A stretch of 64,000 nt of DNA from positions 1,612,001 to 1,676,000 of the forward strand of contig OY282385.1 of NCBI GenBank assembly GCA_958295935.1. The letters are read 5' to 3'. The DNA comes from an uncultured Dehalococcoidia bacterium. GTDB lineage: Bacteria; Chloroflexota; Dehalococcoidia; Lucifugimonadales; Lucifugimonadaceae. A model generated the notes under the pieces. That model ran no database searches, had not been told where the DNA came from, and was given only the letters and a program-made list of their open reading frames with translations. Position 1 is the first letter of the stretch. Each line of letters starts with the position of its first letter. Below, piece by piece: positions 1 through 64,000 of the stretch. The position numbers and the translations under genes were made by a program.

Positions 1-160
1 GCCTACCTGCCGGAACGAACACCACCTCATCGAGCCCCAAAGCTGCCATCACGAACCTGCCGACCGCAAGGTGCCCGTTGTGAATCGGATCGAACGTACC
101 GCCAAGCACTCCAATCCTTCTGACCGGCCCGCTGCCCGACGATTGTGAGGTCTCGCCCAT
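1..160 (-). CDS. nadD: nicotinate-nucleotide adenylyltransferase, N-terminal part (runs off window)
   Basis: Reading the minus strand from the ATG at 160 gives a protein with [15 protein letters not shown], the nucleotidyltransferase signature of NadD with its (H/T)xGH ATP-binding histidines. Only about 53 residues are inside the window; the rest lies to the left. NadD adenylylates nicotinate mononucleotide in NAD biosynthesis. It starts 10 bases after the obg stop on the same strand, so the two are very probably co-transcribed. The pairing of obg and nadD is common in bacteria, which supports the call. The related CoaD family shares the fold but lacks the [12 protein letters not shown] form. 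Confidence 0.9.
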
Positions 161-170
161 CAGCTACGAC

Positions 171-1448
171 TCACCCCCACTGGAAATCCCAATCCCCGAC
201 AAGCACCGTATCGCCCTTGCCAACTCCCAGAGTACCCAGAGCCTTATTCACCCCCAAACGATCGAGCACAGCGTGGTACTGCACCCGGGTCGACCAGTCC
301 TTCAGATTAGAACCCATGGCCAGCCTTACCGCACGAGGATGCACTATCCGGTAAACACCTTCCGCCTCCCTGACCGCCTGGGTCCTTTCATCCACCGATG
401 CCGGCCGCAACACGGGTAGCCCAGTCTCCGCGTGAAGGGGCGGCGGCCCCCCATCTGCCTGCACCGCCAAATAACGACCGATCCTCCCAACGAGGCCCCC
501 AAGACCCTCACGCGTAATAGCCGACACATAGCAGACCTCAGTACCGCGGGAAATAGATCCAACCAACTCTTCTTCCAACCTACTACGCCGCTCCCCATCC
601 CCCAACAGATCCATCTTGTTGACAGCCAACAACTTGGGCAACCCCCCCAGGACCGAGCCGTACTGCTCCAATTCACGGTCGATGGTCGCTACCCGCCCAG
701 GCAAATCCTCCATCGAACCATCAACCACGTGCACCAGCAGCCTCGTCCTCTCCGCATGTTTGAGGAACTCATCGCCAAGACCCGCGCCCTCGTGAGCGCC
801 CTCGATCAAACCCGGTACGTCCACCATCACAAACGCGTCCAAACCCATCTCTACCACGCCCAGCACAGGCTCGATAGTGGTAAACGGATACGAAGCCACC
901 TTTGGCCTCGCCGCAGACAACGCAGCCAGGATGCTCGACTTCCCAGCATTCGGCATACCCACCAAGCCAACGTCCGCAAGCAGCTTCAGCTCAAGCCGTA
1001 TCCTGCGCCTAACGCCCTGTTCCCCTACCTCAGCAAGGAGAGGGTACTGATTGACCGAAGAAACGAACCGCGAATTCCCTGCACCACCGCGGCCGGCCGC
1101 GGCAGCCGCCACCGAGTCGCCGTGCGAAGACAAATCCACTACCATCTCGCCAAGGTCCTCGTCCCACACCTCCGTGCCAACAGGCACGCCGATGCGCACG
1201 TGGTCCCCGTTCGCGCCCCGACGCTTGTTAGGCCCGCCTCTCCCACCGGCATGAGCCCTGAAGACCCTATGCCGGCGGAACTTGTAAAGCGTGCTCTCCG
1301 CTTGATCGGCGTAGACGATCACGGTTCCTCCATTCCCGCCGGCGCCCCCATCCGGCCCGCCGCGAGGATTCATAGCCTCACGAGCAGAAGAGACCAAGCC
1401 GTCTCCACCTTTTCCACCCTCCACTTCTATGACTACCGAATCAATCAT
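171..1448 (-). CDS. obg: GTPase Obg/CgtA
   Basis: This 425-residue protein has the three Obg parts in order. A glycine-rich N-terminal Obg fold covers about residues 1-155 (GGKGGDG, GGPDGGAGGNGG). A GTPase domain follows with G1 GMPNAGKSS near 163, G3 DVPGLIEGA near 210, G4 NKMD near 278 and G5 SAI. A C-terminal OCT-type domain ends in GDWDFQWG. Obg is an essential ribosome-associated GTPase acting in 50S assembly and stress control. The ATG at 1448 gives the canonical N-terminus. It lies downstream of dnaA on the same strand after a 280-base gap carrying DnaA-box-like motifs, and is followed closely by nadD. Confidence 0.96.
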   Translation of the reverse strand: MIDSVVIEVEGGKGGDGLVSSAREAMNPRGGPDGGAGGNGGTVIVYADQAESTLYKFRRHRVFRAHAGGRGGPNKRRGANGDHVRIGVPVGTEVWDEDLGEMVVDLSSHGDSVAAAAAGRGGAGNSRFVSSVNQYPLLAEVGEQGVRRRIRLELKLLADVGLVGMPNAGKSSILAALSAARPKVASYPFTTIEPVLGVVEMGLDAFVMVDVPGLIEGAHEGAGLGDEFLKHAERTRLLVHVVDGSMEDLPGRVATIDRELEQYGSVLGGLPKLLAVNKMDLLGDGERRSRLEEELVGSISRGTEVCYVSAITREGLGGLVGRIGRYLAVQADGGPPPLHAETGLPVLRPASVDERTQAVREAEGVYRIVHPRAVRLAMGSNLKDWSTRVQYHAVLDRLGVNKALGTLGVGKGDTVLVGDWDFQWG

Positions 1449-1640
1449 TGAAAGATCTCTGGGTTCCTATAGGGAACAGTATCAGTATTAGAGTCGGTGG
1501 AAATCTTGGAATCCACTTGTGGCTGAGTTCAGCCGATGTGTGAATCGTTTGTTGATAACTCGCCTGTGGCAGGGTATTCCGGTGGACAGGTGGCGCCGGT
1601 TTGTGGGAATCGTCGCGGCGCGCCTGTTCTCTGTGTCAGG

Positions 1641-1690
1641 TTTTCCACAGCTAATGATAGTTTTCCACAATAAATACCAAGTTTTCCACC
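1641..1690 (+). other. Cluster of DnaA-box-like 9-mers downstream of dnaA (candidate oriC or DnaA-binding site)
   Basis: Three evenly spaced motifs lie here: TTTTCCACA at 1641-1649, TTTTCCACA at 1661-1669 and TTTTCCACC at 1682-1690. The first two differ by one base from the DnaA consensus TTATCCACA. The 20-21 base period puts them on one helix face. The surrounding DNA (about 1651-1700) is clearly AT-richer than its neighbours, as a duplex-unwinding element would be. A weaker inverted copy (GTGGAAA) lies at 1497-1503. The cluster sits between dnaA and obg, in the 280-base gap 1449-1728. It could be the origin or a DnaA-controlled promoter for obg. Strand composition further right does not clearly support an origin here. 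Confidence 0.5.
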
Positions 1691-1728
1691 ACTGATAAAC
1701 AGTCCGTTAGACAGCAGCCCAATGCTGC

Positions 1729-3087
1729 CTAGGCGTCTTTCGTGACTGCCAAAGACGTTCGGATTGCCGCCAGCATATGCCGAATAGAAGGGTCGGCAAC
1801 CAGCAGCTGGGCCACTTTGCGTTGGCCGTAGAGTACCGAAGAGTGGTCCTTGCCGCCCAGGACCTCGCCCACTTTGGTCGAAGGGAGCTGGCTCTCTTCC
1901 CTGAGAAGGTACATCGCAATGTGTCGGGCCTGTACCGTACGCTTGTCGCGGCGGGGCCCCTTCAAAGCCTCCACGTCAACGCCTGTGTGCTCCGCAACGG
2001 CCTGCAGCGCCTCCTCGGGACTTGTGGAACGCGGCGGCCCGCCGGCCATCAGGCTAATGAGAGCCTGCGAGGCCAGCTCCGGCGTGATAGGGCTATCCAC
2101 CAGTCTCGAGTACGCAACTATCCGGTTGAGACTGCCTTCCAGCTCCCGCACGTTCGTCTGAGGACGCCGCGCTAGCAGGTTCAGCACTGTTACCGGTACG
2201 TCCACCCCGGACGAGTAAGCCTTGCTTTCGAGGATGGCGATACGAGTCTCGAAATCCGGCGGCTGGATGTCCACCACCAGACCGCCCTCCAGGCGTGACT
2301 GGATACGTTCCTCCAAAAGAGACTTGCGAGCAGGTTCGTCGCCGGTCACCACCACCTGCCTGCCGCTCATGTGAAGCTCGTTGAAGGTGTGGAAGAAACC
2401 CTCTTGGGTCTGTTCCTTTGACGCTATGAACTGGATGTCGTCGATGAGTAGTACGTCCGTACTCCGGTAGCGGACCCGGAACTGGTCCGCAGTACCGGCG
2501 CGGATCGCCTTGATGTACTCATTCGTGAACCGCTCGCTGCTGGCGTAAAGCGTCTGCAAGCCCTTCTGGGCTAGTGAATGGCCGATAGCATGGAGCAGGT
2601 GGGTCTTGCCAAGACCCACGTTCGAGTAGATGTACAGAGGGTTGTACGCCCTCCCGGGAGCCTCAGCCACGTTGGCAGCCGCGGCATGGGCCAGCCTGTT
2701 CGAGTCACCGACCACAAAGGTTTCGAACGTCAGGCCCGGACGAAGTGCGTTGCCGTCCTTGATCGGCCTTGGCCCCGTATCCCGCCCAGCGGAAGCGCCG
2801 CCGTCCGGGGTGTGCCCGTTCGTAGCGCTCCCCCCGGACACGCTGAACTCGACTGATAGCGGCCTGTTCGCAGCGCGCTCCACTGCCCGGGAGATAATGC
2901 CGGAAAGACGCTGCTCCAGCATCTCCGCGGCAAATGTGTTCGGAGTAGATACGATGAGAGTGCCGCCTTCGAGCGACAGAGCAGACGTGTCCTTCAGCCA
3001 GGTCTCGAAGTTTGGTCTCGGTATCTCCAGCTGGAGCTCACCGAGGGCTGCGTGCCAGATCGTTGCAGGGGAGTCTTTGGTTAGCAC
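1729..3087 (-). CDS. dnaA: chromosomal replication initiator DnaA
   Basis: The protein (452 residues from the chosen start) has an N-terminal domain I (IWHAALGELQLEIPRPNFETW), a variable Gly/Pro-rich linker at about 85-115 and an AAA+ domain with Walker A NVGLGKTHLLHA near 156 and Walker B VLLIDDIQF. It ends in the helix-turn-helix signature region (ARHIAMYLLRE, GGKDHSSVLYGQ) that reads DnaA boxes. DnaA-ATP opens oriC and regulates transcription. The GTG at 3087 is preferred because AGGA lies just upstream on the coding strand and domain I begins there. A longer frame to 3213 adds 42 residues unlike DnaA. It is transcribed divergently from fmt; dnaN is not adjacent. Confidence 0.96.
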   Translation of the reverse strand: MLTKDSPATIWHAALGELQLEIPRPNFETWLKDTSALSLEGGTLIVSTPNTFAAEMLEQRLSGIISRAVERAANRPLSVEFSVSGGSATNGHTPDGGASAGRDTGPRPIKDGNALRPGLTFETFVVGDSNRLAHAAAANVAEAPGRAYNPLYIYSNVGLGKTHLLHAIGHSLAQKGLQTLYASSERFTNEYIKAIRAGTADQFRVRYRSTDVLLIDDIQFIASKEQTQEGFFHTFNELHMSGRQVVVTGDEPARKSLLEERIQSRLEGGLVVDIQPPDFETRIAILESKAYSSGVDVPVTVLNLLARRPQTNVRELEGSLNRIVAYSRLVDSPITPELASQALISLMAGGPPRSTSPEEALQAVAEHTGVDVEALKGPRRDKRTVQARHIAMYLLREESQLPSTKVGEVLGGKDHSSVLYGQRKVAQLLVADPSIRHMLAAIRTSLAVTKDA

Positions 3088-3424
3088 AATTCCTCTTGGG
3101 TAAAAGTAACTTGGGCGTGCGCGTGCTGCCGAAAAAATATGAGCGCCAAAAAGAGGGAGGGAGGGCCGCGACCTCTCGGGTCGGCGGCCCGCAACCGTGG
3201 GGTTTTTGGCCAAGGGCTAAGTTAGCATGATACAGGTTGGGAAACGCAAGACCGCGAGGGCGTAAGTCTGCTATGAATCATCATCATTGGCCGCCTTACT
3301 TTGTGAATTTCTTCACTAATCAGTTGGATAAAACGCACGTTCGGGCATACGGGAACATGCCCGATGGACTGGGAAACGACCCAGCCGCCTCTACCGGCCG
3401 CGGCCGTTGGCAAGGGGCGCCGCA
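3088..3424. other. Divergent dnaA/fmt intergenic region
   Basis: About 337 bases between the divergent starts of dnaA and fmt must hold both promoters. The segment 3270-3340 is AT-rich for this genome and contains a short inverted repeat GTGAA/TTCAC at 3303-3316. No convincing sigma-70 hexamer pair, RNA gene or further good DnaA box could be singled out. Confidence 0.4.
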
Positions 3425-4357
3425 GTGAAAATAGTGCTCTTTGGATCGCCGAAACAGGCCGTCTGGTCCCTCGACGCGTTGCGAGAAGCTGGCCATCGCC
3501 CAGCCGCGGTGTACACCCGCCCGGATCGGCCAGCCGGTAGAGGTAACAGACTTACCCCAACCGAGCTGAAAGTAGCGGCGCAGGAGGCGGGCCTGGAGGT
3601 GAGAACCCCTAAAACCTTGCGTCAAGAACGAACGCTGGAAGAGCTTTATGAATTCGGGGCTGACCTCTTCGTGGTCGTCGCCTATGGCCGAATACTGCCG
3701 ACCGAGGCGCTTCAGCTGCCGAGGCTCGGCGCCGTCAACGTCCACCCATCTCTGCTCCCCGAGTACCGAGGCCCCTCGCCGGTCCAGACGGCGATACTGG
3801 ACGGAGCTGCCCGGACCGGTGTGACCATAATGGCCCTGGACGCAGGCATGGACACCGGCCCCATCCTCCGCCAGTCCGACCGCGTGCCCCTGCTGGGAAC
3901 TGAGCGGACTGGCGCACTGATGGACAGGCTGTTCTCGATGGGAGCCGCCATGCTGCCGGGAGTTCTCGATGATATGGACTCAGGAAGGCTGACGCCGGTA
4001 CCGCAGGATGACTCACGAGCCAGCGTTACGAGCCAGGTCAGACGCAGCGACGGAGAGGCCGATTGGTCATCACCTGCCGAACTCCTTGAGCGAATGATCC
4101 GTGCATACGACCCATGGCCCGGCGTGTTCACCAGGTGGAAGGGCAGGAGGCTGAAGATACTAGACGCCGCGGTCGAAGGCCCCGCCTCTGCCGGACCTCC
4201 GGGCAAAACCCTCCTGGACGCAGGCCGCCTCTTCGTCGCCACGGGCCGCGGCGCACTGGAGTTGCGGCGGGTCCAGATGGAAGGCCGTCGGCCGATGAGC
4301 GCGATCGACCTACCGCGCGGTCACCCCGACTTCACAGGCTCGGTTTTACCCTCCTGA
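3425..4357 (+). CDS. fmt: methionyl-tRNA formyltransferase
   Basis: The 310-residue product begins KIVLFGSP, has the formyl-transfer core NVHPSLLPEYRG near residue 108, and continues to MDTGPI. These give the Asn, His and Asp known as the catalytic triad in Fmt. The C-terminal half matches the OB-fold tRNA-binding domain. The enzyme uses 10-formyl-tetrahydrofolate to formylate initiator Met-tRNA. The GTG at 3425 is chosen because AAGGGG sits 8 bases upstream; an in-frame TTG at 3407 lacks such a site. Its length is close to the usual 310-315. def, often adjacent elsewhere, is not next to it. On the plus strand it is G-richer than most plus-strand genes further right. Confidence 0.95.
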   Translation: MKIVLFGSPKQAVWSLDALREAGHRPAAVYTRPDRPAGRGNRLTPTELKVAAQEAGLEVRTPKTLRQERTLEELYEFGADLFVVVAYGRILPTEALQLPRLGAVNVHPSLLPEYRGPSPVQTAILDGAARTGVTIMALDAGMDTGPILRQSDRVPLLGTERTGALMDRLFSMGAAMLPGVLDDMDSGRLTPVPQDDSRASVTSQVRRSDGEADWSSPAELLERMIRAYDPWPGVFTRWKGRRLKILDAAVEGPASAGPPGKTLLDAGRLFVATGRGALELRRVQMEGRRPMSAIDLPRGHPDFTGSVLPS

Positions 4358-4553
4358 GACCTGTACCCAGTCCCCATTGCGCGCGCCCGAGCCGTACCTC
4401 CACCCACTGCACCGCAGCGCATGATCTGCCGATACCGGGCAGGGCCGGAGTTGGCCCGGCAACTCAGCCGGCGCGCCAGTTGCCGCTTGTCGAAAACCCG
4501 TCGATAAGGCTGGTCCGAGGGTCGGCTGGACGCCGGCCCGAAGCTCGTAGGAA

Positions 4554-4847
4554 CTATGCAGCAAGCTCTACCAACTGAATCTCCATGCGCGCAATGTGGC
4601 TGCGGATGTGCTCCATCCGGGCCTTGTACCAATCCGAGCCATAGAACGCCGCCTCCCTCAGTTCGATCTCCGAGCGGGAGGGAAAGCAGCGCACCCATAC
4701 GAACTGAGAGCGGTCTTCCGTCACCCACGCAGAGTGAACGCTGATACCCGCTTCTTCCAGGTTGGGCGCACATTCCTTCTCGAATAGATCCAACCAGGAG
4801 TCCATCATGCCCCTGTTGACCGTGTAAGTTCGCAGTTGTCCGATCAT
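4554..4847 (-). CDS. NIPSNAP family protein
   Basis: A 97-residue protein starting MIGQLRTYTVNRGMMDSWL, typical of the NIPSNAP ferredoxin-like (dimeric alpha/beta barrel) family, whose members read 'YELRTYTVxPGxLDxWLxLF'. It also has the family's WVRCFPSRSEIE and WYKARM segments near the middle and end. The molecular role of bacterial NIPSNAP proteins is unsettled; some act as small-molecule-binding or monooxygenase-like domains. GGGAAAG lies just upstream of the ATG. It is convergent with fmt and lies downstream of ffh on the same strand after about 100 bases, so it may share the ffh transcript. The stretch 4358-4553 before it holds no recognisable feature. Confidence 0.85.
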   Translation of the reverse strand: MIGQLRTYTVNRGMMDSWLDLFEKECAPNLEEAGISVHSAWVTEDRSQFVWVRCFPSRSEIELREAAFYGSDWYKARMEHIRSHIARMEIQLVELAA

Positions 4848-4951
4848 CGTCTTTCCCTTGCTAATAGAGGACCATACCTAAATCACGCTGACCTATTCCC
4901 GCTGGATCGGCAGAAGCGCCGCCTCGTACACCCGGCGGCCTGTCCGTTGTA

Positions 4952-6292
4952 TCAACCCCGGCCTAACATGCCCATCAGCGCGCGCGGGTTTCCGCCGGAC
5001 GACAGCTTCTTCATCATCTTTTGCATCTGACGGTGCTGATTGAGAAGTTGATTCACCTGTGCCGGGGACGTGCCGCTGCCCAAGGCGATCCGCTTGCGGC
5101 GAGAGCCCTTGATGATACCCGGGTTCTCACGCTCCAGCGGGGTCATCGAAAGAATCACCGCCTCGACTTGGGCCATGCGCCGATCGTCAAGATCCCCCGG
5201 CCTTATCCGACCGCGCATCGCGCTCATACCGGGAATCATGCCCAGCACGTCACCCAAAGGCCCCATGCTCTTCAGAGCCCGGAACTGCTTCAGCAAGTCG
5301 TTCATGTCGAACTGGTTCCGGCGTATGCGCCGCTCCAGATTGGCGGCTTCCTCAGCGTCGATCTGCTGCTGAGCCTTTTCCACCAATGTCTCAACGTCGC
5401 CCATACCCAGAATTCGGGACGCCAAACGATCCGGGTGATAGTCCTCTAGCGCAGACGCCCGCTCACCAACGCCGATGAACTTGATCGGAAGGCCCGTGAC
5501 CGACTTCATGGACAAGGCAGCCCCGCCGCGCGCATCCCCGTCCATCTTGGTCAAGACCATGCCCGTCAGGCCGATTCGCTCGTTGAATTCAGCCCCCGAA
5601 CGCACCGCGTCCTGACCGGTCATCGCGTCCACCACCAGCAAGGTCTCCACCGGGTTTACCGCATCCCTCATGCGCGCCAGCTCATCCATCAGATCGTCGT
5701 CGAGGTGTAACCGCCCTGCCGTGTCCAGGATCAGCCAACGAGAGCCGGCGTCTCTCGCCGCTTCCACTGCCTTTTTGGCAACGTTCAACGCCGAGTTGCC
5801 CACCGGGTCCTCGCGGTGCACAGGGATGCGAAGCTCGCGCCCCAATTGCGCCAACTGAGCGATGGCGGCCGGCCGTTGAAGGTCGCAAGCCGCCATCATC
5901 GAGGAATGCCCGTCCTTGCGCAGACGCAACGCCAGCTTCGCCGCAGTCGTGGTCTTCCCAGAGCCTTGCAAGCCAACCAGCATCACCACCGAGGGCGGCT
6001 TGGAACTCCGCATTAGAACCGACGCCTCGCCGCCCAGAATCTCCCGGATCTCTTCGTGGACGATCTTGATGACCGTTTGCCCAGGAGAAAGAGTCGAAAA
6101 CACGTTCTCGCCCACCGAGCGGTCTTTGACCGTGCGCACGAACTCACGGGCTACCTTGAAATCGACGTCCGCCTCCAGAAGCGCCATACGCACCTCGCGC
6201 AGAGCGGCGTCTACGTCCTTTCCCGAAAGCCGCCCTTTGGAAGCGATGCGCGAGAAAGCGTTATTGAGCTTTGCTGTGAGGGCTTCGAACAT
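4952..6292 (-). CDS. ffh: signal recognition particle protein Ffh (SRP54)
   Basis: A 446-residue SRP54 GTPase with the N domain (residues 1-85), a G domain with G1 GLQGSGKTTTAAKLA near 108, DTAGRLH, TKMDGDARGG and GVGE, and a methionine-rich M domain ending QMQKMMKKL and ALMGMLGRG. Ffh binds signal sequences on ribosomes with 4.5S RNA and delivers them to FtsY. Its ATG overlaps the stop codon of the upstream lipoprotein gene (TAATG at 6290-6294), which suggests translational coupling. I looked for 4.5S RNA in the flanking gaps and found no GGAAGG-AGCAGCC core. Length is normal for the family. Confidence 0.97.
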   Translation of the reverse strand: MFEALTAKLNNAFSRIASKGRLSGKDVDAALREVRMALLEADVDFKVAREFVRTVKDRSVGENVFSTLSPGQTVIKIVHEEIREILGGEASVLMRSSKPPSVVMLVGLQGSGKTTTAAKLALRLRKDGHSSMMAACDLQRPAAIAQLAQLGRELRIPVHREDPVGNSALNVAKKAVEAARDAGSRWLILDTAGRLHLDDDLMDELARMRDAVNPVETLLVVDAMTGQDAVRSGAEFNERIGLTGMVLTKMDGDARGGAALSMKSVTGLPIKFIGVGERASALEDYHPDRLASRILGMGDVETLVEKAQQQIDAEEAANLERRIRRNQFDMNDLLKQFRALKSMGPLGDVLGMIPGMSAMRGRIRPGDLDDRRMAQVEAVILSMTPLERENPGIIKGSRRKRIALGSGTSPAQVNQLLNQHRQMQKMMKKLSSGGNPRALMGMLGRG

Positions 6293-7230
6293 TACTTGGG
6301 CCCCTCCCCGGTGGCTTGGCCCCCTTCCGGGGCATCAGGTTCGGCATCAGGCCGCTGCTGCTGCGCCTGACGAAGCGCATCTGCAGCGCTGTTCTTACGC
6401 TGCCTGCGCTGGTCCCACATTATTACCAAGCCGGTGATCCCCACGATCGGAACCCACACCGGCGAGAAGATGCCGAGGGTTATCAGCACGTCCGAAAACC
6501 ACCTGCCAAATCCCGCCAAACCACGCAGGGCCCTGTTGGCCGTCGCGGCCGGACTCCAGCCCGGATCGCCGATGGCAACCGCGCTATTTGCCGCAAACAT
6601 GTACACAGTCACAAGTGAAGTGTCCGTGGTCGTTCGCAGAAGGTTCAGACGCCCCGACAGACGCTCGATCTGACCACGAATGTTGGTGACCTCACGCTGC
6701 ACTTCGAGCACGTCAGACATCTTGTCAGCCCTCTCGAAGAGCTCGAGAAGCTGCTGCTCCGTGGCCTCCAGGTTCATGATCCGGGCCCTAAGGTCCACGA
6801 ACTCTTCCGTGACGTCGGTCGACCGCCATTCCTCGCTGGTAACCCGCTCCCCCACCCGTCTCAGAACTTCAAGCGAAGCTTCAAGACTGTCCGAGGGAAC
6901 CCGAAAGGAAATGTCGGCCCGCTCGTCCCCAGGGGAATAATCGTTATCCGAGGAGACGATGTAACCGTTCTGTTCCCTCACCAGACGCGTCACCGACGCC
7001 ACCGCCTCAGACACGTCGCCAACCACCATGCTGATGTACACGTCGATGACGACCTTGCGTTCAACGTCCGCGGCCTCGCCGGCGGGAATGGAATCCTCCT
7101 GTAACTGCGCGGACGCTTCCGGAGCAGCAGCGAAGGAACCCGAATCGCCAGCGCCGCACCCAGCCGCGCTCAGAAGCAGCGCGGCCAGCGGAAGAGCCGT
7201 TAGCAGCAGTTTTACAAGAGTATGTTTCAT
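6292..7230 (-). CDS. DUF4349-type membrane-anchored lipoprotein
   Basis: The 312-residue product begins with a lipoprotein signal (hydrophobic stretch to AAGC, Cys 25). A periplasmic/extracellular part resembles DUF4349 (pattern VVDVSEAVASVTRLVREQNGYIVSS, then a long helical segment with LEATEQQLLELFERADKMSDVLEV that should form a coiled coil). One C-terminal membrane helix (GIFSPVWVPIVGITGLVIMW) is followed by a basic, Gln-rich tail. The function of DUF4349 proteins is not established; an envelope-stress or anti-sigma-like role has been suggested for relatives. I start at the ATG at 7230, where the signal peptide begins, with a G-run just upstream. The last base of its stop codon is the first base of the ffh start. 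Confidence 0.8.
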   Translation of the reverse strand: MKHTLVKLLLTALPLAALLLSAAGCGAGDSGSFAAAPEASAQLQEDSIPAGEAADVERKVVIDVYISMVVGDVSEAVASVTRLVREQNGYIVSSDNDYSPGDERADISFRVPSDSLEASLEVLRRVGERVTSEEWRSTDVTEEFVDLRARIMNLEATEQQLLELFERADKMSDVLEVQREVTNIRGQIERLSGRLNLLRTTTDTSLVTVYMFAANSAVAIGDPGWSPAATANRALRGLAGFGRWFSDVLITLGIFSPVWVPIVGITGLVIMWDQRRQRKNSAADALRQAQQQRPDAEPDAPEGGQATGEGPK

Positions 7231-7563
7231 AGGGCCCCCCGCATCTTGAGTTGCAGGGTGACCAGGACGCATTCCCGGGGCCGACCCTGGCTGTACGGAT
7301 ATACTGCCACTATACAAGATGAGGATCAGGAATGACCCCAGGACTGCAGACCAACAGCGTTCAAATGGCGCTGGGCCAACGTGAGACTGCCGGCGCAGCG
7401 GCCTATGAGCTGATTTTCGCCGACGCCTTCCAGTGGCTTGAAAACCGCGCGCCTCTCGCAGATCGGACGTCGCCCTCAAGGGCGGAAAGGCTGTACCCGT
7501 AAACGGCGAGTAGGCGGATGTTAACGGCCCTTGACATGATCAGACCGTGAGTTGAGTCCAGCA
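7231..7563. other. Intergenic region between DUF4349 and enolase-like genes
   Basis: About 333 bases between divergent genes. A TTGACA lies at 7531-7536 but no matching -10 hexamer is found at 16-18 bases before the enolase-like start, so I do not call a promoter. The reading frame extending the lipoprotein gene upstream to 7479 looks unconstrained. Nothing else recognised. Confidence 0.35.
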
Positions 7564-8757
7564 ATGAAAATTACAAACCTGAAACTGCGCAAGGTCACCG
7601 GCGCCATGGAGACCAGTGACGTGTTCTGGGAAGAACGCCTGGCGAGGCCCATAGACGTCTACCCGGAATATCGACGTGCCCCGATGGAAGAAATGGCAGG
7701 GCAAATCGACGACCGGCATCTCCGTATAACCGCCTGGTTCGTACAGATAGAAACCAACGAGGGAGTATCCGGCATCGCAGGGCCCATGAATGAAGCCGTG
7801 GCCTTCATCATCGACAGGCAGTTGAGGCCAATACTGACAGGCAAAGACCCGGCAGCCACAGAGTTGCTATGGGACCAGATGCACCGCTTGCTGGTGCACG
7901 GGCGGCAGGGCGAAGCCATGATGGCCGTCAGCGCCGTGGACTGCGCGTTATGGGACCTCAAGGGACGATGGCTCGGACAGCCCGTACACAGACTCTTGGG
8001 TGGACCTACCAGGCAGGAAGTCCCCGCCTATGCCAGCATGTTGGGCTACGCGGTGGAAGACTTGGGTCTGGTCCGAGAACGCGCCCTTGCCGTCCAGGCA
8101 CAGGGATACCGCGCACAGAAGTGGTTCTTCCGCCACGGCCCCATGAGCGGGCCGGACGGTATGCGCAAAAACGTAGAAATGGTGCGCACACTGCGGCAGA
8201 CTCTCGGCAATGACGACGAAATTATGCTCGACTGCTGGCAAAGTTGGGACCTCACCTATGCCGTGCGTATGGCACGACGCATTGAGGAATTCGCACCGCG
8301 CTGGCTGGAAGAGTGCGCCATGCCGGACAGGATCGACACCTACCGGCAGCTCCGCCAACGCACCTCCATACCCATATCGGGCGCCGAACACGAATACACG
8401 CGATGGGGCTTCAAGAGGTTCGTGGACGCCGACGCACTCGACGTACTGCAACCCGATATCTACTGGGCAGGAGGACTATCCGAAACCCTCAAAATCGCCG
8501 CATACGCCACCGTACATGATCTCATCACCATCCCACACGGCCACTCCACACCCGCCGGAATCCACTTCTCCGCCACACAATCCCCCATTCATACCCCGTA
8601 TCAGGAATACCTCATCAAGTGGAACGAAATCCACCAATTCTTCCTGGCCGAACCTCTCAAACCAGTCAATGGCATGATCCAGGTACCCGAAACCCCCGGC
8701 ATGGGAATGGAACTAGACCCCCAGAAAATAGAACACGAAGAACAAGCCAACTGGTAA
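7564..8757 (+). CDS. enolase-superfamily sugar-acid dehydratase (rhamnonate dehydratase-like)
   Basis: A 397-residue member of the mandelate racemase/muconate lactonizing group. An N-terminal capping domain (residues 1-130) precedes a TIM barrel with KWFFRHGP (Lys 186), metal ligands in LDCWQSW (Asp 223), WLEECAM (Glu 249) and SGAEHEY (Glu 275), and the general base in IPHGHS (His 325). The KWFFRHGP...GMRKNVE pattern and the HGHS base resemble L-rhamnonate dehydratase-like enzymes, which abstract a proton alpha to a carboxylate. The exact substrate cannot be read. An in-frame TTG at 7552 is an alternative start; I prefer the ATG giving MKITNLKL. Enolase-superfamily expansion is a known trait of SAR202 Chloroflexota. 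Confidence 0.88.
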   Translation: MKITNLKLRKVTGAMETSDVFWEERLARPIDVYPEYRRAPMEEMAGQIDDRHLRITAWFVQIETNEGVSGIAGPMNEAVAFIIDRQLRPILTGKDPAATELLWDQMHRLLVHGRQGEAMMAVSAVDCALWDLKGRWLGQPVHRLLGGPTRQEVPAYASMLGYAVEDLGLVRERALAVQAQGYRAQKWFFRHGPMSGPDGMRKNVEMVRTLRQTLGNDDEIMLDCWQSWDLTYAVRMARRIEEFAPRWLEECAMPDRIDTYRQLRQRTSIPISGAEHEYTRWGFKRFVDADALDVLQPDIYWAGGLSETLKIAAYATVHDLITIPHGHSTPAGIHFSATQSPIHTPYQEYLIKWNEIHQFFLAEPLKPVNGMIQVPETPGMGMELDPQKIEHEEQANW

Positions 8758-8933
8758 CCGCAGCGCAGCCCCGGAACGCCCAGAAGCGAAGTAAGGAATC
8801 GTCCTCCCTGCTCGACGACGTATAGGCGGGAAACTTCATCGAAGCCGATAGCTTGGTCGAGTTCAGGAAGGTACCGCGTGAAGAGTGTCACCGGCCTGGG
8901 TGGTTGAAGTCATAGAGCCGCCTCTCGCAATGA

Positions 8934-9509
8934 CTAAGTGGTCGCGTTACCAGCCTGAGTAAATCCGAGATTTCGCGCTCTGGTTATAATACCGTCAACT
9001 TGCTGTATTGCCTCTCTTGCCTCTTCGACCGTTATATGAGGCTTTAATTTGTTCACAGATCGGGCCGGATCTTCTGTATTTGTTCCAAAATCTCTGGATA
9101 TAAGCAATGCAGTCGCGAGTCGCTCAAGTTCTACGACCTGTTTGTCCCCGAGTTCGTCGGCAATAAAATCAATTCTGTCCGAGAACTCTTTGATTGTCTT
9201 TGGAAAACGCTTTACCATAGCTTGCCCCAATCTTCCTAGGCGAAATGAAGGGCCGTAATGTCCTTTAGGCTCCGCTTTGATAAGATCGGTTGCTTTCATC
9301 CAGACAAGCTCCGCGTGAAGGTCAAACGAGTAAGGCCCATGCTTATACAGGATGAACTCGAATCCTACCGGAACTTCAGTTGCCTTCATGAGGAAATATA
9401 CTGACTTTTGAATATGCGTTTCCCCATTCCAACGGCCTTTTGTCGACAACTTGTCGATCAAGTGTGCAAGCACAGCGCGTCTCTTTTCTTCTGTCAGTAG
9501 TTGGTTCAT
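8934..9509 (-). CDS. YwgA-like protein, partner of HD-domain gene
   Basis: A 191-residue protein with a strong GAGGAGG site 7 bases before its ATG. Residues 30-75 (HIQKSVYFLMKATEVP, then ILYKHGPYSFDLHAEL) match from memory the core of Bacillus YwgA ('KLQKMVYI...F.FYGPYSEEL'), a winged-helix-like fold also related to Panacea/SocA antitoxin domains. Its biochemical role is unknown. It lies 26 bases downstream of an HD-domain phosphohydrolase gene, the same order as B. subtilis ywfO-ywgA, as far as I recall. GC content here is roughly 40-50%, against about 60-65% in flanking genes, so the pair was probably acquired laterally. The 180 bases between this gene and the enolase-like gene hold nothing clear. 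Confidence 0.72.
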   Translation of the reverse strand: MNQLLTEEKRRAVLAHLIDKLSTKGRWNGETHIQKSVYFLMKATEVPVGFEFILYKHGPYSFDLHAELVWMKATDLIKAEPKGHYGPSFRLGRLGQAMVKRFPKTIKEFSDRIDFIADELGDKQVVELERLATALLISRDFGTNTEDPARSVNKLKPHITVEEAREAIQQVDGIITRARNLGFTQAGNATT

Positions 9510-9535
9510 TATTTGTCCTCCTCGCGTTTTGCATG

Positions 9536-10825
9536 TTACACCAGAATCTTGTCTCTGTTGGACTTCAGCCAATCCTTCGAGTACTCGGCTTTCTCGGGAT
9601 CCACACAGACATTATCCACGACAACATGCGGTATTTTTGCAAGTGTATCTGACACTGTCGCTGACGAAACAATCCTTCCGTCCCTTTCGAGGACCGGAAA
9701 ATCAAAAGCTCCGCCCGGGTCCACATACCTGTCGCGGATCACCAGACCCGGCCCAAGCTCTGTGCATAATCCTTCGTAGATGGCGCGACAAGGATCCGGA
9801 TGAATTTCTGCGTCGGAGGGGTTTCTGGAGTAAACTATCCGAAAGTGTTTACGTTCCGTTATTCGCTTGGCGGCATGATGACCGCGACATTTATTGTTCC
9901 TTGCTGCCTGGAAGATGCCATTTGTTACTTCGACGTCAGTCAAGTCCGTCATTCCTTTGTCCGACAGCAAGAATTTCCCGTGTGGCAGCCATTCTTTTAG
10001 GAAGTCAGTTAAATGTCGATCATACATCCTGCGGACAGAATGAAAGTAAACTTGCGAGTACATAAAATAACGCGCCAGCAAGAGGGCCTCGGCTGATTGA
10101 ATCCCTCCCATTTCAACTCCCAACGAAGGTTCTTTTGAACCTGGACTCGGCAGTATTCTTAAGGTGTCCAAAAGCCGGAAGTGATCGAATCTGCCGTATG
10201 CCACCCCCGCATGATGGGAATCGCGCAAAAGGTAGTCCATTCTATCCACACCGAACGCGTCTCCGGTGATAATATCTGAAAGTACAGCCTCCCAATCGCT
10301 GAAAGGTTTATCTTTGAGAATCTTTTTACCGACGGCAATTTTCGCGATATGCTCGGAACGAAGAGGCGGTATCATCTTACTCCAAATATCTTTCATCTCG
10401 TCACTCTCTATTATTTCGACAGTGAGCTTCTCGTGATTCCATCCTGTGGGCAGTAACTCTTCCTCGACCGCGTGCGAAAACGGGAGGTGCCCTATATCAT
10501 GATAGAGTGCCGCCATTCTAATTACACGCCTCCAGTAGGCCAAGGTATCTGCCTGGGATAGTTCTGGCATCAACTCGCGAATGTCGTTGTGTACTGCCAG
10601 TGGTGCAGTAACCACGTCGAATACTCTTGAAGCAAGCTCCATCGTCCCAAGCGAATGTTCGAACCGCGTGTGAGTTGCCCCGGGGTAGACTAGGTGGGAA
10701 AGCGCCAGTTGGTGAATGTGACGTAATCGCTGGAACGCGGGTGAGTCCAGTGCAGTCCTTTCGTATGTGTCCAACCGGATAAACGTGTGAATCGGGTCGC
10801 GGATTTCGTGCAAGTGTTTAGTCAT
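9536..10825 (-). CDS. HD-domain phosphohydrolase (YwfO/SAMHD1-type, putative dNTP triphosphohydrolase)
   Basis: A 429-residue protein starting HEIRDPIHTFIRL, with the full HD metal set: His 57 (RFEHSLGT), His 109-Asp 110 (YHDIGHLPFSH) and Asp 194 (DAFGVDRMDYLLRD). The DPIHG/T-like start and AFQRLRHIHQL are typical of the YwfO/EF1143/SAMHD1 group, some members of which hydrolyse dNTPs to deoxynucleoside and triphosphate. It is upstream of and co-oriented with the YwgA-like gene. The ATG at 10825 is preferred; an in-frame GTG at 10843 is possible. Markedly lower GC and different codon choice (TTT, ATT, GAA) than neighbouring genes point to transfer. Nucleotide depletion or a defence role is inference. 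Confidence 0.85.
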   Translation of the reverse strand: MTKHLHEIRDPIHTFIRLDTYERTALDSPAFQRLRHIHQLALSHLVYPGATHTRFEHSLGTMELASRVFDVVTAPLAVHNDIRELMPELSQADTLAYWRRVIRMAALYHDIGHLPFSHAVEEELLPTGWNHEKLTVEIIESDEMKDIWSKMIPPLRSEHIAKIAVGKKILKDKPFSDWEAVLSDIITGDAFGVDRMDYLLRDSHHAGVAYGRFDHFRLLDTLRILPSPGSKEPSLGVEMGGIQSAEALLLARYFMYSQVYFHSVRRMYDRHLTDFLKEWLPHGKFLLSDKGMTDLTDVEVTNGIFQAARNNKCRGHHAAKRITERKHFRIVYSRNPSDAEIHPDPCRAIYEGLCTELGPGLVIRDRYVDPGGAFDFPVLERDGRIVSSATVSDTLAKIPHVVVDNVCVDPEKAEYSKDWLKSNRDKILV

Positions 10826-10915
10826 GGTCTTTTCGCCGGGCACAGCACTATATGAAAGAACTATTGTTCCGTCAAGTTGACCGGCCCCGGAACGTCCAGC
10901 CCTTTACCCGCCGCC

Positions 10916-11431
10916 TCAACCCCGCACGTGCTTCAGCAGCCCCGATGGATCCGCCCACTGAGAAGGCACCCGCACGGCAAGAACCTCGCCGTCCGCAGTG
11001 ACCATCCCCTCCCATGAGGTCAGAATAGAGGCCATGAAAGTCTTCTTGCCCTCCACGCGCGTTATACGAGTGCGCACCGTGATAGGCCCGGCAACCGGCG
11101 TAGGCTTGCGGTAGTTCACCCGTAGCGAGCCGGTTGCGTACCAAAGCGGCTCGCCCTCCCCGATATCCCGCCCAGCCCGCCGGTACCCGTCCGCAATCGC
11201 AGTACATACTGAGTGGCAATCTATGACCGCGGCGATTATCCCCCCGTTCATCACGTCCGGCGGCATAGCGGCCTGGTGCGGACCCGGCGCGAACACGCAG
11301 ACCGACTCGCAGCCATCCCACCTGCTCATGATACGCAAGCCCTTCTCATTCCACGCACCGCACCCAAAGCAGTGGTTGCCTGCCATCTTGGGCTGGAAAT
11401 AGGGAGTGTCCTCGGGATACTCGAACTTCAT
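10916..11431 (-). CDS. hotdog-fold acyl-CoA thioesterase (PaaI-like)
   Basis: A 171-residue protein with an N-terminal NHCFGCGAWNEKGL segment (residues 19-32) and a hotdog core VMNGGIIAAVIDCHSVCTA, then GSLRVNYRKPTPV and ITRVEGKKTFMAS. These are the usual marks of the 4HBT/PaaI thioesterase group, where an acidic residue on the central helix (here the Asp of AVIDCH) activates water to cleave acyl-CoA. The substrate is unknown. Its ATG overlaps the stop of a small upstream frame as ATGA at 11428-11431, and the SDR gene lies just beyond, so the three may form one transcript. Confidence 0.82.
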   Translation of the reverse strand: MKFEYPEDTPYFQPKMAGNHCFGCGAWNEKGLRIMSRWDGCESVCVFAPGPHQAAMPPDVMNGGIIAAVIDCHSVCTAIADGYRRAGRDIGEGEPLWYATGSLRVNYRKPTPVAGPITVRTRITRVEGKKTFMASILTSWEGMVTADGEVLAVRVPSQWADPSGLLKHVRG

Positions 11432-11652
11432 GAGTAAATCGACTGGCCGACCAGATCACGAACTCCCTGCCGCCCCGTAAGCCTTTTCGACGCTCGCAGG
11501 GAACCCGTCGCTGATTCTCGAACTCGATACTGCCTTGCCTCGTCCAGGTTCATCTCCGGCCGGCGAATTGTCAGCCTGTAGCCCGACCGGTCCGCGTGCA
11601 TGCCAAACGTAAACCCCGTACCGACGTCCATACGTCCTGCTGCCGCGCTCAT
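11428..11652 (-). CDS. small hypothetical protein, coupled to thioesterase gene
   Basis: A 74-codon frame between the SDR and thioesterase genes on the same strand. Its stop overlaps the thioesterase start as ATGA, and GGGGCG lies before its ATG, which is the arrangement of a translationally coupled gene. The product has no family I recognise and no membrane segment. Residues 31-68 are rich in Arg, Asp and Ser. An internal ATG at 11631 is an alternative start. It may instead be a chance frame in a 250-base spacer. Evidence is positional only. Confidence 0.4.
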   Translation of the reverse strand: MSAAAGRMDVGTGFTFGMHADRSGYRLTIRRPEMNLDEARQYRVRESATGSLRASKRLTGRQGVRDLVGQSIYS

Positions 11653-11680
11653 TTCGCGCCCCGGTAGGCTAACCGCGCTC

Positions 11681-12496
11681 TCAGTGGCCGGTCACGACAC
11701 CCCCGTCGAAATTGATGCACTGCCCGTTGATGTATGAGCCGGCGCTTGTGCACAGGAAAGCGATGAACTCACCAGTTTCGTCCCCGTCCGTAGGCCGTTG
11801 TAAAGGCACCATGTCCCTGATCCGCTTGGCCCACCCAGCCGTGCCGATGTCCGAATCCCAGCGCGACGTTTCGACCAGGCCGGGACACACCGAGTTGACC
11901 CTCACCCCATGCCCGCCCAGCTCGCGAGACAGCGAGGACGTGAGTGCGTCCAGCGCAGCATTCCCCGCAGCATATGCCGCGGAATTTGGCATCGGCCGCT
12001 TTCCCGCTATCGAGGAGACGTTGACTATGCTCCCGCCCTCACCCTGCTCTACCAGCACCTTGGCCACAGCCTGCGCACAGAAGAAACTGCCCAGCACCTT
12101 GACCTCCAGCACCAGCCGCAACTGCCCTTCGCTCAGTTCCACCAGAGGCACCCGGTCCTCGCCCTTCGGCGCGGCCGCGTTGTTCACAAGGAAATCCACT
12201 CGCCCGAACTCCCTTACAACCCTATCGACCATTCCCTGCACCTGATCGCGCCGGGAAACGTCCGCGACGAGAGGCAGTGCCCTTGGCCCCAGCGACCGCA
12301 CCTCCTCCGCCACGCTCTCCACGTCGCGCCACCCCATACGCTTCTCATCCTCCGGAAAAGAAGCCGGATCCCGCCCTGTGCCCACCGGCACGACGATGCA
12401 CCCGCGCCTGGCAAGCCCCAGCGCGGCCCCCCGACCGATGCTCCTGCGCCGACCCGCTCCGGTGATGATCGCTACTTTCCCGTCGAGCTCGCCCAT
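11681..12496 (-). CDS. short-chain dehydrogenase/reductase with atypical YxxxN motif
   Basis: A 271-residue SDR: cofactor loop TGAGRRRSIGRG (12-23), ADVS, NNAA (105-108), the catalytic Ser in NVSSIAGKR (161/162), Tyr 175 and a C-terminal GQCINFDGG. The classical YxxxK is YAAGN here: position 179 is AAT (Asn), not Lys. In classical SDRs that Lys lowers the Tyr pKa and binds the nicotinamide ribose, so activity may be altered or absent. Context (mannonate dehydratase divergent, enolase-like dehydratase nearby) would suit a mannonate/fructuronate-type oxidoreductase, but that is inference. The ATG at 12496 is chosen at the start of the Rossmann strand; the frame upstream to 12745 looks non-coding. 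Confidence 0.85.
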   Translation of the reverse strand: MGELDGKVAIITGAGRRRSIGRGAALGLARRGCIVVPVGTGRDPASFPEDEKRMGWRDVESVAEEVRSLGPRALPLVADVSRRDQVQGMVDRVVREFGRVDFLVNNAAAPKGEDRVPLVELSEGQLRLVLEVKVLGSFFCAQAVAKVLVEQGEGGSIVNVSSIAGKRPMPNSAAYAAGNAALDALTSSLSRELGGHGVRVNSVCPGLVETSRWDSDIGTAGWAKRIRDMVPLQRPTDGDETGEFIAFLCTSAGSYINGQCINFDGGVVTGH

Positions 12497-12769
12497 CCGG
12501 TTGCCCCCTGACTTGTCGCGTTGGTCTTCACATAACCCTTTGAGGCCATCATAGCAACGTACCGCCCCAGCGCCCGCGCCAGGAACAGCGGGAACCGAAC
12601 CTCCCTGCCCGCTGACAGGTACCTCGTTGTACGCCCCCCCGTCCCTTCTCTCGCAAGGGGGAAACCCCAACAGGGAACGGTCGCTGCCTGTTCTCACCGC
12701 GATGATCAGGGAGTATAAGATCTGTCTGTGTTTGTTTACGCCCATCTGAACGTGATTAGGAGGTTATAG

Positions 12770-13792
12770 TTGCTCCGTATAGCCGCGCGGATCAGCCCCG
12801 ACTGGCTGGAGAGACCCCAAGACCTCCGCCTGCTAAAGCAACTCGGCGTCGACTTTGTCGACACCTCGATCGAAGCCTTCTCCGGCTACCGGACCAATGA
12901 GAAGCGCCTTGACCGGGAAGGAATTGAAAAAACGCTTGCCGTGCTCGATAGGGCAGGGCTGCGTATGGAACGCTGCCAGGTCACGCACGACGACCTGCTG
13001 GCTGCCTTCCTCGGACGGCCCGAAGGACAGCGCGAAATCGACAACCTGCTGGACAACACCAGCCTGCTTGGAGAATTCAACGTACCCGTGCTCGGCATAC
13101 AGGTCTTTCACTCAAGGCAACTGGTCAGCTGGAACGACACCCTCTCCTGGCCGGAAGGCCGAGGCGGATCAACCCATCTGCGGCAACGCCTACATACCGC
13201 TATGGACTCACCCACCCGACCCGGAGCCCCCGACAGGGAGCAGCTTTGGGAGGGTACGCTCAACGTCTACCGACAGGTACTGCCAGTCGCAGAAAGCGCC
13301 GGAGTTCTGGTCGCCACCCACGGCGTCGATCCACCCGTACCCGCCGTACACGGCGTGCCCCAGATACTCCACAACTTCGCTGACTTCGACCGGCTATTCG
13401 ACGAACTCCCGTCGCCAAACAATGGCCTCACGTACTGCGTAGGCACTCGCTACGAATCCGGCGAAGACGTGCTGGGAGGCATCAGAAAGTACGGCGCACA
13501 AAATCGGCTCTTCCACGTCCACTTTCGCAACGTGGTAGGCACCATCCCGGACCGAGGCGAATACGACGAGGTCGCTCCCGACGAGGGAGATATGGACATG
13601 TTCCGCATCGCCCAGGCTCTCCATGAAGTTGGATACGCAGGCGTACTCGATTACGACCACCCAAACGCCGTCAACCTCGTGGGAGACGAACCCCCCCACA
13701 GGATCTACGTCGCATACCTCCTCGGATACAACCGCGCCATGTCCCAGGCCGTCGCAAGCGCAGCCGCACAGGACGCCGGACGAACTTTATAG
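12770..13792 (+). CDS. mannonate dehydratase-like protein (UxuA family)
   Basis: A 340-residue TIM-barrel protein with UxuA-family landmarks: ATHGVDPP near 184, the GTRYESG segment near 227, FHVHFRNVVG near 248 and DYDHPN near 290. These supply the metal-binding His, Asp and Cys positions known in mannonate dehydratases, which convert D-mannonate to 2-keto-3-deoxygluconate. It starts at TTG 12770, with AGGAGG at 12758-12763 giving ideal spacing. It is divergent from the SDR gene and convergent with an enolase-superfamily gene, forming a sugar-acid degradation cluster. Length is a little short of E. coli UxuA (394), as in the single-barrel subgroup. The 273-base spacer 12497-12769 must contain promoters but none is clear. 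Confidence 0.85.
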   Translation: MLRIAARISPDWLERPQDLRLLKQLGVDFVDTSIEAFSGYRTNEKRLDREGIEKTLAVLDRAGLRMERCQVTHDDLLAAFLGRPEGQREIDNLLDNTSLLGEFNVPVLGIQVFHSRQLVSWNDTLSWPEGRGGSTHLRQRLHTAMDSPTRPGAPDREQLWEGTLNVYRQVLPVAESAGVLVATHGVDPPVPAVHGVPQILHNFADFDRLFDELPSPNNGLTYCVGTRYESGEDVLGGIRKYGAQNRLFHVHFRNVVGTIPDRGEYDEVAPDEGDMDMFRIAQALHEVGYAGVLDYDHPNAVNLVGDEPPHRIYVAYLLGYNRAMSQAVASAAAQDAGRTL

Positions 13793-13805
13793 CCCTGGCC
13801 CGCGC

Positions 13806-14948
13806 CTACTGATCCACCACCGAGCCGTCCGCGTGCAACCTCGTGGCAACCTCCCTCGGCGTGTACGGAACCCTCTCACGGGCGTCCGGCTTTAGCTCCA
13901 CGCCGATGCCCGGCGCATCCGAAATGATCAGGTACCCGTTCCCGTCGTGCACAGGAGCGCCGCTCACCATGTCGATCTTTGGAGGCTCGAACTCGCCCGT
14001 GGGGTACTCCTGCAACGCAAAATTCGGCACTGAAGCCGCAATCTGAAGGCACGCCGCAGTGCTTACCGGGCTGAGAGGATTGTGCGGAACCACGCCAACG
14101 TGACGGGCCTCCGCAGCAGCCGCGATCTTCTTCGAACCGGAAATCCCACCCACTATGCAAACGTCCGGACGCACGTACTGCACCGCGTTGCGGCTAAGCG
14201 CCATCTCGAAATCCCAGAGAGAGGTGAACCGCTCGCCGGTCGCTATCGGAATGTTGATCTTGTCCGCCACGTAAGCCATCTCGTCGATGTTGTCAGGCGT
14301 TACAGGATCCTCGTAGAAATACGGGTAGAACTCCTCGATCCCCAAGCCCAGCTGCACAGCCTCCGTCGGCGTCAACTGCCGGTGGATCTCTATGCAAAGA
14401 TCCACCTCCCGACCCACCGCATCGCGATACGCAGCCACCGTGTCGATGGCGTCGCGCATCTTGTCAACGTGAGTCTTGAAGTAAGGCTTGTCCCGAGACT
14501 CGTCCAGGAAAGGAGTAAGGTGCCCTACGGCCGTGAAGCCCATAGCCTTGGCCGCCTTCACCCCGTTGATCAACTTCTCCTTGGTATCCCCGTAAACGTG
14601 GTAGTAGACACGCGCCTTGTCACGCACCTTGCCCCCCAGAAGCTGGTGCACCGGAACGCCGAAATGCTTGCCGGCAATATCCCACAAGGCAATGTCGATC
14701 GCGCTGATCGCACCCATCACCGCAGAACCCCGGAAATGAGAAAAACGGTACATGTACTGCCAGTGATGCTCTATTCGCAGAGGATCCTCACCCACCAGAT
14801 AGCGGCCGTACTTCTCGATTGCAGCAGCAGACGACTCCAGGTATCCCCAGGCCCCCGACTCGCCGAGGCCCGAAATCCCCGCGTCCGTTTCGATCTCGAC
14901 CAGCAAGTACCGGTCGAGGAATATAGGCTCAACTTTGGTGATCTTCAA
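13806..14948 (-). CDS. enolase-superfamily dehydratase (galactonate/mannonate dehydratase-like)
   Basis: A 380-residue protein of the mandelate racemase/muconate lactonizing group. It has a capping domain with AISAIDIALWDIAGK, then CIEIHRQLTP (Glu 187, His 189), YEDP (Glu 213), TGERF (Glu 239) and VPHNPLSPVSTAA (His 289). The E-I-H layout corresponds to the D-F-H of D-galactonate dehydratases, with Glu as first metal ligand; I recall this variant as usual in one subfamily. Dehydration of an aldonate is likely; the substrate is open. The start is TTG at 14948, with AGGAG 10 bases upstream. It is convergent with the UxuA-like gene (13 bases between stops), suggesting they work on related sugar acids. 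Confidence 0.87.
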   Translation of the reverse strand: MKITKVEPIFLDRYLLVEIETDAGISGLGESGAWGYLESSAAAIEKYGRYLVGEDPLRIEHHWQYMYRFSHFRGSAVMGAISAIDIALWDIAGKHFGVPVHQLLGGKVRDKARVYYHVYGDTKEKLINGVKAAKAMGFTAVGHLTPFLDESRDKPYFKTHVDKMRDAIDTVAAYRDAVGREVDLCIEIHRQLTPTEAVQLGLGIEEFYPYFYEDPVTPDNIDEMAYVADKINIPIATGERFTSLWDFEMALSRNAVQYVRPDVCIVGGISGSKKIAAAAEARHVGVVPHNPLSPVSTAACLQIAASVPNFALQEYPTGEFEPPKIDMVSGAPVHDGNGYLIISDAPGIGVELKPDARERVPYTPREVATRLHADGSVVDQ

Positions 14949-15386
14949 ATTCTTGCAACTCCTGGCGCCTTGACTGACAACACCCTATGCGGATCTCACC
15001 TAACTTTAATCCCATCTGCCCGCGGAGGGTAGACGCCAACCCACCGCGGGGACAACGGGGACAGAAGAGGCGAACGCCCGCGGCCGCGGGCGCGGTTTGA
15101 GCAGGGATGCAACCGCGCACCGGAAAACCGCGGGCTGCAGACCGGGCGGCCTCCCATGGCCGGCAGCCCAAGCGAGACGCGCTCAACCACCGCGTGCGCA
15201 TCTCTCCGCAGGCCGCCATTGTGATTCCCTGCACAAATTGATTGCCGCCTCCTTCCAACGTTAGAATTGATTCGTATCTATTAGTCGCGATGCGAGTTCA
15301 CCACCCCAATCGCCCCGCCGCCAAGACTCGGTGCAACGGCGAGAGGGAGGAACGCTAGCCGGGTTGGTCGCAGAGGAGGATGAGAC
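14949..15386. other. Intergenic region, no gene recognised
   Basis: About 438 bases between divergent genes. The left half is very GC-rich, with short GC repeats around 15060-15130; the right half (15250-15300) is AT-richer and could hold the promoter of the small membrane protein gene. No RNA gene, terminator or clear promoter pair seen. Confidence 0.35.
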
Positions 15387-15797
15387 ATGGCGGAGACGGG
15401 CCGCGCAAAGCTTGCCAGGTGGGTGATCGCGCTCAACCTGTACCTCTCCGTTGCGCCCGGCTCCGCTATGCTCGGGTTGATTCTTATAGGGCCGGCTACC
15501 GATGATCCGGCCCTGGAGGCCCTGGTTCTCTTTTTCTGCGCGCTGATGACAGGGTCCGCGGCCATCCTCGCGCTCGTGCGCAACACGAAGAGACCCGTGA
15601 TGTGGTCCAGGATGGCCGCGCTCCTCGCGCTGACCTCCGCCGCCGGCATCTATTCCATCCTTTTCTACTCGATAATTCCTTTGATATTCCTGCCAGCGCT
15701 CATTTCCAACCTTTACGTCGCTTACAGACTTGAGACTTGCCCGGCAAGGATGCTCGCCACAGTCGGGATACCGGGTGGGCGAAAACGGAAGTCGTGA
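15387..15797 (+). CDS. small integral membrane protein, unknown function
   Basis: A 136-residue protein with four probable membrane helices (about residues 10-33, 43-63, 75-95 and 96-113) and a basic tail. GGAGG stands 8-9 bases before the ATG (GAGGAGGATGAGAC), strong evidence that the frame is used. I do not recognise a family. The next gene (class IV PLP enzyme) begins about 240 bases downstream on the same strand. Confidence 0.65.
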   Translation: MAETGRAKLARWVIALNLYLSVAPGSAMLGLILIGPATDDPALEALVLFFCALMTGSAAILALVRNTKRPVMWSRMAALLALTSAAGIYSILFYSIIPLIFLPALISNLYVAYRLETCPARMLATVGIPGGRKRKS

Positions 15798-16034
15798 CCC
15801 GACGAGCGGAATTGCCCAAAGGCCCTTCAGGGACCATTGAAAAGCTTTATGCTGGTGCATGACTCAGGCCATAATCGCTTCACCGCGCACCCACACCGCC
15901 TGACGGCAGGAAAAAAACCGCACACCGCACCGAAAACTCATCGCCGCCGCCCCCGCAAAAACCGCATGGCCCCAACCTCTACAACCCAACACGCATCCCT
16001 TGATCCGCATTTCGACAAAAGGACGTACATAACC

Positions 16035-16976
16035 ATGACCCCGGATAACACGCCAAACCGTCAGAGAGTCGCATACTTCAACGGCAAGATCATGCCGGAA
16101 AGCAACGTTCGAGTCTCCTTTCGGGACCGAGGATTCACATACGGAGATGCCGTGTTCGACATGACACGCACCTTCGGACACCGCATCTTCAAACTCGAAG
16201 AACATATCGATCGCTTCTACAACTCACTCAAGTATGTACAGATCGACCCCGGCATGAACCCGGATGAGATGATCGACCTCACTAAACAGGTGGTCGAACA
16301 AAACCTCAAGCTCATCGGACCGGACGAGGACTATTGGGTAGGACAACGAGTCTCCAGAGGCGTCGACTTGGTCGGAGGTGACATGTGGGAGACCGACGGC
16401 GGCCCTTCAGTCATCATCGAGTGCAAGCCACTGCCGCTCGCAGCACGCGCCAGACTCTACCGGGACGGCATCGACGTCCGCATACCCTCCGTACGGCGAG
16501 TGCCCCCCGATTCCGTAAGCCCAAGGGCAAAGTCGCACAACTACCTCAACCTCATCATGGGTGACCTCGAAGTCAAGTCGCAAGACCCCGAAAGTTGGGC
16601 CCTGCTGCTGGACAACCGAGGATTCCTCGCCGAAGGCATCGGCTCGAACATCTTTACCATAAAGAGCGGGACCCTATACACGCCCAGACCGCAATACGTG
16701 CTCGGAGGCATATCGCGAGAAACCACGATCGAACTGGCAGAGGAACTGGATGTCGAGGTGGTGGAAAAAGACATTGACCAGTTCGACGCATACACCGCAG
16801 ACGAAGTCTTCCTCACCTCCACCAGCCTGTGCATATGCGGCGTGCGATCCGTACAAGGCAATACCATCGCCGACGGATCCGTCCCCGGACCCATTACCAA
16901 AGCCCTACAGGACGCATACGTAGACCTCGTCAATTACGACTGGGTCAGCCAGTACCTCATGAGGCTGGAGGATTAG
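16035..16976 (+). CDS. class IV PLP-dependent aminotransferase (branched-chain/D-amino-acid type)
   Basis: A 313-residue fold-type IV PLP enzyme with FRDRGFTYGDAVFDMTRTF at 29-47, the Schiff-base lysine in AKSHNYLN (Lys 166) and the phosphate-binding EGIGSNIF and VFLTSTS segments. Branched-chain aminotransferase, D-amino-acid transaminase and aminodeoxychorismate lyase share this fold. The KSxNYLN pattern and size favour a BCAT-like transaminase, but the substrate is not determined. The ATG at 16035 starts just before the family's conserved VAYFNGK strand; the frame reaches back to 15837 but that part is Arg/His/Pro-rich and unlikely to be translated. Confidence 0.85.
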   Translation: MTPDNTPNRQRVAYFNGKIMPESNVRVSFRDRGFTYGDAVFDMTRTFGHRIFKLEEHIDRFYNSLKYVQIDPGMNPDEMIDLTKQVVEQNLKLIGPDEDYWVGQRVSRGVDLVGGDMWETDGGPSVIIECKPLPLAARARLYRDGIDVRIPSVRRVPPDSVSPRAKSHNYLNLIMGDLEVKSQDPESWALLLDNRGFLAEGIGSNIFTIKSGTLYTPRPQYVLGGISRETTIELAEELDVEVVEKDIDQFDAYTADEVFLTSTSLCICGVRSVQGNTIADGSVPGPITKALQDAYVDLVNYDWVSQYLMRLED

Positions 16977-17080
16977 CCCCGGCGAAGAACCCACTTACAC
17001 CGACGTAGCTCTACGCGTAAGCTCCGCGCGCCTGCTCCCGTCCCGGCCCCCAAACAGAGATCCTGAAGAAGGCGCATCGG

Positions 17081-17228
17081 CCTGCCCGCTATGCCCCGGA
17101 ATACGAAGGCGGCACAACGCCGAGCCCCGTCGTTCAGAGCGCAAACGCCGGCCCCTGCCCGCTATGCCGCCGGAATACGAAGGCGGCACAACGCCGAGCC
17201 CCGTCACGCAGAGCGCAAACGCCGGCCC
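17081..17228 (+). repeat. Tandem direct repeat, two copies of about 73-74 bases
   Basis: The unit starting CCTGCCCGCTATGCC at 17081 recurs at 17154, with one inserted base and a few substitutions. Both copies contain CGGAATACGAAGGCGGCAC followed by AACGCCGAGCCCCGTC and end in GCGCAAACGCCGGCCCC. Each copy can form a small GGCG/CGCC hairpin. It lies in the 353-base gap 16977-17329 between convergent genes, where no coding sequence is evident. It could be a recent slippage duplication or a small dispersed repeat family. Confidence 0.85.
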
Positions 17229-17329
17229 CCTCCCGCAGCCGCCTCTTCCGTAACTGCCGGCCCCGGTTCACCGGTTCAGTAGATACCCAACGTACCTGTA
17301 AGGCGATGGCGGGTATCGCCCCGCCCTGA

Positions 17330-18043
17330 TCAGCGTCTCACCTGCCGCATCGCATACGGCATCGACCGACCCCGAGGCTCCGCCTGCGGGTAGTCATCGA
17401 TCCCCGTCCAGGTCTCCCCCAAAACGTCCACCGCGTCCGGGTGACGACGGTTGACGCGGATGGCCGTGGTCGGAAACTCCGGCGCACGAGGATTCGGAAC
17501 CTTGTACGTCAGCACCGCGCGGTCGTCAATCGCATCGCGTAACTCCCTGCTCCTGGCCTCTTGGGAATCCACCCATGCATGCTGCTCCGCAGGAAGGAAA
17601 AGATCCCGAAACCACTTGAGAGCCACAAACTCGAAACCATCGCGCTGCTCAGCACGGTCAAGAGATCGGATAAGGTCCGCACGGTACTGGTCTATACCCT
17701 CCTGGGGAGTGTAGTACTCGTCGTCCTCGTATCCGGGCTCCCCCCGGTCCTCGTATCCGGGCTCCTCCCGCTCCACAGGCCCCTCCTCGGGAAGCTCCGA
17801 TGGAGAAGAAGCCGCTGCCGCACCCCCGAAGCGAATCCGTATCTCGCCCTCGTTATAAGGCTGCCAACTCTCCGCCGCAGCGTCGCTCCGCTTTTTGCGC
17901 CTGTTCTCGAAAATGTCAACCTCAACGTCCATTCCGTCCGTCTGGTTCAGAACCAACGGCATCAAGACGCGAAACAGACCCTCGAGCCGCTGTCGCGAGT
18001 CACTAATGGTTACCAACTGTGTACCCTCCAGAAAACTCTTCAA
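17330..18043 (-). CDS. hypothetical protein divergent from groESL
   Basis: A 237-residue acidic protein I do not recognise. Residues 1-75 look like a compact alpha/beta domain. Residues 76-115 are low-complexity and Glu/Pro-rich, with a near-perfect duplication (EEPGYEDRGEPGYEDDE) made by a 24-base DNA repeat around 17735-17770. Residues 116-237 (FEFVALKWFRDLFLP, VLTYKVPNPRAP) look like a second folded domain. No signal peptide or membrane helix. It is transcribed away from groES, sharing the 300-base region that holds the groESL promoter and operator. Confidence 0.65.
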   Translation of the reverse strand: MKSFLEGTQLVTISDSRQRLEGLFRVLMPLVLNQTDGMDVEVDIFENRRKKRSDAAAESWQPYNEGEIRIRFGGAAAASSPSELPEEGPVEREEPGYEDRGEPGYEDDEYYTPQEGIDQYRADLIRSLDRAEQRDGFEFVALKWFRDLFLPAEQHAWVDSQEARSRELRDAIDDRAVLTYKVPNPRAPEFPTTAIRVNRRHPDAVDVLGETWTGIDDYPQAEPRGRSMPYAMRQVRR

Positions 18044-18169
18044 GCTACCGGCGTTAGCCTACCGCTCCCCATATCCTACAAAAACTTGCCCCACAAGTCA
18101 CCCCGTGTTTGGCATTGAGCCCCAAACGAACCAAACGGATCCAGCAGCGGCCAAAGAGAGACACGCTTG

Positions 18170-18198
18170 TTGACATGTGAACAGGCCCTGCTTAACAT
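18170..18198 (+). promoter_or_regulatory. Sigma-70-type promoter of groES-groEL
   Basis: TTGACA at 18170-18175 is followed after exactly 17 bases by TAACAT at 18193-18198, a good vegetative promoter. Transcription would begin near 18205, inside the CIRCE-like element that follows, the standard arrangement for HrcA control. Confidence 0.75.
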
Positions 18199-18203
18199 CT
18201 TTA

Positions 18204-18230
18204 TTAGCAGTCGGGCCGGGAGTCTGCTAA
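18204..18230 (+). promoter_or_regulatory. CIRCE-like operator (HrcA binding site)
   Basis: TTAGCAGTC-N9-GTCTGCTAA closely follows the CIRCE consensus TTAGCACTC-N9-GAGTGCTAA, with the exact nine-base spacer. The left arm differs at one base and the right arm at two. It overlaps the predicted start of the groESL transcript. Binding by HrcA, which is not in this window, would repress the operon until heat shock. Confidence 0.8.
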
Positions 18231-18341
18231 TCGTCGCCGCCCACTGCCGCCGATATCAATCTCTGGGCTGAGCGGCCTTGTCCCATAGCCCAGGTGCGCA
18301 ACAAGCACGCGCACGAGAAAACCAAACAGGAGGAACATGAA

Positions 18342-18638
18342 GTGGCGCTGAATCTCAAGCCGCTTGGAGACCGGGTGGTGATCGAGCCAAACGAGGAAGA
18401 GGCGGAGAGAAGCCCGGGCGGCATCATCATCCCGGACACCGCCAAGGAAAAGCCGCAGAAAGGCACCGTGGTCGCAGCAGGACCCGGACGCACGACCGAC
18501 GAGGGCAAACTCATCGACATGCCCGTAAAGGTTGGCGATGTCGTGGTCTACTCCAAGTACGCAGGAACGGAATACTCCGAAAACGGAGTCGACTATCTCA
18601 TCGTCCGGGAGAGTGACATCCTGGCCGTCGCCCAATAG
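18342..18638 (+). CDS. groES: co-chaperonin GroES
   Basis: A 98-residue Cpn10: [18 protein letters not shown], the mobile loop [20 protein letters not shown] (residues about 20-39), and [16 protein letters not shown]. GroES caps the GroEL ring. The GTG at 18342 lies 7 bases after AGGAGGA (18328-18334); the longer frame from 18294 has a His/Lys-rich leader unlike GroES. It is first gene of the groES-groEL operon (51-base gap to groEL), under the promoter and CIRCE-like site just upstream. Confidence 0.96.
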
Positions 18639-20315
<1,677 letters not shown>

Positions 20316-20343
20316 ACCCAAACCTCCAACACAGCTCCACGCG

Positions 20344-20375
20344 AAAAGGCCGTCCGGTCTCCGGACGGCCTTTTT
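20344..20375 (+). terminator. Rho-independent terminator of groESL
   Basis: AAAAGGCCGTCCGG, loop TCT, then CCGGACGGCCTTTTT: a 13-14 bp perfect stem ending in a run of five T on the plus strand, directly after groEL. Confidence 0.95.
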
Positions 20376-20496
20376 GATAGGACAATGACAACACTCACCA
20401 CGAGAGATCGAAGGCCCTTTCTTACCCAAGACAAAGCGCTCGGCTAGAATCCTCCACACGCCCCCAACGCACAACGCGACCAAGAAAGAACTTCTC

Positions 20497-21801
20497 ATGG
20501 ACCCCATCAGCGCAGCCCTCATCATCGCCTGCTTAGGCTTGGCCATCGGTGCAGCATGGCTTGCAGTACGCGCACGTCTACGGCTCCAGCAGTTGATCTC
20601 GGAAAAAGCCTCCCTCACCGCTCAACTAAAGAACACCCAGGACCAACTGGGAAAAGCCGACGATCTGCTTGCAACCGCCCGCGAGAAGGCTGAAGAGGAA
20701 GCAAGAGCCGCCAGAGATCTGGAAATCGACAAGACAAGGCTTGAAGAAAACCTGCAGAACACCCAAAGAAACCTCGGCGAGCGCGACGCCTTGGAAAAAC
20801 GGTTCGCAGACACCTTTCAGGCGCTGTCCTCCAAGACCCTCGACCGCCAGCAAAAAGGCTTCATCACGAACGCCGACCAGACCCTGAAAGCCCGTGAAGA
20901 AGCGGTGGCGAAACTGGTCAAGCCACTGTCCGACAAGATCGAAACCCTGGACAAGGCGGTGGCAAGACACTCAGGCGAATTGGGAGGACAAATCAAAAAC
21001 GTCGTCCAATCCAACAGAGAACTGAGAGACGCCCTCTCCAAGCCGCAAGTACGAGGACAATGGGGAGAAATGAATGTCGAACGCGTCCTCGAACTATGCA
21101 GCTTGGTCAAGAACATCCACTACACCTCCCAAGACCCGGACAGACAAGGCGGCAGAACCGACTTCATCGTGCACATGCCCCACAAGCGAGACCTCATCCT
21201 GGATTCCAAAGTGCCGCTCACCGCGTACCTGGATGCCGAAAGCGCCGACAACGACGAGGACCGAGACGAACACCTCGACAGACACGCCAGAATGGTGCAA
21301 TCACACGCCGACAGCCTCTCCAGGAAGGAGTACTGGAGAAACTTGGGAGACGCAGCAGACTTCGTCGTGATGGTCGTGCCTGAATTCGCATTGCCCCCCG
21401 CCCTGCTGCGCAGGCCGGATCTGTTGGACCGAGGCTTGCAAAACAAGGTCGTCATAGTGACCTACTCAACACTCGCAGCCCTGCTCAAGTGCGTAGCCTT
21501 GAGCTGGCAGGAACGAAAGGTCGCCGACGAGGCGAGATCCATAAGCGAACTCGGAAGGGACCTTCACAACCGACTGGTCACCTTCGCAGGACACATGGAC
21601 GGTATGGGAAGAGCCTTGAATACCGCCGTCAACAAGTACAACGCCGGCGTCGGATCAATGGAATCCCGGGTAATGGCACAGGCTCGCAGATTCCGTGAAA
21701 TGGGAGTGCCAGCCACCCAGGATTTGCCCGAAGTCAGAATTGTCGACGCTGCTCCACGCCCACCCATGCGGCTAGGCGAAACCGACGACGACCAACCTTG
21801 A
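20497..21801 (+). CDS. rmuC: DNA recombination protein RmuC homologue
   Basis: A 434-residue protein with one N-terminal membrane helix (residues 5-24), a long coiled coil (about 30-150) and the RmuC nuclease-like core: RGQWGEMNVERVLE near 187, GGRTDFIVHMP, LILDSKVPLTAY near 238, VVMVVPEFALPPAL and VIVTYSTLAALLK. RmuC limits DNA inversions at short repeats in E. coli; the core is related to PD-(D/E)xK nucleases. It follows the groEL terminator and has its own start at 20497. It is convergent with the DUF5343 gene (10 bases between stops). Length is close to the family norm. Confidence 0.92.
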   Translation: MDPISAALIIACLGLAIGAAWLAVRARLRLQQLISEKASLTAQLKNTQDQLGKADDLLATAREKAEEEARAARDLEIDKTRLEENLQNTQRNLGERDALEKRFADTFQALSSKTLDRQQKGFITNADQTLKAREEAVAKLVKPLSDKIETLDKAVARHSGELGGQIKNVVQSNRELRDALSKPQVRGQWGEMNVERVLELCSLVKNIHYTSQDPDRQGGRTDFIVHMPHKRDLILDSKVPLTAYLDAESADNDEDRDEHLDRHARMVQSHADSLSRKEYWRNLGDAADFVVMVVPEFALPPALLRRPDLLDRGLQNKVVIVTYSTLAALLKCVALSWQERKVADEARSISELGRDLHNRLVTFAGHMDGMGRALNTAVNKYNAGVGSMESRVMAQARRFREMGVPATQDLPEVRIVDAAPRPPMRLGETDDDQP

Positions 21802-21811
21802 CCGCCGGCCC

Positions 21812-22510
21812 TCACTCCCGCGCCTCCTCACTGCCCCCGGGACCCAGCAGCGCACCGTACAGCCTCGTCATACCGCTGAGCCAACTGGACTGCACCTCCG
21901 GTGCCCACGAAGGATCGAAATCTGGGTACTTTTGCAGAATCTTCTCCGCCACGGATAGCTGCGGATGAACAGGCGCAGGCTCCAACTCCGCAGGCAGATG
22001 CACCGACCGCTCCCCCTGCGGCGCCGGACGTTGCGACCGCGAAGACGACGAGCGCCGAGCGCCGTGCCGACCAGCCAGAATGTACTGAGACAACTCCACG
22101 TCGGCATCGCGAGCCGCCTTGATGAAAAACGCCTCGCACTTCGTCAATACCCCCTCGCGGGCCCCGAACCGACGGAAAGCCTCGTGAAACTGACCGCGAG
22201 TAGCTCGCGCCAGATCAAGCTCGAATACCGGCCCGTAGAAACCGCGTAACACCTGCCGAAGAACCGACCGACGCTCCTCACCCTCCGCAAAAACCAGAAG
22301 CCCCAATTCCTCACGCGGACGACCATCCTCATCCACCAGCTTCAGCACCTTCAAGGTCGTCATCAACTGCGATCCCGAGCTACCCGAAAAGCGATAGCCC
22401 CAAACGCTGCGGTCTATCCGGTCTGGAATACCGTCCAATAGGAATTCCAAAAAAGTTCGGAATGTCCGGTAGGGCACGTACGGGGGAACTGTCCGTGATC
22501 GTTCTTGCAT
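21812..22510 (-). CDS. DUF5343 domain protein
   Basis: A 232-residue protein. Residues 5-150 match from memory the DUF5343 pattern: PYVPYRTFRTFLEFL, GIPDRIDRSVWG, SGSQLMTTLKVLKLVDEDG, EERRSVLRQVLRGFY and LTKCEAFFIKAARDADVELS. This is a winged-helix-like family of unknown function found on chromosomes, plasmids and islands. Residues 150-195 are a Ser/Arg/Pro-rich linker, and the tail is a short helical domain. GGAG lies 4 bases before the ATG. It is divergent from a ParB-like gene across an AT-rich spacer with a good promoter and a palindrome, so the two are probably co-regulated. Confidence 0.8.
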   Translation of the reverse strand: MQERSRTVPPYVPYRTFRTFLEFLLDGIPDRIDRSVWGYRFSGSSGSQLMTTLKVLKLVDEDGRPREELGLLVFAEGEERRSVLRQVLRGFYGPVFELDLARATRGQFHEAFRRFGAREGVLTKCEAFFIKAARDADVELSQYILAGRHGARRSSSSRSQRPAPQGERSVHLPAELEPAPVHPQLSVAEKILQKYPDFDPSWAPEVQSSWLSGMTRLYGALLGPGGSEEARE

Positions 22511-22567
22511 CTCGCTCCAAGTTGGGAAATCGCACTGCTAGCCCATATTCCAGGGTTTTAATCCGAA

Positions 22568-22596
22568 ACAATATCCCCGACTGATTCCAAAGTCAA
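22568..22596 (-). promoter_or_regulatory. Promoter of the DUF5343 gene
   Basis: Read on the minus strand, TTGACT (plus 22591-22596) and TATTGT (plus 22568-22573) are separated by 17 bases, about 60 bases before the DUF5343 start. The DNA is strikingly AT-rich for this genome. A TTGGAAT motif sits inside the spacer. Confidence 0.6.
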
Positions 22597-22600
22597 TCCC

Positions 22601-22612
22601 ATATTGGAATAT
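22601..22612. promoter_or_regulatory. Palindromic operator candidate between DUF5343 and ParB-like genes
   Basis: ATATT-GG-AATAT is a perfect inverted repeat just upstream of the DUF5343 -35 box. A related CCCATATTCCAGGG lies at 22542-22555 and TTTGGAATA at 22660-22668, so GGAATAT/ATATTCC half-sites recur three or four times in the spacer. A 10-base direct repeat of GACAGTTT (22630-22647) lies nearer the ParB-like gene. Likely binding sites for one of the two neighbouring products; inference. Confidence 0.45.
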
Positions 22613-22678
22613 CCGTTTCCCCACTACTGGACAGTTTCAGACAGTTTATGAATATGCGATTTGGAATAAGCAAAATAT

Positions 22679-23707
22679 ATGGAACCAAAAACCGACCGGC
22701 AGCCAGCCAGCGCACCTGCCCCACAGCGCAAAGACATATCTGTGACGGAGGCCCCCTTGAAAGTAGATATCGGCCACATCGTCCTGGACCCAAGCCTGCC
22801 AAAAACTGCAAAACCCGGACCAGGTGCCGACCGACGACGACTAAGAGCTCCCAAAACACTCGTCGTCGAACCCAACGGAAAAGGAAGCTACGTACTCCTC
22901 GCTGGCAGACGCGGACTCAAAACCGCCGTGGAATCAGGCAAACGAGCCGTCGAGGTAACCCTCCGAGAAGACATCTCCCCGCAGGAACGACGCGAACTGC
23001 GGCTATCTGAGCTCTACCACAACGCACTCGTTCCGCCCAGAGCGCTCGCCAGAGAATTCATCTCATACCGCAAGTCATACGGCATCACCCAGCAGGAACT
23101 CGCCAGGAGAACCGGAATCACGCCCGGCACTATCCACCACTACGAGAGCCTCATGAAAACACTCGACCCGGCCTTGGGAGAACGCCTCGACGACGGAGAC
23201 CTGACGTTCAAGGAAGCGCGCAGCATCGCAGATATCGACGACCGACATAGGCAGCGAGAAATCGCCGAACCATTCCTCACCGGCAAACTCAGCTCAGTAC
23301 ACGTAGAGCAGGTCGTCGGACGAGCTAAGTCCGACCCCAGCCTGTCCATTGCATACCTCATCGAGGAGGTTCTCAAAGACGGTCGACGGCCAGCCCCCGA
23401 AAAGGTTGCGGAAACCATCACGCCCGCCGACCGGCCGCAGCAGCCCGCACCGACGGCCGAAATGAGCCTCGAAAAATCAGCCCTCATGCTGGCAGGAGAA
23501 CTGGGAGCATTGCAGCTGCAGATCATCCCCGAATACCGGCGGCTGGACCTCATCAGCTCCCTGCGCATCCTGGACAACAGACTCAAGTCCGCCCTGGCCC
23601 ACCTCAACTCCGGACAGGCCCTGGAATCACAGGTCCCTAGACCCTTGGGCCGTGCAGCAGGTGGGCGACCGGACCGCCCACGCCCCCGTAGACGGAAACG
23701 CCCATGA
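22679..23707 (+). CDS. ParB/KorB-like DNA-binding protein
   Basis: A 342-residue protein. Residues 30-100 resemble a shortened ParB N-terminal domain (VDIGHIVLDPS, then YVLLAGRRGLKTAVESGK, cf. ParB 'Y.LIAGERR..AA..AG'). Residues 115-190 hold a helix-turn-helix (YGITQQELARRTGITPGTIHHY, followed by LTFKEARSIADI), the order found in ParB, KorB and Noc. A Pro-rich linker and a strongly basic C-terminus (residues 325-342) follow. No parA neighbours it, so it is more likely a regulator or nucleoid-associated protein than a partition factor. The start at ATG 22679 has only a weak upstream GGAA; the N-terminal 20 residues are uncertain. Confidence 0.75.
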   Translation: MEPKTDRQPASAPAPQRKDISVTEAPLKVDIGHIVLDPSLPKTAKPGPGADRRRLRAPKTLVVEPNGKGSYVLLAGRRGLKTAVESGKRAVEVTLREDISPQERRELRLSELYHNALVPPRALAREFISYRKSYGITQQELARRTGITPGTIHHYESLMKTLDPALGERLDDGDLTFKEARSIADIDDRHRQREIAEPFLTGKLSSVHVEQVVGRAKSDPSLSIAYLIEEVLKDGRRPAPEKVAETITPADRPQQPAPTAEMSLEKSALMLAGELGALQLQIIPEYRRLDLISSLRILDNRLKSALAHLNSGQALESQVPRPLGRAAGGRPDRPRPRRRKRP

Positions 23708-23866
23708 CCGGCGCACAACTTGCCGGACGTGCAAACCCCCTCACCAGCCGCGCAATGACGCCTGATTGAACACAGAAACAAGAGCTTGGCGCGCGGACAC
23801 GCGCCAGGCTGATCCCAAACAGCGGCTTGGGCTCGAAGCCGCCCGGGTTACCATTCGACGAGCCAG

Positions 23867-23900
23867 GAACGCCTCTCCCAATCCCCCAGGAGAGGCGTTC
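23867..23900. repeat. Perfect 12-bp hairpin without T-tract
   Basis: GAACGCCTCTCC (23867-23878), a 10-base loop, then its exact complement GGAGAGGCGTTC (23889-23900). No run of T follows on either strand, so it is not a standard terminator. It could be an RNA-stabilising stem, a protein site or a Rho-less terminator variant. A second GC-rich stem (TGGCGCG/CGCGCCA) lies at about 23787-23807. Both lie in the 260-base gap 23708-23967. Confidence 0.6.
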
Positions 23901-23967
23901 ATCTATCTGACCAAAAAAAGCCCCGTGCTACCATTCGCAGCCAAACGGATCCGGACAGGAAACGGCA

Positions 23968-25068
23968 ATGCTCGAAAGATTCCACGTCCCAGAATCACAG
24001 GCGGTACGCGTCGAGGAAGAACGCGCCCGCGCCGCAACCCAAGCCATCTTCCAAAAGATGGGGCTGTCCACTGCAGACGCCTCACGCTCCGCTGACGTTC
24101 TTATCTACGCCGACCGACGAGGCATCGACACACACGGCATCTCAAACATGCTGCGAGCATACGTCGACGGATACCAAAGAGGCGAAATCAACCCCAGACC
24201 CAAACCGGAGATCGTACGAGAGTCCCCAGCCATCGCCACTATGGACGGAGACCGAGGACTCGGCCTTCACGTTGGGCCGGTCGCCATGCAACTCGCCATA
24301 GCAAAGGCCGGAACCCAGGGAATCGGAGCCGTCGCACTGCGAAACGCAGGACACGTGGGCGCAGCCGGGTATCACGCCGCCATGGCGCTCGAACACGACA
24401 TGATAGGCGTATGCATGTCCGGCGGAGGCGGAGACACAATGCTCCCAACCTTCGGCGCAGAACCCAGATTGGCCACAAACCCCATCGCTTGGGCAGCCCC
24501 CGCAGCAAACGAACCACCGTTCATATTCGACGTCGCCACCACACAGGTCGCAGGAAACAAGATCCACCTACTACAGCGCATGGGCGTAAACGTGGCTCCG
24601 GCATGGCTCGCCGACGAGCACGGAAAACCCGTCATGCAAGAAGCGCCGCCCCCGCAAGAAGACTTCAGCGGCAGAGCGCGCACCTGGTACATGCTGCCGG
24701 CAGGAGGCACCAGGGAAAGCGGATCACATAAAGGATACGGACTCGCTTGCGTCGTCGCCATCATGGGAGCCACCCTCGCCGGCGCACAGATGAACGGCAG
24801 CCTCGCAGGAATGGGCCACTACTTCGCAGCCTACCGCATCGACGCCTTCACAGAACCCGACAGATTCAAGCAAGACGTGGACGCCTTCCTACGAGGCCTA
24901 CGCAACACCCCGCCCGCACAGGACTGCGAACGCGTCTACTACGCCGGACTGCCCGAACACGAAGAGGAACTCGAACGGGTCGAAAAGGGCATCCCATACC
25001 ACCCAGAGGTGATCGACTGGCTAAACTCCATCTGCGCCGAACTCGAACTAGACTTCCAATTCCCCTAA
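23968..25068 (+). CDS. Ldh2-family malate/L-lactate/ureidoglycolate-type dehydrogenase
   Basis: A 366-residue NAD(P)-dependent oxidoreductase of the MDH2/LDH2 fold (unrelated to Rossmann-type LDH). It shows RRGIDTHGISNMLRAYVDGYQRGEIN in the substrate-binding region near 50 (the family's DSHG variant), GIGAVALRNAGHVGAAGYH near 115, NPIAWAAPA and ESGSHKGYGLA near 250. Family members oxidise 2-hydroxy acids such as malate, lactate, ureidoglycolate or sulfolactate; which one cannot be told. ATG at 23968. A minus-strand amidohydrolase is convergent with it; together they suggest degradation of a carboxylic acid. Confidence 0.88.
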   Translation: MLERFHVPESQAVRVEEERARAATQAIFQKMGLSTADASRSADVLIYADRRGIDTHGISNMLRAYVDGYQRGEINPRPKPEIVRESPAIATMDGDRGLGLHVGPVAMQLAIAKAGTQGIGAVALRNAGHVGAAGYHAAMALEHDMIGVCMSGGGGDTMLPTFGAEPRLATNPIAWAAPAANEPPFIFDVATTQVAGNKIHLLQRMGVNVAPAWLADEHGKPVMQEAPPPQEDFSGRARTWYMLPAGGTRESGSHKGYGLACVVAIMGATLAGAQMNGSLAGMGHYFAAYRIDAFTEPDRFKQDVDAFLRGLRNTPPAQDCERVYYAGLPEHEEELERVEKGIPYHPEVIDWLNSICAELELDFQFP

Positions 25069-25194
25069 TCCCCCTAAAAGACACCCAAAGCACGCGCTGA
25101 CCGCGTCAACCGCTTGGGCCAAAGACCCATCTCGTCCCTTGGCCGCGCCCGCGCTACGTCTACAAATCCATAATCGCCTGCCCCCTGACCCGCT

Positions 25195-26037
25195 CTATTC
25201 CAACCCCAGGACCCTCCTCGCATTCCCCAACAAAATCTTCTGCCGAGGCTCGTCCCGCACCTCAAGCTCCTCGAACTCCTGCAACCACCTCGACGGAGGC
25301 ATGTAAGGATAGTCCGAGCCAAACAGAACCTTGTCCTGCAAACGCGTACTCGCCTCACGAATCAGCTGCCGAGGAATGTAGCGCGGCGCCCAGCCGGACA
25401 GGTCGATATAAACGTTCGGCTTATGCAGAGCCACAGCCACCTGCTCCTCGATCCACGGCCACGCCGGATGCGCCATGATGATGGTCAGACCCGGATGCTC
25501 AGCCGCCAGATCGTCGATGTGCGGTATCGGGCGGGCATACTTCAGCTTGAAACCCCCGCCGCCTGGAGCGCCGGCTCCGGCCGCAGCGTAACCCGTGTGC
25601 ACAAGCGCCGGGACGCCGAGCTCCTCGCACTTCTCGAACAACGGACGGTACTGCGGGTCGTCCGGAAAAAAGGCCTGATGTATAGGGTGTAGCTTCAGCC
25701 CCTTCAGACCAAGCACCCTTACCGCACGCTCCAGCTCCGCCACAGCCGCCTCCCCCTTCTGCGGATCAACCGAGGCGAACCCGATGAACTGATCCGGGTA
25801 GGCCGACGCGATACCGGCCACGTAGTCGTTCGAGTCCGCCTTGTCCCCAGTCGCAGTCTCTGAGTCCACCGAAAAGATTACCGCCATAACGTCCAACTGC
25901 CGATACGTCTCCGCCATACCCTCCGGACCAGGCGGCTCCTCCCTCATGCGAAACATCCGGCGCAGACCCCGCTCGATGCCAAGCTCCTCAAGCCCCGGTT
26001 CCCGCGGTACGTGTGCATGTACGTCTATCGCGCGCAT
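25195..26037 (-). CDS. amidohydrolase family protein (Amidohydro_2/ACMSD-like)
   Basis: A 280-residue TIM-barrel metallohydrolase: metal-binding IDVHAHVP at residues 4-11, GLKLHPIHQAF near 125, PALVHTG near 155, TIIMAHPAWPW near 188 and FGSDYPYMPP near 236. This layout matches the ACMSD/gamma-resorcylate decarboxylase-like branch, which performs decarboxylation or hydrolysis on aromatic or keto acids. The exact reaction is unknown. The start at ATG 26037 leaves RAIDVHAH at the N-terminus as usual; the frame upstream to 26073 is unlikely. Confidence 0.85.
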   Translation of the reverse strand: MRAIDVHAHVPREPGLEELGIERGLRRMFRMREEPPGPEGMAETYRQLDVMAVIFSVDSETATGDKADSNDYVAGIASAYPDQFIGFASVDPQKGEAAVAELERAVRVLGLKGLKLHPIHQAFFPDDPQYRPLFEKCEELGVPALVHTGYAAAGAGAPGGGGFKLKYARPIPHIDDLAAEHPGLTIIMAHPAWPWIEEQVAVALHKPNVYIDLSGWAPRYIPRQLIREASTRLQDKVLFGSDYPYMPPSRWLQEFEELEVRDEPRQKILLGNARRVLGLE

Positions 26038-26246
26038 CCCGAAAATCCCCCTGCTGTACGGCCCGACGGGCATCCAGGCTCTCTATCGACACCCGATCAC
26101 CCATCCGGTCCGCTCAAGCCAATCCATCAACTCCGACAACTCCGCAAAGAGCATACGCCGGAGAATATCCATGTTGATCAAGTCATAACACGTATCGAGC
26201 CGCCGCGGACCCCCATAACCCGTGACCCATGCGAACCGTCACGAGA

Positions 26247-27647
26247 TCAAAGGGCCCGCACCGCCTTGCCCGTGGCCGGGTCCGCCACAACGGGCAGACG
26301 TGGATAGCGCCCCCTGAAGCAATCGTCAATCGACCAGAACTGCACGCGCGGAAAACGTTCTGAGCCAACCCTGATCTCCCCAGCCTCTGACGCAAGAGAT
26401 CGTGCCTCTCGTGAAGCCACCGGGTACAGCGTGATGAAAACCCCGCATGCAGCCCCCTCGTGATCCAGCACGTCCAGAAACTCCCTGAACTGACTCAACT
26501 GAAAACCATTGCCGCCTTTCACCTGCGCCAGAACAAGCCGCGATTCATGGCCGGTCGGAGCGGTCAGCATCAGCCCGCGCCCCTCGATACACCCCTCCCC
26601 GCGCTTCTGCTCGTTCGGAACCAGGCCCGGAATACGCGTAATCGCCCAAGACTCGAAGTCGAAAGGTTTTTCAGCCGCCAGCCGGCGAGCGCCCGAAGTA
26701 TCCTGCGGAATGCCAAAAACCTCCGCTTCGATCCCCATCGGCCGCAACCGCCTGTCTTGCACTATGTCGATGGCCGTGGCCGAAATATCCACACCGATCC
26801 ACCGACGACCGAGATTCTGAGCCGCTGCCAACGTTGTACCGCAACCACAAAAAGGGTCGAGTACCAAATCCCCTGCCTTGCTCGAAGCGCGTATGACCCG
26901 CTCCAGAAGCGCAAGAGGCTTCTGTGTCGGATAACCCAGCTTCTCCTGAGAGAAGCTCTTGATCATGATCGAATCCAGTATGTCCGCAGACGAACAGTTC
27001 CACGTATCCTCAACCGGTATCCCTTTCCCCGTAGGCTTCTTACCGTCTCGCCTCACGTAATCCTCCGCGTATGGTATGTATTCCTTGTTGAAGTACCGGC
27101 CCGCCTCATCGCTCCGCAAGTAGTACAGGATAGTATCGTGATTGCGAATCCATCCCTTTTTCTGTGATTTGAAACCCGAGATCCAACCGATGCGCCAGAT
27201 GATCTCACTGCGGAAATTCTTCGCCCCGAAAATCGCGTCCATCAGCAACTTCAGATAGTGGCTCGCAGTTGGGTCGCAATGCAGGTAGACGCTGCCTGTT
27301 GGCTTCAGCAGCCGGCGCATCTCAACCAGACGCTGCCCCATGTAACTCAGATACGCCAGCATCCCGCAAGGCCCCAGCAGCCTCCTAAGCGCTAGGATCG
27401 CGTCCCGAAGCGGATGAGAACCAGCATCTTCAATGTCGCGAACGCGCGCCGCAGAGGCCCTGTCCCATCGCCAGGTATCGACAAACCCCCGTACCTGCGC
27501 AGACACGCCATTCTCCGGGCCAAAGATGACGTTGTAGTCCGTATTCGAGTTGAAAGGCGGATCGAGGTAAATCAGGTCCACCGAAGAGTCCGGCCAACCC
27601 GCCATCCAATCGAGGCAATCGCCGTAATAGAGGGATTGATCTTTCAC
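26247..27647 (-). CDS. beta-class DNA methyltransferase with C-terminal Mrr-like nuclease domain
   Basis: A 466-residue protein. Residues 1-300 are an amino-methyltransferase with motif IV DPPF (29-32) before motif I DPFCGCGTT (264-272), the beta-class order, so it makes N6-methyladenine or N4-methylcytosine. Residues 325-450 form a second domain: KPFDFESWAITRIPG, IEGRG (Glu 355) and LAQVKGGNG (Gln 375, Lys 377), then GVFITL. From memory this resembles the Mrr-like 'GxDG...QVKGG' domain fused to some methylases; Glu replaces the usual Asp. It may be a single-chain restriction-modification enzyme or a methylase with a decayed nuclease. GC is lower and uneven (about 40% around 27120-27180), suggesting transfer. 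The 240 bases upstream hold nothing recognised. Confidence 0.85.
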   Translation of the reverse strand: MKDQSLYYGDCLDWMAGWPDSSVDLIYLDPPFNSNTDYNVIFGPENGVSAQVRGFVDTWRWDRASAARVRDIEDAGSHPLRDAILALRRLLGPCGMLAYLSYMGQRLVEMRRLLKPTGSVYLHCDPTASHYLKLLMDAIFGAKNFRSEIIWRIGWISGFKSQKKGWIRNHDTILYYLRSDEAGRYFNKEYIPYAEDYVRRDGKKPTGKGIPVEDTWNCSSADILDSIMIKSFSQEKLGYPTQKPLALLERVIRASSKAGDLVLDPFCGCGTTLAAAQNLGRRWIGVDISATAIDIVQDRRLRPMGIEAEVFGIPQDTSGARRLAAEKPFDFESWAITRIPGLVPNEQKRGEGCIEGRGLMLTAPTGHESRLVLAQVKGGNGFQLSQFREFLDVLDHEGAACGVFITLYPVASREARSLASEAGEIRVGSERFPRVQFWSIDDCFRGRYPRLPVVADPATGKAVRAL

Positions 27648-27889
27648 CTGAACGCCCCCTGCCTCGCCCTATCCGAAAAAGCGTCGACCGCCAATCGCCT
27701 CTACCGCCAAGGAGAACCTATCCGATCGCTTTGTCACACTGCATTGCTCTGTGCCGGTCATAGAGTGCTAGGACGACTCATTGGCCTCCCCAAGCATGTA
27801 CAACTGGCGTTCTTCAGCTACAACGCTCATAGGCATGTCGAGACTCAAGGCGCTCATGATGGCACATAGAAAACTGACCTCCCTCCTCG

Positions 27890-29281
27890 TCACACCCCCA
27901 CCGCCTCTTCCACCTCCGTAATCGCCTCATCCACAGCGTCGCAGAGACCGTCCACCTCGTCCGCAGTGATGATCAGCGGAGGCGCCAAAGGCAATATGAA
28001 CGAACCTACCCGTATCCAAACCCCACGGTCGGTTAGAGCCTGCGTCAACCGAGGACCCCAACCGACCTCCTCCCCAAAGTGCTCCTTGGTCTCCCGATCC
28101 TTCACGAACTCGATGCCTTGGATCAGCCCCACCCCTCGAACGTCGCCGATAGACGGGTGCCGCTCCTTCATCTCCTCCAAACGATCCGACATCTGAAGAC
28201 CGCGCCGCCGAGCGTTGCCCGGCAGATCCTCCCTCGCCATGATGTCCAGATTTGCAAGAGCCCCCGCCGCACCCGCAGGATGACCCGTATACGTGAACAT
28301 GTGCTTGAAGGTCTTGTCCGCACTACCCGAAAACACGTCCGACACCTCACCCGTCGCTATCGATCCACCCATCGGGAAATAGCCCGAAGTCACACCCTTC
28401 GCGAAACTCATGATGTCCGGCGTAACGCCCACCGTGTCCGAACCGAACCACGCGCCAGTCCGCCCAAAGCCCGTGATCACCTCGTCGAAGATCAACAACA
28501 CACCGTAACGGTCGCAGATCTCGCGTACCCGATCCCAGTAACCCGGACCGGGAACCACACCCCCGAAAGGCTGCGTCACAGGCTCCCCGATGACAGCCGA
28601 CACAGACTCTGGACTGTGGAAGAGAATCGCCTCTTCTATAGCCCTCGCGCACAAATCCGCACACTCCTCCGGCGTTCGGCCGCCCAACTCGCAGCGATAG
28701 GGATTGGGATTTGGAACGTGCACCGCGTGGGAAGGAACCGGCTGATACTCCTCGCGCGGCAAAAATGGGTGTGAACCAAGCCACATCGTCCCCAAGGTAC
28801 CCCCGTGGTAGGAACCCTTGCGGCTGATAACCTTGAAACGCCCTTTCGACCCAGTACGATTGTGATACGCCTGCGCCATCTTGATTGAGGTCTCGTTCGA
28901 CTCAGAACCCCCGCTTGTGAAGAAAGTGCGGGTAAGCCCGCCCGGAGTGATCTGCGCCAACTTCGCCGCCAAACGAACCGTCGAAGACGTCGACGCAGCG
29001 TAGATATGCATGCTCACACGGCCAAGCTGCTCACGGATCGCATCCGCGATCTCGTCCCGCCCGTGCCCCGCATTCCGAAAGTACATCCCGGAAATGCCGT
29101 CCACGTAACGCCCCCCACTCGCATCGCGAACGTAGATGCCGTCCGAGTCGGTTACGATCATCGGACCGCCCTCCTCGGCGAGCTGCGCGGCATTGCGAGT
29201 CCCCACGAAGAGATGGTCGATTGCAGCCTGCTGAAGACCCGCCAGATCATCCGGCGAGGGAATGCTCCTGTCTCCTGTCAT
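27890..29281 (-). CDS. class III (omega-amino acid) aminotransferase
   Basis: A 463-residue fold-type I PLP enzyme: YVDGISGMYFRNAGHG near 58, FFTSGGSESNETSIKMA near 120, SYHGGTLGTMWLGSHPF near 158, IFDEVITGFGRTG near 263 (the PLP-pyridine Asp) and the Schiff-base lysine in SFAKGVTSGY near 293. Such enzymes transaminate omega-amino acids, amines or taurine, usually with pyruvate or 2-oxoglutarate. The substrate is undetermined. It is divergent from a gamma-glutamyltransferase-like gene, which would fit use of released amino compounds. Confidence 0.92.
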   Translation of the reverse strand: MTGDRSIPSPDDLAGLQQAAIDHLFVGTRNAAQLAEEGGPMIVTDSDGIYVRDASGGRYVDGISGMYFRNAGHGRDEIADAIREQLGRVSMHIYAASTSSTVRLAAKLAQITPGGLTRTFFTSGGSESNETSIKMAQAYHNRTGSKGRFKVISRKGSYHGGTLGTMWLGSHPFLPREEYQPVPSHAVHVPNPNPYRCELGGRTPEECADLCARAIEEAILFHSPESVSAVIGEPVTQPFGGVVPGPGYWDRVREICDRYGVLLIFDEVITGFGRTGAWFGSDTVGVTPDIMSFAKGVTSGYFPMGGSIATGEVSDVFSGSADKTFKHMFTYTGHPAGAAGALANLDIMAREDLPGNARRRGLQMSDRLEEMKERHPSIGDVRGVGLIQGIEFVKDRETKEHFGEEVGWGPRLTQALTDRGVWIRVGSFILPLAPPLIITADEVDGLCDAVDEAITEVEEAVGV

Positions 29282-29604
29282 TGTTTCCCTACTTGCTTGT
29301 CGCCTGCACGTGCAGACCTCAGAAGAATCGCTCCAACCTCAACGAGCAGAACCAGCCGCGAATCCATACAACCGAAGCGTCCTGCATACTCGCGCTCCTG
29401 TCGAGCACAAAGGCTCGCCGAAGTATAGCCCGCCGTACCGCTACAATTGGCCCTCGGTCAGCCCCAAGACCCGCCTGGAGAAAAACTTGGGCCAAAACCC
29501 CCAACGCGCCGCATGGAATGGGACGCACAGGACATAGCGCCTGCTCCCTTGGAACCGGTAACCGCAGAAGACGACGGAGCCGGCCTGCAAATACCCGCTG
29601 CGCC
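29282..29604. other. Intergenic region between aminotransferase and GGT-like genes
   Basis: About 323 bases between divergent starts. The GGT-like reading frame stays open back to 29221, but that part is Arg/Thr/Ser-rich, unlike the family, and overlaps the aminotransferase gene, so I treat it as non-coding. No clear promoter pair or RNA gene. Confidence 0.35.
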
Positions 29605-31368
29605 ATGACCTCCGAGAGGTATGCAAGTACAAAGCCCATGAAAGATAACGGATCGACGAAACACGCAGTCGCAAGCGGACACAGCCTCGCCACAAAGGCC
29701 GGATTCCGCATCCTCCAGCAGAACGGCAACGCCGTCGACGCCGGAGTTGCCGCCGGCATAGCCCTGAACGTCGTACTGCCCGCCAGTACCAGTTTCGGAG
29801 GCGTGGCCCCAATACTCATCTATAGCAAAGCCGAAGATCGCGTTTTCAGCATCAGCGGACTGGGACGCTGGCCCGCTCAGGCATCCATTGAGTACTTCCT
29901 TGAACAGAAAAACGGAAAGATGGAACCCGGAGTCGAACGCTGCGTCGTGCCCGCAGCAGCCGACGCATGGATGACCGCACTCGCCAGACACGGAACCATG
30001 ACCTTCGAGCAGGTCGTCGCACCCGCCCTGGAACTCGCGCAAAACGGCTTCATCGTAGATACAGTCTTGGCAGGAAACCTCGCCCAATGCGCCCAATACC
30101 TGCGCCAGTGGCCCACCTCAGGAGCCATATACGCCCCCCGGGGAACACCGCTGCGGCAGGGAGAACGCCTGGTAAATACAGACTTGGCGAAAACCTTCCA
30201 AAGACTTATAAAGGCCGAAAGACAGAACGCGCACCTCGGCAGGGAACAGGCAATCGCAGCAGCCAGAGCCCTCTTTTACGAAGGACCCATCGCCCAGGAA
30301 CTCGTAGCCTTTGTTCGACAACAAGGCGGATTCCTCTCAATTGAAGACATGGCGGCCTTCCGCGTAGGCAACGAGCCCCCGGTCTCCGGATCATTCAACC
30401 AGTATCAGGTCTTCGCAAACGGACCTTGGTGCCAGGGCCCCGTATTCCCTCAAACCCTGCAGATGCTGGCACACGATGACCTCGCAAGCCTCGGACACAA
30501 CTCCGCAGACTACCTGCACCTGCTCGCAGAAACCCTGAAACTGGCATTCGCAGACCGCGACGCCTTCTACGGAGACCCTGACCGCGTGGACGTGCCCATC
30601 GAGGGACTGCTGGATCCCAAATACGCAGCCCAAAGGCGGAAAGAAGCCCGCGCCAACCGCGCATCCCCGGCCATGCCACCCCCCGGAAATCCGTGGTCTT
30701 ACGAAGGCCGACGCCCCCCGACCGAATACGCATATCAACCTCCCCCGCCCGTACCAGGCTCCGCCGAACCGGACACCTCATACGCATGCGCAGTCGACCG
30801 ATTTGGAAATATGTTCTCAGCCACCCCGTCCGACACGCTTTCCATGGCCCCCGTAGCCCCAGGACTCGGTTTCACACCCTCCGGGCGAGGCACCCAGTCC
30901 TGGCTCGACCCGCGCCACCCATCGGCGCTAGCGCCCGGCAAGCGGCCCAGGCTCACACCCAACGCCCTCCTCGCATTTAGGGACGGCCGACCATGGATGC
31001 CGTTCGGCACGCCGGGCGGTGACGCACAATGCCAGGCCGCGCTGCAGTACTTCCTAAACGTCACCGTATTCGGCATGACACCGCAGCAGGCCATCGAGGC
31101 GCCCCGATTCCTTACCTGGAGCTTCCCAAACTCCTTCTGGCCGCACTCGTACGAGCCCGGAAGACTCGATCTCGAAGCGCGTATACCCAAAGAAGTACGA
31201 AACAGCCTCGCAGAGCGCGGACACTCTGTACGCGAAACGGACGAATACAGTCGGGCCATGGGTGACGTGTGCGCCATCGCAGTGGACAACGCCGCAGGGA
31301 CCCTACAGGCCGGAGCCGACGTCAGGGCCGCCGCTCACGCAATGACCGGCGCCCCCGCCCGCACGTAA
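29605..31368 (+). CDS. gamma-glutamyltransferase-like Ntn hydrolase
   Basis: A 587-residue member of the GGT family: HAVASGHSLATKAGFRILQ, then NGNAVDAGVAAG near 55, TSFGGVAPILIY near 75, and the self-processing site EPDTSYACAVD, where Thr 391 would become the N-terminal nucleophile of the small subunit. The small subunit keeps GNMFSATPSD and PFGTPGGDAQCQ near 470. These enzymes hydrolyse or transfer gamma-glutamyl groups; several relatives are cephalosporin-acylase-like or act on other amides. No signal peptide is obvious from the ATG at 29605, so it may be cytoplasmic. ATG 29638 is an alternative start. Confidence 0.85.
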   Translation: MTSERYASTKPMKDNGSTKHAVASGHSLATKAGFRILQQNGNAVDAGVAAGIALNVVLPASTSFGGVAPILIYSKAEDRVFSISGLGRWPAQASIEYFLEQKNGKMEPGVERCVVPAAADAWMTALARHGTMTFEQVVAPALELAQNGFIVDTVLAGNLAQCAQYLRQWPTSGAIYAPRGTPLRQGERLVNTDLAKTFQRLIKAERQNAHLGREQAIAAARALFYEGPIAQELVAFVRQQGGFLSIEDMAAFRVGNEPPVSGSFNQYQVFANGPWCQGPVFPQTLQMLAHDDLASLGHNSADYLHLLAETLKLAFADRDAFYGDPDRVDVPIEGLLDPKYAAQRRKEARANRASPAMPPPGNPWSYEGRRPPTEYAYQPPPPVPGSAEPDTSYACAVDRFGNMFSATPSDTLSMAPVAPGLGFTPSGRGTQSWLDPRHPSALAPGKRPRLTPNALLAFRDGRPWMPFGTPGGDAQCQAALQYFLNVTVFGMTPQQAIEAPRFLTWSFPNSFWPHSYEPGRLDLEARIPKEVRNSLAERGHSVRETDEYSRAMGDVCAIAVDNAAGTLQAGADVRAAAHAMTGAPART

Positions 31369-31418
31369 CCCCGGCCGCCCCCGCTATCCCCACCGCCTCT
31401 AAGGGACAGGGCAGCGCG

Positions 31419-31742
31419 ATGGCGAGGATGAACGCCCAGCCATCAACCGCCGCCGCCGACTCGCCAACTTCAGTGCATCCCCATCCCACCGAACCGAACG
31501 ACCCGCGCCGAGAAAGAAGACGCGCCCTCAAAATCGGCGCCCTCGCAGGCGGATTGATAGGCTCCCTCTTCTTTGGCGGATACGTGGCCGCCTCTATGTG
31601 GATATGTGCAGATGCCAGAGGATGCTCCTACCAATGGGCGCACTTCATTGTGGTACCCGCAATCGGCATACCCGCCAGCATCCTGCTGGGAGCCGCCGCC
31701 GCGCTTGCACTAAGGCGATTCTATGAATTGACCCGCGTATAA
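31419..31742 (+). CDS. small membrane protein, unknown function
   Basis: A 107-residue protein: a Pro/Ser/Thr-rich N-terminus, a basic stretch (RRERRRALK), then two membrane helices (about 45-65 and 78-98) joined by a loop with two Cys (ICADARGC) that could form a disulfide. It starts 50 bases after the GGT-like gene, with AGGG/CAGGG upstream, so it may be co-transcribed. No family recognised. Confidence 0.6.
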   Translation: MARMNAQPSTAAADSPTSVHPHPTEPNDPRRERRRALKIGALAGGLIGSLFFGGYVAASMWICADARGCSYQWAHFIVVPAIGIPASILLGAAAALALRRFYELTRV

Positions 31743-31915
31743 CCCCCAAGGCGAAACGCGCCCACAACCGGTCTCGCCCCCGTCTCCATCACTTCCCCCT
31801 ATCTCGTTATGACGCCGCACGCCACACGGTCGCCAGCCCCCCCCGCTTCCGCTTTATCGAGAAGTGCATCCACCCATTCGGGCCCCGCGCCAACCAACTC
31901 CTACTCGGCAGCGTC

Positions 31916-34636
31916 CTACTCACCAAAGCGGCGATTGGCAATCGACGGCTCCTCCGATAGGGATCGGCGGATACTCGACGCCCATTCAGGGTCCAGCCCC
32001 AGCGCTTCCGTTACCGCATCGTCGATCCGCTTGCGTACCGGATCATCGTTCATGCGAGGCAGCGGGAGAAGCGTCTCGCCTTGCAGCCACTGAAAGTTTG
32101 AGGCCATGAAGTCTCGCGCCTGATCCCCCAACGCCGCAAAGTCCGGTACCGGCAGCGAGCGCAACGCGTCCATGGAGAACGTGGGACGGGACAGAACGTT
32201 GTGACCGCGGCCTCCCAGCATGGACAGAACCCCCACTGAAGAGTTGAGATACAGACAGAGCGCCTGCTCGTTGAGCGGATCCGTCTCTTTGGGCCGACAG
32301 GGAACCCAGATAGAGCCAAGGGCCGGTTCTTCGAGGAATACAGACGCCGCACGGGTCGTGTTGAGGCGAAGGCGGGCCGGCAGGAACAGCCGTCCTCGTT
32401 GGCTCCAATAGTTGTCCGCAACCTGGCCCCGTCCACTCTTTGGCTCGATGTAGGAGTCAGTTTGAGCGAGCATCGTCTGCGTCACCTCCGTCTTGTGATG
32501 CCACAGAGCGCGCCATCCCGATGACGTCGGCATGTCGGAGCGTACGTAAGCCCCGCGAATTGCTTGACCGGCAGGCCCCACGTCCGCCATCTTTTCGAGC
32601 GGCAGCGCAGGGAAGAGGCCGCCGGCTCCCGTGCGCGTCGAGTCTGCGATTCGGTTGAAAGCGTCGACGAGGGATGGCGCAAGGAAGTTGACGGAGTTCC
32701 AGTCGCCCCGCTCGATCCGCTCTGGCGGAACCGTCTGCACCGTGAATCGCCCCGACCGACGCTCGTCGATACGTGCGGCGACGTCCAGAGACTTCACCGG
32801 AGTGTCCGGGTTCTCAGCAAGGTTGACTATCCGCGTCGGCGGTTTCGATCCTTCACCGTTCCACCGGCGGCATATGAGCAACGCTTCGCTTATGCTGGTG
32901 TTCTCCGAGAAGTAGATGCGCCCGGGGTCGTGCGAACTGACGATCGTGTCCACGTGGAAATTCTGGGAGAGGTACCTGCGCGTCTCCAGCGCCGCAGGAT
33001 TCGTCGCCATCACGGTCGGCAACACCACCGCGAATATGGCCTTGTCACTGCGAGCCATCCTCTCGCCCAGCACCAGGAACGAGTTCGCCGACCCGGACAA
33101 CCGAGCCGCCCTCTGATAGAGCTGGCCCGCCAGCAACCCCTTTTCCCGATCCTTTATCGCCTTCTCCTCAGCCCGGCTGAACTGATCGTGCCGCAGACTG
33201 TCGCGGGTGAACGGCGGGTTCATGATCACCAAATCCATCGGCGGAGGCGGATCCGCATCATGATCGTGCTCCACCTGCTGCGCCGTTGCAGGCCATGAGG
33301 CCAGACGAGGCTGACCGCAAAGAAACTCCAGAGAGCCCAGGTAGGGCGTACCTCCGTAGACCCCCAGCAGCGTCCGGTGGATGTTCATCCGGCTGAACTG
33401 CGTCGTGGGCGACAACATCCCGATCGTGCTGGCGGCCATGTGAGTAGCCGTCAGGTTTACGTCATAGCCCCATAGCACGTCCTCCACCAGCAGCAGGGCG
33501 AGTATCTCGTCATCCGCCGAGTCAACCGCCCCCGCCTCATGCCGCAGATCGCGTATGCGCTCAGCAGCGGCCATGAGCAGCGTGCCGGTTCCGCACGCCG
33601 GATCGGCAATGCGCAGCCGTCCAACCGCCTCCGGGTCGGCCCAATCTGCGTCAGCCCGCCGCAGCGCCAGCGATGCGAGGAGAGTCGCGGCCGCAGTGGA
33701 CGTGTAGAAGGAACCGTCGTAGCGCGCAGTGTCCAGCACTCGGTGGAAGATTCTGCCCAGCAGGTCGTGCCGCAGGCCCGCCACCATCTCGGAGATGTTC
33801 GCCGTCACCTGAGCGAGGATGCGCACCGCCCGGCTGCTGTCCGGGTGCGAGGGCAACGCGGACAGGGCAGCGCGCGCCGTCTCGAAGACCGGGCGGTAAT
33901 CCACCGCCAGAATCGCGCGCCAAGCCTCGCTGTGCGCCTGAATGGTGGCCCCCTCCCGTTCCGCACAATCTGCCGGAGACGCCGGCGGCCATGGGCCGTC
34001 ATATCCCGGCGGAGAGCTCTCAGGCAGGTGGTTCTGCACCCTGTGGTGGAAGAGCATCGCCGTCGCGATGACCAACATGCCGCGCTTCGCCGCCGTGTAG
34101 TAGCCGTTCTGTCCCGCCGCCTGTCTGTTTTTCGGCAGATCGAGGTCGCGGGCCAACGCCATGCGCGTCGGCGTATCCAGACCCTGCACCACCGAGTCGA
34201 GAGTGTCCGACAGGATCTGCGCCGCTATGTCCGCCCCGCTGAGCGAGTTCGGCGCCTGCCTCACCGCGTGCGCCAGGTGGGAGACTCCGCCCGTGGACCA
34301 GGCCCCGGCTGATTCGCCGGCCTTCACCCGCACGGTCCAGGTCAGGGTCGAGTCCTCGAGGCTCTGCGTAGTCGCGCCCTCCGGGTAGCAGACCGCGAAC
34401 ACCACGGCGGTCAGACCCTGCCGCAGTCTGGCGTCCGCGTCCCTTATGGCCTGCTGCTTCTTGTCGAATCCGGTTTCCGCTTCGAGCACGACGCGCAGCC
34501 CGTCGATATTTGCCGTCACGTCTATGCGCCTCGCGCCCGCGCGGCGTTCAGGGCTAGACGGCGCCCCGTGAAGCGTCAACAGGCGCGCCAACTCGCCGTT
34601 CAGCAATTCTTCCTGATCGTGGCGTCTGCGTCTCAT
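31916..34636 (-). CDS. large N6-adenine DNA methyltransferase, possible single-chain (type IIG-like) R-M enzyme
   Basis: A 906-residue protein. The gamma-class order is clear: motif I DPACGTG at 345-351 and motif IV NPPF at 473-476, which modifies adenine-N6. Residues 35-65 contain a possible PD-(D/E)xK-like core (RRIDV, VVLEAETG, KK), so the N-terminus may be a nuclease. The region after 600, with LPVPDF and conserved helices near the end, resembles target-recognition parts of type I/IIG enzymes. No separate hsdR or hsdS gene is adjacent. The start is ATG 34636: a TACAAT at 34643-34648 (read on the minus strand) leaves only six bases before it and no Shine-Dalgarno, so the mRNA may be leaderless. 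Divergent from vapBC. Confidence 0.8.
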   Translation of the reverse strand: MRRRRHDQEELLNGELARLLTLHGAPSSPERRAGARRIDVTANIDGLRVVLEAETGFDKKQQAIRDADARLRQGLTAVVFAVCYPEGATTQSLEDSTLTWTVRVKAGESAGAWSTGGVSHLAHAVRQAPNSLSGADIAAQILSDTLDSVVQGLDTPTRMALARDLDLPKNRQAAGQNGYYTAAKRGMLVIATAMLFHHRVQNHLPESSPPGYDGPWPPASPADCAEREGATIQAHSEAWRAILAVDYRPVFETARAALSALPSHPDSSRAVRILAQVTANISEMVAGLRHDLLGRIFHRVLDTARYDGSFYTSTAAATLLASLALRRADADWADPEAVGRLRIADPACGTGTLLMAAAERIRDLRHEAGAVDSADDEILALLLVEDVLWGYDVNLTATHMAASTIGMLSPTTQFSRMNIHRTLLGVYGGTPYLGSLEFLCGQPRLASWPATAQQVEHDHDADPPPPMDLVIMNPPFTRDSLRHDQFSRAEEKAIKDREKGLLAGQLYQRAARLSGSANSFLVLGERMARSDKAIFAVVLPTVMATNPAALETRRYLSQNFHVDTIVSSHDPGRIYFSENTSISEALLICRRWNGEGSKPPTRIVNLAENPDTPVKSLDVAARIDERRSGRFTVQTVPPERIERGDWNSVNFLAPSLVDAFNRIADSTRTGAGGLFPALPLEKMADVGPAGQAIRGAYVRSDMPTSSGWRALWHHKTEVTQTMLAQTDSYIEPKSGRGQVADNYWSQRGRLFLPARLRLNTTRAASVFLEEPALGSIWVPCRPKETDPLNEQALCLYLNSSVGVLSMLGGRGHNVLSRPTFSMDALRSLPVPDFAALGDQARDFMASNFQWLQGETLLPLPRMNDDPVRKRIDDAVTEALGLDPEWASSIRRSLSEEPSIANRRFGE

Positions 34637-34642
34637 CAGGCG

Positions 34643-34648
34643 ATTGTA
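34643..34648 (-). promoter_or_regulatory. -10 element of the large methyltransferase gene
   Basis: TACAAT on the minus strand ends six bases before the ATG. The predicted transcription start coincides with the A of the start codon. The -35 region (GTTCAC, 16 bases upstream) is poor, so this rests mainly on the -10 match. Confidence 0.4.
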
Positions 34649-34735
34649 CCCAATGCCCCGCCGGGTGAACGTGGAGGTGGAACCGCCCCGTCTACGTCCG
34701 CCAATCACCTTCACGCCGTCCGCGCCCACAGCGCC

Positions 34736-34767
34736 TTGACATCAGCACCATTTAGCATCATGATGTC
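34736..34767 (+). promoter_or_regulatory. vapBC promoter with palindromic operator
   Basis: TTGACA at 34736-34741 and CATGAT at 34759-34764 are 17 bases apart. Two nested palindromes overlap them: GACATCA (34738-34744) with TGATGTC (34761-34767), and the perfect CATCATGATG (34756-34765). This fits autorepression by the VapB-VapC complex. The predicted start of transcription falls on the vapB ATG at 34771, and no Shine-Dalgarno is present, so vapB may be leaderless. Confidence 0.6.
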
Positions 34768-34770
34768 TAT

Positions 34771-35031
34771 ATGAGAACCACGCTCACGTTGGACGATGAC
34801 CTCGCCCTCTCCCTGAAAGAGCAGGCGCGCCTGCTGGACAAGCCTTTCAAGCAGGTGGTGAACGACACCCTGCGGAGGGGAATGTCGCAGGTTGTAAGAG
34901 AGACCCCGGCGCCTGGGTACCGGGTCGTGCCTAATCGCAGCGGACTCGCTAAGGGCATCGATCCAATGAAACTCAATCAGCTCGTCGACCAGCTTGAGGC
35001 AGACAACTTCGCAGGACGCGGCACAGAGTGA
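34771..35031 (+). CDS. vapB: VapB-type antitoxin (ribbon-helix-helix)
   Basis: An 86-residue protein starting MRTTLTLDDDLALSLKEQA, a ribbon-helix-helix start in which the first strand reads DNA. The C-terminal half (NRSGLAKGIDPMKLNQLVDQL) would wrap the toxin. It overlaps vapC by four bases (GTGA, 35028-35031), the classic order of antitoxin then toxin with coupled translation. A palindromic promoter lies directly upstream. Confidence 0.88.
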   Translation: MRTTLTLDDDLALSLKEQARLLDKPFKQVVNDTLRRGMSQVVRETPAPGYRVVPNRSGLAKGIDPMKLNQLVDQLEADNFAGRGTE

Positions 35032-35453
35032 TAGTGCCAGACCTAAACCTGCTGATCTACGCCCACAACGACGGAGCCCCATACCACCACTCCGCCAAAC
35101 GATGGTGGGAACAACTACTCAACGGCGCGGAGAGAGTAGGCGTCCCGTGGGTCGTATCCACCGGCTTCGTAAGACTGATCACTCACCCAAAGGTACTCAT
35201 CAGCCCCGCAGAACCCGCAAAGGCGGTTGACTACGTGCGAGAATGGTTCCAACTCCCACACGTCACCCCGCTCAACCCAGGCGCTGAACACCTCATTCAC
35301 TTCCGACGCTGCCTCAACGCCGCAGGCGTCGGCGCAAACCTCGTCACCGACTCACACGTCGCAGCCATCGCAATGGAGTACCAGGCTGAGGTCCACTCCA
35401 ACGACACAGACTTCAGCCGATTCCCCGGACTCCGATGGCGGAATCCCCTCTGA
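35028..35453 (+). CDS. vapC: VapC-type PIN-domain toxin ribonuclease
   Basis: A 141-residue PIN domain: first acidic residue in VPDLNLLIYAHN (Asp 5), a mid-protein VVSTGFVRLITHP, and the C-terminal acidic cluster LVTDSHVAAIA and NDTDFSRFPGLRW. PIN toxins cut RNA, often initiator tRNA or rRNA, with Mg2+ held by these Asp residues. All expected acidic positions are present, so it should be active. The start GTG overlaps the vapB stop. In 35454-35732 after it, no gene or terminator is evident. Confidence 0.9.
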   Translation: MIVPDLNLLIYAHNDGAPYHHSAKRWWEQLLNGAERVGVPWVVSTGFVRLITHPKVLISPAEPAKAVDYVREWFQLPHVTPLNPGAEHLIHFRRCLNAAGVGANLVTDSHVAAIAMEYQAEVHSNDTDFSRFPGLRWRNPL

Positions 35454-35732
35454 TTACACTTCGCAAGCGCACGGGAACAAAGGCACGATCCCTGAAATAG
35501 AGAAATGGAGCCGCGCCCGCGCAGGCCCAAACCCGGTCTCTGATCCAACAACCCGCCCTGACGCTCGCTGCCAACGCCGCCTGCAAGCGGTTGTCGTAAA
35601 AATGCCCCGCCGCTAAGGTACATTTGAAAATCGCAGGTTGTCATACCCCCGCTGAGTTGAAACCGACCAGAATCCCCTGCCGCGCAGCAACGACCGATTG
35701 ACGCCTCCCCATAACCGAGGCGAGGTATCCAA

Positions 35733-36704
35733 TTGACCCAGCCTGCAATGCTCAGCCCGTCCGTCCGAGATCAACTGCTCGCGCAGACCTCCAATCCGGT
35801 CGCCATCACAGTCGATAAGACACAAATACTGTGGTTTGCCGATGGCATCGGAGACGACAACCCACTATGGAACGACGAGAAGATAGCCCGCAACTCACGC
35901 TACCGAGGTTTGGTCGCCCCGCCCACGTTTACCCGACTGCTCCTGTTCATGGCCTCGCCCCCAGGACAGGCCCACTCACTGTTGCGGGCCAACGTGCGCG
36001 TCGACGCCGGCACCGAATGGGAATACTTCCACCCAATCCGCGCCGGCGACCGCATCACCGTTGCCAGCCGCACAGCCGACGCCTTCGAGAAACCGGGACG
36101 CACCGGCCCGCTCGCGTTCGTCGTAAACGAGACCGACTTCTTCAACCAGCACGACCAACTCGCCGTCAGGATGAAGACCACGGTCATTTACATGAACCCA
36201 TCCTCCAGCGGAGCCTCCACCAATGAGACCGCTCGCCATGCCGCCCCCTCCCATGCCGACGATCGACCCTCCCAGGCTGGGGCGGAAAAACCCCTGTGGG
36301 ACGAAATCAAAGAAGGTGACCGACTCCCTTCAGCCGTTTGGCAGACTTCAACACGCGATATAGTCAAATACGCCTCCGCAGGACGAGACTTCTACGAAAT
36401 TCACTATGACCACCGTTTCGCTAGAAGAGCCGGCCTGCCCGGCGTCATCATGCACGGCGGCCTCAAGGCAGCGCGACTCGGCAAACTCATTACCGACTGG
36501 ATCGGCGATGCCGGAGAACTCCGGAAACTGGGATGCCAACACCGCGCCATGGACTTCCCCGGTGAACGCCAGGTGTGCGACGGCAAGGTCGTCCGCAAGT
36601 ATCAGAAAGACCGCCAACGACTGATCGACCTCCAACTCGCATACCGAAACGCATCCGGTACCGCCACAGCACCCGCCGCCGCCGCCGTATCCCTCTTCCA
36701 CTGA
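35733..36704 (+). CDS. double-hotdog MaoC-like dehydratase/hydratase
   Basis: A 323-residue protein with two hotdog modules. Residues 10-150 are a FAS1-type dehydratase domain (KTQILWFADGIGDDNPLWND, VAPPTFTRLL, EWEYFHPIRAGDRITV). Residues 185-320 are a MaoC-like domain (SAVWQTSTRDIVKYASAGRDFYE, HYDHRFARRAGLPGVIMHGG) with the Asp/His pair expected for hydration. Such enzymes add water to enoyl-CoA or mesaconyl-type substrates. The start is TTG at 35733 with GAGG 7 bases upstream. A short Ala/Ser/Pro-rich linker (150-180) joins the modules. Confidence 0.85.
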   Translation: MTQPAMLSPSVRDQLLAQTSNPVAITVDKTQILWFADGIGDDNPLWNDEKIARNSRYRGLVAPPTFTRLLLFMASPPGQAHSLLRANVRVDAGTEWEYFHPIRAGDRITVASRTADAFEKPGRTGPLAFVVNETDFFNQHDQLAVRMKTTVIYMNPSSSGASTNETARHAAPSHADDRPSQAGAEKPLWDEIKEGDRLPSAVWQTSTRDIVKYASAGRDFYEIHYDHRFARRAGLPGVIMHGGLKAARLGKLITDWIGDAGELRKLGCQHRAMDFPGERQVCDGKVVRKYQKDRQRLIDLQLAYRNASGTATAPAAAAVSLFH

Positions 36705-36735
36705 CCCCAGCCTCCCGCAGCTACGAACCCCGCGC

Positions 36736-37455
36736 TCAGGCAGGCTCGTACACCCGCGACGACCACGCGAACCCGACCGCCTCATCCAACTCCGCCCGCC
36801 CCGGTCGGCGCGTCGGCGCCAGCCAGGGGACCCTTCGCTCCGATAGCTCGGCCAGATAACCGCAACGTTTCATGAACTGACCAAGCGTATGCCTGTCACC
36901 CCCCAGAACAAGCCAGTCGATAGGCTCCTCAACCTGCGCAAAGCGCGTCCGGGCCGCCTCGCAAGCCTCGTCGAAGAACTCCCGGATCCACTTCTCCCGG
37001 TTGCGCTGGAAGCGCTTCGCCGATTGACCCCCGGCCCGATGCGCTCCCTTAACGTAGCGCGAACCGCACTTCGCAACCGCGAGAGTCTCGTCACGGGCCG
37101 CTCCCACCGCATACCGGCCCAACCTGAGCAGGATGATCCCGACTGTCACCCGCTCGGACAGACGCTCCCTCAGCGGACCTGGGCCGCAGCCCGACGCCGA
37201 CGACAGTACAGGAAACGGGGGAGCCACCGCCAGGCGTCCCGACCCACCGGCCCCGTACCTGATTAACGCCAAACCGGCAGGTGAACGGCGCGCTTGGCCT
37301 GGAAGCCAGCCCCAATCAGGCCCCGGCTCTATGCCTGGAGGCAACATCTGCGTAGCCGCGCCCCACGGCCCCGCTTCCAGCTCGTCCAGAAGACCCAACA
37401 GTTTCCGCCTGCTCAGCAGCCGGACGACGTGGCCCGCCGCCCCGGGATCCACCAT
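36736..37455 (-). CDS. VLRF1/eRF1-like peptidyl-tRNA hydrolase
   Basis: A 239-residue protein whose second half has the Vms1-like release factor 1 (VLRF1) pattern: VGIILLRLGRYAVGAARDE, VKGAHRAGGQSAKRFQRNREKW (the GGQS motif at 142-145, equivalent to GGQ/GxxQ) and PIDWLVLGGD. Vms1/ANKZF1 and actinobacterial VLRF1 proteins release nascent chains from stalled 60S/50S-tRNA complexes in ribosome quality control. Assignment is from motif memory, not a search. The ATG at 37455 is chosen, 25 bases after the enolase-like stop on the same strand, with GGGAG upstream. No RqcH gene is in the window. Confidence 0.72.
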   Translation of the reverse strand: MVDPGAAGHVVRLLSRRKLLGLLDELEAGPWGAATQMLPPGIEPGPDWGWLPGQARRSPAGLALIRYGAGGSGRLAVAPPFPVLSSASGCGPGPLRERLSERVTVGIILLRLGRYAVGAARDETLAVAKCGSRYVKGAHRAGGQSAKRFQRNREKWIREFFDEACEAARTRFAQVEEPIDWLVLGGDRHTLGQFMKRCGYLAELSERRVPWLAPTRRPGRAELDEAVGFAWSSRVYEPA

Positions 37456-37480
37456 CGCTAATCCACTCCCGGCACAGCGG

Positions 37481-38662
37481 TCAGGGTGTCCACCGCTCCC
37501 CTCTGTCAAGCACAACCCCCAGATCAGGCGCACAGCCGATACCCGGCTCCCGATTCAGCTCGATGTAGCCGTCCACGATTCGCTCATGCGGCTCCAACGC
37601 CTCATGCCGCCACTCCACTTCATACACCGCATGCTCCAACGGCAGAACGTTGCCGAAACCAGCCGTCGCGTGCGCGCTTGTACACAATGAAACCGGCCCC
37701 GAAGGGCAGTGCAAAGACACGCAGCCAGGCTTCATCGACTCAAGCTCGCAGCCCGTAAGAAAAGCCTCCACAGGACCGCCGCAATGCATAACGTCCGGCA
37801 TCACGATGTCCAGAGACTCAGACTCCATGAGCGAACGAAAGGTCTCGATCCCGTAGCCGGACTCAGCCCCGGCCAGCGGCAACTCCGCGCAGTCCCGTAT
37901 TCGCAGAACGTCATCCCCCTGACCGATAGGGTCCACCGGCTCCTCGAACCAGTCCACTCCAATCGCACGCAACTCCTCCTCAAGCGCAATCGCAGATTCC
38001 ACGTCGAACCGGCTGTGACAGTCCACGTACAACTCCACCTCCGCGCCGATAGCCTCGCGAACCGCCGATACCCGCTCAAGTCCCTTCCGGGCCTCCGGCG
38101 GCAGACCACCAGCATCGAACGGCGCACGGCACTCGTCGAATGGCGCGCACTTCACACTGCGAAAACCCTCCGCAACAGCCCTCGCCGCAACGGCCGCGAA
38201 CGACTCGGCAGAACGGTCCACGTGCCCCCCGTCATCCGGAAGCATCGAACGATTGATGTTCGCGTATAGGCGGACGCGACGCGACGGTTCCCCCGCCCGC
38301 CCTGAACCGGCGCGCAAGTAATCCGCCAACGGCAACTCCGCACGCCGCGCCAGAGCGTCCGCAACCGCCGCACGCAAAGAACTCATGGCCGCACCCAGTA
38401 CCCCGGCCGAACGGGCCGAGGCGTCCCCCACCCGCAGAGCATCCACTACCGCGCGGTCCGAACTCAGAACCTCCCCGCGCAGACGGTCAGCCAACCTTGC
38501 AACCATGTCGGGGACGTTCCTGCCCCCAACCGCACCCGCTGCCTCAGCAAAGCCAAACCCTCCCTGACCGTCTCTTATCTCCAGAAAGCGCCAATCCGTA
38601 GGCCCCCGCACGTGCACCTTGTAGAAGATCAACTCGGAAGGCCGGAACCATAGATCAGTCAC
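37481..38662 (-). CDS. enolase-superfamily protein, divergent mandelate racemase-like
   Basis: A 393-residue member of the mandelate racemase/muconate lactonizing group. Metal ligands sit in YVDCHSRFD (Asp 214), FEEPVDP (Glu 240) and AGAESGYG (Glu 267). The barrel has Lys 171 in VKCAPFD, where the usual KxK has lost its second lysine (Ala 173), and SLHCPSGPVS (His 318). The Gly-rich N-terminal capping domain diverges from the other two paralogues in the window. Substrate unknown. The start is GTG 38662 with GAGG six bases upstream. It is 25 bases upstream of the VLRF1 gene and probably co-transcribed with it, which is functionally unexpected. Confidence 0.85.
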   Translation of the reverse strand: MTDLWFRPSELIFYKVHVRGPTDWRFLEIRDGQGGFGFAEAAGAVGGRNVPDMVARLADRLRGEVLSSDRAVVDALRVGDASARSAGVLGAAMSSLRAAVADALARRAELPLADYLRAGSGRAGEPSRRVRLYANINRSMLPDDGGHVDRSAESFAAVAARAVAEGFRSVKCAPFDECRAPFDAGGLPPEARKGLERVSAVREAIGAEVELYVDCHSRFDVESAIALEEELRAIGVDWFEEPVDPIGQGDDVLRIRDCAELPLAGAESGYGIETFRSLMESESLDIVMPDVMHCGGPVEAFLTGCELESMKPGCVSLHCPSGPVSLCTSAHATAGFGNVLPLEHAVYEVEWRHEALEPHERIVDGYIELNREPGIGCAPDLGVVLDRGERWTP

Positions 38663-38808
38663 CGGAAGCCTCGCAATCCCACTCGACTCTCTTCGGAACT
38701 ATCCTAGCCATTCCCACTCCGCAGTCTCACTACACAGACGCGTATGCCGCGCGCAAGCGCCCGACTTGGCTGACCGGTGTAAAGAACAGCCGCACGACCA
38801 CGCGCCTA

Positions 38809-39180
38809 TCACGCCGGCGGTATCTCCGAAGCCGCGAGACCCACCACGTTGCCCTCCGGATCCTTGAACTGCGCAAAGGTCACTATGCCAGGCATAGTCG
38901 TCACCGGTACAACCACCTCACCGCCTAGCTCCGAGGCCCTATCCAACGAAGCCTGAATGTCGGCCACCTCCACGTAGAAGAGCAGCTGAGGCTCACCCCC
39001 AGGCAGCACGGCCCCCACGCCCCCGCCAATACCCTTCCCCTGCTCCTCCTCGAGGATGACCCCATACGGAACGCCAGGCGTCATCTGCCTTATCTTCCAA
39101 TCGAACAAATCCCGGTAGTACTGCTGCAAGGCCTCGTGGTCCTTGCCCAAAATCTCAAAATGCACCACTGCATTCGACAT
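38809..39180 (-). CDS. VOC-superfamily (glyoxalase-like) protein
   Basis: A 123-residue protein of the vicinal oxygen chelate fold: VVHFEILGKDHEALQQYYRDLFDW at 4-27, LLFYVEVADIQASLDRASELGG near 66, and FAQFKDPEGNVVGLA near the end. VOC proteins include glyoxalases, dioxygenases and antibiotic-binding proteins; this is the short, single-unit type, with His 7 and the late Glu of DPEGN as candidate ligands. GGAGG stands five bases before the ATG at 39180. Function not assignable. Confidence 0.85.
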   Translation of the reverse strand: MSNAVVHFEILGKDHEALQQYYRDLFDWKIRQMTPGVPYGVILEEEQGKGIGGGVGAVLPGGEPQLLFYVEVADIQASLDRASELGGEVVVPVTTMPGIVTFAQFKDPEGNVVGLAASEIPPA

Positions 39181-39363
39181 GCCATCCTCCTTTGATAGCG
39201 GCTCGAACATGAATCGACCGCTGCCCCGCTCATCCCGCAATGCGCCGTCCGCGCCTACGCAGACGCCGCACTCCCTCCTTTCCCTCATGGTAGATTATCG
39301 CTTACTTTCACACCCACGCCTGCTTTGCAAGCGCGACAACCCAATACATCGAACATCCCCATC

Positions 39364-40599
39364 ATGGCTATCACCGGAATCAACCACACCAAGACCCCAG
39401 AACCGGACATCCTCATAACAGGCGGCCGCGTGATCGACCCGGAACGAGGATTGGACGGCCCATACGACGTCGCAATTGCCGGTACCCGAATAAGCAGCGT
39501 GGAACCGACGGGCAATCCAGCGCCTGCCGCACGCACCATAGACGCATCCGGCCTGCTGGTAGTCCCGGGCCTGATCGACGTGCACGTACACGCGGCCGGA
39601 AACCTGCGCAAGGCGGTAGGCGAGGAGACCGTGCTCCCTCCCGATCTGGTGGGAGTCCACGCCGGAGTCACAACCATCCTCGACGCAGGCTCCACAGGCG
39701 CATACAACGTCGCAGGGTTCCTCAACTACGCCGCCTCACACGCAAGAACCCGGACATTGGGAATGGTCAACGCCGGAGTGCTCGGAATCTTCCGAGTGCC
39801 GGAAATCAGGGAACCCGAGGACGTGGACCACCACGCCACTGTGGCCGCAATCAGGCTGAGGCCGGACGTGCTCAAGGGCGTGAAGGTACGCATGGTCAGC
39901 CCAGCCATCATTGAAATGGGAATAGACCTTCCAAGGGCTGCAAAAGCCATGGCCCAGGCTGCGGACGCCAGACTCATGGTCCACGTCGGGGACATTCTGC
40001 AAGGACATACCATCGCCGCCAGCCTCGCTCCACGACTGCTCCGGGAAGTGCTCACCGCAGGAGACATCGTTACCCACTCATTCAGCCGCCACGTCGGCGC
40101 GCTGCTCGCAGGGGACGACCTCATCGAGGAAGCCTTGGAGGCCAAACGAAACGGAGTCGTATTCGACGTTGGCGTCGGAAGAAACAACTTCAACTTCGAC
40201 GCAGCAAAGAAGATACTCGATCAGGGCCTCACGCCGGACACCCTGGGATCAGACGTGACCGCAGGCTCGCGCATCACCCCCACCCACAGCCTTACCGAAT
40301 CCATGGGAAAGGTAATGTCCTTGGGTCTCTCGCTCGAAAAAACACTGGACATGGTTACCTGTGCACCGGCAAAAGCCCTTGGCATCCAGAAAGAAACCGG
40401 AACACTCGAACCCGGACGTACCGCAGACATATCCCTACTAGAGGAAATCCGCGGCGACTGGATCTACAGAGACGCCGACGGAGCAGCCAACCGCGGAGAC
40501 GTCGCCATCATTCCCCGCATAGCCATAAGAGCCGGCGAACTTATGCCCCTCGACTTTGGACCGCGCCCATGGGGCTGGCTGCCGGAATCCGCCAGCTGA
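39364..40599 (+). CDS. amidohydrolase (dihydroorotase/deacetylase-like metallohydrolase)
   Basis: A 411-residue amidohydrolase: ILITGGRVIDPERG, then VVPGLIDVHVHAAGN (metal His-x-His), KGVKVRMVSP with a candidate carboxylated lysine, LMVHVGD, IVTHSFSRH and the catalytic Asp in LGSDVTAGS. The tail has APAKALGI and LEPGRTADISLL as in cyclic amidohydrolases. It resembles the EF0837/Atu3266 'amidohydrolase/deacetylase' group. It precedes the selenoprotein gene by about 170 bases on the same strand and might supply its substrate (inference). The ATG at 39364 is preferred over TTG 39325. Confidence 0.83.
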   Translation: MAITGINHTKTPEPDILITGGRVIDPERGLDGPYDVAIAGTRISSVEPTGNPAPAARTIDASGLLVVPGLIDVHVHAAGNLRKAVGEETVLPPDLVGVHAGVTTILDAGSTGAYNVAGFLNYAASHARTRTLGMVNAGVLGIFRVPEIREPEDVDHHATVAAIRLRPDVLKGVKVRMVSPAIIEMGIDLPRAAKAMAQAADARLMVHVGDILQGHTIAASLAPRLLREVLTAGDIVTHSFSRHVGALLAGDDLIEEALEAKRNGVVFDVGVGRNNFNFDAAKKILDQGLTPDTLGSDVTAGSRITPTHSLTESMGKVMSLGLSLEKTLDMVTCAPAKALGIQKETGTLEPGRTADISLLEEIRGDWIYRDADGAANRGDVAIIPRIAIRAGELMPLDFGPRPWGWLPESAS

Positions 40600-40766
40600 A
40601 CCCCCGCCCCGGCTACTCCGCACATCGCGAACTCTGAAAAACCGACGCTGCCCCCGCGCCCGAAACATCCACACACAACTGCCCCCATCGCGAAGCAAAG
40701 CGAGGTATTCGGGTAGACTGCCATGTTGTACGATGGCCTTGATAGGCCGCTTACCGGAGGGCGTAT

Positions 40767-42125
40767 ATGACCAGGCCGCTGAAAATAGTGCAATACCTCA
40801 ACCAGTTCTTTGGAGGCATCGGAGGTGAGGAATACAACGACCAGCCCGTTCAAGTCATTGAAGGGCCGGTTGGACCCGGACGAGCCTTGGCAAACATACT
40901 GGGAGACACCGTCGCCGTAACCGCCACTATCATCGCAGGAGACAACTTCCTCGTCGAAGAGCAAGACCGATCCCTGCCACCCGTTCGCCAGGCCCTCCGC
41001 AAATACCAGCCTGACCTGGTAGTCGCAGGACCGGCATTCGACGCCGGCCGATATGGACTCGGCTGCGCCCTGATATGCCAATTGGCCAACGAAACCGGAA
41101 TAAACGCCGTAACCGGCATGGAACCGGACAACCCAGGAGTCATGAGCCAGAAGGGCCTATACGTAATTCCGACAGGATCCAGCCCCGCTGAAATGGTTCC
41201 AGCCCTCAGAAAGATGGCGGCCCTCGGACTCAAGCTCGCACGCAAAGAAGAGGTCGGTTCCGCCGAGGAAGAGGAATACCTGCCGAGAGGTATCAGGAAG
41301 CCGTTCAATCGTCACAAGCAAGGAGCGGAAAGGGCCGTCGACATGGTCCTCGGCCGCATTAAAGGAGAACCCGTAGCTTCAGAAATCTCCATAAGGCAAT
41401 ATGACCAGGTGGATCCCCCGCCGCCCATCGACGACCTCAGCCGATACAGCGTGGCCCTCATTACCACCGCCGGAATAGTACCAAGAGGAAACCCAAACAG
41501 GCAGTCCACCGAGATACCGCGAAACTACTTCGCATACAGCATCGCAGGGGTCGACTCCCTAACCGTCCAGAACTGGGAGTCCGTCCACACTGGCTTCAAG
41601 GGACACGTATACAACACCTTGAACCCAAACTACGCCCTCCCCCTCCCCGCCCTGCGTGAACTGGATCGAATAGGCGAAATTGGCCAACTGCACGACCGAT
41701 TCTACTCCGTAGTCGGAGGCGGATGCCCGGTCAGCGATGCACGACGAATCGGACGAGGTATAGCAACAGAACTCACCGACGCAGACGTAGAGGCTGTGAT
41801 CCTGGAATCGACCTGAGGAAGCTGCAATCGCTGCGGCGCAACGATATCCAAAGAACTTGAACGAGCAGGCATAAGGGTGGCCATGGTCAGCGCTCTCCCA
41901 TCCGTACCGCTCACCCTCGGAGCACACCGAGTGGTACGAGGAATTCGCGTAGAACACCTCTGCGGAGACCCAACACTCTCACCGGAAAGTGACCGAGAAC
42001 TCATGCTGCTGATAGCCCGCACCGCGCTGCGCGCTATCAAGACGCAGGTGCAAGAACCGACTCTCTTCGAACGAGAGGAAACCCAGGCCCCCAGTGTCCA
42101 CAGGGAGTTGGTCGGTGCGTCTTGA
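40767..42125 (+). CDS. selenocysteine-containing reductase, GrdB-like component B (UGA read through at residue 350)
   Basis: The frame reads from ATG 40767 (GGAGG seven bases upstream) to TGA 41814, then continues in the same frame to a stop at 42125. Across the TGA it gives VILESTUGSCNRCGATIS, which matches the GrdB active-site pattern (ST-U-GTCTRCGAT). The following ELERAGI and PLTLGAHRVV also match GrdB to its C-terminus. The total is 452 residues with Sec at 350, the size and Sec position I recall for clostridial GrdB. GrdB cleaves the C-N bond of glycine, sarcosine or betaine with the Sec. A terminator reading would delete the essential UxxCxxC. The substrate here is unknown. grdA, grdC and grdD are absent from the window. 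Confidence 0.92.
41814..41816 (+). other. TGA recoded as selenocysteine
   Basis: In-frame TGA at codon 350 of the GrdB-like gene. Downstream coding is conserved in the same frame. A short stem is possible just after it (GCTGC at 41821-41825 pairing with GCGGC at 41833-41837), but I cannot show that it is a bacterial SECIS element by eye. Confidence 0.9.
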
Positions 42126-43437
42126 AGTAGGCAGCGTTCAGGTGGACGAAATCCGGTGGGGACCCTCCACCCGATTCTCAAACGGAACGCTCACCCTTGA
42201 CCGCGATGAAATTGAAGAACTCGTCCTCCAGGACTCCCAGATAGAGAGGACACGAGCCGAAATCGCCTCACCAGGCGATTCCGTCCGCATCATAAATCCC
42301 AACGACAAGATCGAACCACGAGTCAAAGTCGCAGGACGAGGCGTCGCATATCCCGGCTACCAGGGCCGACCGACCGAGCAGGTAGGCAGCGGAAGAACGC
42401 ACCGCATGGCAGGCCTTGCGGTCATCGACTGCCTCGACTATTCCGCAGCAGGGGAGAGCCAGGCGGGAGAGGACCGCACCTGGAGCCGGGACGAGCACGG
42501 AACACTCGGAAACGACTGGCCGGAAGGCGTCAGCCCGGACTTCATAGACGTGAGCGGACCAGGCGCGCAACTCAAGCCGTTCGGAACCCTGCACAACCTC
42601 TGCATCGTAATACAGGCCCCCAGCGGAGTCTCCGCCGATGAACAGCACGGCGTTTCACAATCCGCAGCCATGCGGGTTGCCGAGAGAATCGCCGAAACCG
42701 TCAGAAACGTACAGCCAGACTACGTCGAAACCTTCGACACACAACCCAGACCAGACCTCCCAAGCGTCGCATACATACCGCACCTCGCCTCGTTTGAACC
42801 ACAGGTCGGCCCCCGAGGACGATTCGGCAGCGCAGTGTACGGACAGGGAAGGCTGTCAGCGCCCTGGCTGCTGGAATCGACCGAGCTCATGGACGGAGCC
42901 GTCGCAGGATCTGGACACACCTGGATCATGGCCAACAACCCGGTGGTGATGAGCCTGGCCCGCCGCCACGGGAAAGACGTCAACTTCTTGGGATGCATAT
43001 TGCAGCGCACCAACTGGACCAACCAGCGGGAATACGTCCTGGCAGCGCACAGGGCAGGAGTCTTGGCGGAAAAACTGGGCGCGCAGGGGGCAATCATCAC
43101 CACCGACGTGCGAGGTCAAAGATGGGTCGGAACCATGTTGACCGTGCAGGAATGTGAAAATCGGGGCATCGACGTCGTACTCCTCACCGAGGAAGAAGAC
43201 AACGAGAACGGAGCCGCGCCAGCCCTCCTATTCGCACCAACGGAACTGAAGTACGTCGTCACCACTGGCACCGGAGACGTGGCCGGCGGCTTCCCGGCAG
43301 TGGATCGGGTTATAGGCGCTATCGACGAGCCCACGGCCCAATGGTACAAGGCCTTCCCGCCCCTACACGGGCGCTACGGAATCGCGCACGTTGCCGACTA
43401 TTACGGCTACGGCTCACAGAGCTACGCCGACTACTAG
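42115..43437 (+). CDS. GrdE-like component B partner (alpha/beta precursor family)
   Basis: A 440-residue protein matching the glycine/sarcosine/betaine reductase component B alpha/beta precursor: GTLTLDRDEIEELVLQD, a central VYGQGRLSAPWLLES and NNPVVMSLARRHGKDVNF. Its GTG at 42115, eight bases after GGGAG, overlaps the selenoprotein stop by 11 bases, so the two are translationally coupled. In true GrdE, as I recall, a Cys within DGAIVSGNC is cleaved to form a pyruvoyl group that binds the amine. Here the segment is DGAVAGSGHTW with no Cys, and no other T-C or N-C pair occurs. It may therefore be a non-processed, divergent type. Confidence 0.82.
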   Translation: MRLEVGSVQVDEIRWGPSTRFSNGTLTLDRDEIEELVLQDSQIERTRAEIASPGDSVRIINPNDKIEPRVKVAGRGVAYPGYQGRPTEQVGSGRTHRMAGLAVIDCLDYSAAGESQAGEDRTWSRDEHGTLGNDWPEGVSPDFIDVSGPGAQLKPFGTLHNLCIVIQAPSGVSADEQHGVSQSAAMRVAERIAETVRNVQPDYVETFDTQPRPDLPSVAYIPHLASFEPQVGPRGRFGSAVYGQGRLSAPWLLESTELMDGAVAGSGHTWIMANNPVVMSLARRHGKDVNFLGCILQRTNWTNQREYVLAAHRAGVLAEKLGAQGAIITTDVRGQRWVGTMLTVQECENRGIDVVLLTEEEDNENGAAPALLFAPTELKYVVTTGTGDVAGGFPAVDRVIGAIDEPTAQWYKAFPPLHGRYGIAHVADYYGYGSQSYADY

Positions 43438-43464
43438 ACGAGCCGCCCTCCCCGTGTACCAGCC

Positions 43465-44379
43465 TCACTCGATCTGACGAAGGCGAGGATCGAACCGGTC
43501 GCGCAGCCAGTCCCCAAGGAATGTCACCGCCAGCACCGTCAGGGCTATGGCGATGCCCGGAAATACCGAAATCCACCAGGCGTGGGTAACGTAGATCCTG
43601 CCCGCGGAAACCATCGACCCCCAGGCAGGAGTGGGCGGAGGAACACCTACCCCGAGGTAGCTCAAACCAGCCTCGGCAAGAATTACTGAACCCACCAGGA
43701 GCGTGCCTACCACAACCACCGTGTTCACCACCCCAGGCAGGATGTGACGGGCCAAAATCCGCGGCCCGGAAGCTCCGGCCACCTTCGCAAGGCTCACGTA
43801 ATCCGTCTCCTTGAGCGCCAGTACCTCCCCGCGAACCTGTCTCGCGAACCCGCTCCAGAACCAGAAGGCCAGGATCCCAACCAACACCGCAAAGCTCCGA
43901 CCAAGCACGATCACCAAAACCATCCCCAGAAGGATGAAAGGCAGGGCCAGCTTGATATCCACTATGCGCATGATCAGCTCGTCCACCCACCCCCCGTAAT
44001 AACCCGACACGAGCCCAAGCAGAGTGCCCGCAGTACCGCTGATCGCCAGCGTAACACCCGCAACGATCAACGACACACGAGCACCGTAGATGATGCGGCT
44101 AAGCACGTCCCGGCCCAGACTGTCCGTGCCCAGAAGGAACCCGCTCCCCGAGTCGGTGAACGATGGAGGAAGATGGCGGGTGCGCAAATTCGGCAGCTCA
44201 TGCTCATGCGGAGCAAGCCACGGAGCGAACAAACCACCAAACACCAGCAGAGAGATGACCACTATCGAAAACACAGGCCAACGACGAAACGGAAGCGTTA
44301 TACGCCTGATACGACCCTGCCCCGACGACTTGCCAATTTGCCCGATCTCAGATGAAGTGGCCACACCCAAACGCCTCAC
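43465..44379 (-). CDS. peptide/nickel-type ABC transporter permease (DppC-like)
   Basis: A 304-residue inner-membrane permease: N-terminal helix, HLPPSF, then LLGTDSLGRDVLSRIIYGARVSL (the DppC/OppC signature), about five further helices and the ATPase-docking EAA-like loop YVSLAKVAGASGPRILARHILP. The GTG start at 44379 overlaps the dppB-like stop (GTGA). It is third gene of a set with the upstream binding protein and permease B. No ATP-binding subunit is adjacent. Substrate class: oligopeptides or other small polar solutes. Confidence 0.92.
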   Translation of the reverse strand: MRRLGVATSSEIGQIGKSSGQGRIRRITLPFRRWPVFSIVVISLLVFGGLFAPWLAPHEHELPNLRTRHLPPSFTDSGSGFLLGTDSLGRDVLSRIIYGARVSLIVAGVTLAISGTAGTLLGLVSGYYGGWVDELIMRIVDIKLALPFILLGMVLVIVLGRSFAVLVGILAFWFWSGFARQVRGEVLALKETDYVSLAKVAGASGPRILARHILPGVVNTVVVVGTLLVGSVILAEAGLSYLGVGVPPPTPAWGSMVSAGRIYVTHAWWISVFPGIAIALTVLAVTFLGDWLRDRFDPRLRQIE

Positions 44380-45296
44380 GAGCCCAGACGAATACGAGGA
44401 TCGATCACCGCGTACAGCAAATCGACCAGAAGCGAACTGATCAGATAGAAGAAAGTCACCACCAGAATGACCCCCTGAATGATGGCGTAATCCGAAGTCT
44501 GAACTGATTGCAGAGCCAACTGACCAATCCCAGGCCACGCAAACACCGCCTCGATCACGATCGCACCGGTTATAAGCCCCGCAAACGTGAGACCGGCATA
44601 GGTCAAAGGCGCGATCAACGCATTACGGAAACCATGCTTCCAAACCACCAGAAAACCCGATACGCCCTTCGCTCGAGCCAACTTCACGTACTCCGAGTCG
44701 AGAACGTCCAGCATCGCAGATCTGGTAAGGCGAAGCTGACCAGAGCTAGCGCCCCAGCCAACCACGAACGCAGGAAGGATCAAATGGCTCAGATTCCCGC
44801 GCCCCGAAGTCGGTAGCCAGCCCAGCGCTACGCCGAACAACAGAATCCCCATGATTCCAACCCAGAAAACCGGCAGCGATACCCCCAGCACCGCAGACCA
44901 CCTCCCCGCCAGATCCCAGTAGCTCCCGCGGTACACCGCAGACAGCACTCCCAAAGGAATCCCGATCACTATGGAAACCAGAAAACCCGCAATTGCCAAC
45001 TGCGCTGACGCCGGCAGACGCTCCCAGATCAGATCCCTAACAGGTACGCTGCGGTATAAGGACACGCCGAGATTACCCCTCGCGATACGACCTAGGAATA
45101 ACCCGTACTGCTGATACACCGGCTTGTCGAATCCCAACCGCTTGCCCCATAACTCGTAATCCGAACGAAGCGTAAAGTCGTCAACCCAGATTGAGCGAGG
45201 GTCGCCTTGTATTCGTGCTAGCACGAATACAAGCAGAGTCGCACCCAAGAGGCTCAACAGCGTAGTAAGCAGCCGCCGGGCCAGGAAACGCGCCAT
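44376..45296 (-). CDS. peptide/nickel-type ABC transporter permease (DppB-like)
   Basis: A 306-residue permease with six predicted helices: MARFLARRLLTTLLSLLGATL at the start, GNLGVSLYRSVPVRDLIWERLPASAQLA, and an EAA loop YVKLARAKGVSGFLVVWKHGFRNALI. It pairs with the DppC-like protein to form the membrane channel. GGGGAG precedes the ATG. It lies about 107 bases downstream of the binding-protein gene. Confidence 0.92.
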   Translation of the reverse strand: MARFLARRLLTTLLSLLGATLLVFVLARIQGDPRSIWVDDFTLRSDYELWGKRLGFDKPVYQQYGLFLGRIARGNLGVSLYRSVPVRDLIWERLPASAQLAIAGFLVSIVIGIPLGVLSAVYRGSYWDLAGRWSAVLGVSLPVFWVGIMGILLFGVALGWLPTSGRGNLSHLILPAFVVGWGASSGQLRLTRSAMLDVLDSEYVKLARAKGVSGFLVVWKHGFRNALIAPLTYAGLTFAGLITGAIVIEAVFAWPGIGQLALQSVQTSDYAIIQGVILVVTFFYLISSLLVDLLYAVIDPRIRLGS

Positions 45297-45403
45297 ACGC
45301 TCGGCTCCCCTGCCGCCTGAAAATCACTTCCAAAACTGTGCTAACGCGGGCCAGCGCGCCCGGCGAATCCAATCCAATGAATCCGCCGGACCGAGCCAAC
45401 CGG

Positions 45404-47335
45404 TTAGGGCCTCGATATGCGGTCCAGACTCCGGGGATAGCCGATGTCGCTAAGACCCATCGGCCACTCCTTGATCTTGTTGGGGTTGATCGCGATCGTC
45501 ACCGAAAGACCCATCGTTTCAATCGAAATCATGTTGTGGACTGTGTAGTCCCACACAGCCTCCTGCGCCGAACGAAGGCTCGCCTGCGTCGTCGCACCAC
45601 GAACCGCATTCACAAGAGTGATCAACTCGGGCAACTCGAACCCAGGGTTGAACGCTCCACCGGGATGCCGGTTGAAGATCAACGTACCGTCCCGCGCATG
45701 TGACCGCGCCCACAGCCAAATGTTGTTCCGTTCCCTGTTCACAAGGCCCACCCGGTGAGCCTGATACGTAAGGGTCTCGATGTTCATCTCAACGCCTATC
45801 GCACGCCACATCCCCGCAACCGCTTCACCGACCTCCACGGCCAGAGGATGACCCGTCGTGATCACAAGGTCAGCCTCGAAACCATCAGGGTAACCGCCGT
45901 CCGCCAGGTACTTCTTCGCTACGTCCAGATCGTACGGAATCGTCCACTTTGCATCGATCTCCGAAAGCCAAGCCTGGCGCTGGGCGCCCCCCATACCATT
46001 GACGTGCTGCTGAAATGCCTTCCCGGCGCCGATCGTCTCCACCAGAGCCTCACGGTCTACCGACGCCGCCAACCCCCAGCGGACGTTGCGAGCACGTTCC
46101 ATTGAAGAAGGATCGTTGCAGTCCCCGATGTATGGAATAGAAGGGTCATACGCCGGACGAGGTGGAACCGGATTGTCGTTGAAAGTGGCGCCCCAGCAGA
46201 ACTGACCCGCAGGGTAGAAGGTGAATCCCACCCCGGCCCCCGGCAGACCGCGAACGTCGAATCCCTTACCCTCGATGTCCCGGATCAAGGGAGTCGGGAC
46301 GTCCGTCACGTCGACCTCTCCAGCTTCCAGCGCAGCAAGACGAGTCGTTATCTCCGCAATCTCGCGAACGATCACCGTACCGTATGCAGGATCCCGGTGG
46401 TGATGGTTCGGAACCCGCGAAAGAACCATGCGGTCGCCAGTCCTGAAAGACTCAAGCTCATAAGGACCGCTCCCGATCCCAGCGCTCATCGCTTTGTCAG
46501 GACCCAACCGGTCCAGAACCGCTTTGGAATGGATGGCCCGCGTCGTATTGGCGCTGACGAAACCATCAAGCCATGTCGGACGAGGCTCATCCGCAGACAA
46601 GCTCACTGTGTAATCGTCCAACTTGCTCATGTGAGAATTCAGTTGCTTGTCCAGACCCGTACCGCTCGCAATAGTTCCCTCCGTCCAAACCGCTTCCTCC
46701 CACGAGTAGACGAAATCGTCCGCAGTCACCTCCCCGTTGCCGCCGTGGAAAGGCACGCCCCTCTTGATTCGGAACGTAAGCTCCGTGAAATCCGCATTGA
46801 ACTCCCACGACTCGGCAAGCAAGCCCGACAAATTCCCCGACTCGTCTATCTCAAGCGGCGACTCTTGAATCCCCAAAAGACCGGCAAACTGAGAATTCGG
46901 GACAGGCGAACGCCAAGGCACGAAACTCGGAAAGCCAATGTTGTCAAACGCTATGACCAGAGTGTCAGACCTTGGATCAGGCACAGGAGTCGCAGGCACA
47001 GGAGTCGCTACCACAACCACCGTCTCAACCACACGCTCCGTTTGAGTCACAGGCTTCTCAACCACAACCGTTTGCACCACTCGCTCAGTGCGAGTTACAG
47101 GCTTCTCAACCACAACCGTCTCAACCACCGTCACCGTCTTGCCCTCGATCTGCTTCTCCACGACCACCGTCTCAACCACCTTCTCCACCCTCGTGATCGG
47201 CTTTTCCACTACGACGGTCTGAACTTCAGTCACCGTCTGAGTCCCCCCGCCGCAGGCTATCGCCAGCGCGGATAGGGCCCCCGCCGCCAGCAGAATGGCA
47301 AGAATCCCCCGGCGGTGAATCTGGCGTTTGGACAT
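45404..47335 (-). CDS. peptide-type ABC transporter substrate-binding lipoprotein (SBP_bac_5)
   Basis: A 643-residue exported lipoprotein: signal peptide with lipobox near Cys 28 (ALAIACGGG), then a low-complexity stalk of about 90 residues built from VVVEKPVT/RTERVVET repeats, and a family-5 binding domain from about residue 125 (LTFRIKRGVPFHGG, DFVYSWEEA, AVEVGEAVAGMWRAIG). The stalk probably holds the domain away from the membrane; similar repeats are common in Chloroflexota lipoproteins. It binds peptides or other solutes for the two permeases downstream. AGAGGGGGC lies before the ATG. Confidence 0.92.
   Translation of the reverse strand: MSKRQIHRRGILAILLAAGALSALAIACGGGTQTVTEVQTVVVEKPITRVEKVVETVVVEKQIEGKTVTVVETVVVEKPVTRTERVVQTVVVEKPVTQTERVVETVVVVATPVPATPVPDPRSDTLVIAFDNIGFPSFVPWRSPVPNSQFAGLLGIQESPLEIDESGNLSGLLAESWEFNADFTELTFRIKRGVPFHGGNGEVTADDFVYSWEEAVWTEGTIASGTGLDKQLNSHMSKLDDYTVSLSADEPRPTWLDGFVSANTTRAIHSKAVLDRLGPDKAMSAGIGSGPYELESFRTGDRMVLSRVPNHHHRDPAYGTVIVREIAEITTRLAALEAGEVDVTDVPTPLIRDIEGKGFDVRGLPGAGVGFTFYPAGQFCWGATFNDNPVPPRPAYDPSIPYIGDCNDPSSMERARNVRWGLAASVDREALVETIGAGKAFQQHVNGMGGAQRQAWLSEIDAKWTIPYDLDVAKKYLADGGYPDGFEADLVITTGHPLAVEVGEAVAGMWRAIGVEMNIETLTYQAHRVGLVNRERNNIWLWARSHARDGTLIFNRHPGGAFNPGFELPELITLVNAVRGATTQASLRSAQEAVWDYTVHNMISIETMGLSVTIAINPNKIKEWPMGLSDIGYPRSLDRISRP
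46990..47245. repeat. Coding minisatellite-like repeat in the binding-protein stalk
   Basis: Imperfect 48-base units carrying ACAGGCTTCTCAACCAC and ACAACCGT on the plus strand recur (for example at 47049 and 47097), encoding 16-residue VVVEKPVT...RVV units. Units differ by synonymous and conservative changes, implying older duplication. Confidence 0.75.
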
Positions 47336-47490
47336 GTCCAGCCCCCTCTAAACTAAAGGGCTTACGGAAGATACCGAGCCCATCGAATCAGGACTCAAAG
47401 CCCGTCAATGTAAAGCACGCGAACTATATCGCAGCCTCGACTTCCATTCAACAGGCCGTCCCGCTGAGCGCCATGGTCGAACTTGCAAGG

Positions 47491-47940
47491 CTACGACCTT
47501 CTCGAAAAGACCCGTACCGAAGCCGTCTCGAACTCGCACGCGCCAAGAAAAGCCGCGTCCCGCTCATCCTCCGCTCTAAGCACAGAGTAGATGCGCTCGA
47601 TACCCTCCCTGCGGCAAGCCCCCGCAAGAGCCTCGATCAACTGCCTGCCCACACCGCGACGCTGCATGTCAGGACGAACCGTCACAGCCACTATGCGACC
47701 GCCAGGAGGCAAACCATACCCCGTTGACTGCCTCTCAGCCAGAAGAAATCCTATGATTTCCCCATCATCCTCCGCCACGAAACACCCCCAAGGCGGATGC
47801 GGAAGAGCATCCAGCTCACTCACCGCCAGGAAACGCTCCATATACGTCGCCCACGTATGCGAACGCTCACTGCCAAGAATTCGCTCGTCCAGATCGCGCA
47901 CAGACTCCGAATCTGACTGCCTAAGTTGACGGATCTCCAC
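47491..47940 (-). CDS. GNAT-family N-acetyltransferase (RimI-like)
   Basis: A 149-residue acetyltransferase: EIRQLRQSDSESV, CFVAEDDGEIIGFLLAER and the acetyl-CoA-binding VTVRPDMQRRGVGRQLIEAL (Q/RxxGxG/A) near 95-115. The substrate may be a ribosomal or other protein N-terminus, or a small amine. The GTG start at 47940 has GGGGGAG six bases upstream. It is divergent from ruvC across about 220 bases. Confidence 0.85.
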   Translation of the reverse strand: MEIRQLRQSDSESVRDLDERILGSERSHTWATYMERFLAVSELDALPHPPWGCFVAEDDGEIIGFLLAERQSTGYGLPPGGRIVAVTVRPDMQRRGVGRQLIEALAGACRREGIERIYSVLRAEDERDAAFLGACEFETASVRVFSRRS

Positions 47941-48159
47941 CGTGGAACTCCCCCTTTCTGACTTTGCAACACTATCGTATTGCATTTGGCCCCCAGAAGA
48001 GCGCAAGACCCTTGGACAAACCCCGTCCCACAGAAATCAGCGCCCTTATGCTGGGAACCGCGTAGAATCCGGGACCCATGCCCTTGCAAAGGGGCCGCTC
48101 CTGTTAGACGCCCCGGACCACAGAGCGCATGAACAGCCTGCAACCGGCGCGGGAGAATC

Positions 48160-48714
48160 TTGTTGCGAATACTAGGCCTAGACCCAGGACTTAGAAACAC
48201 AGGATATGGAGTCCTGGACGTCGAGAACGGCCGATACGCGCCCGTAGAAGGCGGCGTCGTATCCACCGGAACGGACCAACCCCTCGAAAAACGCCTACTT
48301 GTCATATACCAGGACATTCGCAGCGTTATCGAGGAACACTCCCCAGACGCCGTCGCCATCGAAGAACTACACTCACGATACTTCAACCTAAAGACCGCCA
48401 TAATCATGGGACACGCCAGAGGAGTGCTGTGCATGGCAGCAGCACAGGCCGGAATAAACGTGTTTAACTATCAGCCCACAAGAGCAAAGAACCTCGTCAC
48501 AGGCTCAGGACGAGCAGGCAAGGAACAGATGCAGAGAGCCGTTGCAGCTCACCTGCAAACCCCAGACGCAGCGCGAAACGAACACGTCGCAGACGCATTC
48601 GCCATAGCAATATGCCACGCCATAGTCGTCGGCAGCAGAGCGGCAGTAGCAGCCGCACAGGTCGAAAGACGTAAGGAAAGAAAGAGACCGACGTCACGCC
48701 GGCGCAACGAATAA
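48160..48714 (+). CDS. ruvC: crossover junction endodeoxyribonuclease RuvC
   Basis: A 184-residue Holliday-junction resolvase with the RNase H-like catalytic set: ILGLDPGLRNTGYG (Asp 8), AIEELHSRYF (Glu 68), and EHVADAFAIA (His 142, Asp 145), the His variant being known in Thermus RuvC. It cuts branched junctions as a dimer. The start is one of two adjacent TTG codons at 48160, with GGGAG just upstream. It is first gene of a ruvC-ruvA-ruvB set; the C-terminus adds a basic tail (ERRKERKRPTSRRR). Confidence 0.95.
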   Translation: MLRILGLDPGLRNTGYGVLDVENGRYAPVEGGVVSTGTDQPLEKRLLVIYQDIRSVIEEHSPDAVAIEELHSRYFNLKTAIIMGHARGVLCMAAAQAGINVFNYQPTRAKNLVTGSGRAGKEQMQRAVAAHLQTPDAARNEHVADAFAIAICHAIVVGSRAAVAAAQVERRKERKRPTSRRRNE

Positions 48715-48875
48715 CCTACACACGAAGCGCCGCGCCCCAATCCAGACCCCGATGACCGAGCAAAATCCATCTCAAGCGAAGCGGAAGGCATCGCCCCTCA
48801 TCCCGATGCGACCCACCATAGCGGCCCACAAGTGAACGAAGATGAACCAGACTTGAGCCACAGACGGCCAGCCAA

Positions 48876-49535
48876 GTGATCGGTTACCTCGAGGGAACTC
48901 TCAGAACCCTCAACAGAGACCCCGCGCAAGCCGTCGTAGTCTGCGCAGGCGTAGGGTACGAAGTCACGCTCCCGACCTTTGTGCACCAGTCCATCATCAA
49001 CGAAGGACCGCAAGAAGGAGATGAAATCGAACTCGAAATCTACTACCACGTCACAGAACGACAGCCAAAACCCCTACTCGTAGGATTTAGACACCCAAAC
49101 GAACGAGAATTCTTCCAACAATTGATGCAGGTCGAGGGCATAGGCCCCGCAAGAGCCGCCGCCGCACTCGTCTTCCCCGTATCCGTCATCGCAAGAGCCA
49201 TCGAATCCGAAGACCTCGCAGTCTTGACCACACTGCCCGGAGTCGGCGCACGTGCAGCTCAGAAGATGATCGCCACACTCCGGGGAAAAGTAACGGCAAC
49301 CGCCCTGTTGAAAGACCAGCGCATCACTGAATCCGACCGCGACCAGCCCGAAAGAGATTCGCGCATCGACGCAATCGACGTTCTGGTAAGCCTCGGATAC
49401 CGACACACAGAGGCCAGAGGCAGCGTGCAAGAAGCTATAGCCAGAAAACCGGAAGCGGAGAACGACGTACAGGAACTCGTTCGAGAAGTGTTCCGGGCAC
49501 AATCACTACGCTCACAGGAAACCGGCTCGACGTAA
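48876..49535 (+). CDS. ruvA: Holliday junction branch-migration protein RuvA
   Basis: A 219-residue protein with an N-terminal OB fold (MIGYLEGTL, VGYEVTLP), two helix-hairpin-helix motifs (VEGIGPARAAAAL and LPGVGARAAQKMI near 85-130) and a C-terminal three-helix domain that contacts RuvB (DAIDVLVSLGYRHTEA). It starts at GTG 48876, 161 bases after ruvC and 16 bases before ruvB. Confidence 0.95.
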   Translation: MIGYLEGTLRTLNRDPAQAVVVCAGVGYEVTLPTFVHQSIINEGPQEGDEIELEIYYHVTERQPKPLLVGFRHPNEREFFQQLMQVEGIGPARAAAALVFPVSVIARAIESEDLAVLTTLPGVGARAAQKMIATLRGKVTATALLKDQRITESDRDQPERDSRIDAIDVLVSLGYRHTEARGSVQEAIARKPEAENDVQELVREVFRAQSLRSQETGST

Positions 49536-49551
49536 GAGGCCCGCATCCCGA

Positions 49552-50643
49552 ATGGCAAAAGAGAAAGTCGTAAACGGAGACAGTGCAAGAAAGCGCCCAA
49601 CTCCCAAACCGGAACCGGCGCAGAAGGACAGCGCGGAACCCCATAGCGACCCAGTCCGACCTCCCACAAGAGACCTGCGGCCACGCAACTTCGACGAATA
49701 CATAGGACAGAGAGCCGTCGTAAACGCCCTCGACATTGCTGTACAGGCCGCCAGAGGACGAGCAGAACCCATTGACCACGTACTCTTCCACGGCCCACCG
49801 GGACTCGGAAAAACCACACTCGCACACATCATCGCAAGAGAACTAAACAGCGAACTCACACACACCTCCGGCCCAGCCCTCGAAAGGCCCGCAGACGTCG
49901 TCGGATTGCTCTCCAACCTGAAGGAAGGATACGTACTCTTCATCGACGAAATACATCGACTCTCCAGCGCAGTCGAGGAATACCTATACTCCGCCATGGA
50001 AGACTTTCGCGTCGACTTCGTGACCGGCTCCGGAGCCTTTGCCAAAACCATCAGCCTCCCGCTCGACCGATTTACTCTCGCAGGATCCACCACACGCGCC
50101 GGAATGTTGAGCGCACCACTCCGGGAACGATTCGGACTCGTATATCACCTCGACTACTACTCGAGGACAGAATTGGCACAGGTGGTCGTGCGATCCGCAG
50201 GAATACTCGGAATCACAGTCGATTTGGACGCCGCAAATGAAATCGCAGCACGAGCGCGAGGAACACCACGCATAGCCAACCGACTACTGAGACGCGTCAG
50301 AGACTACGCAGAAGTGGAATCCGGAGGAACCGCCACCCTGCAAGTCGCACGAGATGCCCTGGAACTCGAAGGAGTCGACCGCGTCGGACTAGACCGACTA
50401 GACCGACTATACCTCCGAACCCTCGCACACAACTACAACGGAGGACCCGCAGGCATAGAGGCCCTCGCCGCAACCGTCAACGAAGAACAACAGACCCTCA
50501 CCGACGTCGTAGAGCCGTTCCTCCTAAAAATCGGATTCATAGTCCGTACCCCAGGAGGACGAAAGGCCACCCAAACAGGAATGGAACACGCCGGCGCCCC
50601 ATACGCCGACGACCCGGAAAAAAGCCAGCAAAGACTCCTCTAG
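49552..50643 (+). CDS. ruvB: Holliday junction DNA helicase RuvB
   Basis: A 363-residue AAA+ motor: RPRNFDEYIGQ near 43, Walker A GPPGLGKTTLAHI near 82, Walker B FIDEIHRL near 128, arginine-finger region GSTTRAGMLSAPLRERFG, and a C-terminal winged helix ending GFIVRTPGGRKAT. It drives branch migration with RuvA. The N-terminal 35 residues form a Lys/Pro-rich extension beyond the usual start. Last gene of the ruvCAB set. Confidence 0.97.
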   Translation: MAKEKVVNGDSARKRPTPKPEPAQKDSAEPHSDPVRPPTRDLRPRNFDEYIGQRAVVNALDIAVQAARGRAEPIDHVLFHGPPGLGKTTLAHIIARELNSELTHTSGPALERPADVVGLLSNLKEGYVLFIDEIHRLSSAVEEYLYSAMEDFRVDFVTGSGAFAKTISLPLDRFTLAGSTTRAGMLSAPLRERFGLVYHLDYYSRTELAQVVVRSAGILGITVDLDAANEIAARARGTPRIANRLLRRVRDYAEVESGGTATLQVARDALELEGVDRVGLDRLDRLYLRTLAHNYNGGPAGIEALAATVNEEQQTLTDVVEPFLLKIGFIVRTPGGRKATQTGMEHAGAPYADDPEKSQQRLL

Positions 50644-50972
50644 ACCCGCCGCACGTCACCCCCTCGCAACAAGAAACCCAGCGCGATCCACAGCCCCGTA
50701 CCCATCCTGCCACCCAGAGCCCATCGCCCAATCCTCCGGCAGGCGCAAAACCACCCTCCTGGAAACCCCCGCGCGGCAGCGCTTTCCCGCGACACCGTGC
50801 ACCCTTTTTTTTCAAACCCTCCCCGCGCATGACGCAATACCATGCACACCCTGGGGACACACCGGAAAAACCTCCCAAACCTTGGGAACAGCAGCCGAAT
50901 AAGACCTGGAAAACACCGAAAAGGCCCGAAAAACCGCCTCCCGCGACCGGCGCGACTCAGGATCGATTGCGC
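50644..50972. other. Intergenic region between ruvB and E1 gene
   Basis: About 329 bases between convergent genes. A run of eight T lies near 50804-50811 but no good stem precedes it, so I do not call a terminator. No coding potential or RNA gene recognised. Confidence 0.4.
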
Positions 50973-53318
50973 TTAGTCGAAGAAGGACAAAGCCGCCAAA
51001 AATACGCTCTCCGAGTCAATGCCAAAGTGACGGTACAACTCCGACATGCTCCCCGACTGACCGAAAGCGTCCGCCCCCAGGTGAATGGACTGGCAACGCA
51101 GCGCACCCCCCAGAAAACTGAGCGTTTGAGAATGACCGTCAATCACCGTCACGATAGGCAGACCCACTTCGTGCGGCTTCAGCAACCCGGTAGGATCGCC
51201 CGCCGCGCTCTGCCGCCCCTGAACCTTCTCCACAGACGCCGCCTTGGCCCGCCTGTAAAGCAAATCCGGGCTAGTGACGATGAACACGTTCGCCTCAACA
51301 CCCTCCTCACTCAGACGCTCAGCAGCCTCCAGAGCCACCGGAGCCATAGCCCCAACCGCAAATAGATGAACCGTCTCCTCGACCCCGGACGAGGCTTCAC
51401 GCAAGCGGTAGCACCCATCCAGAGCCTCGCGCCTGCGTAACGCGAGCGACTCCTCACCGCCAACCGGCTCGAAAGGGGCCTGCTCAACCGGTTTGGTACT
51501 CAGCCTCAGAATTACAGACTCACCCTCGCCTCGCCCAATGCGACGAACCGACTCCAGCAGAATCCATTCCAGGTCTTTGGCGCAGGCAGGCTCGTAGTAC
51601 ACCGCACCAGGAGCGCCCAGCCCGAATACAGGCGTCAGTATTCCCTGATGAGCCCCGCCCTCGTGACTCAAGGAAACCCCGGACGGAGTCGCAACCGTGA
51701 TGAATCGACCACCCTGATAAACACCGTAGACGAAAGCGTCCAGACCGCGCTTGATGAACGGATCGTACACCGTACCGATCGGTATCAACCGCTTGCCCGA
51801 CAGCTCCTCCGCGAGGCCCAACTGACCCAGCAGCAGAAACAGGTTGTTCTCGGAAATGCCAAGCTCGATATGCCGCCCCGACGGCCCGTACAACCACTTC
51901 AGAATCCGGTCCTCGAAACCCAGATAGTCCGTAGAGTGGGCGTGAGACCATACCCCCGCACGATTGATCCAACTGGCCAGATTGGTGGAAGTTGCAACGT
52001 CCGGAGAGACGGTAACCAGACGCTGCGCAGACTCCGGAGAACTGCGGTCGAGCTCCACCAACATACGCCCAAAGGCGTCCTGCGTAGAAGATATCGCGGG
52101 AACCGAAAGACCAGTTTCGTTGAACTCGAACGCAGGCTCAGGCTCCGACTCAGACCGCCTGATACGCTCCGCAGCCCCTCTGATGTACAGATCCTCAGGA
52201 GAACCCGGCGGAAAAGTCTCCCATGGATCGTCCATAGACATGCCGTAGCGATCCGCCATTTCGGAGAACTCAGCCTCGCTCATCAGGGCAGAGTGATTCC
52301 GCGGGTCGCCCGCCGTGGGCAGTCCCCAACCCTTGATCGTGTACGCAAACACCACCGCTGGACAACCCGCCTGCGACGCCTCCTCATAGCAACGAACGAG
52401 AGCCTCCACGTCGTGACCGCCCAGGTTCGCTATACGCGTCGCCAACTCGTCGTCAGGCACGTCCGAAAGAAGCAGCCTAAGGTCGCTTCTCAAAGATCCC
52501 GCACCGTCCACAAGCCGACCTCGGACCTCTTCAGATGGAATGCGCAGCAGACCCTGGTACTCCTCGTTGCTCATGTCGTCTATGCGCTGCCGCAACGCAT
52601 GGCCGCCCCGACGCTCCATCAGTTCGGTCAACTGGTCCCCGTACTTGACCGTCACCACCTTCCAGCCGTTCGCACTGAACATCTGGCGGAAGCGATGAAT
52701 ACGTATCTCGGGAATCACGCGATCCAGGCTTTGACGGTTCAGGTCGATAATCCAGATGCAACGATCCAACTCCTCTACCAGATGCTCGTCAGCAGCCTCC
52801 CAAACGCACCCCTCATCCAACTCCCCGTCCCCAATGTGCGCGAAGAACCTCCCCGACGAAGGCGAGAGACCGTGAGCAGACAGGTAATCGCGAGTCAACG
52901 CGCCAAACGTGACCGCCGCAGGCCCCAGCCCCACCGCACCGGTCGAGTAGTCCACCACGTCCGGATCTTTCGTCCGGCTTGGATATGCCTGCAGACCGTT
53001 GTATGCGCGGAACTGCGTGAGGTAACTCGCAGGAAGATTGCCCAGAAGATACTGGATCGCGTGGAATACCGGCGACGCGTGAGGCTTTATCGCCACACGA
53101 TCCTCCGCAGCCAGAGTTTCAAAATAGAGCGCCGTGAGAAGAGCCACCGAAGAAGCCGACGCACTCTGGTGACCGCCAACTTTCATACCGTCCGCGCCGG
53201 GGCGGATGTAGTTTGCCCAGTGCACCATCGCACACGTCAGCCATAGCACCCGGTCGCGCACGTTTCGACGAACGTCATTCAGGCTGGTGGGCTGGAGACT
53301 GTCTTGGATTGCAACCAT
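50973..53318 (-). CDS. AceE-like thiamine-diphosphate E1 enzyme (pyruvate dehydrogenase E1/transketolase family)
   Basis: A 781-residue ThDP enzyme in one chain: a substrate/ThDP domain with KVGGHQSASASSVAL near 47, GDGELDEGCVWEA near 165 (the ThDP-Mg motif) and IIDLNRQSLD; and a pyrimidine-binding domain with HIELGISENNLFLLLGQLGL and SLSHEGGAHQG near 545. The length and motif order fit homodimeric AceE-type E1 rather than transketolase (about 660), but it is shorter than E. coli AceE (887). The substrate may be pyruvate or another 2-oxo acid. No E2 or E3 gene is adjacent. Confidence 0.82.
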   Translation of the reverse strand: MVAIQDSLQPTSLNDVRRNVRDRVLWLTCAMVHWANYIRPGADGMKVGGHQSASASSVALLTALYFETLAAEDRVAIKPHASPVFHAIQYLLGNLPASYLTQFRAYNGLQAYPSRTKDPDVVDYSTGAVGLGPAAVTFGALTRDYLSAHGLSPSSGRFFAHIGDGELDEGCVWEAADEHLVEELDRCIWIIDLNRQSLDRVIPEIRIHRFRQMFSANGWKVVTVKYGDQLTELMERRGGHALRQRIDDMSNEEYQGLLRIPSEEVRGRLVDGAGSLRSDLRLLLSDVPDDELATRIANLGGHDVEALVRCYEEASQAGCPAVVFAYTIKGWGLPTAGDPRNHSALMSEAEFSEMADRYGMSMDDPWETFPPGSPEDLYIRGAAERIRRSESEPEPAFEFNETGLSVPAISSTQDAFGRMLVELDRSSPESAQRLVTVSPDVATSTNLASWINRAGVWSHAHSTDYLGFEDRILKWLYGPSGRHIELGISENNLFLLLGQLGLAEELSGKRLIPIGTVYDPFIKRGLDAFVYGVYQGGRFITVATPSGVSLSHEGGAHQGILTPVFGLGAPGAVYYEPACAKDLEWILLESVRRIGRGEGESVILRLSTKPVEQAPFEPVGGEESLALRRREALDGCYRLREASSGVEETVHLFAVGAMAPVALEAAERLSEEGVEANVFIVTSPDLLYRRAKAASVEKVQGRQSAAGDPTGLLKPHEVGLPIVTVIDGHSQTLSFLGGALRCQSIHLGADAFGQSGSMSELYRHFGIDSESVFLAALSFFD

Positions 53319-53448
53319 GTTGGGGAGCTACGGCGGCCGGTGTCAGGCGAAGATCGAATGGCGCCAGAATATCACCGCAAAGGGGTGGGTAGTAAAATTC
53401 GGAAGCGAAGAAGGCGGAACCGGCATGGACGCCGCAGCCCCGTCTGGC

Positions 53449-55323
53449 TCAGCTGACCCCGCGGTAACCCTTGGTCGCCTCATAGATCAACTCGTCCGGC
53501 ATGTCGTCGAACGAAGCGTAGTTGAGAGTATACAGCCTCGAATACAGCCCGCCCTGCTCTATCAGCTCGTCGTGCGTGCCGCTCTCGATGATCTCGCCGT
53601 CCTGAAGTACCAGGATGCGGTCCGCGTTTCTGACCGTCGCCAAACGGTGCGCGATCACGACCCCCGTACAACCTTCCAACAGGCGGGCCAACGCCTGCTG
53701 GATAAGCATCTCGGTGTAACTGTCGATGTTCGCAGTGGCTTCATCCAGCACCAGGATCTTTGCGTCGGCCACTATGGCTCGCGCAAAGCTGATCAGCTGC
53801 CTTTGCCCAATGGATAGATTCCCCCCGCGCTGTTCCAGCATCGTGTCGTAACCATCCGTCAAGCGCATGATGAACTCGTGCGCCCCAACCGCACGAGCAG
53901 CCTTTACGATGTCCTCACGGGTAGCTTCCAGCTTCTGGTAGCGGATATTCTCGTAAACCGTGCCCGTGAACAGATAGGGATCTTGCAGCACCATGGACAC
54001 CTGCCGACCCAATGACTCCTGTGTCACGTCCCGCACGTCCCGCCCGCCCACGACCACCTGACCTTCCCAAACCTCGTAGAAGCGGTGGATCAGCGCCGTC
54101 GTAGAAGTCTTGCCGGAACCCGTAGGACCCACCAGGGCAACCGTTTCACCCGGCTCGACGCGGAAGCTCACGTCCTTCAGTACTGGCTGGTCCGGGTAGT
54201 AGCCAAAAGTGACGTTCCTGAACTCTATCGAGCCGTCTATATCCTTCATACGAACCGCATCGGCCTTGTCTCTGATGCCCAGGGGAACGTCGAGCACCTC
54301 AAATATCCTCTGACCGGAAGCCATAGCGCGCTGCATAGTGCTGTAGTGCATCGTAAGAGAGCGGATCGGATCGAAGAAGCGTTGAACGTAGAGCATGAAG
54401 GCCACCATCACACCCACTTCCAACGCGTTATCTAACACCAGACTGCCCCCCACTACCACCACCACCGCCATCGCAGCCCCCGTCAGTAGGTCCACTACGG
54501 GCAGCAGAGACTGGCCGAAGAGCGCTGCGCGCTGCTGGCTCGCCAACGTCGCAGTGGCCTTGTCATTGAACATCTCGAAATTCAGACGCTCGCGCACCAT
54601 GCCCTGAACCACCCTCACCCCGTTCACGTTCTCGTTCAACGCCCCGTTCACGATTGAAGACATCTCGCGAGCCTTCAAAAACGCTCGCTTCGCATACGGA
54701 AGCCAAACGATGCGAACCAGGAACAAAACCGGTACCACGATCAGAGTCAAGCCGCCTAACAGAGGATCCAGTACCAGCAGAACCACGATGATGCCCACCA
54801 GAATGATCATGTCACCCACCGCAAACACCGCCGTTTCCAGAAACTCCTGAAGAGCGGCAACATCCCCCTGAAGGCGGGCCATGAGCCGACCGACCTCCGT
54901 TTTGTCCATGAACGACATAGAGACCCGCTGAAGGTGCAAATACATTGCTCGCCGCATGTTGAACAAAATCCGCATCGCCACGCGTCCCACGATGATCTCT
55001 TGCAGAAAGTTGCTCACGTAGTTCAGCAGCACCGCCCCGAACAACCCCGCCACCGCGGCGCCCAGCAGAGCGCGGTTGCCGGACCCGTCCAGACCGCCGT
55101 CTATGGCGAACTTCACGATCAGGGGAAAGGCCAACGTCGTCGCGCTGAACACCAGCACCGCACCCAACGTGACCGCCATCAGCTTGCGATACGCCTTCAG
55201 GTATGAAATGAAACGACTGATGACCTGACCGTCAAATGCGTCGCCGAAGATCTCCTCGGCCGTCTGACGGCCAGCCGACGTTCGCATCCATGCTCCCCCG
55301 CCCCTGCCCCCGCCCCCCCTCAT
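53449..55323 (-). CDS. ABC exporter half-transporter with canonical ATP site
   Basis: A 624-residue protein with six membrane helices (about 45-330) fused to an ATPase: Walker A GPTGSGKTST near 398, signature LSIGQRQLI, Walker B ILVLDEATANID with the catalytic Glu intact, and H-loop IAHRLATV. Its ATG overlaps the stop of the upstream exporter gene (ATGA, 55320-55323), so the two halves form a heterodimer, as in BmrCD or TM287/288. The substrate may be drugs, lipids or peptides. A Gly/Arg-rich leader of about 12 residues precedes MRTSAGRQ. Confidence 0.92.
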   Translation of the reverse strand: MRGGGGRGGGAWMRTSAGRQTAEEIFGDAFDGQVISRFISYLKAYRKLMAVTLGAVLVFSATTLAFPLIVKFAIDGGLDGSGNRALLGAAVAGLFGAVLLNYVSNFLQEIIVGRVAMRILFNMRRAMYLHLQRVSMSFMDKTEVGRLMARLQGDVAALQEFLETAVFAVGDMIILVGIIVVLLVLDPLLGGLTLIVVPVLFLVRIVWLPYAKRAFLKAREMSSIVNGALNENVNGVRVVQGMVRERLNFEMFNDKATATLASQQRAALFGQSLLPVVDLLTGAAMAVVVVVGGSLVLDNALEVGVMVAFMLYVQRFFDPIRSLTMHYSTMQRAMASGQRIFEVLDVPLGIRDKADAVRMKDIDGSIEFRNVTFGYYPDQPVLKDVSFRVEPGETVALVGPTGSGKTSTTALIHRFYEVWEGQVVVGGRDVRDVTQESLGRQVSMVLQDPYLFTGTVYENIRYQKLEATREDIVKAARAVGAHEFIMRLTDGYDTMLEQRGGNLSIGQRQLISFARAIVADAKILVLDEATANIDSYTEMLIQQALARLLEGCTGVVIAHRLATVRNADRILVLQDGEIIESGTHDELIEQGGLYSRLYTLNYASFDDMPDELIYEATKGYRGVS

Positions 55324-57119
55324 GACCGCGCACCCTCCCCCGAATCGAGCAACGGGCCGCGCTCGACGCCCAGATCCATAGCGGGCCTGATCTGCAACTC
55401 ATAGAGCGCGAGGTACTTGCCCCCCTGCGCGATCAAATCCTCATGGCTCCCTCGCTCCGCAACACGTCCGTCCTCGATGAACAGAATCTCGTCAGCGTGC
55501 ATCAGGGAACTGAGGCGATGCGAGATGATGATGACCGTACGGTCTTTGGTAACGTCCGCCAGAGCCGCCCTTATGCGCTGCTCCGTCGCCGCGTCTATGG
55601 CCGCCGTTGAGTCGTCGAATACGATCACGGAAGGGCGCAATACGATGCTCCGGGCTATGGAAAGTCTCTGGCGCTGCCCCCCGGACAACGTGACGCCGCG
55701 CTCACCCACCAACGTGTCGTAACCCAGCGGCAGCGAGTCCACGTAGCGGTGAAGCTGCGCCATGTCAGTGGCGTGCTCGACGTCCGCCCGGCGGCTGTAC
55801 GGCTCGCCGTAGGCAGCGTTCTCGTAAACAGTGGTCGAGAACATGAAGGTGTCCTGCTCCACCACGCCCACGGCATGACGAAGCGAATCGAGCGTCACGT
55901 CACGAACGTCATGCCCATCGATGGAAATCGAACCGGACGTGCAGTCATAGAACCTCGGGATCAGGTGAGCGATCGTGGACTTGCCACTCCCGGGAGGCCC
56001 CACAATGCCGATAGTGTGGCCAGGCCGAGCCTCGAACGATACACCCCTCAGCACCGGCTCGTCCCCGTAGCTGAAGTGCACGTTTGAAAATCTCACCGCC
56101 CCTTCCGGCGCCTCCAGGTCCTTTGCACCCGGCTTGTCTCTGATCTCAGGCACCAGGTCCAGAATCTCGAACAGCCTCGTCCCGGAAGTGGTGGCCCGTG
56201 CATACCCGTTCACCATCATGCCAAGTTGACGAACCGGCATCTGGAGCATTCCCATGTACGCTAGGAACTTCACAAGTTCGCCAACCGTCATCTCCCCGTC
56301 GATCACGTTCAAACCGCCCACCCACACGATCACTGCCCAAACAGACAGGAAGGCGAAGGTCATGAAAGTCGAGTTGCGAACCCAAATACCTATTGTCTCG
56401 TTCGAAAGCGCCAGAGCCTCGTTCGATTTCTTGTCGAACTTGGACATCTCGTAGTCCTCCGCGGCAAACGCCCTCACCACGCGCATACCGCCGAGGTTCT
56501 CTTCCATCACCGTCGTCAACTCGCCCATCTTCCGTTGCCGCTCCAGCCACGTCCTGCGCAATTTGAGCCGGGACACAGAAGCCCGCCAGGCCACGATCGG
56601 AACGAAACTCAGGCTGATTAGACCAAGACGCCAGTCCGTCGAAATCATCAGGTAGGCGCCCGCCCCTATCAGAATCGCAAGGAACACCGTACGCAGCATC
56701 GCAGTGTTCACGAACATCCGCACGCCCTCTATGTCAAGGATGCCGCGAGAAAGAATGTCCCCGGCGTGAGAGCGGTCGTGGTAGCTGAAACTCAGCCGCT
56801 GAAGCTGCTCGTAATAGGCCATTCGCAGCCGATACGCCACACGCTGGCCCATGGATTCGCCCAGGTAGGTGTACAGCATCGCGAAGCCGCCGCGCAGACC
56901 CCCGGCCATGACCAGCAACGCCGCCGAGGCTATGAGCCTGGTACGAACCGGGCCCGTGTCCGCCTGCGGGTCTGTCAGTAGAGACAGCGCGCGGTCCACG
57001 GAATCGCCCAGAAGCTGCGGAATCCACAACTGGAATATCGAGGCCGCAATGACAGCCGCAAACGCAAACGTCAGCCGCAGCCTTTGCCGCGCGGCCAACT
57101 TCGCTATGCGCCACACCAC
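55320..57119 (-). CDS. ABC exporter half-transporter with degenerate ATP site
   Basis: A 599-residue six-helix membrane domain plus ATPase: Walker A GPPGSGKSTI near 362, signature LSGGQRQRL, and Walker B VIVFDDSTAAID, where the catalytic Glu is replaced by Asp. One weakened site is normal in heterodimeric exporters. It is the first of the overlapping exporter pair. The start is GTG 57119 (GTGGTG), without a clear Shine-Dalgarno, so the true start could differ slightly. Confidence 0.92.
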   Translation of the reverse strand: MVWRIAKLAARQRLRLTFAFAAVIAASIFQLWIPQLLGDSVDRALSLLTDPQADTGPVRTRLIASAALLVMAGGLRGGFAMLYTYLGESMGQRVAYRLRMAYYEQLQRLSFSYHDRSHAGDILSRGILDIEGVRMFVNTAMLRTVFLAILIGAGAYLMISTDWRLGLISLSFVPIVAWRASVSRLKLRRTWLERQRKMGELTTVMEENLGGMRVVRAFAAEDYEMSKFDKKSNEALALSNETIGIWVRNSTFMTFAFLSVWAVIVWVGGLNVIDGEMTVGELVKFLAYMGMLQMPVRQLGMMVNGYARATTSGTRLFEILDLVPEIRDKPGAKDLEAPEGAVRFSNVHFSYGDEPVLRGVSFEARPGHTIGIVGPPGSGKSTIAHLIPRFYDCTSGSISIDGHDVRDVTLDSLRHAVGVVEQDTFMFSTTVYENAAYGEPYSRRADVEHATDMAQLHRYVDSLPLGYDTLVGERGVTLSGGQRQRLSIARSIVLRPSVIVFDDSTAAIDAATEQRIRAALADVTKDRTVIIISHRLSSLMHADEILFIEDGRVAERGSHEDLIAQGGKYLALYELQIRPAMDLGVERGPLLDSGEGARS

Positions 57120-57632
57120 CGCAGCCGTGGGCTTGACGAATTCTGCACCGGAGCCTGGCCCGGTGCGCGGGCTGCCTGACCCGCGGTCAGATCGAAATGT
57201 CTGTGTCGCAGCCGTGACGGTCGCTCGTAGAAAATGGACGGAAACTTGAAACAGTGTCGCGCCAACAGCGTATCGGCGCAGCGGATTCCAGGCACAGGTT
57301 CCAGCCGTTTACGACTCACGGCCCCGTCCCCCGCCCCCCGCCCGCCACGGCTCCACGCTTCCAGAGCGCCCGCCCGACCTGCCCCATCCCGGACGTGCGT
57401 CCTCCCTGGCCTGCCCATGCCTCCCTGCCGCCAAAATGGACCCATATTCGTGCGGGCGTGATGCGCCGCCCAGCTGCACAGTCTCAGCCGTCGCGCCGGA
57501 GCCGTTACGTTGCTAACATATCCGCGTCAGCGCACTACTACGCCGCCGCGTCACCCCCATGCACACCCGTACTCCCCCCTATGCCTCAACCGCCTCCCAA
57601 AACGGGCTTTCTTCGTCTCTGCCGCCGATCAC
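57120..57632. other. Intergenic region upstream of exporter and GNAT genes
   Basis: About 513 bases between divergent genes, largely C-rich low-complexity DNA (57310-57420). The GNAT frame is open back to 57510, but that part is Pro/His/Arg-rich and unlike the family. No clear promoter, RNA or repeat. Confidence 0.35.
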
Positions 57633-58319
57633 ATGACCGCGACTAACCTCTACCGGATACGACCGGCCGAAAAATCGGATGCCCGGGCGATGAACTCCAT
57701 CGAAAGCGAGGCGTTTCCAGACTTGGAACGCCCGACGAAGTTCCGGAGAGAGTTACAGCGGAACGACGTGGTCTATCTCGTCGCGACCCGGCCGTGGACG
57801 AAAGAGGAGCGAGATGCCGCCAGGCGGGGCGAGCGGTCCAACAACAGACAGCCGGCAACTGCGGACCTTGTAGGCAGAGCGCAGCACTCACTTGAAGGGC
57901 TGATGTTCCAGGCGCTCGGACTGATCGGCAAGAATCTCCCCGCAGAGCACGTTGGCGGCTTCCAGGGAATCTGGTTCGCGCTGGACACTGCACACCTAAC
58001 CGTCATCGCCAGCCGGCCCGATGAGCGAAGGAAGGGAATAGGCGAACTACTCCTCATGGCCGCAGTGGAACTGGCTATGCACAGAACCTCGCGGACCGTA
58101 ACCTTGGAAGTGAGAGCCTCCAACGAGGCGGCCAGGGCCCTCTACCGAAAGTACGCTTTCCAGGACGTGGGCGTTAGGAAACGTTACTACTCCGGCGGAG
58201 AGGACGCTATTATCATGACCACGCCGCCTATCTGGAGTAAAGACTACATAGCCCACTTCAGCTTGTTGACCCGCAAGTTCGAGGCCCGATGGGGTGAGTC
58301 GCATAGAGTACTTATCTGA
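57633..58319 (+). CDS. GNAT-family acetyltransferase (RimI-like, extended)
   Basis: A 228-residue protein. The C-terminal half has the GNAT core: LTVIASRPDERRKGIGELLLMAAVELA near 130 (acetyl-CoA loop RRKGIG) and LEVRASNEAARALYRKYAFQDVGVRKRYY, typical of RimI. An insertion (residues 50-100) between the first strand and the core is longer than in RimI. A protein N-terminal or small-molecule substrate is possible. ATG at 57633; the next gene starts about 80 bases downstream. Confidence 0.82.
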   Translation: MTATNLYRIRPAEKSDARAMNSIESEAFPDLERPTKFRRELQRNDVVYLVATRPWTKEERDAARRGERSNNRQPATADLVGRAQHSLEGLMFQALGLIGKNLPAEHVGGFQGIWFALDTAHLTVIASRPDERRKGIGELLLMAAVELAMHRTSRTVTLEVRASNEAARALYRKYAFQDVGVRKRYYSGGEDAIIMTTPPIWSKDYIAHFSLLTRKFEARWGESHRVLI

Positions 58320-58401
58320 AAGGACGCACCAGACACTGCGCTCGTATAAAGCATCGAGATTCCACGGCAGCCCCGGCCAACGAAAACACCGCGGTCAGAG
58401 C

Positions 58402-60135
58402 ATGGCCCCCTTTCTGATCAGAGCCGCAATGAGCCTGTTGCTCCCCGCCGTCACAGCAGTCGCCGCCTGCGCGCCCGACTCGCCGCCCCCCGCAACAGTC
58501 CAGGCAACCCGCCCCACACAAACGGACGCTGCGCAAGTCCCGGACCCCAACTCTGTCGCTACCGCAGAAGCGTCACCGGCAACAGACAGTCAGGGGTACG
58601 GGCCCAACGACGAATCGTCTGAGGCCAAGCCCAGGGGAGTACTGAGAATCGCCCAAGCCCGGGACCCAACCAGCTGCGACCTCCCAATGGCCCAGGCCAC
58701 AAGCTACCAGTCGGTACACCCGTGCAACCCCATGCTGTCCCAGATCGTCCGCATTTCAACGGACGACCACTCAGCCGTAATTCCCGATCTCGCGCTCAGT
58801 TGGGAGACTTCGAGCGACGGCGCCGAGTGGAAATTCACACTGCGCCCCGACGCAACATGGCACAACGGGAGGCCGGTCAGCGCAGACGACCTCAAGTTCA
58901 GCCTCGATAGAGTCATAACCCCACCGGAAGGTCTTACCATCGGCCGAGCGGGCGTCATAGCCCGATACGTCCCCTCCACCGACATGGTGTCCACTCCCGA
59001 CACCGCCACCCTCCTGGTGCAGACCGACTTCCCGGCAGCGTCGTTTCTTCCCAACCTCGCCAGCGTATACGTCTCCATCTATCCGCGCGCCGAAACAGAG
59101 GAACTTTCCCCACCCTCCATGATGCAGTTCTCCACCGTCATCGGCAGCGGCCCCTTCACACCCGGCCCGGCAACGCGAGGCGCCGTATACAGCCTGCAGA
59201 GAAACCCTCAGTACTACGAACCGGGATTGCCCATGCTGAATGAGGTCCGCTTTCTCGTCATGCCGCATCCCGCCACCCGCATGGCAGCGCTGCAAACCCG
59301 CGTGATCGACACCATCGCGATCGTCACTGAACCGGAAGCCATGGTCCTGGAGCAAGACTTTGCAGGGGAGGTAAACGTCTACAGGTCGCCGTCTGCGGGC
59401 GGCAACACCGTCCAACTCAACCTGAGCCGACCCCCGTTCAACGATCCCATCGTCAGACGAGCGGTAGCCTTGGCCTTCTCCAGAGCAGACGCCGATCTTG
59501 CCCTGGGACCCGGATACGACGGCGCGATTCTGCCGCCCGGAGGACCATGGGGGCTGAGCGAAGAGGAACTCTTGAAGCTGGAAGGATACGGCGACAAGAA
59601 CGCAGAAAGAGACCAGGCGCGCAAACTGCTCGCACAAGCCGGATACCCGGACGGAATGGAAACCTCCATCAAGACCCAGGCAACCCCCTTTTTCCAAACT
59701 CTTGCAGAGTTCGCCGCCGGCCAGCTCAGCACGGTAGGAATACGGGCCGAAGTAACCACCGTCGAACCCGTCGAGTACCAACGAATAATCCGATCCGGAG
59801 AGTTCGAAATCATCGCCCACAGCCACTCCTTCCCCCTCGACGACCCGGACTCCATACTCATAGACCACTACTCCTGCGATGGAAACGAGAACTTTCCAGG
59901 CCTCTGCGATCCCGAACTCGATCGTATGATCAATCGTCAGAGCCGCACCCTCGACGCCGCACAGCGTAAAACCATCCTCGACGATATCCAGCGCAGCATC
60001 TGGCACGCGAACGCCAAGATATGGTTCCAATGGAGCTCGCGTCGCACGCCGGTACTATCCAACGTCCACGCAATGGAGCCGGGCGGTTCGAGCCTTTACC
60101 AGGGAAGGCGCCTCGAACGAGTGTGGATAGACTGA
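58402..60135 (+). CDS. peptide-type ABC transporter substrate-binding lipoprotein (second system)
   Basis: A 577-residue exported lipoprotein: signal peptide with lipobox at AVAACAPDS (Cys 23), a Pro/Thr/Ala-rich linker to about residue 80, and a family-5 binding domain (WKFTLRPDATWHNGRPVSADDLKFSLDRV, PFNDPIVRRAVALAFSRAD, ARKLLAQAGYPDG). It feeds the two permeases encoded directly downstream. Unlike the first system it has no VVVEKPV stalk. ATG at 58402, at the start of the signal peptide. Confidence 0.92.
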   Translation: MAPFLIRAAMSLLLPAVTAVAACAPDSPPPATVQATRPTQTDAAQVPDPNSVATAEASPATDSQGYGPNDESSEAKPRGVLRIAQARDPTSCDLPMAQATSYQSVHPCNPMLSQIVRISTDDHSAVIPDLALSWETSSDGAEWKFTLRPDATWHNGRPVSADDLKFSLDRVITPPEGLTIGRAGVIARYVPSTDMVSTPDTATLLVQTDFPAASFLPNLASVYVSIYPRAETEELSPPSMMQFSTVIGSGPFTPGPATRGAVYSLQRNPQYYEPGLPMLNEVRFLVMPHPATRMAALQTRVIDTIAIVTEPEAMVLEQDFAGEVNVYRSPSAGGNTVQLNLSRPPFNDPIVRRAVALAFSRADADLALGPGYDGAILPPGGPWGLSEEELLKLEGYGDKNAERDQARKLLAQAGYPDGMETSIKTQATPFFQTLAEFAAGQLSTVGIRAEVTTVEPVEYQRIIRSGEFEIIAHSHSFPLDDPDSILIDHYSCDGNENFPGLCDPELDRMINRQSRTLDAAQRKTILDDIQRSIWHANAKIWFQWSSRRTPVLSNVHAMEPGGSSLYQGRRLERVWID

Positions 60136-60209
60136 GCCGGCTCTCAACCGGTCGGAGCCCCTGACTTGCCGGCTGAAACCCTCCGGCAATCAGCCGCCTG
60201 CTTCACCCC

Positions 60210-61181
60210 ATGTCCGCCTCCGCCCACTACCTGATTCGACGAGCCGCTCTCTCTGTCCTGACTCTGTGGCTCATCACGATAATAGCCTTTGCTCTACTCC
60301 GCATCGCTCCCGGCGACGCAGTATTGGCCGCCATGGCCAGATCACCCGGCGAAATGTCGCTCAGTGCAGCTGCAATGGAAGAACGCCGCGCAGACCTGGG
60401 ACTCGACCGCAGTTACGCCGCCCAATACCTGTCATGGCTGGGCGGGCTTCTAAGGCTTGACCCCGGCGCGTCTATCGCCACCGGCCTACCCATCGGCCCC
60501 GAGGTCGCCCCCAGGATCGCAGTAACCATCCAACTGGCGCTCCTTTCCGCGCTGACCGCCGGACTCGCGGGAACCCTGGCAGGCGTCGCCGCGGCAGCGT
60601 GGAAAGACGGACCCTTCGACGCCGCAGCCCGCACGCTCGCCCTCGCCGCCCTCTCCGCGCCCGCCTTCTGGCTAGGATTGATCTTGGTCTTGGCGCTGGC
60701 CGCGTGGGCCAACATATTCGTCGCTGCCGGATACAGGCCAATATGGGACGATCCGGCCGCCAACCTGACGCGCATCATGCCGGCCGCAACAGTGCTCGCG
60801 GCGCGCCCCGCCGCCCTTGTATTCCGCATAGTCCGCATCTCTACGGTAGAAATCCTGGAAAGCGACTTCATCAGAACTGCAAGGGCCAGAGGCCTGACGG
60901 AAACCAGGATACTTTGGGGCCACGCCTTCCCGGCCGCGGCGCTGCCTGGCATCACCGCCCTAGGCGTACAGACCGTATTTCTACTCAGCGGCGCAGTCGT
61001 GATCGAGCAGGTCTTTGGACTCCCGGGGTTGGGAAGATCCCTGACTGAAGGAGTGCTCACCCGCGACTATCCACTCGTGCAGTTCCTCGTACTCCTCTTC
61101 GGATTTTTCGCTCTCCTGACCAACTTCACGATGGACGCCGTCTATACGCGGCTGGATCCCAGAGTGAGGCTCGCGGCATGA
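60210..61181 (+). CDS. peptide-type ABC transporter permease (DppB-like, second system)
   Basis: A 323-residue permease: LIRRAALSVLTLWLITIIAFALLRIAPGDAV at the N-terminus is the DppB/OppB start. About six helices and an EAA loop FIRTARARGLTETRILWGHAFP follow. Its stop overlaps the next start as ATGA (61178-61181). Confidence 0.92.
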   Translation: MSASAHYLIRRAALSVLTLWLITIIAFALLRIAPGDAVLAAMARSPGEMSLSAAAMEERRADLGLDRSYAAQYLSWLGGLLRLDPGASIATGLPIGPEVAPRIAVTIQLALLSALTAGLAGTLAGVAAAAWKDGPFDAAARTLALAALSAPAFWLGLILVLALAAWANIFVAAGYRPIWDDPAANLTRIMPAATVLAARPAALVFRIVRISTVEILESDFIRTARARGLTETRILWGHAFPAAALPGITALGVQTVFLLSGAVVIEQVFGLPGLGRSLTEGVLTRDYPLVQFLVLLFGFFALLTNFTMDAVYTRLDPRVRLAA

Positions 61182-61999
61182 TGAAGCGATTTGTAGCCTC
61201 CGGAGCTACAAGGGCCGGCCTCGTGATCGGCCTATGCCTCGTATTGATGCTGTCGATCGGGCCGCAAATGGACGAAACCGATGGACGCGGCGACCTTCAA
61301 AACACGCTGAGCGGCCCGGCCTGGCCGCACCCATTGGGCACAGACCAACTCGGCAGGGACGCCCTGGCACGAGTCGCTCGAGGCCTCCGCGGCTCCCTGC
61401 TCATCGGAATATCCGTGGCCCTGATCTCCGGTGTTGTTGGAGGCCTTGTGGGTCTGGCATCGGGATTTTGGAGAGGCTGGCCCGATCTTCTACTGCAACG
61501 CCTTACCGATGCGCTCATGGCCCTGCCCCTCCTGGTGATGGCGTTGGCCGTGATAGCAGTCACGGGCCCCACCCGTGCAGGCGTCGTCATCGCCCTGTCC
61601 GTCGCCTTCACCCCCCTCGTAATGAGGGTGGTGAGATCCTCCGCGCTCGCCCTTCAACAGGCGGGACACGTCGAAGCCGCAAGAGCTTCAGGCGCCACCG
61701 ATTGGCACGTCATCGCCGCACACCTCTCGCCCAACGCACTCGCTCCATGGGCGGTTGTTGTATCCACCCAGGTCGGCGGCGCGGCCCTCGCCGAGGCGTC
61801 CCTCAGCTTCCTCGGAGCAGGGCCCGGCGGAGACGCATCCCTGGGAGCATTGCTCGGGGGCGAGGCCCAGACCTACGCATTCGCCGCGCCGTGGCTCATC
61901 GTGTGGCCCGGCATTGCCCTGGCCCTCGTGTCAGTCTCCGCAAATCTGATTGGAGACGGCCTCGCACGTTCCGCCTCACCATTCTCAAGACGAAACTGA
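61178..61999 (+). CDS. peptide-type ABC transporter permease (DppC-like, second system)
   Basis: A 273-residue permease with HPLGTDQLGRDALARVARGLRGSL (DppC signature), five to six helices and an EAA loop HVEAARASGATDWHVIAAHLSP. It completes an SBP-permease-permease set. No ATP-binding gene follows; the next gene is convergent. The N-terminal cytoplasmic part is shorter than usual. Confidence 0.92.
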   Translation: MMKRFVASGATRAGLVIGLCLVLMLSIGPQMDETDGRGDLQNTLSGPAWPHPLGTDQLGRDALARVARGLRGSLLIGISVALISGVVGGLVGLASGFWRGWPDLLLQRLTDALMALPLLVMALAVIAVTGPTRAGVVIALSVAFTPLVMRVVRSSALALQQAGHVEAARASGATDWHVIAAHLSPNALAPWAVVVSTQVGGAALAEASLSFLGAGPGGDASLGALLGGEAQTYAFAAPWLIVWPGIALALVSVSANLIGDGLARSASPFSRRN

Positions 62000-62013
62000 A
62001 CGGGAAGGTCGCC

Positions 62014-62766
62014 CTAACTCGCAGATGAACCTTGCTGGCCGGTTAAGTAGAAGTAGACGAAGAGCGCAATAGTTACGATGAGAGAGGCCCAGAGCCAGTT
62101 CCTCTGTACCCGGGTGAAGTGTTCGGCGCTGCGCCAGCGCTTGCTCCGCCAAGCCAGTTCGTTGCCCTTGAAACCCAGGTAGACGGTTAGCCCAAACGAG
62201 ACCAGCAGCAGCAGCATTCTAAGCCACTCCAACCGCTCCGGGAAGTCTATGAGGAGGGCCAGTACCCCCACCCACGTCAACATACCGATCCATACTCTGT
62301 TGAAGGCACTCCATATGACTGGCACCAGAAATGCGCCCCAGTTGAAGCCTCGCAGGGACTCTGGCAACTCAGCCTCCGGCATACCAGAGTTGTTCGCAAC
62401 TTCAGAAACCGTCTGACGCCCCACGTCCGCACCTCGAAGGTCGGGACCCTCGGGCGCGGTACGCTGACGATCAGGCTTGCGAACGCTTTCCGCAGCCCGG
62501 GAACTCTCAACAACCTGATCCGTCGCAGTAGCCTTCTCCGGCGACATCCTCACCGCAGACGCCATGGATCCACCGCAATCTACGCAGTAGAACGCGTGCG
62601 CTTCATTGGCAGCGCTGCACTTGCCGCAAGCCGCCAGGCCCAGCGGCGGAGGCTGATCCGCACAGGGCCGGTAAACCCGCTCACCGCAGCGGTCGCACAT
62701 ATAGGCGTCATGCTTATTCCGCGTACCGCAGTGCGGGCAGAAGATCGGGCGCTTTTCTTCAGGCAT
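62014..62766 (-). CDS. double zinc-ribbon membrane protein, unknown function
   Basis: A 250-residue protein: two zinc ribbons (Cys 10/13/24/27 and Cys 47/50/61/64), a polar linker, then a membrane part starting FNWGAFLVPVIWSAFNRVWIG with three to four helices. The FNWGAFL...WxxxN pattern recalls DUF2628-type membrane proteins. The ribbons may recruit protein partners at the membrane; the role is unknown. The ATG at 62766 is chosen before the first ribbon; the frame is open to 62841. Confidence 0.75.
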   Translation of the reverse strand: MPEEKRPIFCPHCGTRNKHDAYMCDRCGERVYRPCADQPPPLGLAACGKCSAANEAHAFYCVDCGGSMASAVRMSPEKATATDQVVESSRAAESVRKPDRQRTAPEGPDLRGADVGRQTVSEVANNSGMPEAELPESLRGFNWGAFLVPVIWSAFNRVWIGMLTWVGVLALLIDFPERLEWLRMLLLLVSFGLTVYLGFKGNELAWRSKRWRSAEHFTRVQRNWLWASLIVTIALFVYFYLTGQQGSSAS

Positions 62767-63122
62767 CGTTTGTGGCTCGAAAATCGTGTATACAGAAGCG
62801 TATTGTCGCGCCATCGCGCGGCTTCGTGGGCAGCCTGGCAACCGAGCCGGTCGCTCTCCTTGGCCGGAACGACGGAGCGAACAGAGGCATTTTAGAGAAG
62901 GTCGCGTGATTGGTCATAAGGTTGGCCTCATGAAATCGGGGAATCTCAGGCCCCGCCGGGAGAACGTGTCAACCTTGCCCCCAGTGGCGCATTTTATGAG
63001 AAACTGGCTCCAATGGGGCGTGGAACGCGCCGCCTCGCTGCCAGCCGCTTGTATCAGGTGATATAAGCGCGATCCATTCGGCCGCGTTGCAATGCGGCTG
63101 TTCCAAAACTCAGGGTGTCAAC
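62767..63122. other. Divergent intergenic region before accD
   Basis: About 356 bases between the zinc-ribbon gene and accD. No gene, RNA or repeat recognised. AGGG lies 8 bases before the accD ATG. Confidence 0.35.
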
Positions 63123-64000
63123 ATGAGCGAAAAAGTGACTCCCCTGTTCCCGGAGGGACACTCCGGGCAAGAACTGCGAAAAGGGCCAGACCTCGACTTG
63201 GAACGACCAAGGCCGAACTGCCTTGCGTGCGGTTCCAACCTCACGCGGTCAAGGCTGTACAGACGTCTTCGCGTCTGTCCAAACTGCGAATTCCACTACA
63301 GCATCTCCGCGAGGCGGCGTATCGCAATGCTGGCAGACGAAGGCACCTTCAAGGAGACCAGCCGCTGGATACAGTCCCTCGATCCCCTGGAATTTTCGCC
63401 GAGAATTTCATACCGCGTACGCCTGCTTCAGGATCAAACGCGCACAGGACTCACCGAAGCTGCGGTCACGGGCGTCTGTCTCATAGGCGGAACACAGTCC
63501 GTAATCATCGTCCTGGACTTCGGATTCCTGGGCGGCAGCATGGGCCTCGTCGTCGGAGAGAAGGTCGCTTTGGCCCTCGAACTGGCGGCGAGGAAGAAAA
63601 TCCCCGCGGTCACGGTGGTCACAAGCGGAGGAGCGCGCATACAGGAGGGGGTGCTGTCCCTCATGCAAATGGCCAAGACCGTGGTGGCCCTCAACTCCCT
63701 GCACGGCAAAGGCATGCCCTTGATCGCCGTCCTCGGAGATCCGTGCACCGGACAGGCCCTCGCGAGCTTCGCATCTTTGGCGGACGTCATATTCGCAGAA
63801 AAGGGATCGCACGTCGGTTTCGCACCCTTTCGGGCAATGCAGGGTGTGCAGGAGCGAAAGCGATTTCAGGACCAGTACACCGCAGAATTCTTCCAGGCAA
63901 ACGGACATCTCGACCGGGTCGTAGGAAGACAGCAACTAAAGCATGAAGTGGCATCCGTCTTGGACCTCATCACGCCAGAGTTCAAGCTCACCGCGCCGCG
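63123..64000 (+). CDS. accD: acetyl-CoA carboxylase carboxyltransferase, beta subunit (partial, runs off right edge)
   Basis: From ATG 63123 the frame is open to the window end (292 codons). A zinc ribbon (Cys 33/36/52/55, CLACG and CPNCEFHY) leads into the crotonase-like transferase domain: DFGFLGGSMGLVVGEKV, VTSGGARIQEGVLSLMQMAKT and the oxyanion-hole region GDPCTGQALASF. AccD works with AccA to move carboxyl from biotin to acetyl-CoA, making malonyl-CoA for fatty-acid synthesis. DPCTGQALASF differs from the common DPTTGGVSASF. Whether it continues into an AccA-like half cannot be seen. A longer overlapping frame at 63092-63946 is a shadow. Confidence 0.93.
   Translation, partial: MSEKVTPLFPEGHSGQELRKGPDLDLERPRPNCLACGSNLTRSRLYRRLRVCPNCEFHYSISARRRIAMLADEGTFKETSRWIQSLDPLEFSPRISYRVRLLQDQTRTGLTEAAVTGVCLIGGTQSVIIVLDFGFLGGSMGLVVGEKVALALELAARKKIPAVTVVTSGGARIQEGVLSLMQMAKTVVALNSLHGKGMPLIAVLGDPCTGQALASFASLADVIFAEKGSHVGFAPFRAMQGVQERKRFQDQYTAEFFQANGHLDRVVGRQQLKHEVASVLDLITPEFKLTAP

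Follow-up and report, generated by a model that had tools for sequence, protein, structure and literature searches.

The window, a 64,000-nucleotide stretch of a Dehalococcoidia genome (Lucifugimonadaceae), carries a grdB-like gene with an in-frame TGA, a grdE-like gene that overlaps its end and, convergent with both, the genes of an ABC importer. The features considered here are:

39325-40599, plus strand: amidohydrolase (PRK09237/EF_0837-like; Amidohydro_1), a possible partner
40756-40761, plus strand: Shine-Dalgarno-like GGAGGG, read directly from the sequence
40767-42125, plus strand: GrdB-like selenoprotein (protein B subunit) of 452 residues with Sec350 and UxxCxxC (PF07355, TIGR01918)
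41814-41816, plus strand: TGA read as selenocysteine 350, by its conservation in the family
41828-41844, plus strand: bSECIS-like hairpin, stem UCGCUGC/GCAACGA with a C-A mismatch at 41831/41841, by covariation in the family
42115-43437, plus strand: GrdE-like subunit without pyruvoyl-forming Cys (PF09338, Gly_reductase, 249 bits)
42892-42942, plus strand: GrdE residues 260-276, the place of the pyruvoyl-forming site in glycine-type GrdE, by GrdE protein comparison
43465-44538, minus strand: Dpp/Opp-type ABC permease C (BPD_transp_1), convergent neighbour and probable substrate importer
44376-45296, minus strand: Dpp/Opp-type ABC permease B (BPD_transp_1)
45404-47335, minus strand: extracellular solute-binding protein, family 5 (SBP_bac_5, 167 bits)

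A selenocysteine codon within one continuous gene

The grdB-like gene starts with an ATG at 40767, five bases 3' of the GGAGGG, and beyond the TGA at codon 350 its frame continues uninterrupted as far as a TGA stop at 42123-42125. Standard translation splits it into a 349-residue product and a second ORF (41877-42125), which is the 3' part of the same frame beyond the Sec codon, as an earlier sequence-only reading of this DNA had proposed with the correct start, TGA and end. The core motif around Sec350 is STUGSCNRCGAT. The host's 2.75 Mb one-contig genome contains five PF07355 genes, all five with TGA at the aligned position and with the shared motif [AS]TUG[ST]CNRCGAT. The window protein was 61-65% identical to its four own-genome paralogs after the TGA (residues 351-435) and 43-48% identical before it, a pattern which argues for coding on both sides of the TGA. 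Moreover, grdE starts at 42115 within the final grdB codons (11 nt overlap), so that its start would be reachable only for a ribosome that had read through the TGA.

We extended the comparison to 94 full-length members, taken from a scan of named genomes and from the surrounding family. TGA occupied the Sec site in 93 of the 94, which span many phyla and include the five own copies; the single exception was a Bathyarchaeota copy with TGT (Cys). One of the two scan patterns could match only Cys codons at the Sec site, and the scan was therefore not blind to Cys forms. Selenocysteine is also at position 350 in the GrdB of C. sticklandii (PMC3091704). These comparisons confirmed 40767-42125 as a single 452-codon gene for a predicted GRDB-family selenoprotein, and the claim of a selenoprotein hidden by an in-frame TGA was borne out.

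AlphaFold models of both subunits were good (mean pLDDT 86 for GrdB and 82 for GrdE) and placed residue 350 after strand 341-348 and just before helix 351-366. Sequence searches found no relative among solved structures, and Foldseek searches of the PDB with the models gave weak matches only (TM about 0.2), so no function was drawn from the fold.

A SECIS-like hairpin 3' of the TGA

The region 3' of the TGA, for which the sequence-only reading had recommended a bSECIS search (41814-41870), contains a hairpin with an apical GGC loop at 41835-41837, 18 nt past the TGA. A CGTTGC/GCAACG stem enclosing a GGN loop was conserved across phyla in 91 distinct sequences, in which pair 17/27 was T-A in 76, C-G in 13 and C-A in two, and pair 18/26 was T-A in 84, A-T in six and T-G in one. 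The stem bases also covaried with the protein, Cys-to-Ser and Thr-to-Ala changes being matched on the other arm (positions 18/26 and 17/27). Codon choice in the hairpin was biased in Chloroflexota-type genes: its Ala codon was GCA in 25/25, against 15% of their Ala codons, and its Arg codon was CGT in 23/25, against 12%.

The evidence for a SECIS element, strong for the family, is weakened for the window copy. The C-A mismatch occurred only in the window gene and in the paralog near 2517 kb of the host contig, and the consensus hairpin folded at -3.8 kcal/mol in these two and at -8.1 to -10.0 kcal/mol in the other three paralogs. In a synonymous-shuffle test the window hairpin did not beat its shuffles (z +0.59). 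Given the mismatch and the shuffle result, Sec decoding may be less efficient at the window copy. A scan of the window against Rfam, with gathering thresholds applied, returned nothing.

Selenocysteine machinery and other selenoproteins of the host

The sequence-only reading implied that the host has SelA, SelB, SelC and SelD, and all four were found in the genome, each above its family cut-off: selA (516 bits, cut-off 268), selB (337 bits, cut-off 242), selD (381 bits, cut-off 125) and, by whole-genome search, a tRNA-SeC with anticodon tca, while tRNA scanning within the window and at the selB locus gave none. The absence of all sel genes, which that reading had named as fatal to its claim, is thus not the case. 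SelD is itself probably a selenoprotein, since selD (L126:1501-2427, plus strand) has its own in-frame TGA. The genome's GrdA also carries a TGA, in CFVU, and is likely a selenoprotein. A glutaredoxin-like frame with a TGA in a GUGPC motif (L029:9996-10235, plus strand; about 560.0 kb on the host contig) lies inside a grd cluster; by its motif it is likely a seleno-glutaredoxin, possibly the reductant for GrdA.

Many relatives within the bacterium's own family that have no full GrdB (e.g. L117-L121) carry distant, shorter, TGA-bearing GrdB/PrdB-like genes (26-54 bits), and the family seems to use Sec widely. In sponge symbionts from several phyla, an enrichment of SelA and SelB has been noted (PMC5649159).

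An uncharacterised clade of the glycine-reductase family

The window protein scored 377 bits with PF07355 (GRDB; cut-off 22) and 398 bits with TIGR01918 (selenoprotein B; cut-off 65), and fell below the cut-offs of the equivalogs for glycine reductase GrdB (TIGR01917, 354.9 against 602 bits), sarcosine reductase GrdF (NF040794, 406.8 against 800 bits) and betaine reductase GrdH (NF040795, 367 against 775 bits). The window GrdE likewise reached only 91.9 of the 675 bits required for the fluoroacetate reductase FarE (NF053623). NCBIfam thus places the window GrdB in the broad selenoprotein B subfamily, under every characterised equivalog cut-off, and of the proposed label 'GrdB-like reductase' the family stands, the glycine, sarcosine and betaine assignments having all been missed. 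Similarity to D-proline reductase PrdB and PrdB-like selenoproteins is confined to distant homology (63 bits, far under the PrdB cut-off of 300 bits) and a UxxC Sec site, those proteins being about half as long.

Motif searches agreed with the profiles. The published glycine-GrdB motif, by which glycine reductases were picked in a study of serpentinite springs (PMC9751293), matched 0/27 members of the window clade versus 30/42 pyruvoyl-type members; the sarcosine (GrdF) motif matched neither the window protein nor any other clade member. In a tree of the 94 proteins the window gene fell in a 31-row branch (support 98/96) comprising SAR202 and other Chloroflexota, Entotheonella, Rokubacteria and Myxococcota, while two Halanaerobiales copies of betaine-type look stood elsewhere. 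In the Chloroflexota-centred part of the branch, an Arg and a Leu that hardly vary among glycine-type proteins are replaced by Tyr289 and Cys399, respectively; the change from Arg289 to Tyr could also point to a substrate without a carboxylate. The window gene is thus placed, by sequence, in a well-supported uncharacterised clade of the glycine-reductase family. TGA-bearing GrdB forms with one or both UxxCxxC cysteines replaced (e.g. UGTGTR, UGTANRC, UGTDTR) were seen at loci L072, L082, L087, L092, L095, L096, L104, L109 and L113.

A GrdE partner without the pyruvoyl-forming cysteine

In C. difficile GrdE, the peptide 242-266 begins with a cysteine-derived pyruvoyl group (PMC9908766). Where glycine-type GrdE has DGAIVSGNCVSACDKN, taken to be the pyruvoyl site by position and conservation, the window GrdE has DGAVAGSGHTWIMANNP. 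The pyruvoyl-forming cysteine was absent from all six GrdE of the host genome, and its presence followed gene order, being found in 0/30 loci with the order grdB-grdE, which is that of the window clade, and in 42/57 with the order grdE-grdB. Processing cysteines are also lost in FarE and in the betaine reductase subunit GrdI, both described as not being proproteins (PMC10838667). Together, the missing cysteine, its correlation with gene order and the FarE/GrdI precedent speak for a substrate bound otherwise than as a Schiff base to a pyruvoyl group. The earlier suggestion that the protein matches the GrdB active site holds only for the UxxCxxC core and the overall family, and fails for the equivalog cut-offs, the glycine-GrdB motif and the pyruvoyl cysteine of GrdE.

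Partner subunits, importers and neighbouring genes

A grd cluster at 550-563 kb of the host contig contains one GrdA, one GrdC, two GrdE, one GrdB, an ABC importer and the seleno-glutaredoxin candidate. This GrdA is the only one in the genome, and GrdC scored 587 bits (cut-off 450); a profile search of the genome did not find GrdD, so that the glycine reductase complex GrdA-GrdC-GrdD appears incomplete there. Among 21 further genomes, GrdD was matched strongly in two Clostridia (588 and 558 bits); the other 19 gave no match above cut-off, two of the 19 being probably the same genome and some of them incomplete; four of the 19 gave 20-28 bits only, no better than PlsX-like proteins. Loci that combine GrdC and GrdA but lack GrdD were seen in several phyla (L047, L074, L084, L092, L095, L103, L105 and others), and several of the 19 genomes, for example Syntrophus, Nitrospinota and Nealsonbacteria, have GrdC and GrdA side by side. 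GrdC without GrdD is therefore not an oddity of the host genome, and in such loci acetyl release may proceed otherwise than in Clostridia.

Of the host's five grdBE loci, four had Dpp-type permeases B and C within about 5 kb, in three cases on the same strand; the importer genes of the window are convergent with grdBE and do not form one operon with it. Against a background of four Dpp-type permease pairs in twenty sampled 20-kb stretches, an importer at 4/5 loci would have a binomial probability of about 0.001, a rough figure given the small background sample.

The amidohydrolase upstream of grdB was considered as a clue to the substrate and dropped: a 35% identical homolog was found near the grdBE pairs of locus L035, and two occurrences are too few. 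The window also holds a second solute-binding protein with a Dpp-type permease pair (58294-61999, plus strand), unrelated to grdBE, and three genes resembling enolase-superfamily members (7552-8757, 13806-14948 and 37481-38662), the last of which proved on checking to be a relative of sugar-acid dehydratases.

Proposed function and alternatives

From this inventory we infer a substrate, a chemistry and a product for the window's protein B. In the reading that we favour and consider reasonably probable, it is a SelB-decoded 'protein B' that works without a pyruvoyl group, breaks C-X bonds in imported non-glycine substrates and supplies GrdA and GrdC. SelB and Sec-tRNA would read UGA 350 by means of the hairpin just 3' of it, and the GrdB-like product and the adjoining GrdE-like protein would together form a substrate-specific 'protein B'. 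Because the window GrdE is unable to form a cysteine-derived pyruvoyl group, Sec350 would attack the activated C-X bond of a small carboxylate directly, the leaving group being a substituted or quaternary amine or another group; direct Sec attack has been proposed for the betaine and fluoroacetate reductases. The resulting selenoether would go on to GrdA, of which the genome has one, and from there to GrdC. Since GrdD was not found, exit of an acetyl-type product as acetyl phosphate via GrdC/GrdD is improbable, or else an unrelated enzyme could replace GrdD in the host genome. With five paralogous B pairs, four of them beside a Dpp-type importer, the range of substrates would be broader.

The first alternative, in which a conventional protein B of glycine, sarcosine or betaine reductase supplies a Stickland-type pathway to acetyl phosphate, appears unlikely. 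The window system shares with clostridial glycine reductase the family models, Sec350 with UxxCxxC, the PF09338 GrdE pair and the GrdA and GrdC partners, and the want of a pyruvoyl Cys in betaine-type GrdI (PMC10838667) would accommodate the window GrdE. Nevertheless, it differs from the clostridial glycine system in its grdB-grdE order, the GrdE without processing cysteine, the missing GrdD and the Tyr289 and Cys399 substitutions, with the glycine motif and cut-off missed; the sarcosine motif fits no clade member, and the GrdH score, less than half of its cut-off, separates the window GrdB from betaine reductase. As far as sequence can tell, the window gene does not emerge as a glycine reductase, and the tests run point elsewhere within the family.

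An enzyme that works like FarEB, either a dehalogenase dependent on a selenol or a similar enzyme that cleaves C-X bonds, is in our estimate quite unlikely. FarE also lacks both processing cysteines, and several B paralogs are thought to share one GrdA system in the FarB/FarE case (PMC10838667); the window GrdE does match the FarE model weakly, but far under its cut-off, and FarB has lost the CxxC that the window GrdB keeps.

We regard as very unlikely a third reading, in which the protein is not a catabolic reductase but a peroxide- or thiol-redox selenoprotein retained since its host meets oxygen. The genome's haem-copper oxidase and the extra clade-specific Cys399 would suit such a role, as would a peroxidase activity of GrdB, reported in a title cited in PMC3091704, but the conserved GrdE pairing, the GrdA and GrdC of the genome and the adjoining importers point to substrate turnover. 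Finally, a true stop or sequencing error at TGA 350 that leaves a broken or truncated gene, the error at 41814 having been raised by the sequence-only reading itself, could draw on the hairpin mismatch of the window copy but is virtually excluded, and was rejected, given TGA in the five paralogs and nearly every family member, better conservation after the TGA than before it and the complete Sec machinery of the genome.

Host and significance

GrdB is a textbook example of a selenium enzyme from organisms that ferment amino acids. The present host can be called SAR202-like solely from the named GrdB sequences closest to its own; since its genome encodes a haem-copper oxidase, it probably uses oxygen for respiration at least some of the time. 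Two further genomes from the window's family have full-length homologs, at loci identical to public Chloroflexota records, which settles the phylum. Full-length homologs were found in 11 of 400 sampled Chloroflexota genomes; in this sense the gene is unusual in Chloroflexota, as had been stated, but shorter TGA-bearing relatives are common in its own family and glycine reductases with GrdB and GrdE have been published for Dehalococcoidia of serpentinite springs (PMC9751293). Two descriptions of SAR202 genomes, searched for grd or selenium genes, made no mention of them.

A standard gene caller would report five such genes in one genome as truncated ORFs. Extending our preferred reading of a pyruvoyl-free protein B, we tentatively picture an oxygen-respiring SAR202-like lineage with a multi-substrate, pyruvoyl-free and GrdD-less selenium reductase, served by dedicated ABC importers and perhaps reduced by a seleno-glutaredoxin from its grd cluster, which might cleave C-N or other C-X bonds of dissolved organics outside Stickland fermentation. 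A pyruvoyl-less branch in five copies, in a genome that encodes an oxidase and in which no GrdD was found, would mean selenol chemistry on other substrates, outside classical fermentation, and would link selenium supply to how organic nitrogen or other C-X compounds are turned over.

Follow-up and report, generated by a model that had tools for sequence, protein, structure and literature searches.

A probable pyruvoyl-free, substrate-specific protein B of the glycine/sarcosine/betaine reductase family in a Chloroflexota bacterium

Almost all of the literature on glycine reductase and its relatives comes from amino-acid-fermenting anaerobes, in which the enzymes carry a pyruvoyl cofactor. In GrdE of C. 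difficile the pyruvoyl group is found at the start of the peptide 242-266 (PMC9908766). PrdA of D-proline reductase (PrdA/PrdB), whose subunits are homologous, is processed as well. GrdI of betaine reductase (GrdH/GrdI) and FarE of the fluoroacetate reductase FarB/FarE from Cloacibacillus porcorum MFA1, which acts on a non-amine substrate and has a Grd core in its genome, have been reported to lack the cysteines for processing and not to be pro-proteins, which makes a Cys-less protein B subunit a published feature for betaine and fluoroacetate (PMC10838667). Glycine reductases of Chloroflexota have been reported from serpentinite systems, and the part of that report used here mentions neither GrdD nor the cysteine (PMC9751293). 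We found no matching description in the open literature of a Chloroflexota Grd system that lacks GrdD or the Cys.

The window analyzed here is a stretch of 64,000 nt (G000:C1:1612001-1676000) on the 2.75-Mb single contig of a Chloroflexota bacterium. It contains a GrdB-like gene at 40767-42125 on the plus strand, whose product of 452 aa matches PF07355 with 377 bits and TIGR01918 with 398 bits (cut-off 65), while the betaine GrdH model gives 367 bits, below its cut-off of 775. The next gene (42115-43437, plus strand), with a GTG start, shares its first 11 nt with the end of the GrdB gene. Its product is a genuine member of PF09338 (Gly_reductase), with 249 bits against a gathering threshold of 22.2 and an E-value of 8e-74 over residues 9-411 of 447 aa, and is predicted to be the unprocessed GrdE-like subunit of a substrate-specific protein B. 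The curated NCBIfam models for GrdG (NF040793, 210.5 bits, cut-off 780) and FarE (NF053623, 91.9 bits, cut-off 675) and the PrdA model (28 bits, cut-off 700) all score it below cut-off. By its curated score the protein is thus not FarE. An antiporter and a radical SAM gene belong to the far operon, and the CxxC present in the window GrdB is missing from FarB (PMC10838667). With the protein B of P. acidaminophilum, A. sticklandii and C. difficile (GrdG/GrdF, GrdE/GrdB) the pair shares the two subunits, the UxxCxxC motif of GrdB and the DGA...NNP...RRHG blocks, but it lacks Cys242 and the neighboring Cys, the gene order is B-E instead of E-B, and GrdD is missing from the genome. A PDB sequence search with both subunits returned no relative, and an Rfam gathering scan of the whole window gave no match.

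The cleavage-site region of the GrdE-like protein (42892-42924, plus strand; DGAVAGSGHTWIMANNPVV) was aligned with GrdE, GrdG, GrdI and PrdA. The reference proteins were taken from plasmid records and comprise P. acidaminophilum GrdG, A. noterae GrdE (from a locus with grdA, B, C and D alongside), GrdI-type proteins of E. gilvus and A. noterae, and PrdA from two Lactobacillales; GrdE, GrdG and PrdA served as positive controls for the site. The site reads DGAILSGNC-V-SAC in A. noterae GrdE and DGAITSGNC-V-APC in P. acidaminophilum GrdG, with the Cys at residue 242 in both, and PrdA (DGGVHALTC) has its Cys in the same column. The window protein reads DGAVA-G--------SGHTW from residue 260, followed by NNPVV at 274 and RRHGKD at 283, and has gaps in the Cys242 column and where the second conserved Cys stands. 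Thus a short deletion, covering both site cysteines and about eight residues around them, accounts for the missing Cys, rather than a single substitution. This bears out the first-pass annotation, which had noticed that the GrdE-like partner lacks the pyruvoyl-forming Cys; the motif that it gave, DGAIVSGN followed by Cys, is essentially right when compared with the GrdE and GrdG sequences. A Cys conserved elsewhere in the protein would have been a candidate for a relocated cleavage nucleophile, but in and around the loop the clade as a whole shares no conserved Cys, and we found no different conserved nucleophile in place of the missing cysteines. C163 and C347 are conserved in 75% and 83% of the 24-member clade described below, respectively, but neither is near the cleavage loop or generally common to the Cys-type proteins. 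These alignments suggest that the GrdE-like chain undergoes no self-cleavage and forms no carbonyl cofactor.

We assessed how widespread such proteins are by searching about 690 genomes of the same phylum and class (partly overlapping sets) along with named contigs and the plasmid references. This gave 56 distinct homologs of at least 300 aa each, a sample that is heavily Chloroflexota. The Cys is absent from 51 of them, including all six proteins of this genome, and its absence is therefore not due to chance or sequencing error; two GrdI-type proteins also lack it. SGNC is seen in the remaining five, three from plasmid records outside Chloroflexota and two from one Chloroflexota genus. In the tree, the Cys-type proteins form one group with GrdI as its neighbor (support 97/91 and 96/89), and all six GrdE-like proteins of this genome fall inside a 24-member clade with support of 100/99. 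As PrdA has the Cys, loss is a simpler guess than gain, with the base of the tree unresolved and the sampling heavily Chloroflexota. The pyruvoyl type is a minority among these homologs, most of which are from Chloroflexota, and the annotation “glycine reductase” is therefore likely to be wrong in many environmental genomes. In the Chloroflexota genus with canonical SGNC GrdE-type proteins (L048, L049, L086), GrdD is likewise undetected in genomes that are 58-68% complete. The sixth GrdE-like gene of this genome (L016:10727-12064, minus strand) has no adjoining GrdB and reads DGAICGSYSW, with a Cys that is offset from the cleavage column.

The partner subunit is a predicted selenoprotein with Sec at residue 350 (TUGSCNRC), encoded by an in-frame TGA at 41814-41816 (plus strand), and its UxxCxxC motif is intact. 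The homologous codon is TGA in 39 of 39 GrdB genes examined and never TAA or TAG, and the genome encodes a tRNA-Sec (70 bits, anticodon tca) and SelB (337 bits, cut-off 242). Downstream of the TGA, at 41827-41845 (plus strand), we found a SECIS-like hairpin with an 8-bp stem and a GGC loop. In an alignment of 21 sequences the hairpin, with a GGN loop, has 98.8% of its cells paired compared to 15-63% for slid versions, and the window copy has one C.A mismatch. A compensatory change occurs at one pair, in two sequences; this covariation is modest support, because coding constraint explains much of the conservation. Folded alone, the window region is not unusually stable (z 0.17), and the support for the hairpin comes entirely from the alignment.

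The genome encodes six GrdE-like and five GrdB-like genes, one GrdA (183 bits, with a TGA in CFVU) and one GrdC (NF040746, 587 bits, cut-off 450). The grdA and grdC genes are adjacent to each other at 561-563 kb on the same contig, 1.09 Mb from the pair. The first-pass annotation had described grdA, grdC and grdD as missing from the neighborhood; for grdA and grdC this is true of the neighborhood only, and grdD was not found genome-wide with a GrdD protein query and the NF040747 model. In 19 more Chloroflexota genomes that carry Grd genes, this model gave either no hit or weak matches of at most 25 bits to a PlsX-like stretch, compared to 552 and 581 bits in two control records. GrdC and GrdA are grouped, with no GrdD among them, at nine Chloroflexota loci, including the one in this genome, whereas GrdD comes after GrdC at three control loci; at L086, GrdC lies at the contig start and an upstream GrdD could be cut off. 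For a single genome the absence of GrdD rests on family searches, and as some genomes are incomplete (58-100%) it is strong mainly as a pattern. The Chloroflexota GrdC, at L016:14806-16248 (minus strand) and at nine other loci, ends about 20-30 residues before that of three GrdD-bearing species, and such a short C-terminus would fit loss of a contact with GrdD.

The genome thus has five substrate-specific protein B modules that would supply a single common core, and the pair at 40767-43437 is one of them. We consider it fairly likely that this pair forms a protein B of the glycine/sarcosine/betaine reductase family that has no pyruvoyl group and stays unprocessed, in which Sec attack cleaves the C-X bond of an activated carboxymethyl compound, with a GrdD-free exit for the acetyl group. 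In such an enzyme the GrdB selenolate (UGSCNRC) would attack the α-carbon of a carboxymethyl compound, X-CH2-COO-, and X, for example a quaternary ammonium, a sulfonium or a halide by analogy with GrdI and FarE, would leave without Schiff-base activation. The carboxymethyl group would next move to the Sec of GrdA, of which the genome encodes a single, shared copy, and then to GrdC, which is encoded as well. Without GrdD, the subunit that forms acetyl phosphate, GrdC would probably pass its acetyl group to an acceptor such as CoA instead of having it released as acetyl phosphate. The known members without the Cys have substrates other than glycine, which by analogy makes a different substrate and a step free of a Schiff base the natural reading, and the pair probably cuts small acids other than glycine. 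The suggestion in the first-pass annotation of a different substrate and mechanism thus stands in part: the missing Cys, the predicted selenoprotein partner and the Cys-less members with non-glycine substrates agree with it, but the precedent of FarE and GrdI (PMC10838667) makes a wholly new mechanism or a C-N lyase class unnecessary.

Some observations count against the pyruvoyl-free reading. GrdI keeps a full-length site loop that the window type deletes, which makes the mechanistic analogy imperfect, and GrdC could work without producing acetyl-CoA. The genome also encodes a heme-copper oxidase subunit I, and therefore the bacterium probably respires, which raises the question of a Sec-based reductase in a respiring cell.

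We also considered that the pair could be a betaine reductase of Chloroflexota, of the GrdH/GrdI type, and find this unlikely. It would agree with the Cys-less site, as in GrdI, and betaines could be carried by the binding-protein-dependent importer encoded next to the pair. This consists of an OppC-type permease (43465-44538, minus strand, convergent with the pair; PF00528, PF12911), an OppB-type permease (44376-45296, minus strand; PF00528, PF19300) and a family 5 solute-binding protein of the peptide/opine/nickel type (45404-47335, minus strand; PF00496, 167 bits). The importer is, however, of the peptide type and not BCCT, the GrdH score is less than half of its cut-off, and GrdI, which retains the full loop (SGSFMPCSSK), branches with the Cys-type proteins and not with the clade of the window protein. 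The curated scores and the separate branch distinguish the GrdE-like protein from GrdI.

It is quite improbable that the chain is processed after all and that a Ser or Thr, for example S266 of the Gly-Ser in AGSG or T269, takes the place of the Cys as the source of a carbonyl cofactor, like in classical pyruvoyl enzymes, which would preserve Schiff-base chemistry with an amine. Pyruvoyl groups in other enzyme families usually come from Ser. The window loop has a Gly-Ser, and a Ser/Thr at 269, beside Trp270, is invariant in all aligned homologs and might in principle give rise to a carbonyl. However, conservation does not extend to the Gly-Ser, with the loop deleted in many relatives, and Ser/Thr269 is also invariant in the Cys-type proteins, which are cut elsewhere. 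An AlphaFold2 model of the GrdE-like protein, made from 8 sequences, has a mean pLDDT of 67.6 with values below 50 at loop residues 265-267; Foldseek found no match to it in the PDB at an E-value of 0.001 or better, and the fold was uninformative.

We think it doubtful to a similar degree, and slightly more so, that the pair no longer reduces a carboxymethyl compound and performs other Sec-dependent chemistry, for example as a lyase or redox protein, without use of GrdA or GrdC. The pair is unlinked to grdA and grdC on the chromosome and GrdD is missing, but pairs of the same clade lie directly beside GrdC and/or GrdA (L073, L075, L076, L081) and the UxxCxxC motif is preserved. It is very improbable that GrdB itself supplies the carbonyl for Schiff-base chemistry, in the form of a formylglycine that a radical SAM enzyme would produce from the Ser of STUG, an idea put forward for FarB (PMC10838667), since the window GrdB does have the Ser (ILESTUG) but the four other GrdB proteins of the genome and most relatives read VATUG, and no radical SAM gene was identified beside the pair.

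Going beyond the pyruvoyl-free reading of this pair, we tentatively suggest as a possibility that Chloroflexota, some with respiratory oxidases, have expanded the Grd system with many pyruvoyl-free protein B modules for non-amine carboxymethyl compounds, and that a tail-less GrdC hands the acetyl group to CoA without GrdD. If true, this would allow a variety of small organic acids to be converted to acetyl-CoA in a selenium-dependent way. The core with a short GrdC and no GrdD would be a second departure from the known systems, and bears on how acetyl units and energy are gained from small organic acids. Importer genes of this kind, for a family 5 binding protein and two permeases of the Opp type, are found beside the window pair, three other pairs of the genome and those of several relatives. 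Five B pairs in one genome, four of them with an Opp/Dpp-type importer, suggest parallel substrate entries into one reductive core.

Near grdA we observed two further genes with an in-frame TGA. One encodes the catalytic chain of a ferredoxin-thioredoxin reductase (L016:12239-12505, minus strand, C1 about 559.2-559.5 kb; PF02943, 64 bits), a predicted selenoprotein with CPU, and the other a glutaredoxin (L016:13023-13256, plus strand, C1 about 560.0-560.3 kb; PF00462, 51 bits) with UGPC. They are possible electron donors to the Grd core.

Of the two neighbors named in the first-pass annotation as candidates for co-conservation with the pair, the ABC importer type is often found beside such pairs. 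The other, an amidohydrolase directly upstream (39364-40599, plus strand; PF01979, PRK09237-type with 313 bits against a cut-off of 371), is possibly on the same transcript; it did not recur in the neighborhood comparison and was rejected as a conserved partner. An enolase-superfamily (MR_MLE) gene at 37481-38662 (minus strand) and a MaoC/FAS1-dehydratase-type gene at 35733-36704 (plus strand) also lie near the pair, which suggests a wider catabolic island.
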